Made by a program: the position numbers and the translations under genes. The notes beneath the pieces were generated by a model that did not search any database, had not been told where the DNA came from, and saw nothing but the letters and a program-made list of their open reading frames with translations. Shown in pieces: positions 1 to 41,421 of a DNA stretch of 41,421 nucleotides. Source of the DNA: a virus; IMG/VR virus record IMGVR_UViG_3300047300_000965, positions 1 to 41,421 of that record; one strand, given 5' to 3'. How positions within the stretch are numbered: position 1 is the first letter of the stretch; each line of letters starts with the position of its first letter.

Positions 1-3
1 CAT

Positions 4-225
4 ATGACCCCCGCCGAAATCAAGAAGCAGACCCTCGCCCGCATCGCCCAGCGTTCTGACGCTCTTCACAAGGAGTGGTGCAACGACTACCTCAATCCGA
101 ACAGCACCGAGCAGAGCCGTTTCAAACTCTTGGTCGAAATCCAGAAAGCCGCCAACGAATACTTCTGGGTTAAGAAAATGTCTCCCGAGCAGGTCGCCAA
201 AATCGCCGCTCAAAATGCCGCTTGA
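4..225 (+). CDS. Small hypothetical protein, 73 aa
   Basis: I do not recognise this protein. It is 73 residues, highly charged, probably mostly helical, with one Cys and two Trp, and has no membrane segment or signal peptide. The ATG lies only three bases inside the window, so its leader cannot be judged and a longer reading frame upstream is possible. It is the first of five co-directional plus-strand genes. Its stop codon overlaps a TTGACA hexamer, and the 12-mer covering the stop is identical to the one at the end of rtcB. The reading frame is open throughout and its composition matches the following genes, so I think it is real. Confidence 0.6.
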   Translation: MTPAEIKKQTLARIAQRSDALHKEWCNDYLNPNSTEQSRFKLLVEIQKAANEYFWVKKMSPEQVAKIAAQNAA

Positions 226-227
226 CA
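222..227 (+). promoter_or_regulatory. Junction TTGACA hexamer (promoter -35-like)
   Basis: A perfect TTGACA overlaps the stop codon of the first gene. Seventeen bases downstream lies TTAACT, a weak -10 match, followed by a pyrimidine- and CA-rich leader and the ATG at 272. The spacing fits a sigma70-type promoter, but the -10 is poor and other copies of the hexamer in this window lie too close to their start codons to act that way. Confidence 0.35.
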
Positions 228-271
228 TTCGCAAGCACTTCCCTTTAACTCCTCTCACTCAACCAACGACT

Positions 272-469
272 ATGAGCAACAACAAGACCATCAGCAACGC
301 CAACGAACTCTTCGCCTTCATCGCCGAGATGTTCAAGTCCGAGACCGTCTCGGGCTTCACGGTCGAGACCACCTTCGTGGGTTTCGTCCGAGTCCGCAAG
401 AATGTGGACGGCACTTTCAAAATCTTCACCCGAGTGAACCCCAACGATGACCTCGTGGGTATGAACTAA
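272..469 (+). CDS. Small hypothetical protein, 65 aa
   Basis: An unrecognised 65-residue protein beginning MSNNKTISNANELF. The start at 272 was chosen over an in-frame ATG at 215 because 215 lies inside the preceding gene, while 272 follows a leader ending CAACGACTATG that is shared with other small genes here. The middle, TVETTFVGFVRVRKNVDGTF, looks like alternating beta strands. There is no membrane segment. It is the second gene of the left plus-strand cluster. Confidence 0.65.
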   Translation: MSNNKTISNANELFAFIAEMFKSETVSGFTVETTFVGFVRVRKNVDGTFKIFTRVNPNDDLVGMN

Positions 470-495
470 TCTCCCAACAACCCAACAACACGACA

Positions 496-1140
496 ATGAT
501 TGCACAACCCGAACTCGACCTCGCCCTTGGCTTGCCCTCGCTTATGCCCAAGGTGGAGTCACAGCCCTCTTGGGGCAAGACTGGCGACATCAATATGGAA
601 GTCAGCCAGAGCCTCAACAATCCCAAAGCCAAGTGCGTCATCGAACGCATCCGAGTCTCCTCGGACTTCCGCCAGCGTAGCGACTACTACCGCCGCTCCT
701 CCACCCACCTCCGCATCTGGATTACCCACAAGGAAGCCTCCAAGAACAGCGTCCTTGCCCAGTATGCCTCCCGTGGTCTGGACGACCAAGACGACCGTAT
801 GACTGAATACCGTGCCCAGTTCGGTGCGGTCATCAAGACCCTCCACGCCAACGGTATGCTGGCTTTCGTCCCGACCCTCGACCAGATGGAGAACCCCAAG
901 GGGTTCCGCTGGAACCAGAAGGCTGGTTGCCGTTGCGGATGCTCGCCCGCTTTCGTCTGCCCAGACTGGCTCAAACTCCGCTCGGAGAATGGCTATCGCC
1001 TCAACGAAATCTCCGTCTCCGTGAAAGAGAAGGAGGATGCTGATGTGGGTCTCGTCATCAACGAGAACCGCCTCAAAGCCCTTGCCTCCAACGCCAATGT
1101 GTCCGATGAAACCAAGGCGGAACAGACCGACCCCTTCTAA
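496..1140 (+). CDS. Hypothetical protein with a Cys cluster, 214 aa
   Basis: A 214-residue soluble protein that I cannot assign to a family. Around residues 148-160 it has a compact cysteine cluster, CRCGCSPAFVC, preceded by aromatic and basic residues, which could bind zinc. The acidic C-terminal tail is probably disordered. The leader, CAACAACACGACAATG, is CA-rich and lacks a Shine-Dalgarno sequence, as in neighbouring genes. It is followed after 6 bases by the next gene, which suggests one transcript. Its size and cluster with other small genes suggest an early or accessory phage role, but nothing specific can be claimed. Confidence 0.7.
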   Translation: MIAQPELDLALGLPSLMPKVESQPSWGKTGDINMEVSQSLNNPKAKCVIERIRVSSDFRQRSDYYRRSSTHLRIWITHKEASKNSVLAQYASRGLDDQDDRMTEYRAQFGAVIKTLHANGMLAFVPTLDQMENPKGFRWNQKAGCRCGCSPAFVCPDWLKLRSENGYRLNEISVSVKEKEDADVGLVINENRLKALASNANVSDETKAEQTDPF

Positions 1141-1146
1141 CCCAAT

Positions 1147-1728
1147 ATGAGCCGTTCCAAACCGATTATGAGCCAAGAAGATTATATGGAAACCATCAAG
1201 GACATCCTGCCCAAAGACCGTGTTCTCACGAGCGGTCAGAGGGGCTTCTTCCTGCGATACAGCAGGGCGATGACCGACCAGCCTCCCCGTGAAATCATCA
1301 GCATCGAGGCGAACCCGCAGGAGTTGAAGTCCGTCATCTTCAAGTTCCACGAGATTGCTATGTCCAAGTCCGCAGGTAAGCCAATCTTCTCGCTCACCTG
1401 TGTCGGCATCGATGGGAAGGTTATCTTCTTCAACATCGTCAGCATCAATACGCCCATCTTCTCGTTTGAGCGGTCGCACCACTTCGTGGTGGATGCTGGA
1501 CAGCAGAAGTGGATTACCAAGGACAACAGGGTGGTCTGGAACGGTCATCCCAATGACAATCCGACATACCGCACGGAAGCCGCCCTGTGTTGGGTGGATG
1601 GCAAGGTCGTGCTGGACAATACCTCCAAGTTCAACACCGAGGAGATGAAGTTTGGTCTCGCCATCCTCGCCGAGTCCGAGAAGAACCTTCAATACGGCTA
1701 CGGCACTTCCCTGCCCATCAATATGTGA
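1147..1728 (+). CDS. Hypothetical protein, 193 aa
   Basis: A 193-residue soluble protein of unknown function. The N-terminal 60 residues are helical and charged. The centre (about 65-115) alternates hydrophobic strands (KPIFSLTCVGIDGKVIFFNI) and the remainder is mixed alpha/beta. No catalytic motif stands out. The ATG at 1147 lies 6 bases after the previous stop; an internal Met at residue 8 (MSQEDYMETI) is an alternative start. No membrane segment or signal peptide is seen. Confidence 0.7.
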   Translation: MSRSKPIMSQEDYMETIKDILPKDRVLTSGQRGFFLRYSRAMTDQPPREIISIEANPQELKSVIFKFHEIAMSKSAGKPIFSLTCVGIDGKVIFFNIVSINTPIFSFERSHHFVVDAGQQKWITKDNRVVWNGHPNDNPTYRTEAALCWVDGKVVLDNTSKFNTEEMKFGLAILAESEKNLQYGYGTSLPINM

Positions 1729-1752
1729 AGCCAAGCGGTTGACGCTTTCCCA

Positions 1753-2082
1753 ATGCAAATGAACTACCCAAGCACATCGCTAATCAAGGAGGCTTTCCTC
1801 GCCGTAGCCGAGGCGGAATACCGCCTCAACGAAATCAAGAAAACCCTCGTTGACCTCCACTACAAGTCGGAGGAAGTCGAGAACTCGGCGTTCCTCTTGG
1901 AACACTCCAAGACAGCCATCGCTCCCTCTGACGATGCTGGCGAGGTGCTGTTCCTCCGTCACCAGAAGGCACAGGCTGACCTCACAGAAGCCTTCCAGAG
2001 CCACGGCGTTGCCGTGATGGAGGGTGAGATGGCTGATGCTATAAAACTCATCCAGAAGGCTGGCGGAAGGCTTCATTCGTAA
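1753..2082 (+). CDS. Coiled-coil hypothetical protein, 109 aa
   Basis: A 109-residue, acidic, strongly helical protein with heptad-like spacing of hydrophobic residues through most of its length, so probably a coiled coil. It starts MQMNYPSTSL; the second Met (1759) is an equally possible start. The leader carries GGTTGACG, a variant of the junction hexamer, only a few bases before the ATG. It is the last of the left plus-strand genes and faces the minus-strand lysis cassette. The 208 bases between them hold the terminator at 2192-2224 and an orphan CA-rich stretch (about 2246-2280) that resembles the leaders of other genes but precedes no gene. Confidence 0.65.
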   Translation: MQMNYPSTSLIKEAFLAVAEAEYRLNEIKKTLVDLHYKSEEVENSAFLLEHSKTAIAPSDDAGEVLFLRHQKAQADLTEAFQSHGVAVMEGEMADAIKLIQKAGGRLHS

Positions 2083-2191
2083 GGGGAAAGTCAAAGTGGA
2101 CAAGCGGTTGGCTTTACTGCTTGCTTTTCCAAAAACTCCCCCCTTGATAGCCCCCCTTCTCTTTACCGTTTCTCTTCTTTTTCAGTAACGG

Positions 2192-2224
2192 AAAAACCCC
2201 ACCAGACACGACTCTGATGGGGTT
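2192..2224 (-). terminator. Rho-independent terminator after the lysis cassette
   Basis: AACCCCA (2195-2201) pairs with TGGGGTT (2218-2224), extended inside by CAGA/TCTG. Read on the minus strand the hairpin runs into TTTTT, so it should stop leftward transcription coming from the late genes. On the plus strand it is followed by A-rich sequence and would not be a classical terminator for the left cluster. Confidence 0.7.
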
Positions 2225-2290
2225 AAAAAACTGGGGTAGCCAGTTTGATACAACACAACGACAGACGAACCAAACAACCTTTTGAGGGTG

Positions 2291-2641
2291 TCAACCCGCT
2301 TTGCGGGTCTGACGGATGCCAAGGGTAATCAAAACGCCTCCAACGCCAAGCAGGACGGCAAAGCCGATGTCCCGCAGAAAGAGTAAGGTCGTGGTGGCTG
2401 TCGTAAGGTTCCGCTCCAAGTTCTTGTCGTCCGATTTGAGTCCAGCGTCAGTAATCAAAAGTGCCATCGTGTTGGAGTCTTGGAACGAGTTGACCACATA
2501 CGAGCAAGCCCAAGCCGTGAACCCAGCGGACAGAGCCGCCACACCTACCAGACCGAGGACAGCCCAGATAAGGTTATTGTCAGAACCAGCCGTCTTAACG
2601 GCGGGCTTTGGACTTGGCTTTTTGGTTTTTGCTTTTGCCAT
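2291..2641 (-). CDS. Two-TM small membrane protein (possible second holin or antiholin)
   Basis: A 116-residue protein with a Lys/Pro-rich N-terminus (MAKAKTKKPSPKP) and two hydrophobic segments: about residues 26-50 (LIWAVLGLVGVAALSAGF) and 90-108 (IGFAVLLGVGGVLITLG). The start at 2641 was preferred over in-frame codons further upstream, which lie deeper inside the overlapping holin-like gene; even so the two genes overlap by 47 bases in different frames. Position at the end of the lysis cassette and the small two-TM form suggest a holin partner, which is inference from context. Its stop codon overlaps a TTGACA hexamer. Confidence 0.6.
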   Translation of the reverse strand: MAKAKTKKPSPKPAVKTAGSDNNLIWAVLGLVGVAALSAGFTAWACSYVVNSFQDSNTMALLITDAGLKSDDKNLERNLTTATTTLLFLRDIGFAVLLGVGGVLITLGIRQTRKAG

Positions 2642-2984
2642 TGCTCTTTGCTCCTTTGACCTCGGCGAGTTTTGCCTCACCCTTGGCTTTCACATACCGT
2701 AGAAGGTAGTCCGTCACCTCTGGTGCGGCGTAGCCGCTACCGCCAGAAACGGCAAGCCAGAGACCCGTGGATGAGAAGTGGTCTTTCGTCCCGAGTCCTA
2801 CGAGCATAGCGGTGATGCTTGCGGCGAAAAACCTGCGACACACAAACCCGAACGATACTGGTTCGGTAGAGAGGAGGATGCGAGCCGTCATCGCCAACCC
2901 GCCAAGCACCGAGGCGATTACGCCGTCCTTGACCTCGGGTGGGATGCCCGTGTGGTCAATTGGTGCTGATGGGGGAGGACTCAC
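2595..2984 (-). CDS. Putative holin
   Basis: A 129-residue protein with a short N-terminus and hydrophobic stretches at about residues 22-40 (VIASVLGGLAMTARILL), 47-65 (FGFVCRRFFAASITAMLVGL) and 72-90, then a Lys-rich tail (KSNGKSKNQKAKSKARR). A glycine-containing membrane segment, an arginine-bearing turn, then a second segment ending in LVGL resembles LydA-type phage holins, which form pores in the inner membrane at lysis. The ATG overlaps the end of the upstream spanin-like gene by 4 bases (ATGA), so the two are probably translationally coupled. No endolysin was recognised nearby. Confidence 0.5.
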   Translation of the reverse strand: MSPPPSAPIDHTGIPPEVKDGVIASVLGGLAMTARILLSTEPVSFGFVCRRFFAASITAMLVGLGTKDHFSSTGLWLAVSGGSGYAAPEVTDYLLRYVKAKGEAKLAEVKGAKSNGKSKNQKAKSKARR

Positions 2985-3799
2985 TTACCTGCGTCCTTGT
3001 CCACCTTTTGCTCTTGTTGCATCGGGGTAGGGCAGGATTTCTTCTCGGAAAAGAACAGCAACTGCACCGCTTTTACTACGACCAGCAGGAGCATCACGCC
3101 GATGGCATATGGGAAGTAGGGGCTACCCCAAATCTGCCCGATGGATGCGATGGAAACGCCAGCGATGAAGATTTCGATACCGATTTTCTTGGAGCCAAAG
3201 ATGAATACACCCGTGGCAATAAGGCACAGCAAGCCACCAAGCCACATAAACTTGTCCTTGCGAGCCTCCTCCTTTTCGAGTGCCCGCATCTCCTTCTCAC
3301 GCTTGATTTCCTGTTCACGCTCCAAGAGTTTGGCATCAAACTCCGCCTGTTTCTTTGCCTTCTCCGCCTCGTATTTGGCATCAGCGTCTTTGAGTTTATT
3401 GCGGAGTGCGGAAGCCTCCGCCTGTTCCTTCTCGTAGAGTTTTGAAAGGTCACCACCGCCGATGGCGGTCTCGACACGCTTCTTGACCGTCACCCAGTCC
3501 TGTTCCTCTGCCTTGCCCGTGAGGGTCTTGGCAAGTTTGAGTTCGGAGATGAGGACATCGTTCGACAGCGATTGTGGGTTCTTCTGGGCGAGGAGATAAG
3601 ACATCCCTACGCTTGCAGAGACCTTGGACAGACGCTCTGCCGTAGCCTTATCCAGTTCCTTCTCCGCACCTGCCAGACCTGCGGTCGTGGCTGGCTCTGG
3701 TAGCGGGGTAAGTTCCTTGGGTTTATCCTTCGACCAAAAGGCACAGCCAGTCAGCAAGACGGCTGTGAACAATGCTGTGAATACTGGGGACAACTTCAT
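2981..3799 (-). CDS. Lipoprotein with C-terminal membrane segments; u-spanin-like
   Basis: A 272-residue protein starting with a lipoprotein signal peptide: MKLS, a hydrophobic core, then lipobox LTGC with the acylated Cys at about residue 19. Residues about 25-170 are a highly charged predicted coiled coil (KYEAEKAKKQAEF, REQEIKREKEM). Near the C-terminus there are three hydrophobic segments (FMWLGGLLCLIATGVFIFG; IGIEIFIAGVSIASIGQIW; YAIGVMLLLVVVKAVQLLFF) and a charged tail. An outer-membrane lipid anchor, periplasmic coiled coil and inner-membrane anchor is the plan of unimolecular spanins such as T1 gp11, which fuse the two membranes at the end of lysis. Known u-spanins are shorter and have one TM, so three TMs are unusual. 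The neighbouring holin-like gene supports a lysis role. Confidence 0.5.
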   Translation of the reverse strand: MKLSPVFTALFTAVLLTGCAFWSKDKPKELTPLPEPATTAGLAGAEKELDKATAERLSKVSASVGMSYLLAQKNPQSLSNDVLISELKLAKTLTGKAEEQDWVTVKKRVETAIGGGDLSKLYEKEQAEASALRNKLKDADAKYEAEKAKKQAEFDAKLLEREQEIKREKEMRALEKEEARKDKFMWLGGLLCLIATGVFIFGSKKIGIEIFIAGVSIASIGQIWGSPYFPYAIGVMLLLVVVKAVQLLFFSEKKSCPTPMQQEQKVDKDAGK

Positions 3800-3817
3800 A
3801 GTCCCATTTGCTTCTTG

Positions 3818-4087
3818 TCAGCCAGCGGGCTGTGTCGGAGGAGCGGGAGGCTGTGCGGGAGGAGCAACCACTTGGCTCGGGAATGTCGATGTATATCCGA
3901 GCGTCTCAATGGCGGCGAGCAGTTCATCCTTTGTAGGCTTGTTCAGCACTTTGAGGATGGTGAAGGCTTTGCCGACAACCTTGTATTCACCGCAAATGAG
4001 TGCGGTTTTCTTGGCATCATTGATAAGAGCGTTCCATCCGAGAGGAAGTTTCACCTCGGGGAATGTTGGCTGATTATTTGTAGTCAT
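3818..4087 (-). CDS. Small hypothetical protein with Pro-rich tail, 89 aa
   Basis: An unrecognised 89-residue protein. The first 70 residues look like a small folded alpha/beta domain (KKTALICGEYKVVGKAFTIL, then DELLAAIETLGY). The C-terminus is a Pro/Gln/Ala tail (VVAPPAQPPAPPTQPAG), presumably flexible. It sits between the repeat adhesin and the lysis cassette, 3 bases after the adhesin stop, and could be a fibre chaperone or lysis accessory. No motif decides this. Confidence 0.55.
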   Translation of the reverse strand: MTTNNQPTFPEVKLPLGWNALINDAKKTALICGEYKVVGKAFTILKVLNKPTKDELLAAIETLGYTSTFPSQVVAPPAQPPAPPTQPAG

Positions 4088-4090
4088 AGA

Positions 4091-5434
4091 TTATGAGTAG
4101 GTCTCGTAGTATCCGTTGTTACCGTCAAAGTTCAAGTGGACGGTCTGGTTTCCAGCGGAGTCATAGTAAGAATAGAACTCGTATCCATACGAGTAGTAAA
4201 TGTTGGTATTTGCACCGACCGTAGAACCATTCATACCATCAGCGATGCTGTATGATGTGCTATCTCCGTAGTTGAATGACGGATAATTTCCGTATCCATC
4301 ATAATAACTGAAAGAGAGGTATCCATACGAGTAGTATGTGTAGTATCCATTCGGAAGCCAGCCACACTCCATCGTGTTGATGTTATAGTCGGAATAAGAA
4401 CCACCGCTTCCGTCAGCATATGTATATTGAAGTGCTTGCACAATCCAACTGTTTCCAGCCGCATCGATTGATGTGACATTTGCACAACCAGTTCCAAGCA
4501 ATGTCCCACCAACAATGTATGCGGTTTCTTGAAGTGATGTGTCAGAAAGTCGGAAGTAGAGAGTATAATCGGTAGGATAGCCAGTAGTGGGGTCGTTTTG
4601 CGTATAAGAGTGGACGACCGTATTATCGGAAGCCGTTACATAATTTCCACTACCGCTATTTACTCCGCCAGAACCATTGGCTTGCGAATACGAGTATGAG
4701 TATCCGTAAACAAAGGTTCCGCTGTCGGTTCCGTGAGTCCAAGCGATTGAAATGTCAGACTGCGTGCTTGGCTCGTAAGCAAAACCATCTGGATACCAGC
4801 ATCCGTTGATGTTGCTACCCTCGATTGTCGTGTATGTTCCGCCCATACCATCCGCTCGTGTAGTCTCGTAGTTCCAGTTTCCGCTCCAATAAGCCCCATT
4901 GGCATCATATGCGTCTGCATATACGCATTGTGATGAAATGTAAACGCCAGCCCGTGTAATTGAGTATTCAAAGTAATTTGGACTACCTTGGTCTCCGTTG
5001 AAAGCCACGAAGTAGTCGGTCTCTGTTACCGAGTCGTAGTAAGAGTCGATGATGCTACCATAGTAGCCAATCGTAGCACCAGTTCCTCCGCTTGTTGAGC
5101 CGCCCATACCATCGGCTTCCGTCCAGTTGTATGCAATCTGCCAAGTGTAGTATCCAGAAGCACCGCTGAAACTGTTTGTCCAGTAAATCTGTGAAGGGGT
5201 CTCGGAGTAAGACATCTTGTATCCAGCGGGGTAATAGCACCCGCCAGTATTATCGCCGATACTGCTGTTGTATGAACCTCCTACCCCATCGGCATACACA
5301 CCCGTGTATGTCCAAGCACCAGTCCAGAAAGTGCCAGACGCATCGTTACCAGATGTCGATTGGCAGAATGTGGACAAGAGAGTCCCTGCTGGCGGGAAAC
5401 TCACTCGTGCTACGATGCCGATGGTTGCGAGCAT
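4091..5434 (-). CDS. Tyr/Gly/Ser-rich repeat protein, probable tail adhesin
   Basis: A 447-residue protein made almost entirely of repeats and extremely rich in Tyr, Gly and Ser. I see three tandem units of roughly 130-150 residues, each starting at a Cys followed by a D-A-x-G turn. Each unit has two half-units marked ADGxGGSY-like turns (ADGVGGSY, ADGMGGST, ADGMGGTY, ANGSGGVN, ADGSGGSY, ADGMNGST). Each first half also has a second Cys before a W/Y-x-P-x-G-Y/F motif (GCYYPAGY, GCWYPDGF, CGWLPNGY). There is no signal peptide. It follows the fibre genes, with its ATG overlapping the preceding stop (TAATG). A receptor-binding or accessory adhesin role is inferred from position and composition. 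The C-terminus is Tyr-rich (YYETYS). Confidence 0.6.
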   Translation of the reverse strand: MLATIGIVARVSFPPAGTLLSTFCQSTSGNDASGTFWTGAWTYTGVYADGVGGSYNSSIGDNTGGCYYPAGYKMSYSETPSQIYWTNSFSGASGYYTWQIAYNWTEADGMGGSTSGGTGATIGYYGSIIDSYYDSVTETDYFVAFNGDQGSPNYFEYSITRAGVYISSQCVYADAYDANGAYWSGNWNYETTRADGMGGTYTTIEGSNINGCWYPDGFAYEPSTQSDISIAWTHGTDSGTFVYGYSYSYSQANGSGGVNSGSGNYVTASDNTVVHSYTQNDPTTGYPTDYTLYFRLSDTSLQETAYIVGGTLLGTGCANVTSIDAAGNSWIVQALQYTYADGSGGSYSDYNINTMECGWLPNGYYTYYSYGYLSFSYYDGYGNYPSFNYGDSTSYSIADGMNGSTVGANTNIYYSYGYEFYSYYDSAGNQTVHLNFDGNNGYYETYS

Positions 5435-7476
5435 TATGTCAAGTTAAGGTCGCCAGCAATGAGCCACTCGTTCGATGCCGTCTTGATGGCGGTCATCACG
5501 GAGTATTGGTTAGCCGTGATGTATTTACCCCCAGATGACATCACCGTGTTGCCATTGGTCGGCGTGAAATCAAGTCGTCCAGCACCCAGTTGAAGGAACA
5601 CAACCTGCGTCCCAACTGGGGCGGCTGATTGAGCATCAGTAGGAAGTTGGATAGACTGATTGGATGACGATGAAATACGGATGACCGAGTTCCATTTCTG
5701 AACATACGATGGCTGATAAGGTATCGAGGCATCGTAATCGTAGTTCTGGATGGCTGGAACAATGGCTGACTTTACGAAAGCCGTAGTGGCGGCGACCGTA
5801 GAGTTGGTTCCATCGGCGGCGGTCGTGCAGGTGATGGTTCCTGCGACATCGAGTTTCCCGACAGGGGTGAAGCCTGTCGCTACGCCAATACCTACATTAC
5901 CATCTGCATTGATGATGAATGATGTCGTGTCTGGACTTGTTGAGTCCTCGACAACAAGGGCGTTTCCAGCACCAGTCGTTGTGACTTGGAGTGCAGGGGC
6001 GGTTCCAGTCTGGCTTACTGCCAGTTGGGCTTGGCTCGCAGACGAGCCTGTGACAGCAACACCTCCCGTGAAAGTGTTGAAGGAGTTTGCCACAACAGCG
6101 TAGTAGTTCACTCCGCCAGTCTTGTAAGCCAGTTTCGGCGATGTGGCATTCGTAATCCAAATGTCTCCGTTCTGGGCTGACGCTGGGCTTGAATTGATTG
6201 ATGTCGCACCAAGATTGAGGCTTGGCGTGTTCAAGTCCGCTGGGGTAAGTATCGACCTTCCGCCAGTCGTTGTTATGCCTCCGATAACCTCTATCTTGTT
6301 TACAGCAGTCCAAGTTGCTGGGTTTACCCCGACACCGACATTACCATTGGCATCTACGACAAACGCTGTCGTATCTGGGTTGAGGGAGTCCTCGACAACG
6401 ATAGCGGGCTGTGTGCCCTTTTGCGTCACTCGGAGACCAGCAAGCGTGTTGCTTGTGGTATCAATGATTTGAGGAGCGGAGAATGTATTTGAGAACTGTT
6501 GCATCGCCAGCGTGTATGTCACGCCAGCGGGGGCACGGTAATAAAGGTAGTTGCCCGCCGTCTGCATCCAGATGTCGCCCGCAACAGGGCTTGTAGGTGC
6601 AGAGCCAGCACCGATGTTGAACCCAGCATTCGTAGTGGTCGATGCGGGCGTGATTACCTTCCCGAGAAATGTAGCACCAGCAAGTTCGGCGATGCCGAGC
6701 GTAGCGGCTGACTTGTTCTTGAAAAGACCAGTAGCCGACTCGTAAGCCAGCAGGTCTTTGTCCGCTTTTGTGCCGATTAGGACATCGTGAAGTTCGTCCA
6801 ATTCATACCCATTTTGTATGGATACCTCGATAGCACCTTGGCTTGTGCTTGATGTCGTGACGATACCAAGAAATACCAGTTGGTCTGGTGCTGATGGTTT
6901 GGTCGATGTGAACGCACCAGCAACAGTCGGAGAAAGGTAAAGCAGGGTTCCTTCGGTGAACGCCTGTGTGTTCAGCCCCGTGATGGCTCCGCTTGTGACC
7001 ACGAAACCATTTGAGTTGTTCAGAATGTCGGTCTGAACGAGACCGAGCGTGAAGGCTGATGTAGCCTCCAAGTTCGCTTGTGCCTTGATTGCCAGAGGCT
7101 TGTTAGCCCCAGCACCAGAGACATAGACGACCGTCCCCTTTGCAAGAGTAGCCCCAGTCGTATTGCGGACTTCCGTAATGAGCGTCTGGGCGGCTGAAAC
7201 AGACGCACCAGCGACAGCAGTCTGGACAAAGTTAGTGGTGGCTATCTGGCTGGTGCTTGTGCCTACCGTAGCAGTTGGTGCTGTTGGAACTCCCGTAAGG
7301 GCTGGCGAATTGAGCGGGGCGTAGCCCGACAAGTCTGTCGTAGCACCGATTTGAACCACGCTACCACCATCGGTCTTTGTGTAAGCAAAGCCGTTGGTTG
7401 TGTTGATAGCCACCTCGCCCGTGACGAGGTTTGCGGCTGTTGGCACGGTAGTGCCTCTTTTGAGTCTGATTGGCAT
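5434..7476 (-). CDS. Tail fibre protein (third fibre gene)
   Basis: A 680-residue fibre protein. The N-terminus (MPIRLKRGTTVPTAANLVTG) resembles the start of many phage fibre proteins that begin with an IRLKRG-type strand. It is followed by SGYAPLNSPALTGVPTAPT, a hallmark fibre repeat, and then two long repeats of the form RVTQxGTxxAIVVEDSxxPDTTxFVVDxxGNVGVGV (about residues 350-400 and 485-545). The same repeat ends the upstream 824-aa fibre. The C-terminal 100 residues (from NYDYDASIPYQPS) look like a distinct tip domain. It starts 2 bases after the upstream stop, so the fibres are co-transcribed. Function: host recognition at the tail tip, inferred from repeat type and position. Confidence 0.75.
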   Translation of the reverse strand: MPIRLKRGTTVPTAANLVTGEVAINTTNGFAYTKTDGGSVVQIGATTDLSGYAPLNSPALTGVPTAPTATVGTSTSQIATTNFVQTAVAGASVSAAQTLITEVRNTTGATLAKGTVVYVSGAGANKPLAIKAQANLEATSAFTLGLVQTDILNNSNGFVVTSGAITGLNTQAFTEGTLLYLSPTVAGAFTSTKPSAPDQLVFLGIVTTSSTSQGAIEVSIQNGYELDELHDVLIGTKADKDLLAYESATGLFKNKSAATLGIAELAGATFLGKVITPASTTTNAGFNIGAGSAPTSPVAGDIWMQTAGNYLYYRAPAGVTYTLAMQQFSNTFSAPQIIDTTSNTLAGLRVTQKGTQPAIVVEDSLNPDTTAFVVDANGNVGVGVNPATWTAVNKIEVIGGITTTGGRSILTPADLNTPSLNLGATSINSSPASAQNGDIWITNATSPKLAYKTGGVNYYAVVANSFNTFTGGVAVTGSSASQAQLAVSQTGTAPALQVTTTGAGNALVVEDSTSPDTTSFIINADGNVGIGVATGFTPVGKLDVAGTITCTTAADGTNSTVAATTAFVKSAIVPAIQNYDYDASIPYQPSYVQKWNSVIRISSSSNQSIQLPTDAQSAAPVGTQVVFLQLGAGRLDFTPTNGNTVMSSGGKYITANQYSVMTAIKTASNEWLIAGDLNLT

Positions 7477-7478
7477 TG

Positions 7479-9953
7479 TTAGTATGTTCCGCCGTCAATA
7501 GTGATGGTCGAACCGTTGATTGTGCCGCCCGTAAGGGCAACATTAGATGGGATGTAGGCAGTAGTCTGCGTTGTTGCATCTCCGAACATCACACCATTCG
7601 TATCCACCTTGATGGCGGCGGTGGTATCTGGGGCTACGCCCACCCCAACCTTGCCATACTGGTCAATGACAAATCGGGTCGAGTCTGGGTTCGCAGAGTC
7701 CTCGATTTCGATGGCATTGCCAGTTCCATTCTGGGTGACACGGAGGGCGGCACTTGTGTTGCTGACGCTGACAATCTGCGGTGCGGAGAATGTGTTGGTG
7801 AAGTTTGTCGTAGCGGCGACATTCAAACCTCCGCCAAATGTCTTGAAGCGTAGAGCATTATCAATCCATACATCACCCGCTACGGTAGTTGTCGGGGCTG
7901 ACGACTGTGAGCCGATGTTGATGCTCGCTGTCGTGGCTGACGGCGTGAAATTGACCTTCCCCGTGAATGTCCCGCCAGACAGCAGGGCGTATCCAGAGAG
8001 GCTGACCCAAGTAAACGAGTAGTTTGAGTTACTCGCCTTGGCGAGAACTTCCCCTGCGAGACCACCAGACGGGACAGTTCCGTTTGAACCGATTGTGAGG
8101 TATCCAGCAGGGTTTGAGTTGAGCGGATAGCCAGCGGTCGTCTGGACGCTTGCATCGGCGAATGTGATGCCTGTCGGACGGATGGAGATTTCCTTCTCCT
8201 CGATGATTGGGTCATACGGATAGTTCGTATCTACGCCAGTCTGCTTACGATGGTTGATGGTGAAAAACGGAACATCATCACCAATACCACCATTGCTGTG
8301 TCTGATTGAAATTGTCCTGTCGTCAATTCCGCTCGGATATGGAGGATTTAGTCCGTGGGTCTTTGAGATGGTAACGCCTTGATAATCAATGCTTCCAGTC
8401 TCCTGCCTTCTTGATGCCCAGTCGGCGGCATTAAGATTTGAAAAGATAAACGATGCACCGCTATGCCCCAAAATGCCTTGTGAAAACCCATTGTTCACAA
8501 AAGCATATGATGACTTGAAGTAGTTTCCAGACCCTACAATCGAAAGACTACCCTGCATAGTCTGCTCGGATGTGGTAGTCTTTGACACGAGTCCAGAAAC
8601 ATCAACTGTGACGCTGGCTGTCGTCTGTTTTGAGCCATCTGGGAAGGTAACGCCAGTAGCCTCCATCTTGGTCATACCAGAGCCATCTTGGACAGAGACG
8701 ACATCGTGGGTTACGAGCGTGACATTCACTCCGCCAGCCGACTCTACACCAAAGCCCCAACCTCCTACCTCGGAGTCGGAGACACCGTTGTAGAAGTCAA
8801 GGACGGCATTGGCATTCATCGTTCCGCCATCCTTCGTCACATAGTTCAGAAGCGTGGAATTGAGGTCAGCCTGTGAGATGGGGTTATCGAACGGAATTGG
8901 GGAATAAGTCCCCTGTCCGATGACTTCGGCTACAATTCGGCAAGTGGTTTGCAGAACAGTCGAGACGGTCGAGCCAGTCGTGACTTCGATTTCGAGGACT
9001 GTATCGACATACGATGCTCCGCCAAGTAGGGCTGAAACCTCGTAGTTGTTCAGCGAGATAGCCCCCGTGATGTAGTCGTATCCGATGATGCCAGAGGCAT
9101 CACCGTCATCCGTGATGTAATTGTATGCTACCGAGTTGGTCGTGAACGGCAGGATGGTGATGTCCCAAGAGTAGAGTCCAGACTTGGACACCAAGACAGA
9201 GTTGGCTGGAAGCCCGATGGCATTGATGACCTCCTGCTCCGTTGCGAAAACGGAGATTGGCTTGGACTTCCAAGAACCTCCGCTACCACCTGTATATGTC
9301 CCGCTGACGGCGAATGTGCCGTCCTTCGGGGCTGGCGTAATCTCGACTCGGCTCGTGTTGCTGTCGAGGGCTGTGACCGTGAGGACTGGGGCGGTAGAGG
9401 ATGTCCAAGTGGATTGGTAAGCCACAGGGATTTGCTTCAACTTGATGTGCCAAACGCCTCGTGTGGTCGCCGAGCCAGTCTTGATTTGGCTTACTGACGC
9501 ATATGAGGACGGGATGAGGTTTGACGCATCCGTTGTGAAAATTGACGAGAGTCCTACCTTATTGTTGAATGTGACTCGGTATGTCGTCCCGCCGTTCACA
9601 AGAGCGACCGTCACCCCTCCATCCGTGATGATTTCTGGGATGAGGTTGAGGGCAGACTCGACCGAGGCGGCTGTCTCATTGTAGTCGAACTCGACCTGCG
9701 ATGAGCCGTATGCCAAAATCCAAGTTCCAGATGTCGGTAGCGAGTCTGGGTTCCCGATAGCCAGTTTGTATGAACTTCCAGCGGTGGGCAACTCGATGGA
9801 CGAGTTCGCCGTTCGCTTCAAGAAGTGGACATCCAGTTCAAAGTTATCCCCCTGCTTGAAGGTAGGTGCGTTCGCAACGGCGTTCGTATTGAACCCAGTC
9901 AGCAGGTTGTTGGTATCCGTATCGACCCAGAGGGTAACCGAGGACTTATTCAT
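7479..9953 (-). CDS. Tail fibre protein (second fibre gene), 824 aa
   Basis: An 824-residue fibre protein. Its first ~370 residues (VTLWVDTDTNNLLTGFN, FKQGDNFELDVHFLKR and onward) align by eye with the N-terminal region of the upstream 673-aa protein: both share a KQGD-x4-L strand, a Y-N-x-T/S-A VEsALN segment, KQxPVAY and a LLGGA-x-Y/S-VD block. This suggests a common anchoring domain. The C-terminal third (from about residue 640) has fibre repeats, including ALRVTQNGTGNAIEIEDS followed by a GKVGVGVAPD turn, shared with the downstream fibre. So it combines the N-terminal module of one neighbour with the C-terminal module of the other. Leader: CTGACATCACGACATAACAAATG, with no Shine-Dalgarno. 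Confidence 0.75.
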   Translation of the reverse strand: MNKSSVTLWVDTDTNNLLTGFNTNAVANAPTFKQGDNFELDVHFLKRTANSSIELPTAGSSYKLAIGNPDSLPTSGTWILAYGSSQVEFDYNETAASVESALNLIPEIITDGGVTVALVNGGTTYRVTFNNKVGLSSIFTTDASNLIPSSYASVSQIKTGSATTRGVWHIKLKQIPVAYQSTWTSSTAPVLTVTALDSNTSRVEITPAPKDGTFAVSGTYTGGSGGSWKSKPISVFATEQEVINAIGLPANSVLVSKSGLYSWDITILPFTTNSVAYNYITDDGDASGIIGYDYITGAISLNNYEVSALLGGASYVDTVLEIEVTTGSTVSTVLQTTCRIVAEVIGQGTYSPIPFDNPISQADLNSTLLNYVTKDGGTMNANAVLDFYNGVSDSEVGGWGFGVESAGGVNVTLVTHDVVSVQDGSGMTKMEATGVTFPDGSKQTTASVTVDVSGLVSKTTTSEQTMQGSLSIVGSGNYFKSSYAFVNNGFSQGILGHSGASFIFSNLNAADWASRRQETGSIDYQGVTISKTHGLNPPYPSGIDDRTISIRHSNGGIGDDVPFFTINHRKQTGVDTNYPYDPIIEEKEISIRPTGITFADASVQTTAGYPLNSNPAGYLTIGSNGTVPSGGLAGEVLAKASNSNYSFTWVSLSGYALLSGGTFTGKVNFTPSATTASINIGSQSSAPTTTVAGDVWIDNALRFKTFGGGLNVAATTNFTNTFSAPQIVSVSNTSAALRVTQNGTGNAIEIEDSANPDSTRFVIDQYGKVGVGVAPDTTAAIKVDTNGVMFGDATTQTTAYIPSNVALTGGTINGSTITIDGGTY

Positions 9954-9979
9954 TTGTTATGTCGTGATGTCAGCCAGCC

Positions 9980-12001
9980 TTACGGGTAGTTTCTGGCTGG
10001 AATTGCCCAAGTATTGCCATTTACAACGATGATTACCTCGTGGTCATAACGGACACCCGTAAGGTTGCCGCTCACCGAGTTCGGAATGTATGAAGCCGAT
10101 GGGTTCGGACGGACATACGCATTGTCAAGCGTGTAGGTCTTGTATGAAAGGAGTGCCGATGTCGTAATCATCGGGTTCGTTGAGGACGGCGTTTCCGAAT
10201 ACAGTATGGACGCATACTGGTCTGACGACAGGGCATTCCCAGAGTTCGTCTCGATGTTCGTGATACGGCTATCCAGCGATGATAGACTGCTTTGCAGATA
10301 TATTACATCGGAGATGTTGTGCTGGTGGACGGTATTCGCCTTCTGGGCGAGACCCGAGTCGAACTGGGTCGTAGTTACGAAATTAGCCGTATTCGTATTG
10401 AAGTCAGAAATGGTCAGTTTTGAGTTCAATTCTGCCGTAAGCCCATCCACCTGTGAGATGGTATGGGTATGGGACGAGTTTGCCTTGGCGGCGAGCGATG
10501 TGGTTATCGTATTGATGGTATCGTCCAGCCCGATGACATCAGCCGTAGCGTGGGTATGAACCGTGTTTGCCTTGCCCGCCAGAGCCGCTGAAAGACCCGT
10601 AATGGAGGAGATGGCTTGCGTGTGGCTCAAAGGGGCGTAGCCGCCCAACTGGGAGGCAACAGAAGCCTCTGTGGCGAACAGGTTGGTGGCAGACGGGGCG
10701 GTAGCCCCCGTGATAGCCGCTCTTTGGTTTACGGTAAGAGCCGTGGCTTCAAGACCAGAGACCCTGTTGTCGATGCCAGCGACCTGCGTGGCAAGACCAG
10801 CCACATCGGTGCTACCGCCTACGGCTCCGATGTTGTTTCGTGCTTGGAGTTTCTGGGCATCCGAAAGGGCTTGGCTCGTGTCGTAGCGGATTACCGAGTC
10901 GATGGGCATAACCTCGGAGCGAGACACGATGGTGTAGTCAGCCTCGTCAATGAGGTCGTTTACGATTACGACAGGAGTTTGGACAAGGGTCGTTCTGACC
11001 CCAGACTGGACGGTCTCGATTTCAAGGACAGCATCAACGGATGCCGCCCCTCCGAGTAGGTTCTCTACTTCGACATTATTGAGTGAAAGTTCGCAATACT
11101 TGGACGAAAATGACTTAATACCACTTCCGATTGCGGTGAGATTTGAGACGGATGTCAGCGATGTGCTGATGTCCCACGAGTATGAACCCGTCTTTTCGAC
11201 CGTAAACTCGCCTTTATCGGCGGTTTGGAGGTAGAAGTCCAAAATGGATGCGATGGTCTGTGCGGTCGCATCAACAGAGATAGCCTCTGTGGTAATAGTG
11301 CCTACTGGCGTGTATGCGAATTGGAGTGCGAATGTGCCTCCGAGTGGCTGGCGAGACAGCGATACTCTCCAAGTCTTGTTGTCCCCCGTGAACTGCGGGG
11401 TGTTAATGACGGAAACCGAAACCTCGGAAGGCTCTTGGTTCGTGAAGGTCTCCGTGTAAGCCACAGGCGACTGCTTGATGCGGACTTGGAAAATGGCTCT
11501 GGCGGAAGCCGAGCCAGCACGAGCCTCGATGATGCCGATGCTCGATGTCGGGAACAGGTCGTTCTCCTTGAACGAGATGGTATTGCTCAATACGCCAGCC
11601 TCATTGAAGAAGATGCGGTATGAGCCGCCTTGCAGGGACACGGTAACGCCGCCAACGGCTGTGATGGTAGAAAGGGCGTTGAGGGCGGTTTCGACCTCCG
11701 TAGCCGAGGCGTTGTATTGGAGCGGAGTAGTCTCACCAGAACCAAATGTCAGCGTGAATGTCCCGTATGTAGGAGACTTCTCAACCACCCCGATAGCCAG
11801 CGAAATCGTGGCTGACGGAGAGAACCCGACCTCCACCATCGTTGAGGTATTTGTCTGCGAGTCCTTAACCCAATGCAGTTCAATTCCAATCGTATCGCCC
11901 TGCTTCAAGATGGGGGCTACGGCTTGGGTGTTTGACTGCCATCCTTGGAGGAGCAGGTTCTTGTCAGAATTGACAAAGAGGGTTAGTGCTGGGTTCGGCA
12001 T
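9980..12001 (-). CDS. Tail fibre / tail-tip protein (first fibre gene), 673 aa
   Basis: A 673-residue protein. Residues 1 to about 375 form the same putative anchoring region as the next gene downstream (LTLFVNSDKNLLLQGWQ, LKQGDTIGIELHW, LQYNASATEVETALN, KQSPVAY, LLGGAASVD). The second half carries fibre-like repeats: YDTSQALSDAQKLQARNNIG, a motif common at the head of phage fibre shafts, SHTQAISSITGLSAALAGK, and several HTHxISQVxGL units. These units are typical of trimeric fibre shafts. The C-terminus (ITTSALLSYKTYTLDNAY...) may be a tip domain. A TTGACA lies 13 bases before the ATG. Function in host binding is inferred. Confidence 0.7.
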   Translation of the reverse strand: MPNPALTLFVNSDKNLLLQGWQSNTQAVAPILKQGDTIGIELHWVKDSQTNTSTMVEVGFSPSATISLAIGVVEKSPTYGTFTLTFGSGETTPLQYNASATEVETALNALSTITAVGGVTVSLQGGSYRIFFNEAGVLSNTISFKENDLFPTSSIGIIEARAGSASARAIFQVRIKQSPVAYTETFTNQEPSEVSVSVINTPQFTGDNKTWRVSLSRQPLGGTFALQFAYTPVGTITTEAISVDATAQTIASILDFYLQTADKGEFTVEKTGSYSWDISTSLTSVSNLTAIGSGIKSFSSKYCELSLNNVEVENLLGGAASVDAVLEIETVQSGVRTTLVQTPVVIVNDLIDEADYTIVSRSEVMPIDSVIRYDTSQALSDAQKLQARNNIGAVGGSTDVAGLATQVAGIDNRVSGLEATALTVNQRAAITGATAPSATNLFATEASVASQLGGYAPLSHTQAISSITGLSAALAGKANTVHTHATADVIGLDDTINTITTSLAAKANSSHTHTISQVDGLTAELNSKLTISDFNTNTANFVTTTQFDSGLAQKANTVHQHNISDVIYLQSSLSSLDSRITNIETNSGNALSSDQYASILYSETPSSTNPMITTSALLSYKTYTLDNAYVRPNPSASYIPNSVSGNLTGVRYDHEVIIVVNGNTWAIPARNYP

Positions 12002-12020
12002 AGTTTTTGAGTAATGTCAA

Positions 12021-13838
12021 TTAAGGTAGGCTGATGCTCGTGACAACGAAATCCGAGATGTAAGACATACCGTTTTCAATCGGGTCACCACATCTGATGC
12101 TGACCAGACCCCCTTGACCATCAGAAACCCAGATTTCACCTCCGATTGGGAAGTCAAAGAACGGAACGAATACATCCTTCCCATCATCCTTCATCTTTGC
12201 CGTCTTGCGGTTCACGGTAACCGACCAAGGGATTTCGCCAGCGGGTAGGTCTCCCAACTCATCAGAAAATATGAACCTTGAACCAGCCGAGATTGGGAAT
12301 GAGCCGCCATAGCCATAATACCAGTTGTTCCACCATCCCCAAAAACCCCACCAGTAAGCGGAAACGCCTCCGCCAACCCAAGCAAAGCCAGAATAAGTTT
12401 TTGTCGTATCGCAGACCTTCTTCTTCAAGATAATCCATCCAGAGATGGTAGTGCCAGTCTCATTGTCATCGTCCCAGTTCCACTCTGCGAGCGGAGCCGA
12501 AATCTCCATACGCCACCAGCATTCGCAATCGAATGTCTGCTTGTTGTTCCGCAGACTCTCCATCAATGGGACTGTGTATGAAAGTTGGTATCTTTGGAGG
12601 TAGAAACCGCTCGCATTGGGAACCTCAAAAACGCCTTGTGCCCCGACCGTATTGTCTGGAATGACAATAGTATCTTGAATGCCCTTTTCTACGCTGAAAG
12701 AAAACGAGTAGCGTTTTCTGATGTATTTGTATGACTTTACGGATGTGGATTGGGCAAGAGCCTTCCAGCCGCCAGCCTCTGGGATGTCTCCATCGATGTA
12801 GAAGCCCTTGATGACTGGGGCGATGCCTTGGACATTGAAGTTCGATGACTTCGGGTCAAAGAACGGGTTGTCGTGAATGCCTACATTGGCTGTATCTACT
12901 GGTGTGATTTGCCAAGGTTGTGCATCGACTTGTGGGAATTGCTCAAATCCATCAAATGAGATGGCTGGCAATTCAATCGGAGACCCCTCCGAATAAATGA
13001 CAACATTTTTGCTTTGTTCAAACCACCAAGATGGGAAGCGGTATCGGAAATCGTAAGACTCGTTACGCTTGAAGTTGTATGGCTCACCAGTATCGGCACG
13101 GGGATACAGGGTAGGGTTTGGGCAATAGTCTGGAACTGCCTCCCAAGGAGTCTGCTCGTCCGCAGGACGGTCTGCGTTCTTGAAGTAGTGCGTCTCGTTC
13201 AGCGTGAGCATTTTGCCACGCTCGTTGAACATACGCTCTGCCCTTCTTCCGTTGTTGGCGATTGTGGCGTAGTGATTGTCGTTATCGACAAAGAAATTGG
13301 GCGGAACATCGCCCTCAAACATCCAAGTATCCCAGAGGTCATCGGCGGGTGAACCACCTGCCTGTTCTTCCTTGGTTTCGTAGCCTACCTCACCTTGACC
13401 AGACTTGTTGAAGTTTCCTTGGTAAACATAGTCGAGGTAGCACTTGTATGGGCGGAGCGAAATCTTGATGGCTGGGAAGATGGGTGAGCCATTCTTCCAT
13501 TGGATTTTGCCCCGTGCTTTGACTACGAGGTTGTCTGGTTTTGAGCCGACAGGTATGGATGCTGGGTAGTTCTGGAACGGTTGCAGGATGGTGCAGAGGG
13601 CATTTGCGTTATCATTGAACCCATCATTCGGAGTTCCATCTCGGCTATCGACATACTTCACGCCGATGACGATGTGGCTTGGGTCACGGAGGCTGGCTCC
13701 TACTATGCCTTCCCAGTTGGTGAACTCCTCGTCAGCCTCAACGAAATCCGCCATATCCCGTGTCTGACCAAGCAGACAGTTACACGCCGCTATGCGGAGT
13801 GGGATGCCGTTTGATTGAATGAAGTTGCTTTCAGCCAT
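12021..13838 (-). CDS. Large tail-tip protein, 605 aa
   Basis: A 605-residue protein of unknown family. The start at 13838 (MAESNFIQSNGIPL) overlaps the previous stop as TAATG and replaces a longer frame that would need a TTG start. It is rich in Trp, Tyr and Gly, with an aromatic segment near residues 480-510 (WVGGGVSAYWWGFWGWWNN) that could be exposed on the particle. No signal peptide, transmembrane helix or catalytic motif is visible. Its position between the tape measure and the fibres argues for a tail hub or tip component. Confidence 0.6.
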   Translation of the reverse strand: MAESNFIQSNGIPLRIAACNCLLGQTRDMADFVEADEEFTNWEGIVGASLRDPSHIVIGVKYVDSRDGTPNDGFNDNANALCTILQPFQNYPASIPVGSKPDNLVVKARGKIQWKNGSPIFPAIKISLRPYKCYLDYVYQGNFNKSGQGEVGYETKEEQAGGSPADDLWDTWMFEGDVPPNFFVDNDNHYATIANNGRRAERMFNERGKMLTLNETHYFKNADRPADEQTPWEAVPDYCPNPTLYPRADTGEPYNFKRNESYDFRYRFPSWWFEQSKNVVIYSEGSPIELPAISFDGFEQFPQVDAQPWQITPVDTANVGIHDNPFFDPKSSNFNVQGIAPVIKGFYIDGDIPEAGGWKALAQSTSVKSYKYIRKRYSFSFSVEKGIQDTIVIPDNTVGAQGVFEVPNASGFYLQRYQLSYTVPLMESLRNNKQTFDCECWWRMEISAPLAEWNWDDDNETGTTISGWIILKKKVCDTTKTYSGFAWVGGGVSAYWWGFWGWWNNWYYGYGGSFPISAGSRFIFSDELGDLPAGEIPWSVTVNRKTAKMKDDGKDVFVPFFDFPIGGEIWVSDGQGGLVSIRCGDPIENGMSYISDFVVTSISLP

Positions 13839-14911
13839 TAGAGTCCTGTGAACCAATAGACGGCTGGCTTGTTGCTGGAAGGCTTGAAACGCTCGCCCCA
13901 GAGCGAGTTCTGGACGAGTTGCGTGATGGTGTATTGGACGGTGGCTGACTGACCGCTACCCTTCCGTTCGCCCTTCACACGACCAAGGTTCACATACGCA
14001 GTAGAGTCGTTAGAGGTCGGAACATCACCGTTTGACACGACAACGACCGCATCGGTCGGGAACTCCTCGTTGTCACCAGAAACTTCCAAATAGACATTGT
14101 AAGTTCCAGCACCGACTTCGACCCCGCCATTCACATCATCTCCAAGGTCGGTTCCGTCAGCGTAGGTCGCTGGGAAGTTGTTGATTTCACCATAATCAAC
14201 GCACACCCAGTCGGCATTGTCCTGTCGGACAATCTTAATTTTCCAAGCGTGTGACTCACCCCCGCCATCGGCAAAGATGTCGCTCTGAACGCCTTGAAAA
14301 ACTTGCCCTTTTTCATCGATATGGCAGAGGATATACCAGTTGTCGCCAGTCTGCGGTGCGACATCTGAAAACTTCATTACGAACTGCATCGTGCCTACAT
14401 ACGGCTGTGTGAGTTCTGATGTGCCAGTCTCCCCCTTGTATTCGCTCCACTCGATGTAGTAGTAGCCCTCTTTCTTGACGAGGACGAGCGGGTCAAGGTC
14501 GTTGATGAACTCTGTGCTTGTGAAATCGTTGCCCTCGATGTCGATGAAAACGGGGCGGGCAGACATCAGCGTAGCCGAGTCTGGGTAGAGTTTTGTTTTG
14601 TATTTCCAAGAGTTCTTGCGGCGACTTGCGACACCCCGTCCCCAGCAGTTTCCGATGGTCACATAGATGCCACCACGGTGTGGTGTGCAAGCCCACGGGA
14701 ACAGGTTGTCTGGCTGGCGTATGTCCAGCGTAGTGCCTCCCGATGACTGGGATGATACCTTGTATCCCTTGCCAGAACGGATGGTCGCCCTGTCGATGCC
14801 AGTAGCCAATCCGCTGATGTGGCTTGGCTTCAACTCTCCTCCGCCACCCACATTGGGCAAGCCAGTCCCTGTCGGGATGCGTCCCTTGAAGTCTGGGTAG
14901 TTGTTGGGCAT
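13838..14911 (-). CDS. Tail-tip associated protein, 357 aa
   Basis: A 357-residue protein. The first ~50 residues are Gly/Pro rich (GTGLPNVGGGGELKPSHI) and look flexible; the remainder is predicted beta-rich with many Trp, Tyr and Asp turns. It overlaps both neighbours by TAATG junctions, so it belongs to one translationally coupled tail-tip unit. I see no hydrolase motif. Baseplate or tip structural protein is inferred only from position downstream of the tape measure. Confidence 0.6.
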   Translation of the reverse strand: MPNNYPDFKGRIPTGTGLPNVGGGGELKPSHISGLATGIDRATIRSGKGYKVSSQSSGGTTLDIRQPDNLFPWACTPHRGGIYVTIGNCWGRGVASRRKNSWKYKTKLYPDSATLMSARPVFIDIEGNDFTSTEFINDLDPLVLVKKEGYYYIEWSEYKGETGTSELTQPYVGTMQFVMKFSDVAPQTGDNWYILCHIDEKGQVFQGVQSDIFADGGGESHAWKIKIVRQDNADWVCVDYGEINNFPATYADGTDLGDDVNGGVEVGAGTYNVYLEVSGDNEEFPTDAVVVVSNGDVPTSNDSTAYVNLGRVKGERKGSGQSATVQYTITQLVQNSLWGERFKPSSNKPAVYWFTGL

Positions 14912-15708
14912 TATGCTCCGAACTCCTTATAGATTTTCGGGTTCCAAGGCTTTCCTCGGGTCGAGAGCGTCCATTCGGTCTGAACACGGTAGATGTTGCC
15001 GTATTCGTTGCAGGAGGCGTTCGTGAGGAGCCAGTTTCCGCCGCCGCCAATAGCCCCGCCAGCGGGGACAGTTGAGCATCCGTATGGAGTGCTTCTTGTC
15101 TTACCAAGACCGCCCATAACGCCACCTACGACAGAACCATTGCTGGTGCTGAATGTGACACGGCAAACTGTCTGCGGGGTGAGATACGACTCGATGCCAG
15201 CAAGGTCGTCTGGGGCATCGATGGTGAAGGCTTCAAACTCATTCTTGTCGTCCGTCTTTACATAGTTCTTCCAGACGGTAGGAGTTCCTGCTCCTTCGCC
15301 ATCACCAGCCGTCCCCTTCTCCTCGATAGCCAGTTCCTCGAAATCTGGGTGGAAGATGATGCTCGTCTCTGATGTGGACGATGTGACCTCCCATTCGCCA
15401 GCGGACTGGCTTCCGCTTTCGAGACCGATGTAGTCGGCTTGGCAGTAGCCAAACTCGTTCTTACCTTGGTTGAACGCTATCTTGTAGCATTTGAGGCGAC
15501 CATCCGCAGGATGGGCATCGCCCTTTCTTGGCAAGCCAGACGGAATTGTGTTCGGCTTATTTTCAAAGTAGAAACGGACGCTCGACTCCAAAACGCCACG
15601 ACCGTCATTGGAAATAGACCAATCGGATTGCGGTGTCTTGTTCGGGACATTGCCCCGTGTAACAACCCCACTTGTGACTGGTCTCGAATTGATGTTGGGT
15701 GCTGTCAT
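14911..15708 (-). CDS. Tail protein downstream of tape measure, 265 aa
   Basis: A 265-residue, beta-rich, mildly acidic protein, not recognised. It is the first gene after the tape measure, where siphophages usually encode the distal tail or hub proteins, so that role is likely though unproven. It contains a Gly-rich loop at about residues 195-228 (GGVMGGLGK, GGAIGGGGNW) and four Cys residues. It starts 5 bases after the tape measure stop with leader CATAATTACTATG, an AT-rich start context seen at several genes here. Confidence 0.6.
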   Translation of the reverse strand: MTAPNINSRPVTSGVVTRGNVPNKTPQSDWSISNDGRGVLESSVRFYFENKPNTIPSGLPRKGDAHPADGRLKCYKIAFNQGKNEFGYCQADYIGLESGSQSAGEWEVTSSTSETSIIFHPDFEELAIEEKGTAGDGEGAGTPTVWKNYVKTDDKNEFEAFTIDAPDDLAGIESYLTPQTVCRVTFSTSNGSVVGGVMGGLGKTRSTPYGCSTVPAGGAIGGGGNWLLTNASCNEYGNIYRVQTEWTLSTRGKPWNPKIYKEFGA

Positions 15709-15713
15709 AGTAA

Positions 15714-17765
15714 TTATGGTTGGTTGTCGCTTGCCAGAGAGGCGGCGGCTGTGTCGCCAGTAAGTCCCTTGTCTCGGAGAGTATCGAACGATGAGAGACC
15801 GCCACGCTGGCGTTCCACCATCTTCTGGATGCCCTCACGGATGATTTTGAGTTCGGACAACTGGTCTTTTGTAAGGGCAAGAATGCCACCAGCGTTTGAG
15901 GCGGCTACCGCACCGCCACCACCAATCTTCGCCATAGCATCAGCCTTGACGACCTTGGCTCCCATAGCGGCTTGGTTCATATCGGACTCGGAGGCGAGGA
16001 TGTTGCCCATACTCTTCCCGAGTTCTGCTCGGAGTTGCTGACCGAGTGGTGTCTTGTCGGCTTCCTCTTGACCGCCTACGCTTTCAACGAATGCGGCGTA
16101 TTCCTTCTTCTGGCGTTCGTAGAGGTCGTATTGGTCTTTGAACTTGGCGGCTTTGATTTGGGCATCGGACTTACCCTCCGCTTTCATCTGACGCTCACGG
16201 ATTTTGTCAGCCACATCAGCGAACACGCTGAATGTCTTGGATTTTTCCTTGGCAAGAGTTTCAGCCGCAGTCTTTTCCTTCTTGGCGAGTTCGTCAGCCT
16301 TCTTCTTGGCTTCATTGGCTATCTCACGCTCGACAGCGAGGAGTCCTTTCTTGGCTTGGAGACGCTTTGTATCCGCCTCGATGTAGGCATCAGAAGCCTC
16401 CGTAGCCAGCATCAGTTGCTCACGCTCAATGTCGCTCAAAGTCTTGCCACCAGCGGTGGCTTTCTTGACGGCATCATCCTTCAACTTTTGAAGTTCCTGT
16501 TCGGCAGAAAGAACGGCGGCTTGGGCATCAGCCTTCTTACGGGCATTCGCATCCTCAATTTCGCCCTCACGCTTCAAGTCATCTTGGGCTTCTTGACGCT
16601 TCTTTCTCAACTCCTCTGACTTATCAAGTTCAGCCTTGGTCTTTGGCTTTGTGTATGTTCGTCCTTCTGAACGACCACCTTTATCGCCAGAACCGTAGCC
16701 AGCCCCAATGTCCTTGAAGCCATCAACGACATCCATCGCATCTTCCTTGATGCCACGACCTGTTGCTTTGAGCGTCTTGCCAGCCTCCTTGAACATAGCC
16801 TCGCCACCCGCTTGGATGTTCTTACCCCATTCGATAGCCCCATCGCCGACTTCCTCCATTGACTCGCCAGCCTTGCCTAACCCTGGAATATGCTTGATAA
16901 ATCCTCCAACTGCCTTGTTGAGTCTGCCCCAAGCCTCAACTTGTGCCCCAACAAGCCAAAGGATACCTCCGAGGATTGCCTCAAAGGCGGCAAATGCACC
17001 GCCGCCGATGACCTTGACGACCATCGAGATGACATTGAGAAGTATCTTCAAAATCTGGACGATTGGGTTGAGGACAACGCCAAGGCTTGCAAAGCCTACG
17101 CTTATAGCGTCCCAGAACTTCTCCCACGCATCTTTCATTGCGGCGTTCTGACCAATCATAAGACTGGTCTGGACTGAATTGCCCTGCATCAGTTTCTTTT
17201 GCCCTTCGGAGCCAGCATCGATAACGCCAGCCAGCATCGCTCCGTTTGCCTTGAAGATGGCTGTCATAGCCTCCATTTTTTGCCCATCGTCACCGATTTC
17301 GTTGAGGCTGTCGGAGATTTTACCAAACAAGGCAGTCGGGTCATTAAGACCGTTCTTCAAGTCCTCGGTAGTAATGCCGAGTTGCTTCATCGTCTGTGCC
17401 GCCTCGGAGGTAGGGTCTGCCAGAGCCTCTGCGGCGATACCCTTAATCTGGTTGAAGCCCTTGAAGATAGAACGGGTAGATGCCCCCGTTTCCTCGGACA
17501 GTTTGTTCAGTTCTGCGACCTTGGCTGGCTCGATGCCGAGCCTCGCCCCCTGCTGTTGGAACTTCTTGGCTTCCGCAGTCACCTGCGACATCGTGCTTGT
17601 GACCATCCCAATCGCCTTCTGTGCCATCGCCGCCGCCGAGATGGTGGACATCAAGGACGAGTTAATCTGCGAGCGGAAGTTCTGAATGTAGCCCCCAGCC
17701 CGAGCAAACACCGCCGAAACGGATGAGTGCTGGACGGCACGGAGTAGGATTGTAATTGGGTTCAT
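15714..17765 (-). CDS. Tail tape measure protein
   Basis: A 683-residue protein with typical tape measure architecture: a helical N-terminus (MNPITILLRAVQHSSVSAVF), a segment with the KVAELNKLSEETGAS and QLGITTEDLK patterns found in phage tape measures, a long hydrophobic centre (about 225-285, LNPIVQILKILLNVISMVVK and onward) and a Lys/Glu/Ala coiled coil (about 385-560). Tape measures set tail length at about 0.15 nm per residue, which predicts a tail of about 100 nm. It overlaps the upstream chaperone-like gene by 4 bases. It may also form a channel during DNA ejection. No lysozyme or peptidase domain is visible. Confidence 0.9.
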   Translation of the reverse strand: MNPITILLRAVQHSSVSAVFARAGGYIQNFRSQINSSLMSTISAAAMAQKAIGMVTSTMSQVTAEAKKFQQQGARLGIEPAKVAELNKLSEETGASTRSIFKGFNQIKGIAAEALADPTSEAAQTMKQLGITTEDLKNGLNDPTALFGKISDSLNEIGDDGQKMEAMTAIFKANGAMLAGVIDAGSEGQKKLMQGNSVQTSLMIGQNAAMKDAWEKFWDAISVGFASLGVVLNPIVQILKILLNVISMVVKVIGGGAFAAFEAILGGILWLVGAQVEAWGRLNKAVGGFIKHIPGLGKAGESMEEVGDGAIEWGKNIQAGGEAMFKEAGKTLKATGRGIKEDAMDVVDGFKDIGAGYGSGDKGGRSEGRTYTKPKTKAELDKSEELRKKRQEAQDDLKREGEIEDANARKKADAQAAVLSAEQELQKLKDDAVKKATAGGKTLSDIEREQLMLATEASDAYIEADTKRLQAKKGLLAVEREIANEAKKKADELAKKEKTAAETLAKEKSKTFSVFADVADKIRERQMKAEGKSDAQIKAAKFKDQYDLYERQKKEYAAFVESVGGQEEADKTPLGQQLRAELGKSMGNILASESDMNQAAMGAKVVKADAMAKIGGGGAVAASNAGGILALTKDQLSELKIIREGIQKMVERQRGGLSSFDTLRDKGLTGDTAAASLASDNQP

Positions 17766-18391
17766 CGGCGAGGGCGACCTTGTTGCTCCTTGATTTTTGC
17801 CAACTCCGCCGCTTGGAACTTCGCAAGTTCCGACACTTCACGCTCCATCTTTTTCTCATCCTCCGTGGAAATCGTATCAATGTCCGCTCCTTCAAGGTAA
17901 GCCAGAGCCGTCACATACCAAGACGCTTTCCCAATCGGCATCGTCCAGACTTCCTCTTCGGTGAGAGTCGTATTCTTGATAAGTAGGGCGGCAAGGAGAA
18001 GTTGGTCTGGTATCTTCTGCTTACGCATTTCGATTTTCTTCTCCTCATCGTCCTTTTTCCAGACTTTCGGCTGGGTCGAATACGCCTCGATGTATTCCTT
18101 GAAGCCAAGAACCGTGCTTGCAAGGAGGTCTGTATTCCACGCCATCTTGGCGTGTAGCCACTTTTCCCTCCAAGTCGGAGGTTTCGCCAGAGCCTCGATA
18201 CCGTTGTTCCCAGAGCATACCCGCATCGCAATAATCACATCCTCGATGTCGATGTTCGGGTCATTCACAATCATCGGGTGTCTGATGACTTGTAGAGTCA
18301 TCAAATGCCTCAAACAGAATGGTTTGAGTTTTATGCCCGAAACCTCCCATTCGGGAGGCAACAGGAAAGGGGTCAAAAATCGTTCGTCCAC
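17762..18391 (-). CDS. Putative tail assembly chaperone
   Basis: A 209-residue, largely helical protein located immediately upstream of and overlapping the tape measure gene. In siphophages this slot holds the tail assembly chaperone(s) that coat the tape measure. Motifs are weak: GIKLKPFCLRHLMTLQ near the start, and a charged C-terminus (KKMEREVSELAKFQAAEL). No programmed frameshift product is evident; there is a single open frame. The only plausible early start is GTG at 18391, which lies in the 3' arm of a strong hairpin. The name rests on gene order. Confidence 0.55.
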   Translation of the reverse strand: MDERFLTPFLLPPEWEVSGIKLKPFCLRHLMTLQVIRHPMIVNDPNIDIEDVIIAMRVCSGNNGIEALAKPPTWREKWLHAKMAWNTDLLASTVLGFKEYIEAYSTQPKVWKKDDEEKKIEMRKQKIPDQLLLAALLIKNTTLTEEEVWTMPIGKASWYVTALAYLEGADIDTISTEDEKKMEREVSELAKFQAAELAKIKEQQGRPRR

Positions 18392-18415
18392 GGCAGGTTT
18401 TTAGCCTCCGTGGAC
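18386..18415 (-). promoter_or_regulatory. Hairpin sequestering the GTG start of the chaperone-like gene
   Basis: GTCCACGG (18386-18393) pairs perfectly with CCGTGGAC (18408-18415), with an inner AGG/CCT extension. On the minus strand the GTG start codon at 18391 is inside the 3' arm. This could limit translation of the chaperone relative to the tail tube gene just upstream. It could also act as a weak terminator or processing site; no T-tract follows. Confidence 0.45.
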
Positions 18416-18440
18416 TACGAGGTCAAGTCCGTCCAACTGC

Positions 18441-18833
18441 TTACGAGGCAGTCAGACCAGACACATTGGCGTAGGCGACCGCTTTGATGTCGATTTTGGC
18501 GAAACCCTTGGCTTCACCAGAAACGCCGACATCCGTGATAACGCCCACATCGCCATTGCAAGAGAATGTCGCACCAATCTTGACGGAAGGAGCGGCTGTG
18601 GCGAGGACTCGACCAGACACGCTGATGTCCACTCGGTAGTCGCTCATACGCAGACCAGTCACAACACCGACTTGGTTGGTGATTTCATCAACATTTGCGA
18701 ACTTTGCGTCACGCTTGTAAGAGTCAACGAGAACGCCAGTAACCGTGATGTCCTCCAAGCCGTAGGACAGGATTGTTCCGTGTGTGACCACATCGGATGT
18801 TGGAGGGTCAATGGGTGAAGGAGGATTTGCCAT
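18441..18833 (-). CDS. Putative tail tube (major tail) protein
   Basis: A 130-residue, beta-rich, compact protein (HGTILSYGLEDITVTGVLVD, MSDYRVDISVSGRVL, GFAKIDIKAVAYANVSG). It sits two genes before the tape measure, where siphophages encode the tail tube subunit, and has a suitable size for a small tube protein. No motif is diagnostic. In lambda order the tube gene follows the tail terminator directly; here the accessory island 18858-24228 separates them. An alternative is a tail-associated decoration protein. Confidence 0.5.
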   Translation of the reverse strand: MANPPSPIDPPTSDVVTHGTILSYGLEDITVTGVLVDSYKRDAKFANVDEITNQVGVVTGLRMSDYRVDISVSGRVLATAAPSVKIGATFSCNGDVGVITDVGVSGEAKGFAKIDIKAVAYANVSGLTAS

Positions 18834-18857
18834 CGGGGGAGGTATTTAAGGGGTTGA

Positions 18858-19001
18858 TTACTTGGTTTTAGCCTTGGCGAGAGCGTCCTTGGCTTCTTGT
18901 TCGACCTTCTGAACCAGAGCCTCGCCCTTCTTGGCATTGTTGCGGAACACAAGTGCCCCTGCCACTACGCCCAGAACGAGACCGATAAGAAACGAAATCA
19001 T
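18858..19001 (-). CDS. 47-aa single-TM protein
   Basis: A short gene with N-terminal hydrophobic segment MISFLIGLVLGVVAGALVF followed by a Lys/Glu-rich tail (NNAKKGEALVQKVEQEAKDA). It resembles short N-in membrane proteins of unknown role, such as small YtxH-like proteins. Its leader carries GTTGACACCCCCGCA, a 15-mer repeated exactly before the next gene upstream (19233-19247), with the ATG 16 bases beyond TTGACA. The composition and clean start support a real gene. Confidence 0.6.
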   Translation of the reverse strand: MISFLIGLVLGVVAGALVFRNNAKKGEALVQKVEQEAKDALAKAKTK

Positions 19002-19030
19002 AGTGTAAGTGCGGGGGTGTCAACCAACCG

Positions 19031-19225
19031 CTAATGCTTACGCATACGCTTGGAAATCGTCTTGGAAGCCAGTTTATGTGCGAGGGTGGCTAACCACTCG
19101 GCAGTCTTGTCCAAAGGCTTCTGCAAGCCTTCCAGCGGGGCGTATTCACCGCACAGGTCTGACACCGCCCAGACGAACTTGGCGGCGGCTTCCAGACGGC
19201 GGGAGATGGCTACCCCGAGCAACAT
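19031..19225 (-). CDS. Small basic helical protein, 64 aa
   Basis: A 64-residue protein, MLLGVAISRRLEAAAKFVWAV at the start and a basic end (SKTISKRMRKH). A longer frame would start at a TTG inside the TTGACA element at 19246; I prefer the ATG at 19225. That ATG lies directly after a CCCCC-GCAA-GGGGG hairpin. No family recognised. Confidence 0.5.
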   Translation of the reverse strand: MLLGVAISRRLEAAAKFVWAVSDLCGEYAPLEGLQKPLDKTAEWLATLAHKLASKTISKRMRKH

Positions 19226-19226
19226 A

Positions 19227-19247
19227 CCCCCTTGCGGGGGTGTCAAC
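19227..19247 (-). promoter_or_regulatory. TTGACA element followed by GNRA hairpin abutting a start codon
   Basis: On the minus strand GTTGACA is followed immediately by CCCCC-GCAA-GGGGG (five G-C pairs closed by a GCAA tetraloop), then T and the ATG at 19225. The hairpin would hinder ribosome access or stabilise a transcript end. The first 15 bases of the element are repeated exactly at 19010-19024 without the closing G-run. Confidence 0.45.
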
Positions 19248-19249
19248 GG

Positions 19250-19486
19250 TCAGCGGGCTTGGAGGATACCCTCAATCGCAAACAGGATGCGGGTGGCTTC
19301 AAGGATGTCCCGAGGGTGGATGGTGACCATCTTGCCATTCGGGTTGGTGACCTCCAAGAGCCATCCGTTCTTCACGGGAGCGAGGGCGGTGTCGTAGCCC
19401 TGCTTGTGCAGGGAGCCAGCGAGGCTCTTGTAGTGAGCCATCTGCTCCTTGTATTGGGCGTGGGAGTTGGGTTCGTTGTTGTCCAT
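19250..19486 (-). CDS. Small hypothetical protein, 78 aa
   Basis: A 78-residue soluble protein: a helical N-terminus (QYKEQMAHYKSLAGSLHKQG) then a beta hairpin (YDTALAPVKNGWLLEVTNPN) and a C-terminal helix (DILEATRILFAIEGILQA). It looks like a small folded domain but I cannot name it. Leader ACACACGACTATG matches that of the gene just upstream. Part of the rtcB-side group of small minus-strand genes. Confidence 0.6.
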   Translation of the reverse strand: MDNNEPNSHAQYKEQMAHYKSLAGSLHKQGYDTALAPVKNGWLLEVTNPNGKMVTIHPRDILEATRILFAIEGILQAR

Positions 19487-19510
19487 AGTCGTGTGTGGGT
19501 GTTGGGTGGG

Positions 19511-19828
19511 TTAGAGGGTTTCGCCGAGGCAGGTCACATCGTCCTTGAAGTTGCGGAGGCGGGCTTCCAGCAGGTCAACCTGCTTACGCTTGTCAGCCAG
19601 ACGGGCTTCCTTCTTGGCGAGGTCGGAACGGAGGGCTTCCACTTCCTCGGCGGTGAAGTTCTCGGTGTCAGCCAGAGCGTCCTCGATTTCTTCCTTCAAG
19701 TCCTCAACCCATTCGTGGGCGGAGGCGAGGGAGTCGATGGCTTCTGCGAGTTCAATGGCTCGCTCGGCGAGGGTAGTGAGGAAACCTGCTTTGAGGGCGA
19801 GGCGGGCGGATACGGAGTCGTGTTTCAT
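19511..19828 (-). CDS. Coiled-coil protein, 105 aa
   Basis: A 105-residue acidic helical protein with clear heptads from about residue 20 to 95 (AIELAEAIDSLASAHEW, EEVEALRSDLAKKEARLADK). ATG at 19828 was chosen over a GTG 24 bases upstream because the leader CCACACGACTATG repeats that of the downstream gene. It directly follows rtcB; a TTGACA overlaps the rtcB stop codon 37 bases before this ATG. Function unknown. Confidence 0.6.
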   Translation of the reverse strand: MKHDSVSARLALKAGFLTTLAERAIELAEAIDSLASAHEWVEDLKEEIEDALADTENFTAEEVEALRSDLAKKEARLADKRKQVDLLEARLRNFKDDVTCLGETL

Positions 19829-19867
19829 AGTCGTGTGGGGATAATGTTTCACAAGTGTGAACGAATG

Positions 19868-21082
19868 TCAAGCACCTTCAAAACTATCTGTCTCCATCCG
19901 CCCAGCCATACGGACGATACGGGGCTGGAAAGAGGCACAGACGGTAACCAAGTCCTGCTGGGCATCCATTACCAGATTGATGTCCTTGTAAGCCTGTGGC
20001 GACTCATCCACGCCTCCCCCGAGGCACTCGACCTTGTTGTCTCGGAGCATCTTGTTGATGTCCTCCTGCTTGATGGTCTTGATAGCCTTGGAGCGGGACA
20101 TAGCCCGCCCAGACCCGTGGCTGGCTGAATTGATGGAGTCTGGGTTACCGTTCCCAGTCACGATGTAAGCCTTGGTAGCCATCGAGGATGGGATGATACC
20201 CGTCTTGTGGAGACCCGCAGGGGTAGCCCCCTTGCGGTGGACATACAGCATCCTGCCATCGACTTCTTCCAGCCAAGCAAAGTTGTGGTGGTTGGAGATG
20301 ACTCGGATGGGCTTGGACATCCAAGCGTCAGAGCCGAGACCCATACGGACATTGTGGTGGATGACCTCGTGGTTGAGGGCGGAGTATTCTCCGCACAGGT
20401 TCATCAAGTCCCAGTAGTCCCGTCCCTCCTCCGTGTCCATAGAGAGCCACGACAGTTCGTTCAGAGGCTCGGGCAAGGGATTGATGGTAGCCGCCAACTT
20501 GGTGAAGTAGTTAGCCACCGTGAAGCCCAAGGAGCGTGACCCGCTGTGCGAGAGCAATGCGAGTTCGTTCGGGTAGTCCCAATCGACAGGCTGGTCGTAT
20601 GTGCCCCACTCTACGAAATGGTTGCCCGCACCAGATGTGCCCAGTTGGAGAATGGCTCGGTCTTTGACCGATGAGCCATCGAACATCTTGATACCGTGCT
20701 TCTCCAACTTATTCCAGCGAGGGTCGTCAAAGATGGGGTGGCTGACCTTCTTGTGGTTTGGGAGCGATGTCCCGCCAAAGTATGTGCAAGCGAGGAGCGA
20801 GCCACGCAACTTCTGTCGGAACTCCTCGTTGGAGAATGAGTCGTTGCCGTTGAGTCCGATGACGGAGAGGTGCATACGGCATCCGATGTCCACGCCCACG
20901 GCGTAAGGGATGACGGCGTTATCAACGGCACACACGCCACCGATGGGCATCCCGTATCCTTGGTGAGCGTCTGGCATCAAGGCTCCCTTCACCACGGGGT
21001 CGAGGGACATCACATTTTCCATCTGGGTGATGGCTCCCTGCTCGATGTGTTCTTTGCCGAATGTCGTGTATGGTTTGGTCAT
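19868..21082 (-). CDS. rtcB: RNA-splicing ligase RtcB
   Basis: A 404-residue RtcB, a Mn2+- and GTP-dependent ligase that joins 2',3'-cyclic-phosphate or 3'-phosphate RNA ends to 5'-OH ends. Every family motif is present: MPDAHQGYGMPIGG (36-49), VGVDIGC with metal-binding Cys68, GTSGAGNHFVEW (148-159) with His155, HSGSRSLG (179-186), SNHHNFA (263-269), HRKGATPAG (282-290), and the guanylylation site SASHGSGRAMSR with His322. Length is typical for the shorter bacterial/phage forms. ATG at 21082 (MTKPYTTFG) was preferred to a TTG at 21118, which is part of a TTGACA element 30 bases upstream. It is transcribed divergently from the small-gene island. With two phage tRNA genes elsewhere in the window, repair of cleaved tRNA is a reasonable role. 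Confidence 0.95.
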   Translation of the reverse strand: MTKPYTTFGKEHIEQGAITQMENVMSLDPVVKGALMPDAHQGYGMPIGGVCAVDNAVIPYAVGVDIGCRMHLSVIGLNGNDSFSNEEFRQKLRGSLLACTYFGGTSLPNHKKVSHPIFDDPRWNKLEKHGIKMFDGSSVKDRAILQLGTSGAGNHFVEWGTYDQPVDWDYPNELALLSHSGSRSLGFTVANYFTKLAATINPLPEPLNELSWLSMDTEEGRDYWDLMNLCGEYSALNHEVIHHNVRMGLGSDAWMSKPIRVISNHHNFAWLEEVDGRMLYVHRKGATPAGLHKTGIIPSSMATKAYIVTGNGNPDSINSASHGSGRAMSRSKAIKTIKQEDINKMLRDNKVECLGGGVDESPQAYKDINLVMDAQQDLVTVCASFQPRIVRMAGRMETDSFEGA

Positions 21083-21240
21083 AGAGCCATAGCGAACCGT
21101 TTGGGAAAGCCCTGTCAATACCCAGAAAATAGCCCGAAATTACCCCCTCAAAATAATTTCACTTTTGCTCTTGCAATACGCAACCAGTTGTGATTGTATG
21201 TCCTCGTTCCAATCAACGACCACCCAATAAATAAAACACA
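21083..21240. promoter_or_regulatory. Divergent intergenic region between rtcB and the plus-strand island
   Basis: 158 bases between oppositely oriented genes, AT-rich in the middle. On the minus strand TTGACA (21113-21118) lies 30 bases before the rtcB ATG. On the plus strand a TTGCAA (near 21172) with TGTATG about 18 bases later is a weak promoter match, followed by a CA-rich leader (CAACGACCACCC, AATAAATAAAACACAATG). Both genes probably start here, but no consensus -10 is visible. Confidence 0.45.
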
Positions 21241-21483
21241 ATGAGCAAAGAACTCCCCCAGACCCAAGAAGCCATCACCGCCGAGTTCGGCGGACTGAAA
21301 AACAACTTCAACTACTTCTCGCTGATGCTTCAAGTCAGCAGGAGCCGTGGCACGAATGTCGAAAACATCTGGTGTCAATACGCCCGCCGAGTGATGCTCG
21401 CTCTGGGCTACCCCGCAGAGGTCAAGAAGTGGTCTGATGAGCAGATGCTCAACTACGCCGACAACCTCGTGGCTATCGGCTAA
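21241..21483 (+). CDS. Small hypothetical protein, 80 aa
   Basis: First gene of the plus-strand island. An 80-residue soluble helical protein (EAITAEFGGLKNNFNYFSLML, CQYARRVMLALGYPAEVKKW). Strong CA-rich leader and clean ATG. No family recognised. Its stop is followed within 12 bases by TTGACA, consistent with a separate transcript for the next genes. Confidence 0.6.
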   Translation: MSKELPQTQEAITAEFGGLKNNFNYFSLMLQVSRSRGTNVENIWCQYARRVMLALGYPAEVKKWSDEQMLNYADNLVAIG

Positions 21484-21494
21484 TAACTGAACGC

Positions 21495-21500
21495 TTGACA
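21495..21500 (+). promoter_or_regulatory. Junction TTGACA hexamer
   Basis: TTGACA followed 17 bases later by ATACTG (CATACT at 16), a fair -10 match, then a short leader to the ATG at 21537. The intervening AACCGCTTC is also found at the two JAMM-cassette junctions near 32520 and 34118 on the minus strand. Confidence 0.4.
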
Positions 21501-21536
21501 ATAACCCAACCGCTTCCATACTGAACTTCCATCCCA

Positions 21537-21758
21537 ATGAAATACCCGATGAACATCAACACCAACGCCGAACTCGACCGCATCACTTCCGAGATGATGC
21601 AGACGAACCAGCACATCAAGGCTCTTGAACAGAGCCTCGCCCTCGCCGTCAAGCGGGGCATCTCCGAGAAGGCTCGTGAGCGTATGGAAGAACGCCTCGA
21701 TGACCTCAACGACACCTTCATCGCCCTCGTGAACAAGGCTAACGCCATCACCAAGTAA
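21537..21758 (+). CDS. Coiled-coil hypothetical protein, 73 aa
   Basis: A 73-residue charged helical protein; residues 12-70 form an almost continuous predicted coiled coil (LDRITSEMMQTNQHIKALEQ, RMEERLDDLNDTF). Starts MKYPMNINTN; the internal Met5 is an alternative start. No homologous family evident. Confidence 0.55.
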   Translation: MKYPMNINTNAELDRITSEMMQTNQHIKALEQSLALAVKRGISEKARERMEERLDDLNDTFIALVNKANAITK

Positions 21759-21796
21759 TCTCCACCCACCCAACAACAACCAACCCAAACACACCC

Positions 21797-22084
21797 GTGA
21801 CGAACTCCGAAATCAGACACATCAAGGCTCTCCCCAAGGAGACCAACGCCCAGCGTATCTACGCCACGGCAATCAAGGAGGCTGTATCCAGCCGTGAGGC
21901 ATTGGAACTCGGCATCGAGAACCTCCAAGCCCAACTGAAAGCCAAGCAGGAAGCCGTGGCTTACTTCAAGAACGAGTTGGAGGTCGCTATGAATGTCGCC
22001 GAACAGGGCGAACACGAGAAAGCCACCGCTCTCGTCCACAAGTCCAAGCGGGTGTTTCACCGCATCATCGGAGGGGGCTTCTAA
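21797..22084 (+). CDS. Helical hypothetical protein, GTG start, 95 aa
   Basis: A 95-residue helical protein beginning at GTG (21797) after a pure C/A leader (CCAACAACAACCAACCCAAACACACCC). No ATG offers a comparable start. Coiled-coil-like over residues 25-70 (REALELGIENLQAQLKAKQ) with a basic C-terminus (KSKRVFHRIIGGGF). Function unknown. Confidence 0.55.
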   Translation: MTNSEIRHIKALPKETNAQRIYATAIKEAVSSREALELGIENLQAQLKAKQEAVAYFKNELEVAMNVAEQGEHEKATALVHKSKRVFHRIIGGGF

Positions 22085-22097
22085 CGCCCTCTGCCCG

Positions 22098-22307
22098 ATG
22101 GCTGAACCAGAAGAACGGGTTACGATGACCCGCTCCCAGCATACGGAGTTCATCCGCAACTACCTCGACCACGCCGACCAAGCGAGGGACTACTGGCAGA
22201 AGTATGAGAAAGCCAAGTTCGCTATGCTCCGTATCGCCGATGACATCGAGTGCGAGCATCCCTGTCACCGCTGGGTGGACGAAATCCGAAACACATTCAA
22301 GCCGTGA
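22098..22307 (+). CDS. Small hypothetical protein, 69 aa
   Basis: A 69-residue protein (MAEPEERVTMTRSQHTEFI...). It has Cys and His residues in IECEHPCHRWVDEI that could bind a metal, though this is not a known pattern. It starts 13 bases after the preceding stop, and its stop overlaps the next gene's GTG (GTGA). A second Met at residue 10 is possible as the start. Confidence 0.5.
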   Translation: MAEPEERVTMTRSQHTEFIRNYLDHADQARDYWQKYEKAKFAMLRIADDIECEHPCHRWVDEIRNTFKP

Positions 22308-22735
22308 GCGAGCCAAAGCGTATGACGGTGACTTGGAAGGGGCTATGCGGAGGTGATAAAGATAAGACAGAATGGGTATCCTTGGAGGAATACAACAAAC
22401 TGAAAGCCGACAAAGATGTCCTCGATAAGATGCTTATCGGAGAGCGACTGCATTGCTCTCTCTTTGCTGACGAATGGTCAAAGAAAGAAATTGCCCGCCT
22501 CCAAGCGGACTTGGATTATGTCCGCAAGATGCGAACCCAAGAGACACTCGACCTCCAAGAGATGGCTGACTGGAACAACGCTATGCGAGCAAGAGAGACT
22601 CGACTCATCAAGGCTGGCGAACAATTGGTTCACGCAATCAACGAGACAAGTAGAAAGACATTTTATCCTTACGAACTCCGTTGCGTCCACGAGCGAGCCG
22701 TTACTGAATGGCTTGAAGCCACTATCGTCAAATGA
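22304..22735 (+). CDS. Helical hypothetical protein, 143 aa
   Basis: A 143-residue charged helical protein. The GTG at 22304 overlaps the upstream TGA, the same coupling used throughout this island; an ATG at 22321 is the alternative. A coiled coil spans about residues 25-105 (EEYNKLKADKDVLDKMLIGE, IARLQADLDYVRKMRTQETL). A CxxH-like spacing near the end is probably chance. Unknown function. Confidence 0.55.
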   Translation: MSEPKRMTVTWKGLCGGDKDKTEWVSLEEYNKLKADKDVLDKMLIGERLHCSLFADEWSKKEIARLQADLDYVRKMRTQETLDLQEMADWNNAMRARETRLIKAGEQLVHAINETSRKTFYPYELRCVHERAVTEWLEATIVK

Positions 22736-22917
22736 GCGACCATAGCAACAACGACTACCACGCTTACGGGATAGTCCACATCCGAAACTGTAAGGAGTGC
22801 CAAGCCGAATGGCATCGCCGTCACGACATCACGGAAGAACAGGCAGGTTGGCTCATCATCTTCTTCCTCGCCTTGGGCGTTCTTGTTTACTGGATTTTTG
22901 AAAAGGAAATACGATGA
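22732..22917 (+). CDS. Small membrane protein with CxxC, 61 aa
   Basis: A 61-residue protein with an N-terminal His/Cys-rich part (HIRNCKECQAEWHRRHD) and a C-terminal transmembrane helix (AGWLIIFFLALGVLVYWIF) ending EKEIR. NCKEC followed by WHRRH could form a small zinc site facing the cytoplasm. ATGA overlap with the upstream gene and with the next one. No named family. Confidence 0.6.
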   Translation: MSDHSNNDYHAYGIVHIRNCKECQAEWHRRHDITEEQAGWLIIFFLALGVLVYWIFEKEIR

Positions 22918-23072
22918 GAAACCCAATCGACTTCACCCACAAGTCCGTCTATGACCAGATGGACGCAGATGCGGCGTATGACCGCCGTTTCCGTTTCGCT
23001 TACAGGATTGCGTTCCCTTTGGCTTGGCTTGCTGGCTTCTTCGGGGCACTCTACATTCTCAAACATCTATGA
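22914..23072 (+). CDS. 52-aa membrane protein
   Basis: A 52-residue gene joined by ATGA overlaps on both sides. Soluble, charged N-terminal half (MRNPIDFTHKSVYDQMDADA) and a C-terminal hydrophobic helix (IAFPLAWLAGFFGALYIL). It pairs with the preceding small membrane protein; the two may act together. Overlap pattern and codon use support reality. Confidence 0.6.
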   Translation: MRNPIDFTHKSVYDQMDADAAYDRRFRFAYRIAFPLAWLAGFFGALYILKHL

Positions 23073-23368
23073 CCACCAACAAGAACATCCCGAAAAGCAA
23101 TTCCAACATCAAGCCTCCGTTCATCCCTGCACCATATCTCCGCCCGCAACGCTACGCACCAAGCAAGAAGTGTATTGGCAATATGGGCACGGACAGCCCC
23201 ATCTACATCATCGAACCACCCTTGCCGAACGACAAGGGTGAGTATGTGAAGTATGAGGACTACGAGCGTCTCAAAAAGGATAACATTCAACTCATCGAGC
23301 AACACATCAAGTCGCTCGGCGAGTGCCTCCGACTCTCGGAGGAAAACAAGAAACTGAAAGGGCTATGA
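23069..23368 (+). CDS. Small hypothetical protein, 99 aa
   Basis: A 99-residue protein with a basic, Pro/Asn-rich and probably disordered N-terminus (MTTNKNIPKSNSNIKPPF) and a C-terminal coiled coil (YEDYERLKKDNIQLIEQHI, LRLSEENKKLKGL). The start at 23069 uses ATGA overlap; the longer open frame upstream lies within the preceding gene. Unknown role. Confidence 0.55.
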   Translation: MTTNKNIPKSNSNIKPPFIPAPYLRPQRYAPSKKCIGNMGTDSPIYIIEPPLPNDKGEYVKYEDYERLKKDNIQLIEQHIKSLGECLRLSEENKKLKGL

Positions 23369-23553
23369 CCCAAAAAGGAAAATGGAAGCGTCCCGCCCAC
23401 GGCGGAGGTCATTTGGTGGCTGGCAAGAAGAACCAGACCCCAAAGGAGTTCGCCACGACCCAGCGATACTTCACCGATGCCAAGGCTCGATGGGAATACC
23501 TGTTCCACCCCGACCGCAACCGCTGGAAGCCCCAACCCGATGCCAATAAGTGA
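23365..23553 (+). CDS. Small basic protein, 62 aa
   Basis: A 62-residue, very basic protein (MTQKGKWKRPAHGGGHLVAG, RWEYLFHPDRNRWKPQP) with a Gly/His segment. ATGA overlap with the previous gene; the next gene starts 14 bases before its stop. Charge suggests nucleic acid or phosphate binding, but this is a guess. Confidence 0.5.
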   Translation: MTQKGKWKRPAHGGGHLVAGKKNQTPKEFATTQRYFTDAKARWEYLFHPDRNRWKPQPDANK

Positions 23554-23854
23554 ACGCTCGGCGGAAGCCGTATTGAATGCCGAACAGGCTGGCTGGTGGG
23601 GCAAGCATTGTGGCGTGGTGCTGGTGATGCACGGACGCTACTTCCTCGTGGCGGAGGTCTCTATGAAACGCAGGGAACTCTACACGCACCGTGACGAGTG
23701 TAGCGGGCGGATACTCTCCATCCGCTTCTCGGACGAATGCGATGTCGGCTTGACCATCCGTGAACTGCACGAGGCGGAGGCAGAACCCTACACCAAGGTC
23801 TATATGACGGGCAAGGAACTCGCCAACGGCAACATCTCCGCCTTCCTGCAATGA
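23540..23854 (+). CDS. Small hypothetical protein, 104 aa
   Basis: A 104-residue soluble protein of mixed alpha/beta character (GVVLVMHGRYFLVAEVSMKR, GRILSIRFSDECDVGLTIRE). The start at 23540 (MPISERSAEAV) was chosen over an earlier in-frame ATG buried in the preceding gene. Couples to the next gene by ATGA. No family recognised. Confidence 0.55.
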   Translation: MPISERSAEAVLNAEQAGWWGKHCGVVLVMHGRYFLVAEVSMKRRELYTHRDECSGRILSIRFSDECDVGLTIRELHEAEAEPYTKVYMTGKELANGNISAFLQ

Positions 23855-24228
23855 CACCGACCCAAGAGGAAATGGACAAACTCATTAGCATAATCTGGTT
23901 TATGTTCGGTCTGGCGTGTGTGCTGGCTGGCGTGGCTATCTCCTTCATCCTCTCGGAACTGAAACGCCGTAAGAAGTTCAACGCCCTGCTGGGCGGAAGC
24001 CCTACACGCTCGTATGCGTGGGGACATACCATCCGTGCTGGGTGCATCGACTATGTTGACCAGCGGGAGGCTGATGCCTCCGTGACCAGACTGGTGGAGG
24101 CTGGGCAAAGGCTCCAAGAAGCCATCAAGGAAGCCCGTGAGGGGCGTTTGGTGGAGTCAGAGTATCTCGACCTTATCCAAGCCGACTGGAAGGCTCTGGA
24201 AGCCCGCTACGGGGTCAAGGGGCGATAG
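23851..24228 (+). CDS. Single-TM protein, last gene of the island, 125 aa
   Basis: A 125-residue protein with a short N-terminus, a transmembrane helix at about residues 12-34 (LISIIWFMFGLACVLAGVAI), a basic stretch (ELKRRKKF) and a soluble helical C-terminal domain of about 80 residues predicted to face the cytoplasm. Its 3' end overlaps the 3' end of the convergent tail-terminator-like gene by 14 bases, with no terminator between them. Confidence 0.6.
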   Translation: MTPTQEEMDKLISIIWFMFGLACVLAGVAISFILSELKRRKKFNALLGGSPTRSYAWGHTIRAGCIDYVDQREADASVTRLVEAGQRLQEAIKEAREGRLVESEYLDLIQADWKALEARYGVKGR

Positions 24229-24661
24229 TGGCACGGGGGTCGTAGTTGCATACGACTCGGAAGTTCAGACCGCTTCCCATTTGCCTACCCTCGTTGTCCT
24301 GTCCTTGTGAGCCATCCTCGATGTCGTAGAGGTAGAGTCCGAGGATACGGCTACGCTTACGATTATCTCGCAGTCGCATACATTCCCAGACGGCGATGGC
24401 GGCATCGCTGTGATTGTCCACGGTGTCCTTGTCCACGCTCGACATCACGAGGACGCTGACGGACACAATCCAGTTCATCTGCGAGTCTGGTAGGTCTGAC
24501 GAGAACGCTGGTTCCGCCTGTCCAGCCACGATGAGGACGCACGGCACAGGGCGTTCCTCTTGGCGGAGCGACTCAACCACCGTGAACTGCGGGTAATCGG
24601 TGGCGAGATACGGAGTGAGGCACTCCTTGAAGTGGTATTCGATGGAACGGCGGAGGCTCAT
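24215..24661 (-). CDS. Putative tail terminator / completion protein
   Basis: A 148-residue protein in the position of lambda gpU: after the head-tail joining and gpZ-like genes. Features fit small tail-completion proteins: an N-terminal helix (LRRSIEYHFKECLTPYLA), beta strands (CVLIVAGQAEPAF, NWIVSVSVLVMSSV) and a later helix (DAAIAVWECMRL). Overlaps the upstream gene by TAATG. Assignment is by gene order plus fold impression. Confidence 0.55.
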   Translation of the reverse strand: MSLRRSIEYHFKECLTPYLATDYPQFTVVESLRQEERPVPCVLIVAGQAEPAFSSDLPDSQMNWIVSVSVLVMSSVDKDTVDNHSDAAIAVWECMRLRDNRKRSRILGLYLYDIEDGSQGQDNEGRQMGSGLNFRVVCNYDPRATIAP

Positions 24662-25656
24662 TATGGTGCTTTGTTGGAGTTCTTTGCGTTGGCTTTGTCG
24701 ATTGCCTTGGTCAAGGCGGCGATGAGGTCTTTCTGGAACAGACGCTTACGCTTTACAAGGGCGGCGTTGAGACCGCCACTACCTACGAGGAAGTTGTTAT
24801 GGTTGCCAAGGGTATTCGTAATCGTGTATGAAGTCCCCTCCATCGGCTTGCTGACCTTGACGATAGTGCCAGTTCCGATGTTCTTACGGATGTGGTGGGC
24901 TGTGTTGAAGTAGCCGTCAGACGGCTTCCCGAGCCTCTGGGCGATAGACCACCAGCCAGATGCCATCTTGCCGACATCGTTCTTCATTTTGAGGAAGTAA
25001 TTGTAGATAGCCTCTTGGTTCTTCACATACACCTTGCGGTTGGTCTTGATGGAGCCTGTGGAGTTGCGGGCTGAACGGTGCAGGATTTCGGTCGGCTCAT
25101 TGACGATTTCAAGTTCCTCACGCTTCCAGCCAGTCCTGTTGAACACCTCCCACATAGCCTTGTAGTCCCCCTTGGCTTTCGCCTCACGGAGAGATGGGGA
25201 TGTTGGTGTCCAGTCGTAGTCAGCCAGAGCGTCCCATTGTTCTGCCATCAGAAGTTGCCCGAACTTCAAATCGGATACTGGGCGGAAGAAGCGGTAGATT
25301 TCCTTACGCAGTCTCTCCTCACCTACCTTACGGGCATCGGCGGTTCCACCGCCTCCGTTGCCAATCGGCTCCGAGGCTTTGATGAGGTCGTAGCAAAGGG
25401 CTGATGTGTGGGCACGGGTGATGGGTTCGACAACGGCATCGATGTCGAGACGCAACGCCTTCATCTCAATCATCAGTTCCTCGACACCCTTCAACTCAAA
25501 GTGAGTATCGGGCATCTGCGGTCGAGAGTCCAAGTTGACCCTCTGGTTCATCTGCTTGGTAATCTGCTGTTGCAGACTCTTTACCCCAGACTCAATAGCC
25601 TCGATGATGGCTCGGCGGAGCCAGTTGAAGAATGCTGAAACGAGTGGGAACGGCAT
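24661..25656 (-). CDS. Putative minor tail / neck protein (gpZ-like position)
   Basis: A 331-residue protein with an amphipathic N-terminus (FFNWLRRAIIEAIESGVKSL), a helical middle and a basic C-terminus (ALVKRKRLFQKDLIAALTKA). It occupies the slot of lambda Z between the head-tail joining protein and the tail terminator, but is longer than typical gpZ or HK97-gp10 proteins, and I see no diagnostic motif. It is notable for having the only clear strong Shine-Dalgarno sequence I found in the window. Confidence 0.5.
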   Translation of the reverse strand: MPFPLVSAFFNWLRRAIIEAIESGVKSLQQQITKQMNQRVNLDSRPQMPDTHFELKGVEELMIEMKALRLDIDAVVEPITRAHTSALCYDLIKASEPIGNGGGGTADARKVGEERLRKEIYRFFRPVSDLKFGQLLMAEQWDALADYDWTPTSPSLREAKAKGDYKAMWEVFNRTGWKREELEIVNEPTEILHRSARNSTGSIKTNRKVYVKNQEAIYNYFLKMKNDVGKMASGWWSIAQRLGKPSDGYFNTAHHIRKNIGTGTIVKVSKPMEGTSYTITNTLGNHNNFLVGSGGLNAALVKRKRLFQKDLIAALTKAIDKANAKNSNKAP

Positions 25657-25660
25657 TGCC

Positions 25661-25670
25661 TACCTCCTCT
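25661..25670 (-). promoter_or_regulatory. Strong Shine-Dalgarno sequence
   Basis: Minus-strand AGAGGAGGTA lies 4 bases before the ATG at 25656, a near-perfect complement to the 16S rRNA 3' end. It contrasts with almost all other genes here, which have CA- or AT-rich leaders without such a motif. It shows the host ribosome can be expected to use an anti-Shine-Dalgarno. Confidence 0.8.
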
Positions 25671-25991
25671 TTACTGCGTTGTGGAGATGACCATACAGTC
25701 GAGCCAAGGACTCGGACGGCGACTCGTTATGCTCGTGATGGTATATTCCCGTCCAAAGATGGTGAAGATTTCGCCTTGGTGCGGGGGCGTTGTGTAGAGG
25801 GCATCGCCAGACACTACGAGTAGGCGAACCTTGAACCCAGCACGATACACGAAACCACCATCCTGCATCATCTGCTCCAACGGGTTTTGGTCGAGCAACG
25901 CCGAGTATGTGACCCCACGAAACACGACTGGGCGACCGAGTTCCGCAAGGATACTCGCACCATCATTAGCCATTTCTTCCCAAAGCGACAT
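25671..25991 (-). CDS. Putative head-tail joining protein (gpFII-like)
   Basis: A 106-residue protein. N-terminal helix (MSLWEEMANDGASILAELG), then VVFRGVTYSALLDQNPLEQ, followed by beta strands (FKVRLLVVSGDAL, GEIFTIFGREYTITSI). This layout, with an early helix, a short modified-residue loop and a small beta barrel ending in an I-x-S strand, is that of lambda gpFII and related head-tail attachment proteins, and the position after the capsid genes fits. Its ATG follows directly on the T-run of a terminator hairpin. Confidence 0.6.
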   Translation of the reverse strand: MSLWEEMANDGASILAELGRPVVFRGVTYSALLDQNPLEQMMQDGGFVYRAGFKVRLLVVSGDALYTTPPHQGEIFTIFGREYTITSITSRRPSPWLDCMVISTTQ

Positions 25992-25992
25992 A

Positions 25993-26023
25993 ACAAAAAA
26001 GGGTGGCGATTAAGCCACCCCTT
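25993..26023 (-). terminator. Rho-independent terminator abutting the next start codon
   Basis: GGGTGGC (26001-26007) pairs with GCCACCC (26014-26020) around a 6-base loop, extended by a G-U and two A-U pairs on the minus strand. Minus-strand transcription then meets TTTTTTG, and the ATG of the joining-protein gene (25991) follows 2 bases later. A smaller AGCGT/ACGCT hairpin precedes it. Confidence 0.8.
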
Positions 26024-26055
26024 GTTTGCTGTCCACCAGCGTTTCTACGCTGTGA

Positions 26056-26325
26056 TTACTCGATGTCGATGGACGGGACGGAAGCCTTCTGCTTCTTCTT
26101 CGTCACCGCCGCAACAACCTGCTCAACGATGGTCGGAGCGGTATTGACGGCTTCCTTGCAACGCTTGTCCGCCTCGGGGGAGTTGAACAGGTATGCCTCG
26201 AAACCTTCGTCACGCCAGCCCTTGAATGCGGCGATAGCCTTTTCGGCTTCCGAACGAGCAACGATGACGCTTTCAACGACTTCGTTGTTCTTTACTTTGA
26301 GTGCGATTGAGAACTTATTAGCCAT
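26056..26325 (-). CDS. Small hypothetical protein, 89 aa
   Basis: An 89-residue protein starting MANKFSIALKVKNNEVVESV, with a small alpha/beta domain, a helical middle (SEAEKAIAAFKGWRDEGFEA) and a Lys-rich linker (VTKKKQKASVPSIDIE). It lies between two terminators together with the 67-aa gene and the acetyltransferase gene, so these three form their own segment. Function unknown; possibly a capsid-associated accessory protein. Confidence 0.6.
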   Translation of the reverse strand: MANKFSIALKVKNNEVVESVIVARSEAEKAIAAFKGWRDEGFEAYLFNSPEADKRCKEAVNTAPTIVEQVVAAVTKKKQKASVPSIDIE

Positions 26326-26371
26326 AAGGTAGGTATCGTCTGTCGTGTGATGTCAGAACGCAAGCGTTAAA

Positions 26372-26575
26372 TTAGTCCCAAGTTCCAGTCCATTCACGCT
26401 TGGCGGCACGGTCGCCAAGGCGATAGAGGAATACGCCCTTGTCGTAAGGGGTGTTAGCGATGATAGACTCGTCAGCAAGGTAAGCAAGAGCGAGAGCCTT
26501 GGTGGCAAAGACAGCGACTTGCGGGTTGCCTTTGGTGTCAGTCCATTGGAGGAGCCAGAGTTTCGGGGCGTTCAT
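26372..26575 (-). CDS. Small hypothetical protein, 67 aa
   Basis: A 67-residue protein (MNAPKLWLLQWTDTKGNPQV...) with beta strands, one helix (TKALALAYLADESII) and a Trp-rich C-terminus (REWTGTWD). Leader ACCTTATTACTATG; a TTGACA lies 27 bases before the ATG and inside the end of the upstream gene. No family recognised. Confidence 0.6.
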   Translation of the reverse strand: MNAPKLWLLQWTDTKGNPQVAVFATKALALAYLADESIIANTPYDKGVFLYRLGDRAAKREWTGTWD

Positions 26576-26587
26576 AGTAATAAGGTT

Positions 26588-26974
26588 TCAGCAGTTGGTG
26601 GATGTCAACGGTTGGCGTATCAGCCAGCACCCGTCCTCCTTGAAGCCAAATGACTTGTAGTAAGCCACCAGTTCTTCCTTTGGACGAGGCTGTTTGTGTA
26701 GCCGTGTGGCGTATGGGATGGCTTCCAATCGGATGGGATACCCGACCTCATCTGCGATGCGGATGATTGCTTCCAGAGCCAGTCTGCCACCCCCTTTGTC
26801 GATGCTCTCAATCGTGTGCAGTTGGATTACGGGAACGGTCTTGTGCGTATTCGTGTTCACATACATAGAAGCCCTACGCCCATCTTGCTCAAAGACCTTA
26901 CGCCCCAATTCGGGCGATGGCTTACTTAACGCCGTGAGCCGTTTGTAAACAGCATAGTCCAGTTCAATGTCCAT
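26588..26974 (-). CDS. GNAT-family N-acetyltransferase
   Basis: A 128-residue protein. The acetyl-CoA binding signature is visible as DKGGGRLALEAIIRIADEVG (59-78), corresponding to the R/Q-x-x-G-x-G/A loop and following helix, and the typical C-terminal YYKSFGF segment (105-111) occurs near the end. It would transfer an acetyl group from acetyl-CoA to an amine; the substrate cannot be told. The ATG at 26974 lies directly after the terminator that ends the capsid gene, with no Shine-Dalgarno; longer in-frame starts lie inside the capsid gene. A phage GNAT beside capsid genes could modify a virion or host protein, which is inference. Confidence 0.65.
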   Translation of the reverse strand: MDIELDYAVYKRLTALSKPSPELGRKVFEQDGRRASMYVNTNTHKTVPVIQLHTIESIDKGGGRLALEAIIRIADEVGYPIRLEAIPYATRLHKQPRPKEELVAYYKSFGFKEDGCWLIRQPLTSTNC

Positions 26975-26976
26975 AA

Positions 26977-27004
26977 ACAAAAGACCCCCATTTCTGGGGG
27001 TCTT
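26977..27004 (-). terminator. Rho-independent terminator after the major capsid gene
   Basis: AAGACCCCCA (26981-26990) and TGGGGGTCTT (26995-27004) form a perfect 10-bp stem with a 4-base loop; on the minus strand the stem is followed by TTGTTT. It follows the capsid stop by about 22 bases, and the ATG of the acetyltransferase begins at once after the T-rich tail. This should make the capsid mRNA end here and reduce downstream expression. Confidence 0.9.
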
Positions 27005-27026
27005 GCAAGTCTCTTTTCGTAATCGC

Positions 27027-27935
27027 TTACGAGGCGATGATACGACCGAGAGCCTTCGGATTGCCGACAGCCACACCGTAGAGGATGGTCATCGCAATCT
27101 TCTGCTGACCAGCGTCACCATCATACCATTCACGGATTTGGATGGAGAGACCAGACTGTTCGTCAGTCGCTGTGGCGACATTACCATACCAGTTGGTAGG
27201 TGTGGCAGGGAGACGAGAGGCGATGAGGAGAGCCTCGGGAGTGCAGAAGATACCCTTCTGGTTAGAAACACCAGCGTCTGGGAAGGCAGAATACTGGTTG
27301 ATTTCAAAGCCGTGGATACGAGGCAGGAGGTTCTCCGTGATGGGAGCGTTCGTGCCAGAGGCGTATTGAGCCTTGATGTCCACATCCTTCGACAGAGCGG
27401 TGAACAGGGCGGGCTTCACGATGACGATACGACCATCCTGCGGGTTGTCCTTGTCGGTGAGGAACTGGGACAGGTCAGCGACAGCATCAGCATCGAAACC
27501 AGCGGCTGTGCCGTTGTAGCCGACACCAGATGTGCCAACTTGGTCGAAATTAGAGGCGGTGCAGAGACCAAAGATGTCAGCGAGGACAGCCTTGGCGATG
27601 CTGTGAGCCGCAGGACGCATAAAGGTGCGGCGGAGGACATCGTAGCCACCCTTCGCAACTTCGCCGTCACCAAAGCCCATTGTGAAGGCTTTGTGCTTGT
27701 TGAGGTTGATGGTCTTGGCATCCGACTGGACATCCGAGACTTCGTAACCAGACGCACCGACATCGCCAGCCTCAACTGTGCGAGCGATACGAGTAGTGAC
27801 GGACTCACCACGCTGGGCGATGTCGCCAGAGAAGTTCGTAGTGAACTTCTGGATGAGCGGGAACTCGGCGAGGAGGGTCGTAAGGGAGTCCTGTGCGACC
27901 ACTTGCAGATTAATACCAGAAAGGGTATTTGACAT
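27027..27935 (-). CDS. Major capsid protein
   Basis: A 302-residue protein with the features of HK97-fold coat proteins of the P22-coat-like group: SNTLSGINLQVVAQDSLTTL at the start, FTTNFSGDIAQRGESVTTRI, then KHKAFTMGFGDGEVAKGGYD and AAHSIAKAVLADIFGL. These match the N-arm, E-loop and spine helix order seen in such proteins. It follows the scaffold-like and small capsid genes and is followed by a strong terminator, which fits a highly expressed gene. Leader AATATAAAATACTACTATG is AT-rich and probably unstructured; TTGACA lies 53 bases upstream. Confidence 0.85.
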   Translation of the reverse strand: MSNTLSGINLQVVAQDSLTTLLAEFPLIQKFTTNFSGDIAQRGESVTTRIARTVEAGDVGASGYEVSDVQSDAKTINLNKHKAFTMGFGDGEVAKGGYDVLRRTFMRPAAHSIAKAVLADIFGLCTASNFDQVGTSGVGYNGTAAGFDADAVADLSQFLTDKDNPQDGRIVIVKPALFTALSKDVDIKAQYASGTNAPITENLLPRIHGFEINQYSAFPDAGVSNQKGIFCTPEALLIASRLPATPTNWYGNVATATDEQSGLSIQIREWYDGDAGQQKIAMTILYGVAVGNPKALGRIIAS

Positions 27936-27988
27936 AGTAGTATTTTATATTTGGGGGTTAAGTGAAACTGGGTTCAGAGATTAATAAA

Positions 27989-27994
27989 TGTCAA
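27989..27994 (-). promoter_or_regulatory. TTGACA upstream of the capsid gene
   Basis: TTGACA begins just after the stop codon of the 76-aa gene. It is in the right place for a promoter dedicated to the capsid gene, with a long AT-rich leader (AATATAAAATAC) before the ATG. No good -10 lies at 16-18 bases, so an activator or an unusual sigma factor would be needed. Confidence 0.4.
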
Positions 27995-27995
27995 C

Positions 27996-28226
27996 TTACG
28001 GGATGATGTTTCCACCCGGTAGGGGCGAATTACCACGGACGATTGTCGAACCGACAGCACGGGGAATACGACCACCGACCTGTCGCTTCATCTTCGTGCC
28101 GTCAGCCGCTGTGACGATGGTGCGGATGCCCTTGCCACCGTTAGCGTTGGGGTCGCCAGCGACATAGAAGTCAGCCTTACCGAAACCACGAGTGAACGAG
28201 GCGTTTGTGTCTGCTTTCTTTTGCAT
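27996..28226 (-). CDS. Small capsid-region protein (gpD-like position)
   Basis: A 76-residue, basic, Gly-rich protein (FTRGFGKADFYVAGDPNANG, RQVGGRIPRAVGSTIVRG). It lies between the scaffold-like and major capsid genes, where lambda encodes the decoration protein gpD. The sequence is not obviously related to gpD and looks partly disordered, so the role may be decoration, cementing or assembly. Leader ATACCAAATACCATTATG. Confidence 0.5.
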   Translation of the reverse strand: MQKKADTNASFTRGFGKADFYVAGDPNANGGKGIRTIVTAADGTKMKRQVGGRIPRAVGSTIVRGNSPLPGGNIIP

Positions 28227-28259
28227 AATGGTATTTGGTATTTTTGTTGGTTGGGTAAA

Positions 28260-29375
28260 TTACTTCTTCTTGGAAGGGAAGGTAGCCTCAACCAGCGTGG
28301 CTTGGTGCTTCAAGTAGAAGGCTCGCTTTGCCTTGGCATCGGTCATCGCAGACCATTCTTTGAGGAGTTCCTCGGCGGTCTTTTCGATGACTTCGGCGGA
28401 GATTTCAGCAGGGGAGTTGGAGACAGGCTCGACACCCAGAGAAGCAACGGTCTTGGCGACCTTTTCTTCCACAGTCTTGGCTTCCGATTGGATGCCAGAG
28501 ACCTTGGAGAGCAGGGCTTCATACTTGGCTTGCAGGTCAGCCACAGAGTCCAGAGCAACCTTCTTGGCTTCCTTTGTCTTGACGAGTTCAGAGTCCATCT
28601 CGGAGAACTTGGAGAGGGTAGAAGCAAACTTCTGGGCGACTTCGGCGACCTTGGCTTCAACGAGGGCGTTGATGTCGATGGCAGGAGCGACTTCCTTGGC
28701 GACAGGAGCAGGAGCCACTTCTTTGGCAACAGCCTCGGGCTTCACTTCTTCGGCGACAGGGATAGGGGCGACTTCTTCCGCAACCTTTTCGACAGCAGGA
28801 GCCTGTTCAGCAACAGGAGCAGGAGCGACTTCTTCGGCGACCTTCTCGGTGGCAGGGAGTTCCTCTGCCTTGGTCTTACCTTTGAGTTCCATTTCCTTTT
28901 CCTTCTCAAACTTGTCGTTCACGGGCTTGCCGATAGACTCGTCCTCGGAAGTGGTAGTAGCCTTCTTGGCTTTCTTACCCTTCTTCTGCTTGGTAGGATT
29001 GGGCTGACCAGTAACAACCTTCGGGTTGATACCACCGATTTGGTTTTCAGCCATCGGCTCGCCTTCCATTTCGCCATCATCTTCCTCTTCATCTTCGCCT
29101 TCTTCTTCCTCGTTCTTTTCAACGATGTTGATGTCGGCAAGGGACTTGGCTGTGGACTCAATCTTGTTGTCCAGTTGCTCCTTCATCTTGGTGAAGGTGT
29201 CCATCTTTTCCTCCATAGCCTTCATCTTTTCCATAGCGGAGGCGATGGCATCTTCCATATCCTTCATACGCTTGGTGTAGGTGTCGTTCTCGGCGGCGAG
29301 TTTGGCGACATCCGCTTCAAGGGCGACCTTGGCGGCTTCTGCTTCTTTGAGGCGATGTTCAACAGGCTTGCTCAT
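28260..29375 (-). CDS. Putative capsid scaffolding protein
   Basis: A 371-residue low-complexity, helical protein. Residues 1-85 form a coiled coil (EADVAKLAAENDTYTKRMKD). Residues 86-105 are a run of Glu/Asp. Residues about 150-250 hold imperfect repeats of the form VA-x-EVAPxPVAxE. Residues 255-300 form a second coiled coil, and the C-terminus (TLVEATFPSKKK) is basic. It lies between the protease and the capsid gene, the place of scaffolds, whose basic C-terminus usually binds the coat. The Pro/Val repeats and acid block are unusual for a scaffold. Leader ACATCGTATTATG. Confidence 0.6.
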   Translation of the reverse strand: MSKPVEHRLKEAEAAKVALEADVAKLAAENDTYTKRMKDMEDAIASAMEKMKAMEEKMDTFTKMKEQLDNKIESTAKSLADINIVEKNEEEEGEDEEEDDGEMEGEPMAENQIGGINPKVVTGQPNPTKQKKGKKAKKATTTSEDESIGKPVNDKFEKEKEMELKGKTKAEELPATEKVAEEVAPAPVAEQAPAVEKVAEEVAPIPVAEEVKPEAVAKEVAPAPVAKEVAPAIDINALVEAKVAEVAQKFASTLSKFSEMDSELVKTKEAKKVALDSVADLQAKYEALLSKVSGIQSEAKTVEEKVAKTVASLGVEPVSNSPAEISAEVIEKTAEELLKEWSAMTDAKAKRAFYLKHQATLVEATFPSKKK

Positions 29376-29408
29376 AATACGATGTGGTTTTTATTGGGTT
29401 TGAGAGAA

Positions 29409-29414
29409 TGTCAA
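29409..29414 (-). promoter_or_regulatory. TTGACA upstream of the scaffold-like gene
   Basis: TTGACA lies 8 bases beyond the stop codon of the protease gene and 33 bases before the scaffold ATG. No consensus -10 is present at the standard spacing (AAAACC at 17). Confidence 0.35.
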
Positions 29415-29421
29415 CCGACTA

Positions 29422-30393
29422 TCAACGGCTTACGGCATAAGCCGAGTTCATAACGGTCGTGGCGACCGAGTTTCTGAACGCCTTGATTTCGTCCATCAGT
29501 TCCTTGAAAGAGTCCTTATTGGCGGTAGCCAGACCCTTCTGGACGGCGATGTCCCCGTAGAATGTCTGACCTTGGAGGTCAGCCTCATTGGCGAACAGGC
29601 GGACAGCCTTGATGTCGGCGATGAAACGGCGGTGCAGTTCCACGCACTCCTCTTGGAGATTTGCCTTTTGGTTGTCCGTAAGGCTCGTGCCGCTCACGCC
29701 AGCCGCCTTGTATTCGCCGCTCTTTATGACCACGACAGTCTTGCCTTCATCGGCAAACTTCTGGGACTCATCGCAGATGGTGAGGTAAATGCCTACGGCT
29801 CCGAGTTCGGAGGACGGTGTGCAGACAAGGCGTGTGCATTGCGAGGCGAGCCAATAAGCCGCCGAATTGCATTGGGTTTCGACCCAAGCGATGGTTGGCT
29901 TGTTGTAAGTGCGGATTTTCTTGGCGAGTTCCTGCAAGCCCGTGGTTGTGCCACCGCCAGAGTCGAACTTGAATACGACTTCTTGGACATCGGCACGGTC
30001 AGCCCAGAGGTCAAGAGTCTGGGAAACTTCATCAATGTCCACGCATCCGAGCATCCGTTCAAGGGGGGACATACCCTTACCGATGACTCCATCGATGGTA
30101 ATGACTCCTACGCCATCAACGACATAAGGGACTGAAACAGGCTTAAAAGCCTTCATTTTCTCGAAATCATCATCTTCATCGCCTTCATCATCGGCGTAGA
30201 TGGCTTTCTTACGCTTCTTCACGAGAGGCTTCATAGCCTTCTTGATAGCATCGTTGCTATCGGCGTATTTCGAGAGTAGGTGAGCGAGTTCTGGCTGATT
30301 AAGAACCTGCTGTGCGTTCCAGAGGAACGCTTCAACTCGGAGGGGGTCAATAGCCTTGGGGCGGGACGATTGAAGGGTCAGCAAAATGCTCAT
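29422..30393 (-). CDS. S49-family head maturation protease (lambda gpC-like)
   Basis: A 323-residue serine protease of the SppA/ClpP-fold S49 family, which cleaves scaffold and portal-vertex proteins during head maturation. GVGVITIDGVIG (94-105) and the oxyanion-region FDSGGGTTTGL (143-153) precede the nucleophile in TQCNSAAYWLAS (Ser177). Lys229 in IKSGEYKAAG is the likely general base, 52 residues downstream as is usual. The N-terminal 85 residues, with a very basic and then acidic stretch (KKRKKAIYADDEGDEDDD), are an extension. It starts right after the portal stop. No separate internal scaffold start was identified, and the downstream scaffold-like gene is separate. Confidence 0.9.
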   Translation of the reverse strand: MSILLTLQSSRPKAIDPLRVEAFLWNAQQVLNQPELAHLLSKYADSNDAIKKAMKPLVKKRKKAIYADDEGDEDDDFEKMKAFKPVSVPYVVDGVGVITIDGVIGKGMSPLERMLGCVDIDEVSQTLDLWADRADVQEVVFKFDSGGGTTTGLQELAKKIRTYNKPTIAWVETQCNSAAYWLASQCTRLVCTPSSELGAVGIYLTICDESQKFADEGKTVVVIKSGEYKAAGVSGTSLTDNQKANLQEECVELHRRFIADIKAVRLFANEADLQGQTFYGDIAVQKGLATANKDSFKELMDEIKAFRNSVATTVMNSAYAVSR

Positions 30394-30395
30394 TT

Positions 30396-32042
30396 TTAGA
30401 GGGGGACATCACGGCGTGACAGCCCTTGATTTTGTTTTGGGATGCTGTCAACGGCGAGATTTGTCTCTACCGCAGGATTGTCGATGCCATCACCAGAGAC
30501 ATCTGGCGGGTTAAGTTCTGGGTCGCTATTGTTGAGCGGCGAGTTGCCGTCTTGCGGCTGGGGAGGAACCTCACCGCCAGCGGGTGGCTGACCTTCCGCT
30601 CCACCCTGCGGTTGCTGGGGAGGCATATTCGGATACTGGTTCCAGAGACGGTCTGCCGAAATGCCAGTTTCTGCGGCGATGCGGTCAATGTAAGCCAAGT
30701 CTCGTGCCTTCTTGCGGATGGACTTCTCGAAACCCATACCACGGGATTGGAAGTCGTCAGAGGGGAGAGTCCTACCCATAGTAAGGTCGGCTCGTTCGTT
30801 GGCGGAGTCACGACCAGCGTCAACGGAGACGCTCTTCGGACACACCCATTCGCACTTCCACCAGTTGCGAGCAGAGGGTAGGTCGCCCTTGTTAATCTTG
30901 GTTCCGAGCCAGAACTGGAAGTATGGCTTCAAGAAACGACCGATAATGATGTTCTGTCTCTGCGAGAAATAGCGTGAAGCCTTCGCTGTGACCAGTCTTA
31001 CGCTGGCTCCGCCAGCCTTGGTTGGGTCAGCCGTGAACTCGTATGGCACAGAACCCATAGTCGAGTCCCTGCGGAGATGTTCGATAAAGCCAGTAAACGC
31101 CGTGGTCGGACGAGCCGATTGGTAAGGAGTCAAATCCTCATTGGTTTGCAGGACGGCTGTAACGCCACCAAGCACTCGGTTCACCGACTCCGCTGTGTTC
31201 AGTTGGGAGTTCGGGACATTCGGCTGACCAAGACCAACATCGCCAGCATCGGGGGTAGTATCATTGGTTTTGAGGATGCGTGATGTGCGAGCGTTGTCCT
31301 TGGCGGCGACTTTCTCCATCGCAAGCAAGTCCATCTCGTCACGCAGGTTGGAAATGGCGTGTTGATGAGGCGGATAAGCACGAGACTGCGAGGCGTAAGA
31401 CGGCTCGTAGATGTGCATCATCGAGGATGCGGGGACGGCTGTGAAGTTGCCGTCAGACTGCTTTACGAAATACTGGGTTGGCTGACCGTAGCGGTTGTAG
31501 CGGATACCGTCATAAATGCCTTCCTTGCCCATAAGGGTCGGAGGGGTATCGACTCGGTGGCACTCGATGAGTTGGAACTTCGGGATGCCGTTACGCTTGC
31601 ACTTGATGGCAAAGATTTCTCCGTCTCGGTCAAGAGCCTCGCAGATGATGTGCTGGCATTCGACCATCGAGAACCTACCAGACACTTCTGGGCTTTCGCA
31701 TTCTTGCTCCCATTCAGCCTCAACGATGTTCTGCCACTCGAAATCTCCGCCGAGGGCTTGCGGGGTGATGCCGTCACCAATGGCGTAAATCGCCGTGTCC
31801 TTGAACATTTGGCGATACAGACCGTTATTCTTTTCAAGGTAGCGTGAGAGACGGACAAGTTCCTTGCGGGTGCTTTCCGTCATCTCCCTACGGAAGTCAT
31901 CCGCAGGAGGAGCATCGACACGGGTTCTCGTTACGCTCTGTCGAGCGGACTCAAATGAACCTTGGTAAGCCAGTTTCGCAAAGGCTTGACCGATTGATTG
32001 TCGGAGCCTTCCGACAAATGACATCTTCTTGATTTCGCTCAT
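30396..32042 (-). CDS. Portal protein, lambda family
   Basis: A 548-residue portal of the lambda gpB family, the dodecameric ring through which DNA enters and leaves the head. Recognisable segments are ARQSVTRTRVDAPPADDF, the LVRLSRYLEKNNGLYRQMF helix near the start, YAIGDGITPQ, ECQHIICEALDRDGEIFAI, and the hallmark PPHQHAISNLRDEMDLLAME region about halfway. The C-terminal ~90 residues are Pro/Gln/Gly rich (NMPPQQPQGGAEGQPPAGGE), as in other lambda-type portals. It overlaps the gpW-like gene by 4 bases. Confidence 0.9.
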   Translation of the reverse strand: MSEIKKMSFVGRLRQSIGQAFAKLAYQGSFESARQSVTRTRVDAPPADDFRREMTESTRKELVRLSRYLEKNNGLYRQMFKDTAIYAIGDGITPQALGGDFEWQNIVEAEWEQECESPEVSGRFSMVECQHIICEALDRDGEIFAIKCKRNGIPKFQLIECHRVDTPPTLMGKEGIYDGIRYNRYGQPTQYFVKQSDGNFTAVPASSMMHIYEPSYASQSRAYPPHQHAISNLRDEMDLLAMEKVAAKDNARTSRILKTNDTTPDAGDVGLGQPNVPNSQLNTAESVNRVLGGVTAVLQTNEDLTPYQSARPTTAFTGFIEHLRRDSTMGSVPYEFTADPTKAGGASVRLVTAKASRYFSQRQNIIIGRFLKPYFQFWLGTKINKGDLPSARNWWKCEWVCPKSVSVDAGRDSANERADLTMGRTLPSDDFQSRGMGFEKSIRKKARDLAYIDRIAAETGISADRLWNQYPNMPPQQPQGGAEGQPPAGGEVPPQPQDGNSPLNNSDPELNPPDVSGDGIDNPAVETNLAVDSIPKQNQGLSRRDVPL

Positions 32043-32287
32043 CGGTCAACGGTTCTGTTGTAGTTTGTGTAGAGTGTTCTGACTCTCCCGTTCAGCCGTT
32101 GCAAGGCGTAGTTCGCTTCTTGCAGTAGGCGGTCTGGCGGCATCGTGAACTGCTTGCTTGTGTTCGTGGAACCATCAGACCAAGACATAATGGTCTTGCC
32201 TTCAAGAAGCAGGGATACCGCTTTCGCTTGGATTGCTTCAAGCGTGGCACGGGGCAAACCAACGAGAATACCATCGGGCGATGACAT
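32039..32287 (-). CDS. Head-tail connector protein, gpW-like
   Basis: An 82-residue protein with the alpha/beta/alpha pattern of lambda gpW: helix (LPRATLEAIQAKAVSLLLEG), beta hairpin (KTIMSWSDGSTNTSKQFTM), second helix (PDRLLQEANYALQRLNGRV) and a basic tail. gpW stabilises packaged DNA and provides the surface for head-tail joining. Its place just before the portal is the same as in lambda. ATG lies 13 bases after a TTGACA. Confidence 0.75.
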   Translation of the reverse strand: MSSPDGILVGLPRATLEAIQAKAVSLLLEGKTIMSWSDGSTNTSKQFTMPPDRLLQEANYALQRLNGRVRTLYTNYNRTVDR

Positions 32288-32320
32288 AGCACTTGGCTGA
32301 TGTCAACGGTGAGCCAATGC

Positions 32321-32491
32321 TCACTTACGCTTGGGAGGAACGCCGTATTTCGGCTTCACGACACGCTTCTTATCCGCTCGGTCTGCAAGTTCGGACAGTT
32401 GCTTCCACTCCGCACCATCGTTGGTGAAGGTGTATTCTTGCTCTACACGGGCGTTATCCTTTTGGGATGGCTTGGATGGCTTTTTGCTCAT
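32321..32491 (-). CDS. Small basic protein, second copy of the duplicated cassette, 56 aa
   Basis: A 56-residue protein (MSKKPSKPSQKDNARVEQ...) ending VVKPKYGVPPKRK. It is clearly a paralog of the 52-aa gene at 33942-34100: both start M-x-K, contain (N/D)D-x-(A/S)EW followed by a charged helix, and end VKPKYGxPPxKK. ATG at 32491 was chosen to match the paralog; an earlier frame start overlaps the larger gene. Each small gene follows a large JAMM-like gene. It could be a partner, chaperone or packaging tag for the large protein. Confidence 0.7.
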   Translation of the reverse strand: MSKKPSKPSQKDNARVEQEYTFTNDGAEWKQLSELADRADKKRVVKPKYGVPPKRK

Positions 32492-32524
32492 TTGAGTTGA
32501 AATAGTATTGGAACGGAAGCGGTT

Positions 32525-32542
32525 GATAATGCAAGCATTATC
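32525..32542. promoter_or_regulatory. 18-bp perfect dyad, operator-like
   Basis: GATAATGC-AA-GCATTATC: two perfect 8-base inverted arms with a 2-base spacer, overlapping the stop codon of the 464-aa JAMM-like gene. The loop is too short for an RNA hairpin, so a dimeric DNA-binding protein is the likelier reader. A copy with one mismatch in the 14-base core lies at 36806-36819 in the noncoding region. Confidence 0.45.
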
Positions 32543-33932
32543 TTCCAAAATTAAATCCGCCTCCCGTAAGGAAGCCTCCGCCACCAGAAAGACCACCGCT
32601 GAACAGACCAGTTGTAGGGGCTGTGTAGTTTCCAGTCGGTGTGCTTACGGTGACTGTCTTTGGAGGAGTTCCGCCAGCCTTTCCTTTCGGCTCCTTGGGC
32701 GGTTCTGGGTCTGTAACCTTGGGTGGCTTGGGAGCCGCTGGCTTACGCTTTGGCTGACCGTCACCACCAGTCGCTCTCGTAGCAAGCCCATTGGCAGTCC
32801 TACCTGCTGGGATTGTGTCGCCGCTTGAATTGAGCGGTGTGACTCCCTTGGGAGGCTCCTGCCTTATCTCACGATAAATCTGCGTCCCAGTCTTGAAGTT
32901 CTTGGTTTCGGCACGGACGGCATCAATGGTTCCGCCGTTGGCGGCACGACCGACAGCCTCATAGCCCTTGGCGGGTTTGAACTCAAACTGGATGCCATAC
33001 TTGGCGAGGATGGCTTTCTGGTTAGCCGCCATCAGAGCAAGGCAATGCTGGCTATTGAAGAACTTGTCGTTGGTAGGAGGGTATCCGCCAGCGAGAACAG
33101 CAGACCCATACTTCATCACATCCCTGTTGGATGCGGCGATTTCCTTGGCGGCTACCTTCATCGCAATCTTGTTTTTGACCCACTTGTCGCCTCGTTCGTA
33201 TTCTTGGGCGAGACCACCAGCCTTGATGCGGAGCATCGCAAGTTGGCTATCGCTCAATGTGGCGTTGTTACCACGCATAATGTATGTGCCCTCACGACCT
33301 ACCGCTCTGGTTTCGAGGCGTTGGGTGGTTCCGTGGTTGCCGACATCGCCCTCCGAGAAAGCCAGTCCGTGAAGGCGGCTTCCTGCGTCATTGTATTTCG
33401 AGATGTCGCCATCCCGTCCGAGTTTCTTGTTATCGGTATCCCAGATTTCAGATGGGTGTGTGTGGGTCATAATGCCGTCTCTTGATACGGGCACTCCGTT
33501 CTTATCAAGTGGGTTGTATGTCATCACGCTTCCTTTTCCGCCCTTTTGAATTGAAATCAGTTCGCCGTTCTTGTCCCAAGTGATGCCATATTCCAGACCA
33601 TTGTGCGTCTCACGGTGTAGGAGACCGTCCTCAATGTTTTCACGGCTGTATCGTGAGTCCTTGCTGTTGTATTCGTCCTTGGGTGGCATCCCTGCATCAC
33701 GGCGAGCAAGATAATCGAATGCCGCCTCAACGCCACGGCGTTCCGCCTTGTTCAAATCCTTCTGGGCTTCCATATCGGTCGTATGAGCCTGTTTCGCCAT
33801 AGCGACAGCGGTATCGACTTGGTGCTGGTATTTGAAAGTTGTTTTGAGGTCTGTGACCTTTTCCTCACGGGCAAGCACATCGGATGCCCGAGCGGTCTTA
33901 CCATTACGCTTATCTCCTTCTTCCGTGGGCAT
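32538..33932 (-). CDS. JAMM-like metalloprotease-signature protein, second copy (464 aa)
   Basis: A 464-residue paralog of the 490-aa protein encoded just upstream; both start MPTEEGDKR and end in a Gly-rich ...F-x-TGGGFNF-x-R tail. Core motif: LEYG (Glu114), THTHPSE (His157-x-His159) and AFSEGD (Ser193-x-x-Asp196), which fits the JAMM/MPN signature E...HxH...SxxD that binds zinc in isopeptidases and in lambda gpK-like tail proteins. The stretch between HxH and SxxD is much longer here (33 residues) than usual. Residues about 345-445 are Pro/Lys/Gly rich and disordered. No NlpC/P60 domain follows. It sits between terminase and portal genes. Peptidase activity is inferred from the motif only. 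Confidence 0.6.
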   Translation of the reverse strand: MPTEEGDKRNGKTARASDVLAREEKVTDLKTTFKYQHQVDTAVAMAKQAHTTDMEAQKDLNKAERRGVEAAFDYLARRDAGMPPKDEYNSKDSRYSRENIEDGLLHRETHNGLEYGITWDKNGELISIQKGGKGSVMTYNPLDKNGVPVSRDGIMTHTHPSEIWDTDNKKLGRDGDISKYNDAGSRLHGLAFSEGDVGNHGTTQRLETRAVGREGTYIMRGNNATLSDSQLAMLRIKAGGLAQEYERGDKWVKNKIAMKVAAKEIAASNRDVMKYGSAVLAGGYPPTNDKFFNSQHCLALMAANQKAILAKYGIQFEFKPAKGYEAVGRAANGGTIDAVRAETKNFKTGTQIYREIRQEPPKGVTPLNSSGDTIPAGRTANGLATRATGGDGQPKRKPAAPKPPKVTDPEPPKEPKGKAGGTPPKTVTVSTPTGNYTAPTTGLFSGGLSGGGGFLTGGGFNFGR

Positions 33933-33941
33933 CGGCGTGGC

Positions 33942-34100
33942 TTACTTCTTTTGGGGCGGAATACCGTATTTCGGCTTAACGCCAGCATTCTGTCTCTTTC
34001 GGACTTCCTCGATTTTCTTCATACGCTCCCATTCGGATGCGTCATCGATGATGCCGATTTTGTAGAGGTCTGGCTTTGGTTTTGGTTGTTCTTTTTTCAT
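33942..34100 (-). CDS. Small basic protein, first copy of the duplicated cassette, 52 aa
   Basis: A 52-residue, highly basic protein: MKKEQPKPKPDLYKIGIIDD, a helix with EWERMKKIEEVRKRQ, and the end VKPKYGIPPQKK. Paralog of the 56-aa gene at 32321-32491. ATG at 34100 chosen to match that paralog. It precedes the second JAMM-like gene by 9 bases. Unknown function, but strict pairing with the large gene in both copies argues for a joint role. Confidence 0.7.
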   Translation of the reverse strand: MKKEQPKPKPDLYKIGIIDDASEWERMKKIEEVRKRQNAGVKPKYGIPPQKK

Positions 34101-34139
34101 TTGGGTGTGAGAGTAGTGAAGCGGTTGCAAAGTCAAGTA

Positions 34140-35612
34140 TTATCTTGTGAAGTTGAAGCCACCGCCCGTGACGAACGAACCTCCGCCAGATGAGAAGCCA
34201 GAGTTGTTTCCGCTTCCGCCACCGAAATCAATGACTGGGACTACGAACGGCTTACCGCCTACTACCGTAACTGACGGCTTGTCCTTGATTGTCACGGGAG
34301 GCTTTGCCCTCGGCTTTATGTCCGTTGGTTTTATCGGCTTGGGGGCGGGAGGTGGTGTCTCAACTTTTGGCTTTGGGACACGCTTACGCTTCCCGTCACC
34401 GCCAGTAACGGTTTGAGGTGAGCCACCGCTTGTGGTTGGGGCTGGTGAGGGTGCGGGGGTCGGCTTGGCTTTCTGAACTGGGATATGGTCTCCGTCTCTC
34501 GTGTAGCCACGGGGTAGGGTTGTGGAAGGATTTGGCATCGGCTGGTTGACCGTATCTGGTATGCCAGCCATCCTCACGACTCCGCCAGCAACCATCGTCA
34601 AGTCAGCCCTTCTGGCTGACGGAGGAAGGGCGTAATAGCCGTCTTGGCTTGTTGGCATCGATGTCTTGATTGCTTTTTCCATAGCCTCAAACCCCTCACG
34701 GGCTTTGAACTCGTATTGAACCCCATAACGCTGGCATATTCTTGCGTGTCCGATAGCCAGCATCGTTCCATATTTTGGGCTGTTGAACCAGTCCCCGCCA
34801 GCCTTGTAGTCAGAGGAGCGGTCGCCATACATTTGCAAATGCTCCGAAATCGCCCTCGCCTCTTTTGCCATAACGGAACAGGCGATTGAGTGTCTCTCTG
34901 ATGCAGATGAGGTTTTCTCGTAGATTTCTGCAAGCCTTCTGGTATCCTTGTCCGTGGACTTCTTCATATTTTCAAGAAGTCCTTGGGGCAGGGTTGCCCT
35001 GCCCTTAATCGAATAAGTCCCTTCACGGGCGACAGCCCTCATCTCCGCAAGGTCAAAAGTGCCAAAGAACTCAATGTCGCCCTTTGAAAAACTATGACCA
35101 AGCAACCTGTCATTGTTATCGGTAGGATGTGAGTGAGTCACAGTTCCTCCCTCCAACTGGCTACTGTGGGTCGAGTATGTAGCGACATTTGCTTTTTCTC
35201 CTTTATTGATGGCAATAAGTTCCCCGTTCTTATCGTAAGATGCGGCAAACTCAACGCCGTTGTTGGCGTTATCAAGCATCAGCGTCTCCTCAATAGCCTG
35301 CAAACTATGGCGAGATGTAGGGTCGTCCTTCTCGTTCTTTGGAGGATAACCAAGGTTTCGTCTGCGTTCGTAGTCAAATGCGGCTTCCAGCCCTCTGCGA
35401 TTAAGGACTTCTGGGTTTTTCAACTGCTCATCGGTCGGCTTGTCGGGTGAGTTGTCGTATGCTTTTTTTGCATCATCCAAAGCCAGCAAATACGCCGCAG
35501 TATTTGTATCCAATAGTTTCTTCAATTCTTGATACTCCGCAATACGCTTCTCCTCCGAAAGCACATCGCTGGCTGACCTGCCTGTGCGTTTATCCCCTTC
35601 TTCGGTAGGCAT
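34140..35612 (-). CDS. JAMM-like metalloprotease-signature protein, first copy (490 aa)
   Basis: A 490-residue protein. Start at 35612 (MPTEEGDKRTGRSAS) chosen because the paralog begins the same way. A charged helical N-terminal region (1-85, with RRGLEAAFDYERRRNLGYPP) leads to a domain with VEFA (Glu121), THSHPTD (His160-x-His162) and SFSKGD (Ser176-x-x-Asp179), matching the JAMM/MPN+ zinc motif with a 13-residue gap in place of the usual 7. A conserved RAVxREGTY follows. The last ~110 residues are Pro/Lys/Gly rich ending GGGSFVTGGGFNFTR. It follows the tRNA region and starts the cassette pair. Options include a virion-maturation peptidase or an enzyme that removes host ubiquitin-like tags. 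Confidence 0.6.
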   Translation of the reverse strand: MPTEEGDKRTGRSASDVLSEEKRIAEYQELKKLLDTNTAAYLLALDDAKKAYDNSPDKPTDEQLKNPEVLNRRGLEAAFDYERRRNLGYPPKNEKDDPTSRHSLQAIEETLMLDNANNGVEFAASYDKNGELIAINKGEKANVATYSTHSSQLEGGTVTHSHPTDNNDRLLGHSFSKGDIEFFGTFDLAEMRAVAREGTYSIKGRATLPQGLLENMKKSTDKDTRRLAEIYEKTSSASERHSIACSVMAKEARAISEHLQMYGDRSSDYKAGGDWFNSPKYGTMLAIGHARICQRYGVQYEFKAREGFEAMEKAIKTSMPTSQDGYYALPPSARRADLTMVAGGVVRMAGIPDTVNQPMPNPSTTLPRGYTRDGDHIPVQKAKPTPAPSPAPTTSGGSPQTVTGGDGKRKRVPKPKVETPPPAPKPIKPTDIKPRAKPPVTIKDKPSVTVVGGKPFVVPVIDFGGGSGNNSGFSSGGGSFVTGGGFNFTR

Positions 35613-35754
35613 TGTGGTGCGTGGTTTCCCGTAGTTTCTGCTCGTCCTTGGTCGCCTTGTCAATCGCCCGTAGAAGCCTTTTGAGCCTTGGGTGCGGTCT
35701 TGGGTTGTTCGTAACGCCCAAAGCCCGCCACGGGCTTGCCGTGCGGGCTGGTGA

Positions 35755-35828
35755 TGGCTGGGAAGGAGGGAGTCGAACCCACGCCCGAGGATTTGGAGAC
35801 CTCTGTGCTACCGTAACACTTCTTCCCA
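35755..35828 (-). tRNA. tRNA-Trp (CCA)
   Basis: A 74-base cloverleaf on the minus strand including encoded CCA. Acceptor TGGGAAG pairs with CTTCCCA; D-arm GTGTTACGGTAGCAC; anticodon stem-loop GAGGT-CTCCAAA-TCCTC with anticodon CCA; T-arm GTGGG-TTCGACT-CCCTC; discriminator G, then CCA. There are single U-U mismatches in the anticodon and T stems. It is followed by a GC-rich hairpin (AGCCCGC...GCGGGCT) that may be a processing or termination signal. Confidence 0.88.
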
Positions 35829-36228
35829 AAAAGGATGGCTTGCTGGACGACCCCATAAACCCAAGTTAGTCCCGAGGGACTCGTCTCGATGTCGGGCGGG
35901 TGATTTCGCATCCCGCTCCTTTCGTCAGCCAAGCCAAAGAGTTACCAGAGAGAACCACAGGTCGAGTTGCAATTCTCGCCCCTCTCTGGCGATGTCGCAG
36001 GGTTTCCCTGCAACACCGATTGTTACACCCCACCTCACGGAAGGGAGACTTGGTATTCGCACCTCTGCTACTTCCAGAACCCGTCTTGGTGGTTAGCCAA
36101 GCACTCGCCAGAAGGTCACCGCAGGATACTTCAAACGCCCGATGGGTTCGGAAGCCCAAGGGACGCAACCAACCACACGACTTACTCCGCTATGTTCCAG
36201 CGGGTCGCTCGGGGTCATTGCCCCGAAA
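35829..36228. other. Gene-free inter-tRNA segment with hairpins
   Basis: The 400 bases between the two tRNA genes have no credible gene. They hold several helices: TGGCTTG/CAAGCCA (35836-35842 with 35930-35936) closing a 100-base domain that includes AGTCC-CGAG-GGACT (35868-35881); CCAGAGAG/CTCTCTGG (35945-35952 with 35982-35989) with an inner CGAG/CTCG; GCAGGG-TTT-CCCTGC near 35997; CTTGG-N7-CCAAG near 36084; and TCGGGG/CCCCGA (about 36208-36225) just beyond the 3' end of tRNA-Thr. The density suggests structured RNA; the strand is not resolved. Confidence 0.5.
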
Positions 36229-36303
36229 TGGAGGTATTGGACGGAGTTGAACCGACAACCGCCTGTTTACAAAACAGGTGTTCTGCCATTGAACTACAAT
36301 ACC
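36229..36303 (-). tRNA. tRNA-Thr (TGT)
   Basis: A 75-base cloverleaf on the minus strand with encoded CCA. Acceptor GGTATTG/CAATACC is perfect; D-arm GTTCAATGGCAGAAC; anticodon stem-loop CCTGT-TTTGTAA-ACAGG with anticodon TGT; T-arm GTCGG-TTCAACT-CCGTC; discriminator T, then CCA. A perfect GC-rich hairpin follows its 3' end. Reads ACA and possibly other Thr codons. Confidence 0.92.
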
Positions 36304-36500
36304 GAAAGGATTATCTCGTGCCTTTGCAGATGGGGGCTTACGCCGTATTCCCACCCGCCCTGTCTGCACGAGCGTCTTGGGTTCGTAGTCGATGCGTTCA
36401 TCTCCCGCCGTCTCTTTCCCCGCTTTGGACACGGGGTGATAGCCATTGGCAACCAGCGGGGTTTCTACGAACTTGCATAAAGTCAAAGAGCAAAAATGGA

Positions 36501-36645
36501 TGGCAGTCAACTGTTCGGCATCTGGTTTCTACCTCGGCTTTGTCCGCCTTTGTCGCTTACCACCCGTGAGGGCTGTGCTTGGGGCTACCGTGGCTTGCCT
36601 TTGCAAGAACCGCCTTTCGGGCGGGAGCGTTTCAGTTGACTGCCA
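36501..36645. ncRNA. Structured RNA domain closed by a 13-bp helix
   Basis: TGGCAGTCAACTG (36501-36513) and CAGTTGACTGCCA (36633-36645) form a perfect 13-bp inverted repeat across 119 bases. Inside are CCC-GTGA-GGG (36563-36572, a GNRA loop if read on the plus strand), CTTGC-CTTT-GCAAG (near 36594) and CCGCC-TTTCG-GGCGG (near 36611). The 3' arm can also pair as TGCCAAG/CTTGGCA (about 36641-36659), a possible switch. No credible gene overlaps. Confidence 0.5.
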
Positions 36646-36805
36646 AGTCGCTCTTGGCAACTGCTGACTTACAGAGCGTCTTTCCGAAGATGATGTTTGG
36701 TTCATCTGTCGTATCCTGCCGACTTTAAGAAGTCGGGTCTTACGGGCGGCGGTGTATCCAGCGATTACCAAAGAGCGATAAGAGGAATGTAGCCAAGTGT
36801 TTGGC

Positions 36806-36819
36806 TAATGCAAGCACTA
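36806..36819. repeat. Second copy of the TAATGCAAGCATTA dyad
   Basis: TAATGCAAGCACTA matches 13 of 14 bases of the core of the dyad at 32527-32540. It is followed by an AT-rich stretch (TTTTCAAAAAAGATTAA) and then the 5' strand of the 36839-36965 element, so it is well placed to control transcription of a plus-strand RNA. Confidence 0.4.
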
Positions 36820-36838
36820 TTTTCAAAAAAGATTAAGG

Positions 36839-36965
36839 GGCGACAGACACACTTCCTTGCTTCCCCCGCCGTGGTTCCAGCACGGTGACCCCGTAAAGGG
36901 CTTGCGGTTTCCGCTCGGATGCTCCGTGTGAGAGCCGTGGAGTTCAAGTCCCCACGCCTGTCGCC
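36839..36965 (+). ncRNA. 127-nt multibranched, tRNA-like element
   Basis: GGCGACAG (36839-36846) pairs with CTGTCGCC (36958-36965). Within: CCGTG-GTTCCAG-CACGG (36869-36885), a 7-base anticodon-like loop; GCGG-TTT-CCGC (36904-36914); GCTC-N7-GAGC (36921-36935); and CGTGG/CCACG (36935-36939 with 36952-36956) around a GTTCAAGTC loop resembling a T-loop. The last hairpin lies next to the closing helix as in tRNA and tmRNA, but there is no D-arm and no CCA, so it is not a normal tRNA. Strand chosen from the T-loop-like sequence. Confidence 0.4.
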
Positions 36966-38151
36966 AGACCGTCTCCCGTGGCTTCTGGGAGGCTTTTAAG
37001 CCACAGGGGGTGATAGTCCCTGTCCCGTTGGTATCGGGCTTCCCAGAGGCTCCGTGAGCCAATCCTTGTCCGTAAAGTGGTGGTCTGGGGCAACTGCTCG
37101 TCAGCAGGTTAGCCAGACCATTTCAACCAGCGACTCCCCTCATTCACCTTCCCTGTCCCTTGCGGGCATCGGGTCGTTCTTGGGGGCGATAACTACGGGT
37201 AGTATTTGGTGGTGGAGATGCAGGAGATTTCTCTCCCCCGTGGGTTTCCCCACAGACCTCCGTTTGCTACTTGCCCGCTGGATTGAAAGTGAATTGTTGG
37301 TAGTCAGAGGTCTCACGCCAGTATCAAGGAGGGACTGGACGGCTGATTTCTCGCACCGCCGAGTTCTTTTGCCAACAAAGTGAATGCAGGAGCGTTTTTT
37401 ATGCCCGTGAGGGCGAGCCGTTGATTACGGGGGTAAGGTCAGACCCCGACCTGCAAAGTGGACTACCGTCAGCCATCTGGTGCTTCAAGGCTCAACCTTG
37501 TTTCGCACCCGACTCATCGCCCGTGGACTTATTTGCTCGGCACTTGACCGATTTTCCCTCGATGGGGATTGCCACTTTCCGTATTCCCTCGGCTCGCTCT
37601 GCGGCTCGTGTTTTTGTAGCATACAATTTTGGTCTGCATCACTTTGCCCGTATCGACTCTTTCACATCCTGCTCTCCCCTTGCGGGGCGGTCGGCAAGGA
37701 TGTCTGGATAACTGTCTCTGCCCTTACGAGGCTTTGACACCAGAACACCCGCTGTGATGTTCGATTACTTCCGAGGATAACGGAGTCCTCCATTTCGATG
37801 GAGGCGATTTGGCTGACGGTAGAAAGTAAAGTGGAGCGATGTGACTGGTTTGGCTACCAGCCCCCGACCGCAGTCGGGTTGCACAGGCGAGGTCAGTCTC
37901 GCACACCGCATAAAGTGGTATCGGGTAGCACCTCCACGCCTCTCCGCCCGTCTGGGCATCTGGACGCTTATGCGTATGCTTGCGAGGCTTCTCAACCTCT
38001 CCCGATAGTTTGAAAGTGAACTGGGTGGTGGCAGGGATGCTCCTGTTCCGCTTGCCCCGCTTGAAGCGAGGGGCGGACATCGGTTGTCCTCTCCGACCGT
38101 GGGGGGCTTAAATCTTCCCCCTCCCAGTAGTTGTTTGTTTTCTACCGTCAG
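36966..38151 (+). ncRNA. Large ornate noncoding RNA candidate
   Basis: About 1.2 kb without credible genes. Helices include TGGTCTGG/CCAGACCA (37081-37088, 37113-37120) with inner CTGCT/AGCAG; GCCC-GTGA-GGGC (37403-37414); nested GGTGC/GCACC and CAAGG/CCTTG (37479-37509); ACATCCT/AGGATGT (37664-37703) with inner CCCC/GGGG; CCTCCAT-TTCG-ATGGAGG (37787-37804); a perfect 13-bp long-range helix (37813-37825 with 38139-38151) that encloses CTGGT/ACCAG, CCCGAC/GTCGGG, TATCGGG/CCCGATA and CGGTTG/CGACCG. AAAGTG occurs seven times on the plus strand (37074, 37286, 37377, 37455, 37828, 37912, 38013). Purine-rich linkers, UUCG and GTGA loops and G-U pairs favour the plus strand, though two GCAA loops would fit the minus strand. 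Comparable known RNAs: GOLLD and ROOL. Confidence 0.5.
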
Positions 38152-38384
38152 ACTGAATGTCAAAGATGTTCCGAAAGAGCGATTGGTTTGAGGAGTGGAA
38201 GTGGTTTCAGTTGGTGAGTAGCGTTACCGCTACCCGCTTCCCTTAATCTCCTGCCCGTTGCGTGTCGGGCGTTCGCTTTTCGACTTTTGAAGAACAATCG
38301 GTCGTTGCTTACCGATGAGAGAAGTAGAACACGGTTTGCTTCTCTATGCAAGCGGTTTCGTAAACTATTTTTTGGTAAATACGC
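38152..38384. other. Gene-free hairpin-rich stretch downstream of the ncRNA candidate
   Basis: No credible gene. Hairpins continue: GTAGCG-TTAC-CGCTAC (near 38218; GUAA loop if read on the minus strand), GCCCG/CGGGC (near 38252), ATCGGT/ACCGAT (near 38298) and AGAGAAG/CTTCTCT (near 38319). A TTGACA is on the minus strand at 38158-38163. It may be the 3' part of the same plus-strand RNA. Confidence 0.4.
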
Positions 38385-38425
38385 AAGTCGTTGTGTATCA
38401 ATGACTTACGAAACAAACTTTTTTT
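38385..38425 (+). terminator. Possible terminator for a plus-strand transcript
   Basis: AAGTCGTTG (38385-38393) and CAATGACTT (38399-38407) form a 9-bp stem, with one G-U pair only if read on the plus strand, around a 5-base loop. Seven T residues follow at 38419-38425, 11 bases after the stem. The gap is longer than classical. It would stop a plus-strand RNA just before the terminase gene's 3' end. Confidence 0.4.
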
Positions 38426-38429
38426 CGAC

Positions 38430-40268
38430 TTATGTATCTGACGCTGGCTTTTCGCTCTCCGCTTTCGGTTCTTCCACCGTTTTCGGTGCTACATTCAGCA
38501 AGCCAAACGCCAATGTCGGCACGAACTGCATCACTTCACAGTCCCACAAGTGGTTCGCTCGCTTACCAATTCGTTTCCATTCTGGTTTTCCATTCGTGTT
38601 CATCGCACGGACTTCGCTCTCCATCTGCTCCAAGTATTCTTGTCCGCTATCAGAAGCACAAGTGTGCTTGCCCGTTCTACGCAAGCGAGAGAGTTGGTCT
38701 TTCAATGCAAGATTGGAGAAGTGATGCACACGCACAACACCGCCGCCAGCATTGACCAATCTCGCTGGTGCGTAAACTTTGGATACATTCTTCACGCCCT
38801 GTGCCGTGGTGATACGCCACGGGAAGTCATAGCGTTGGTCACCACGCAACGCAGTCCATTTGTGGATGCCGCAGTTTCGTATCACATCATCGAACTGGTC
38901 ACCGCAGTCCACATACACGAACGCTGGGATGACATCGTTCGTTTTCGCCATAGCATCGACATCCTCCCAAGTCTGCACAAACTTCCATTTCACGAGACGG
39001 CTCCTGCCGTCCATAGCCCACGAACGGATGAGACAGTAGAAGCCAGTTCTCTGCACATCGACCGTCATAAACCTTGCCCGTATCTGGTTCGTCTTTGTCC
39101 TGTCCGTATGGAGTCTGCGGGTCAGAGGGTCTATCAGAGCCTCGTCCTCCCAGCCGTCACCCTGCTTGTAGTCACCGACCGACAACTGGGAGTCAAAGGC
39201 ATCTGGCTCGTCCGACCAAAACTTGGCTCGCTCCTTCTGCATAAAGATGCGGAGGGGGTTCACATCCCCCGTAAGGTCTGCAATCGTCTTGGCTCGGAGA
39301 TACTTCTCGGCGATGGCTCCCCACGGGCGGGCACACACGGACTCCCAACTGAACCCGACATTCTCGGGTGAGGCGGTCGGTGTGGTCTGGGCGTAGAAGC
39401 CCTTGGCGTTCATCTCGTCTCGGGACGCTCGGCTGTCTCGGAACTGGTGCTTGCACCCCTCGCACTCGTATGTCGTCTCCGTGCGAATTACCGAGTAGTC
39501 GTAGTCGCCCTCATAGTTCTTGGCGTGTTCGGGTATCCGTATCTGGTCGAATGTCCAAGGCTGTCTATGTCCGCAATGCGGACACGAGAACGACCATTGC
39601 CGTCTGTCCGTAGTAAGCCATATCTCCTCCGTCTCGTCCTCGGCGTAGCCTCCTTGGCTCATAAGGATACGCTTACCAAGCCAGCCGAACGAGGTCACAC
39701 GGGCGGAGGCTTCCGCCAAGTGCCCCTTGGGATAGAGCCAAGTCTCGTCAGCCACAAGCCAGCGGATGGAACGGCGTTGGAGGTTCTTCTCGTTGAACGC
39801 CCCGAGACACCAGAAGGTCATCTCGTCCGTCTGGACTGTCGTGCCCTTCTTGCCTTGCTCCTGCGAATTGAGTTTGGCTTTCACGGGTGGGCAATTGTCC
39901 CATAGCACCCGCAACCTACTCTGCATCCAGTCGGACGCATTATGGTCTGTATCGTTGAGGTAGAGCGTTGGGGCGGGCTGACGGGCGATGATAAAGCACG
40001 ACAGCAACTCCGCCATCAAGGACTTGCCAGACTGAATGGGGGCGATGATGACCGACAATCTAATCTCGGGGTCAACACACGCCCGTAGTGGCTCTATGAG
40101 CCACGGCGTATCCTGCACTCGAAACCCAGATGGCATCGGCGAGAACGGTATCTGCTTCACATTCCGAACCAGCCAATCGACCACATCCTCCCTGTCGTCT
40201 GGCTTGAAGATGCGGCGGAGCCTCGCTTCCAACTGGTCTGCGACCCTACGCTTCTGGGACGAACTCAC
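38430..40268 (-). CDS. terL: Terminase large subunit, lambda GpA family
   Basis: A 612-residue packaging motor and endonuclease that translocates DNA into the prohead and cuts it. Walker A is APIQSGKS (76-83); Walker B with the catalytic carboxylate is RWLVADE (169-175); a Cys pair CPHC (229-232) and CEGC (269-272) suggest a zinc finger, as in GpA proteins. The nuclease domain shows FMTVDVQRTGF (Asp404), VYVDCGDQFDD (Asp454) and a late HLWDCE, which are the expected metal-binding acidic residues. Length agrees with lambda gpA (about 640). It overlaps the small subunit gene by 4 bases. The GpA family usually cuts at cos or related sites; no cos site was identified by eye. Confidence 0.93.
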   Translation of the reverse strand: MSSSQKRRVADQLEARLRRIFKPDDREDVVDWLVRNVKQIPFSPMPSGFRVQDTPWLIEPLRACVDPEIRLSVIIAPIQSGKSLMAELLSCFIIARQPAPTLYLNDTDHNASDWMQSRLRVLWDNCPPVKAKLNSQEQGKKGTTVQTDEMTFWCLGAFNEKNLQRRSIRWLVADETWLYPKGHLAEASARVTSFGWLGKRILMSQGGYAEDETEEIWLTTDRRQWSFSCPHCGHRQPWTFDQIRIPEHAKNYEGDYDYSVIRTETTYECEGCKHQFRDSRASRDEMNAKGFYAQTTPTASPENVGFSWESVCARPWGAIAEKYLRAKTIADLTGDVNPLRIFMQKERAKFWSDEPDAFDSQLSVGDYKQGDGWEDEALIDPLTRRLHTDRTKTNQIRARFMTVDVQRTGFYCLIRSWAMDGRSRLVKWKFVQTWEDVDAMAKTNDVIPAFVYVDCGDQFDDVIRNCGIHKWTALRGDQRYDFPWRITTAQGVKNVSKVYAPARLVNAGGGVVRVHHFSNLALKDQLSRLRRTGKHTCASDSGQEYLEQMESEVRAMNTNGKPEWKRIGKRANHLWDCEVMQFVPTLAFGLLNVAPKTVEEPKAESEKPASDT

Positions 40269-41080
40269 TTGTTACCGTCCTCCTGCGTCTCGCCTTCCAG
40301 TTCCTCGTCCGAATAGTCGGGGGCATACGGGTCATCAGCCTCGCCGTCAGCGTCTGGCTCACCCATCACGCCCTTCACCAACGCCCCAGCATCACCGAGG
40401 GTAGGCTCTACCTCGCCCTCTCCTGCACCCACCTCGTCATCCCCAATCTTCGGCGAGCCATCCGTCACCTCCACATTGTATTCCGAAATCTTACGGAACA
40501 GGTCATCACGAAACTCTCGAAACGCCTTCAACGCCTTCGGCGGATTGTCGGGGTTCGCCCTCGGAGCCACCGTCAGTTCCGCTCGCTCAATCGTGGAACG
40601 CAACTGACCCAGTATCTTGCCGAACCGAGCCGCCGCCTCACCAGCGTCAATCAGCCGACTCTCCTCCACCAATCTCACCTGCCTCTCCTTCTCTAAACGG
40701 AGTAGGGTCGCAATCGCCCTGTCATAGTTCGCATAAAGTTTCCCCTGTGCTGGGTCGCCCGCTTCCAAGGCTTGCATAAAAACCTGTCGGGTCATTTCGC
40801 ACAAATCGACCTGCTGTTTGATGCGGGTATCCATCTCCGTCTGCTCCCCGCCCTCGCCAGTCCCACCGCCTACTTCCCTCAACAGGCTATCCAAATCAGA
40901 CAGGTTCAGCGGTCGCACAGGCTGGCTGATGTGTCCAGCCGCTTCCATCTCGCCCTTCCTCCTCGCTCTCCACGACCTCGCCGCATCAACCGTGTCGGTA
41001 GGCATCCCCTCCTTCACCAGTTGCGACACTCGCCCCTTCGTAAGCCCAAGTGCCGTTGCGATTTCCGTTTGTGTCGCCAT
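40265..41080 (-). CDS. terS: Terminase small subunit, Nu1-like
   Basis: A 271-residue protein that starts with a winged-helix DNA-binding motif, MATQTEIATALGLTKGRVSQ, followed by LVKEGMP, as in lambda Nu1 and related small terminases, where it recognises the packaging site. Middle region is helical (oligomerisation), and the last ~60 residues are acidic and disordered (DDPYAPDYSDEELEG), a likely contact with the large subunit. ATG at 41080 was chosen because it begins the HTH; an upstream in-frame start would add a basic stretch in AT-rich DNA. Couples to the large subunit gene by a 4-base overlap. Longer than lambda Nu1 (181 aa). Confidence 0.85.
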   Translation of the reverse strand: MATQTEIATALGLTKGRVSQLVKEGMPTDTVDAARSWRARRKGEMEAAGHISQPVRPLNLSDLDSLLREVGGGTGEGGEQTEMDTRIKQQVDLCEMTRQVFMQALEAGDPAQGKLYANYDRAIATLLRLEKERQVRLVEESRLIDAGEAAARFGKILGQLRSTIERAELTVAPRANPDNPPKALKAFREFRDDLFRKISEYNVEVTDGSPKIGDDEVGAGEGEVEPTLGDAGALVKGVMGEPDADGEADDPYAPDYSDEELEGETQEDGNK

Positions 41081-41421
41081 TTTGTTTTTGAAAATTATTT
41101 TTTTTCTAAAAGTTTTTTGTAGAACCAATTATTTTTTTCCGAAAAAATTGTAATGACCGTTTATGACTGCTTCCAAAAAAAGTTAAGCAAGTTCCGCCAG
41201 TAGGCGGTGGCAGATTACCCAGCACGGAAAAAGTTGAAAAATAGATTTCCTCGGGGGGAGGGTCATAGTGACGCTGTGAATAGTTTGATTACAATTTGTT
41301 GATAAGATTGTAAGCGTGTGAGTATAAGGAATGCTAATGGTCATCTTGTGTTGCGTGTGGATTGTGTTGGTGTGCGTGTAGTTACCTTATCCATACGCTT
41401 GTGTATTGTCAACGGAGAGAG
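41081..41421 (-). promoter_or_regulatory. AT-rich region upstream of the terminase genes
   Basis: 341 bases without a confident gene. Next to the terS ATG there are long A/T runs that can fold weakly (AATTTTTT/AAAAAAATT). Around 41200 a CCGCC-TACT-GGCGG hairpin is followed 13-15 bases later on the minus strand by seven T residues, perhaps a terminator. At 41407-41412 a minus-strand TTGACA with TAAGGT 17 bases on leads to a CA-rich leader and an ATG at 41344 that opens a 53-codon frame ending at 41183; its codon use is unlike the neighbouring genes, so I do not call it. The region is likely to hold the late promoter and perhaps the packaging site. Confidence 0.4.

What the first reader, a model, noticed from the sequence alone, without database searches (positions are those of the whole stretch)
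32321..35612. Tandem duplication of a two-gene cassette: JAMM-signature protein plus small KPKYGxPPxKK protein
Genes at 34140-35612 and 32538-33932 share their start (MPTEEGDKR), the HxHP...FSxGD core and a Gly-rich TGGGFNF end. Each is followed by a small gene ending VKPKYGxPPxKK. Even the junctions resemble each other (AGATAATnCTTG...CAACCGCTTC). The big proteins have diverged strongly outside the core, so selection has kept the motif. JAMM proteins cleave isopeptide bonds to ubiquitin-like tails. Some bacterial defences (Bil, CBASS with Cap2/Cap3) use such conjugation, so a counter-defence or virion-maturation role is possible. The pairing seems undescribed.
Basis: partly seen in the sequence, partly recalled or inferred. 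Interest (0 to 1): 0.78.

Follow-up and report, generated by a model that had tools for sequence, protein, structure and literature searches.

The report
Duplicated tagged JAMM protease–partner phage cassette
A phage that probably infects Verrucomicrobiota carries two diverged copies of a gene pair, a deubiquitinase-like (JAMM) enzyme plus a tiny lysine-rich partner; the enzymes' shared first residues resemble a tag that related phages put on many unrelated proteins, which suggests (not proven) that they are cargo carried in the virus particle.

Summary
The tandem duplication is real. JAMM1 (34140-35612) and JAMM2 (32538-33932) are paralogues (E 9e-54), each followed by a related 52/56-aa gene. 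A 9.7-kb relative (L001) has the same double cassette. L063, the next relative, has one. Among 34 related loci with enough upstream sequence, the same 15 have JAMM and small gene between terminase and gpW/portal; 19 have neither.

The JAMM reading holds. The residues E121, H160, H162, S176 and D179 are invariant in 16 homologues, some only 17% identical. AlphaFold models of both copies rank almost only JAMM/MPN structures first (BubCD, AMSH, Cap3, PfJAMM1), with modest scores (Z 5-6). Pfam and PHROGs miss them. The nearest named relatives are C-terminal domains of MuF minor head proteins.

The unexpected part is the shared start. Relatives carry 4 to at least 19 otherwise unrelated proteins with one phage-specific N-terminal tag, conserved as protein while synonymous sites have diverged; the lists include JAMM proteins, and in some phages they fill this very slot. 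JAMM2 and JAMM1 score first and second of 1,373 window starts for that tag. This resembles the capsid-targeting sequence of T4 internal proteins.

I favour tagged virion cargo with isopeptidase-type activity. Activity, substrate and virion location are inferred.

The parts
34140..35612 (-). JAMM1, 490 aa; JAMM residues E121, H160, H162, P163, S176, D179
35565..35612 (-). N-terminal tag-like peptide of JAMM1 (MPTEEGDKRTGRSASD)
   Evidence: identical to JAMM2 over 9 residues with 5 synonymous and 0 nonsynonymous codon changes; rank 2 of 1373 starts for the tag profile from other phages
34701..35303 (-). JAMM1 catalytic domain plus following helical part (residues 104-304), mostly high-confidence model
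34143..34526 (-). Pro/Lys-rich then Gly-rich tail of JAMM1 (residues 363-490), predicted disordered; absent from the short homologues
33942..34100 (-). small partner 1, 52 aa, Lys-rich, net +7, ends VKPKYGIPPQKK
32538..33932 (-). JAMM2, 464 aa; JAMM residues E114, H157, H159, P160, S193, D196; about 20-residue insertion between HxHP and SxxD relative to JAMM1
33879..33932 (-). N-terminal tag-like peptide of JAMM2 (MPTEEGDKRNGKTARASD)
   Evidence: rank 1 of 1373 starts for the tag profile
32321..32491 (-). small partner 2, 56 aa, Lys-rich, net +7, ends VKPKYGVPPKRK
34101..34139 (-). junction JAMM1/small1 with TTGAC and CAACCGCTTC, near-identical in L001
32492..32537 (-). junction JAMM2/small2 with CAACCGCTTC, near-identical in L001
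32039..32287 (-). conserved 82-aa gene directly before the portal, in the position of lambda gpW (not identified by family search); used as bait for relatives
30396..32042 (-). portal protein
   Evidence: PHROG 21, E 2e-43
29422..30393 (-). head maturation protease (S49/ClpP-like)
   Evidence: PHROG 53, E 9e-46
38430..40268 (-). terminase large subunit, the other border of the slot
   Evidence: PHROG 15, E 2e-59

Best explanation
JAMM1 and JAMM2 are paralogous JAMM/MPN-fold metalloproteases of a phage-head accessory family. Each is co-encoded with a small Lys-rich partner in a cargo slot between the terminase and the portal. Their shared N-terminus acts as a phage-specific targeting tag, like the capsid-targeting sequence of T4 internal proteins, so the enzymes are loaded into the head and delivered to the host at infection. 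There they remove, or clip, an isopeptide-linked or C-terminal-tail substrate, most plausibly a host ubiquitin-like conjugate. The small protein is probably an assembly or activity partner. Duplication plus the different loop next to the active site suggests two substrates. SHOWN: duplication, orthology, syntenic slot, strict pairing, JAMM fold (predicted) and invariant catalytic residues, purifying selection, N-terminal tag families in relatives. INFERRED: that the window's start is such a tag, packaging, injection, catalysis, substrate, and the partner's role.
For: Fold and site: E, HxHP, S and D invariant in 16 homologues; both models rank JAMM/MPN chains first, including the bacterial BubCD and Cap3. 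Head context: slot between TerL and gpW/portal. The same domain is the C-terminus of MuF minor head proteins: Dorea phage DO134P1 (tblastn 3e-4, hmmsearch 5.4e-11), MT837107 and MuF-like ORFs in Verrucomicrobiota genomes (L128, L129); BFVD also returns minor capsid proteins. Tag: at least 19 proteins in G405 and at least 11 in G406 share a start but not a body, and each list includes a JAMM protein. L040 and L054 fill this very slot with 4 and 2 tagged genes. In G405 the tag codons average 6.1 synonymous against 1.0 nonsynonymous differences per pair of 11 codons, while bodies are about 6% identical. Window JAMM2 and JAMM1 rank 1 and 2 of 1373 starts for a tag profile built from other phages. 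Pairing: the same 15 of 34 loci have both genes. Looser constraint than the portal.
Against: In the window only the two paralogues share the start, so 'tag' here rests on resemblance to other phages, and the score margin over the third-ranked start is small (10.6 and 9.2 against 9.1). Most other slot JAMMs (L011-L017, L058, L065, L066) begin with a different, single-copy motif and do not fit the profile. No virion proteome exists. No ubiquitin-like protein or E1/E2 was recognised in the window, though no dedicated scan was run. Prok-E2_B is rare in Verrucomicrobiota (3/387). HxH-to-S spacing (13 in JAMM1, 33 in JAMM2) exceeds the canonical 7. Structural Z scores are modest (5-6) and plain Foldseek against PDB gave nothing at E<=0.001.
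Confidence: 0.45

Rival explanations
1. A head-assembly enzyme acting in the producing cell: it trims or deconjugates a phage structural protein and is not delivered to the next host. The shared start is only a docking peptide for the prohead.
For: Location beside terminase, gpW and portal; homologues fused to MuF minor head proteins.
Against: Accessory: 19 of 34 close relatives lack it in the slot. The module already has an S49 head protease. In relatives the shared start is also on pentapeptide-repeat and other non-assembly-like proteins.
Confidence: 0.25
2. A JAB-fold effector that does not act on ubiquitin-like tails, for example on nucleic acid or nucleotides, as proposed for RadC and the Tox-JAB toxins.
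For: Toxin and RadC JABs are predicted nucleases and phage/NCLDV members are noted (PMC3482391, PMC5512222); RadC appears among the fold matches; BFVD returns frog virus 3 3R; ubiquitin-like systems look rare in the likely hosts.
Against: Top structural rows are peptidase JAMMs (BubCD, AMSH, Cap3, PfJAMM1), with RadC lower, though scores are close. No DUF4329 match.
Confidence: 0.15
3. A toxin-immunity style pair: the JAMM protein is toxic in the producing cell and the small downstream protein neutralises it until packaging.
For: Strict adjacency and co-occurrence; JAB toxins with immunity genes exist.
Against: The small protein is 50-65 aa, highly charged, very variable and matches no known immunity family; no toxicity data.
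Confidence: 0.1
4. A structural protein that kept the fold but not catalysis.
For: Unusual and variable HxH-to-S spacing.
Against: Every catalytic position is invariant in 16 sequences down to 17% identity.
Confidence: 0.05

Closest known systems
C-terminal JAMM-like domain of MuF minor head proteins (e.g. Dorea phage DO134P1 WAX12352)
   Same: Homologous domain including the helical part and the ending after it; E, THNHP, S, D conserved; encoded in the head module
   Different: Fused to a MuF domain; the window proteins are stand-alone, duplicated, tailed, and paired with a Lys-rich small gene
Bacterial ubiquitin-like deconjugases Cap3 (CBASS) and BubCD
   Same: JAMM fold and catalytic set; among the best structural matches
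   Different: Host defence operon enzymes with E1/E2/Ubl partners; none recognised next to the phage genes
Lambda tail protein K (JAB + NlpC/P60) with ubiquitin-like protein I
   Same: JAB peptidase encoded next to virion genes
   Different: Tail module, NlpC/P60 domain and ubiquitin-like partner; none of these here
Tox-JAB-2 / DUF4329 and RadC-type JABs
   Same: JAB fold with E, HxH, S, D; known in phages, giant viruses and effectors
   Different: No Pfam match; different gene context; partner gene
T4 internal proteins with capsid-targeting sequence (PMC3012670)
   Same: Diverse proteins sharing only an N-terminal peptide; a cargo-set logic
   Different: No sequence relation; packaging and cleavage not shown here; the shared peptide differs from phage to phage

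Membership tests
JAMM/MPN+ metalloprotease superfamily | E, HxH(P), S and D catalytic set | tested here: met
   Invariant in 16 homologues
JAMM/MPN+ metalloprotease superfamily | JAMM/deaminase-like fold | tested here: met
   Two AlphaFold models; nearly all of the top 30 rows are JAMM/MPN, then deaminase-fold; Z only 5-6
JAMM/MPN+ metalloprotease superfamily | Canonical spacing H[ST]H-x7-SxxD (PMC300881); a consensus feature that divergent members can break | tested here: not met
   13 residues in JAMM1, 33 in JAMM2 between the second His and Ser
JAMM/MPN+ metalloprotease superfamily | Zinc-dependent (iso)peptidase activity | not testable with these tools
   needs biochemistry
Tox-JAB-2 (DUF4329) | Match to the Pfam family | tested here: not met
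   No Pfam family at E<=10 for either protein
Lambda gpK/gpI tail JAB system | JAB plus NlpC/P60, with ubiquitin-like gpI neighbour | tested here: not met
   No NlpC/P60 match; neighbours are a 52-56 aa Lys-rich protein and head genes
MuF minor head protein | MuF domain (PF04233) | tested here: not met
   Absent in the window proteins, present in the Dorea homologue
T4-type capsid-targeted internal proteins | Common N-terminal peptide on otherwise unrelated proteins of one phage | tested here: inconclusive
   Met in relatives G405, G406, L040; in the window only the two paralogues share it
T4-type capsid-targeted internal proteins | Found inside virions, tag cleaved by head protease | not testable with these tools
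   needs virion N-terminal proteomics
Bacterial Ubl conjugation systems (Bil, BubCD, CBASS Cap2/Cap3) | Linked E1/E2/Ubl genes | tested here: inconclusive
   Adjacent genes are identified head genes or tRNAs, but no E1/E2/Ubl profile scan of the whole window was run

The most novel reading that the evidence does not exclude
Phages of this Verrucomicrobiota-associated lineage run a tag-based cargo system: each phage uses its own short N-terminal peptide to load up to about 20 unrelated proteins into the head. A deubiquitinase-like enzyme with a dedicated small partner is a recurrent cargo that strips host ubiquitin-like immune conjugates on entry.
Probability: 0.3. Interest if true: 0.85.

Novelty: new variant of a known kind. 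Interest (0 to 1): 0.66.

Why it matters
It defines a phage JAMM family that Pfam and PHROGs do not detect, with a conserved small partner, in a place (the head cargo slot) that makes a delivered deubiquitinase-like enzyme plausible. More broadly, the shared N-terminal peptides give a simple handle: if they are packaging tags, one can list a phage's candidate delivered proteins from sequence alone by looking for its repeated N-terminus. That makes the question of what these phages carry into the cell directly testable.

Tried and rejected
Pfam and PHROGs on the four proteins: nothing credible (PIP5K for small1 at E 0.007 is below its cut-off and rejected as composition). PDB sequence profile: only noise. 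Plain Foldseek against PDB with the full-length model: no hit at E<=0.001, put down to long disordered tails; the second-look aligner was then used. Small partner as a ubiquitin-like protein: rejected, 50-65 aa, Lys-rich, not conserved in sequence, no family match. KPKYGxPPxKK as a family-wide motif: rejected, only in the window/L001/L063 branch. Whole-family scan with alignment A7 failed for lack of conserved stretches. P0013 and P0014 scans returned only their own contigs. Host genomes carrying gpW relatives gave no JAMM hit; 5 of 387 Verrucomicrobiota genomes did, some as MuF fusions. Junction repeat as a cassette-mobility element: no support; no other exact copy on the gene strand. Distances between catalytic residues in the models could not be measured because coordinates are not exposed. 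Literature searches found no description of this pairing or of such tags in these phages, in an open-access library only; searches used poor terms.
Full report
What was checked. The window is a complete 41,421-base IMG/VR virus record. Its right half is a lambda-like head module on the minus strand: terminase small and large subunits, two tRNAs, the two cassettes, a conserved 82-aa gene in the position of gpW, portal, S49 head protease and major head protein. JAMM1 and JAMM2 are paralogues over their whole length (E 9e-54) and the two small genes are paralogues (E 3e-8).

Age of the duplication. One IMG/VR contig, L001, carries the same double cassette; orthologues are 60% identical for the JAMM proteins, 63% and 59% for the small ones, 93% for the portal. 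In a tree JAMM1 pairs with JAMM1 and JAMM2 with JAMM2 (100/100 and 99/99), and the single-copy L063 is sister to all four (100/99 for the five). The duplication thus happened after the split from L063 and before the split of the window from L001. Selection is purifying on all four genes (dN/dS 0.18-0.27) but weaker than on portal and protease (about 0.07).

The pair is a real unit. The portal and the gpW-position gene were used as baits to collect related phages. Of 34 loci with at least 1.5 kb upstream of that gene, 15 have a JAMM gene and the same 15 have a small downstream gene; 19 have neither. These loci are related, some near-duplicate, and the small-gene profile was built from them, so a p-value would mislead; but every one of the more divergent JAMM genes with an intact downstream region has its own 50-65 aa, charged neighbour. 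The KPKYG motif is confined to the window/L001/L063 branch. Only the window and L001 have two cassettes in the slot; single copies were seen in ten other records searched whole.

JAMM identity. In 16 homologues, some only 17% identical, the invariant positions include E121, H160, H162, P163, S176 and D179 of JAMM1, the full JAMM set. AlphaFold gives confident cores for both copies (many residues above pLDDT 90). A DALI-like second look puts JAMM/MPN structures in nearly all of the top 30 rows for both: BubCD Z 6.2, AMSH 5.6, Cap3 5.5 for JAMM1; PfJAMM1 5.3, Cap3 4.8, AMSH-type 4.8 for JAMM2; then the structurally related deaminase fold. Z is modest and plain Foldseek against the PDB had no significant hit, so the consistency of the list and the invariant residues carry the claim. 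JAMM2 has about 20 extra residues between HxHP and SxxD, so the two copies differ next to the active site.

Nearest relatives elsewhere. tblastn and the family profile reach the C-terminal domain of MuF minor head proteins: Dorea phage DO134P1 (hmmsearch 5.4e-11), a faecal phage, and MuF-like ORFs in Verrucomicrobiota genomes; a solo version sits among the structural genes of an Aphanizomenon phage. Structural search of viral models also returns minor capsid proteins. MuF proteins have been proposed to carry effector domains into the host (PMC5512222), and JAB domains are known among effectors (PMC3482391).

The shared start. Two relatives that lack a JAMM gene in the slot, G405 and G406, have a divergent one elsewhere. 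There it lies in runs of genes that share the same N-terminus and nothing else: MARGYSQSRSE in at least 19 genes of G405, MARGSNSREGRAARSE-like in at least 11 of G406. L040 has four such genes (two of them mutually related pentapeptide-repeat proteins) and L054 two, in exactly the slot that holds the JAMM cassettes in the window. L029's slot JAMM itself starts MARGSTAREGRTARSE. In G405 the tag codons differ at 6.1 synonymous and 1.0 nonsynonymous codons of 11 per pair while the bodies are about 6% identical, so the peptide is conserved as a peptide and not as recently copied DNA. In the window, the first nine residues of JAMM1 and JAMM2 are identical with five synonymous changes. A profile made only from other phages' tags ranks JAMM2 and JAMM1 first and second among 1,373 candidate starts of the window, by a narrow margin. 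The closest known logic is T4, whose internal proteins are a diverse set of defence proteins sharing only a capsid-targeting sequence (PMC3012670).

Mechanism. I commit to tagged cargo with JAMM-type isopeptidase activity, at moderate confidence. The host group is inferred from relatives of the gpW-position gene in Akkermansia and Verrucomicrobiaceae genome bins. Whether those hosts have a ubiquitin-like target is open: one E2 family was found in 3 of 387 genomes, and other E2 families were not searched.

Limits. No experiment, no virion proteome, no active-site distances. The tag argument is strong in relatives and only suggestive in the window. Most short slot JAMMs start with another motif (MGRSYEMKEGRR...), seen once per phage.

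Noticed in passing
L136 218-5367, L139 1759-16898, L153 10723-12892, L154 2846-4035 (record G405); L135 5041-9687, L137 706-10370, L155 5652-6479 (record G406): Runs of genes with unrelated bodies that share one phage-specific N-terminal peptide (MARGYSQSRSE; MARGSNSREGRAARSE), conserved as protein while synonymous sites diverged. Possible virion-packaging tag.
   Followed up: partly
L040 2623-5619 and L054 4582-5967: The terminase-gpW slot filled by 4 and 2 tagged genes in other phages; two of the L040 genes are pentapeptide-repeat proteins.
   Followed up: partly
L143 2383-4046 (record G393, the phage of L063): Three neighbouring genes share a long start (KYAESGTGGIPRRAFNDPRALASLGSSNL); the L063 JAMM start (KFAEELSSKRIGFNRALDL) looks loosely similar.
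   Followed up: no
window, upstream of minus-strand genes: TTGAC within 45 nt upstream of 9 of 26 gene starts against 6% background, and few Shine-Dalgarno-like sequences: an unrecognised expression signal.
   Followed up: partly
window 19868-21118 (-); tRNAs at 35755-35828 and 36229-36303: RtcB-type tRNA ligase (PHROG 1075, E 1.4e-90) in a phage with its own tRNA-Trp and tRNA-Thr genes.
   Followed up: no
L118 3839-4519: Aphanizomenon phage vB_AphaS-CL131 gp044 is a solo member of the same JAMM-like domain family among structural genes.
   Followed up: no

Follow-up and report, generated by a model that had tools for sequence, protein, structure and literature searches.

A mosaic of conserved, structured RNA domains next to terL in a clade of metagenomic phages

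Results

The locus, its coding content and its relatives

The window (the whole stretch of DNA analysed, 41,421 nucleotides of IMG/VR virus record IMGVR_UViG_3300047300_000965) carries on its minus strand a GpA-family terL, a tRNA-Thr and a tRNA-Trp (Table 1); the coordinates of the gap given in a preliminary description of this DNA hold, and the array considered here lies between terL and the portal/capsid genes. That description had seen no credible gene other than tRNA-Thr in the 2.6-kb gap, and this held up, as open reading frames there have the lengths found in shuffles (the longest is 200 residues, which 8% of dinucleotide shuffles reach) and substitutions show none of the codon-phase asymmetry of a coding sequence (max/mean 1.2 vs 1.8 in terL). 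The longest open reading frames in the relatives' arrays were likewise unremarkable against dinucleotide shuffles, and we looked for a protein-coding frame conserved across homologs and found none.

Table 1. Features of the window in the 5' to 3' order of the minus strand, and tRNA-like cassettes of related phages; the limits drawn for cassettes of the window depend in part on structure prediction
Feature	Position	Strand	Sequence elements	Support or counterpart
terL of the GpA family, 5' of the RNA	38430-40268	-		Pfam GpA_ATPase/GpA_nuclease
Leader hairpin, then BoxA-like element	38286-38316	-	ATCGGT(AAGCAACG)ACCGAT, then TGTTCTTCAAA	counterparts in relatives
Alternative partner for the 5' strand of M2 (second repeat of the preliminary description)	38139-38151	-		pairing also possible in L022
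Domain D1	37911-38017	-	TATCGGG/CCCGATA, then CCA-CTTT	closing helix re-sequenced in L020, L034, L037
M1, four-way junction, 7-bp closing helix	37829-37919	-	GCGGTGT/ACATCGC, then TCCA-CTTT	13 homologs, covariation
M2	37459-37822	-	CTACCGTCAGCCA/TGGCTGACGGTAG, then TCCA-CTTT	four different paired sequences
M3	37376-37459	-	TGCAGG/CCTGCA, then TTCA-CTTT	87% identical cassette in L044
M4	37290-37378	-	TTGTTGG/CCAACAA, then TTCA-CTTT	97% identity with L022
M5, last hairpin with 7-bp stem	37078-37285	-	GGTCTGG/CCAGACC, then ACCA-CTTT	
M6 core	36837-36968	-		homologs in most arrays, weak covariation
BoxA-like element	36766-36777	-	CGCTCTTTGG	
M7, closed by the first 13-bp repeat	36497-36645	-	TGGCAGTCAACTG/CAGTTGACTGCCA, then TCCA-TTTT	homologous domain in L046
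BoxA-like element	36482-36491	-	GCTCTTTGAC	
M8, 3' extension helix to about 36304	36342-36480	-		covariation; lone copy in L026 genome
tRNA-Thr(TGT)	36229-36303	-	acceptor CAATACC, then TCCA-TTTC	Rfam match
3' noncoding block separating tRNA-Thr and tRNA-Trp	35829-36228	-		73-75% identity with L020
tRNA-Trp(CCA)	35755-35828	-		Rfam match
Family A cassettes (relatives)	from terL stop: L042 785, L023 925, L046 1509, L038 597, L044 550, L028 606, L020 1102, L022 1459, L039 806			
Family B cassettes (relatives)	from terL stop: L031 1314, L039 989, L020 1369, L034 784, L023 1259			

Searches of IMG/VR with terL gave about 30 distinct phages, and about 16 related phages, all known from metagenomic contigs, have a homologous region of 1.9-2.9 kb of noncoding DNA in the same terL-proximal place (lengths counted on contigs that were long enough). 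The array-bearing clade comprises the window, L019, L020, L022, L023, L024, L028, L031, L034, L037-L039, L042 and L044-L046; these phages are united in a terL tree whose deepest fork is weakly supported, and their arrays share patchy identity of 70-97% with the order mostly kept. More distant phages (L047-L049) have 164-200 bases 3' of terL. A second clade (L025, L027, L029, L036, L040, L050) was set aside because reverse-strand protein genes fill most of its gap and covariation there is slight, so that it is not a homologous giant RNA. The host is probably a member of the Verrucomicrobiota, an assignment drawn solely from prophages of that phylum with about 41% identical terL, in which terL and portal are not separated by a region of this kind. 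No blastn match and no close terL was found among the INPHARED phages, and no true module among 384 genomes of the host class, where stricter filters were applied. Two apparent hits were discarded as chance, an R1 match inside an apparent glmS coding sequence of a Verrucomicrobiota genome (L128) and a pattern match inside a portal gene (L062).

Inverted repeats, covariation and strand

The two perfect 13-bp inverted repeats noted in the preliminary description are present (36501-36513 with 36633-36645, and 37813-37825 with 38139-38151). The first closes a domain, M7, that has a paired counterpart of different sequence in L046. The second has a competitor in a third perfect copy, since 37810-37822 also pairs with 37463-37475, and this latter pairing, the closing helix of M2, is kept with four different sequences in the window, L022, L042 and L046. 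The region had also been called hairpin-dense; hairpins are indeed there, but single-sequence folding energy in 150-nt windows is ordinary for this phage (mean z -1.21 in the region vs -0.91 in random windows), so hairpin density alone is not above chance. We therefore dropped these z-scores as evidence, and the case for a structured RNA rests on comparison between phages.

The homolog search and covariation test proposed earlier came out clearly in favor of structure. Consensus folding of 150-nt windows with at least four homologs gave z of -5 to -11 and 6-12 covarying pairs in many windows, whereas the terL coding control gave z of -1.6 to +1.8 and 0-3 covarying pairs. In seven sequences module M1 showed a four-helix structure with 97.7% pairing and double-sided changes in 11 pairs, and a covariance model built from these seven found six more divergent copies (E of 5e-13 to 4e-17, from models with short calibration), all inside the same kind of array and with zero elsewhere in 398 kb. 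With all 13 copies, 96.6% of cells were paired, 83 with double-sided changes, and the covariation score was 0.673, while shuffles gave 0.201 and slid registers no more than 0.10. Module M8 was 98.9% paired with 13 double-changed pairs (covariation 0.304 vs 0.135), and M6 gave a consistent yet weaker signal. None of 500 shuffles matched the score of either M1 or M8; these shuffles ignore the relatedness of the sequences, which the slid registers preserve. In about 400 kb the M1 and M8 models match only within the arrays, with a single copy in each, the one exception being a lone M8 in the genome of L026. Helices contain G.U 24 times and A.C 0 times, from which it follows that the sequence functions as RNA of the sense strand (minus in the window). 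The region is thus a large, conserved, folded noncoding RNA of a phage, with a covarying fold in noncoding DNA and the same orientation as terL. When aligned over their full length, the arrays together were too mosaic for one joint fold.

Cassettes and their exchange

Closed domains follow one another along the region, with CTTTA(T/C) spacers between them. Both CACTTT (57 vs 8.5 expected) and CTTTAT (42 vs 4.0 expected) are in excess in the arrays, and 59% of segments between spacer sites have a closing span of at least 0.9 of their length vs 29% of random segments. At many spacers no 7-bp closing helix could be detected. Of the ends of homology blocks between phages, 22% lie no more than 10 nt from ACTTT vs 7% (0 of 1000 permutations as high), and L031 and L034, which have near-identical terL, nevertheless differ in entire cassettes, each bounded precisely by CTTTA(T/C). 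A domain homologous to M7 sits in the M2 slot of L046, the L044 cassette resembling M3 lies directly 3' of M1 there, and in L026 the solitary M8 stands elsewhere in the genome with ACTTT on both flanks. Since homology breaks at the spacers, cassettes have been gained, lost and moved, which points to a mosaic of exchangeable domains, many of them tRNA-like, more than to one fixed ornate fold.

tRNA-like features

Several modules of the window end like its tRNA-Thr (M1 ACATCGC-TCCA-CTTT, M2 ACGGTAG-TCCA-CTTT, M7 ACTGCCA-TCCA-TTTT, the M5 hairpin CCAGACC-ACCA-CTTT and M4 CCAACAA-TTCA-CTTT), and each of these, as well as tRNA-Thr, has a complete 7-bp closing helix if G.U is allowed. No canonical T-arm occurs in the window outside tRNA-Thr and tRNA-Trp, and a strict search of the window for acceptor, T-arm and NYCA gave zero matches. 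The window's cassettes are therefore tRNA-like only through the 7-bp closing helix, the N-C/T-CA tail and the (C)TTT that follows, a weaker resemblance than in the relatives. Over all arrays, a perfect 7-bp closing helix is found at 46% of N-Y-CA(C)TTT sites vs 12% of random positions, and a closing helix together with a U-rich leader at 21% vs 0.8%.

In the relatives' arrays a T-arm motif (5-bp stem, TTCRANN-like loop) was found 33 times in sense and once in antisense, vs one per shuffled set. Part of the 33 are genuine tRNAs, and for many a perfectly matching 7-bp acceptor strand lies upstream, at a distance of 100-190 nt in the tRNA-like ones. Two families (A and B, Table 1) begin with a CTTTA(T/C) or TTAC leader, a 7-bp acceptor strand, two bases and a D-arm of the form ACTC..GG..GAGT; where a tRNA would have its anticodon arm they carry an insert of 78-171 nt, and a T-arm, the acceptor, a tail and usually (C)TTT follow. 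The tail is CCA in family B and others and GCT or a variant in family A; several tails read TCA or GCT instead of CCA. Across 11 cassettes the acceptor, D and T helices were 95.7% paired, with nine pairs changed on both sides and a covariation of 0.434 vs 0.122, and the inserts are themselves conserved and folded. One cassette (L031, 9156-9282) scored 32.8 bits against the Rfam tRNA model in a stand-alone search of 591 bases, above the cut-off of 29, and a genuine tRNA-Phe in L031 and L034 occupies the same slot as a family A cassette in L028, the two having homologous 3' halves. The relatives' cassettes thus have the shape of tRNA, with a 7-bp acceptor, D-arm, T-arm and conserved loops; real tRNAs excepted, they lack the anticodon arm with 7-nt loop of a decoding tRNA.

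A BoxA motif with a leader hairpin

The motif GYTCTTT occurs in the arrays 49 times in sense and 5 times in antisense, at 1.36 per kb vs 0.08 per kb in the flanking genes. Its first copy lies about 90-175 nt 3' of terL in nearly all arrays and mostly follows a hairpin. Nearly all relatives have a hairpin homologous to the window's leader hairpin and followed by GTTCTTTGA, in which the sequence of the stem varies and the pairing is kept. The window's first copy, GTTCTTC, is imperfect. About half of the Verrucomicrobiota rrn leaders examined have GYTCTTTGA roughly 100-260 nt 5' of 16S, often after a hairpin (Verrucomicrobium BvORR106, whose contig ends at 16S, was left out of this set). As sequence, then, the array leader has the form of an rrn-type BoxA antiterminator, a hairpin followed by GYTCTTTGA as in the putative host phylum. 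The E. coli BoxA binds NusB/NusE, and BoxA function may vary with context (PMC5725501).

Discussion

On the observed structure, strand, modularity, cassette turnover, tRNA-like arms of the relatives and BoxA motif we build the proposal, to which we give a probability of about one half, that the array is transcribed under antitermination and then cut, in the manner of tRNA precursors, into exchangeable tRNA-like RNAs. It would form an RNA-only segment of an operon, with tRNAs and tRNA-like or otherwise closed cassettes co-transcribed with the late genes from the minus strand. By analogy with established rrn biology, the hairpin and BoxA just 3' of terL, with the further BoxA copies, would load the host NusB/S10 antitermination complex, so that Rho would not stop polymerase within the 2-3 kb of untranslated RNA and the portal/capsid genes would still be reached. 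Host tRNA-maturation enzymes may then cleave at the acceptor-like helices and CCA-CTTT junctions and free many stable tRNA-like RNAs, each with a different domain at the place of the anticodon arm. Least certain is what the freed RNAs might do; host factors that act on or attack tRNAs or RNA could be their targets, with the RNAs serving as decoys or inhibitors, and this would account for the fast exchange of cassettes. A bolder version, which we put forward tentatively, is a natural "tRNA-scaffold" library, in which varied RNA domains on tRNA-shaped, tRNA-processed scaffolds, swapped as cassettes from phage to phage and expressed through rRNA-type antitermination, would bind or block host factors such as RNA-targeting defences.

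GOLLD and ROOL are homo-oligomeric RNA nanocages, and the most serious alternative, which we think rather unlikely, is one giant ornate RNA that stays uncut and acts as a scaffold or multimer in their manner, its domains being swapped as building blocks. The preliminary description had raised a giant ornate RNA, and a very large conserved structured RNA beside tRNAs is what we found; size, phage context, long-range closing helices and the possible alternative pairing all suit it, and GOLLD linkers sometimes contain tRNAs (PMC12286853). The anatomy nevertheless points to a mosaic array, in that cassette order and content vary even where terL is near-identical, at odds with a fixed fold whose 3' half is conserved, M8 stands alone elsewhere in another phage, and the spacers look like tRNA leader/trailer junctions. 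Nor did possible membership in GOLLD, ROOL, OLE or HEARO find support, as cmscan gave no match to these at gathering score in the window and 12 relatives, nor up to E=10 in the window region and L042. At gathering score Rfam yields only the two tRNAs in the window, to which one spurious microRNA match is added up to E=10, so the region is not a detectable member of any of the four; rRNA identity was ruled out by cmscan as well.

We consider it quite improbable that the region is a long untranslated leader, structured solely for cis regulation of the portal/capsid genes by antitermination or an RNA switch. Its BoxA elements, its location between terL and portal and its mutually exclusive pairings would fit, but 2-3 kb of varying cassettes far exceeds what antitermination needs, M8 occurs detached from this operon, and L047-L049 manage without a large gap. 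An element acting at the DNA level, with attC-like single-stranded folding of recombination or packaging sites, might explain the mosaic exchange at a short repeated spacer next to terL; the RNA-type asymmetry of G.U over A.C, the excess of sense T-arms (33:1) and BoxA copies (49:5) and the real tRNAs within the same array make it very unlikely. A decaying array of functionless relic tRNAs and hairpins, retained by chance, is disfavoured and in our view very unlikely, for although genuine tRNAs are interspersed and T-arms often lack the remaining parts of a standard tRNA, the inserts are conserved and folded, and compensatory changes throughout M1, M8 and the acceptor, D and T arms reflect selection for pairing.

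We found no earlier account of such a system in the open-access literature. A class of structured phage RNA of 2-3 kb outside Rfam would add to the very few giant phage RNAs known, and the array bears on the frequent nearness of such RNAs to tRNA genes. If our reading of a processed, antiterminated array is true, tRNA-like cassettes with swapped anticodon arms, a fixed exchange spacer and an rRNA-type antiterminator would be a new way to encode and diversify functional RNA.

Four known systems invite comparison. GOLLD and ROOL, found in phages and prophages, are like the region noncoding, large and structured, and tRNAs often lie close to them; the region differs in lacking an Rfam match, in being two to four times longer, and in its exchangeable cassettes joined by CTTTA(T/C), its tRNA-like modules and its BoxA motifs. 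The cassettes resemble tmRNA in keeping the acceptor, a D-loop with GG, the T-arm and CCA while a larger structured insert replaces the anticodon arm, and L031, L020 and L039 give sub-threshold matches to the tmRNA model. They differ in being several different elements in tandem, the L031 cassette has A3-U70 where tmRNA has the alanine G3.U70 pair, and the tmRNA matches stay far below the gathering score (best 18.3 bits vs 47). With phage tRNA arrays the region shares tandem RNA genes, short spacers, encoded CCA and genuine tRNAs as members, although most of its cassettes are not decodable tRNAs and carry their 78-171 nt inserts at the anticodon-arm place. Finally, the BoxB-BoxA antiterminators of rRNA operons have, like the array, a hairpin and then GYTCTTTGA (as in Verrucomicrobiota rrn leaders), whereas the array repeats the motif several times, inside a phage noncoding RNA and far from rRNA genes.

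Open reading frames beside the RNA

The two window ORFs between the structured RNA and the connector/portal genes had no Pfam match; both match one common protein region in relatives and therefore look like paralogues inserted there.

Features of the window and of related phages (L-numbers, compared sequences)
Feature	Position	Remarks
Window ORFs	32538-33932; 34140-35663	464 and 507 aa
Pairing segment	window 37810-37822	pairs perfectly with 37463-37475 or with 38139-38151
Recombinant array	L075 1-1070	identity to L022 and L042
Lone M8 cassette	L077 1335-1515 (contig of L026, 41216-41354)	intergenic
Sister-clade hairpin and BoxA-like GYTCTTT	first 60-90 nt after terL	L025, L027, L029, L033, L036, L040, L050
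Strongly conserved module	L031 9613-9699	homologs in L022, L028, L034, L037, L039, L042, L044

Alternative pairings and related arrays

The two perfect long-range pairings of the window segment exclude each other, a structural switch being possible, and both remain feasible in L022. The L075 array is a recombinant; its first 400 nt are 95% identical to L022 and most of the remainder is 99% identical to L042. The detached copy of M8 (a module of the window array) is 87% identical and has ACTTT at both flanks, and the L026 phage is without a gap after terL. The sister clade too has the hairpin and BoxA-like motif immediately 3' of terL, followed by ~300 nt of noncoding DNA and, in most members, by reverse-strand genes of 194-414 aa; this region may hold a shorter related RNA.

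In some arrays ARAGORN called the strongly conserved module tRNA-Ser or tRNA-Phe, but the module falls below the Rfam tRNA cut-off; its similarity to tRNA-Sec is weak, and it has a perfect T-arm, GGAGGTTCGACTCCTCC.
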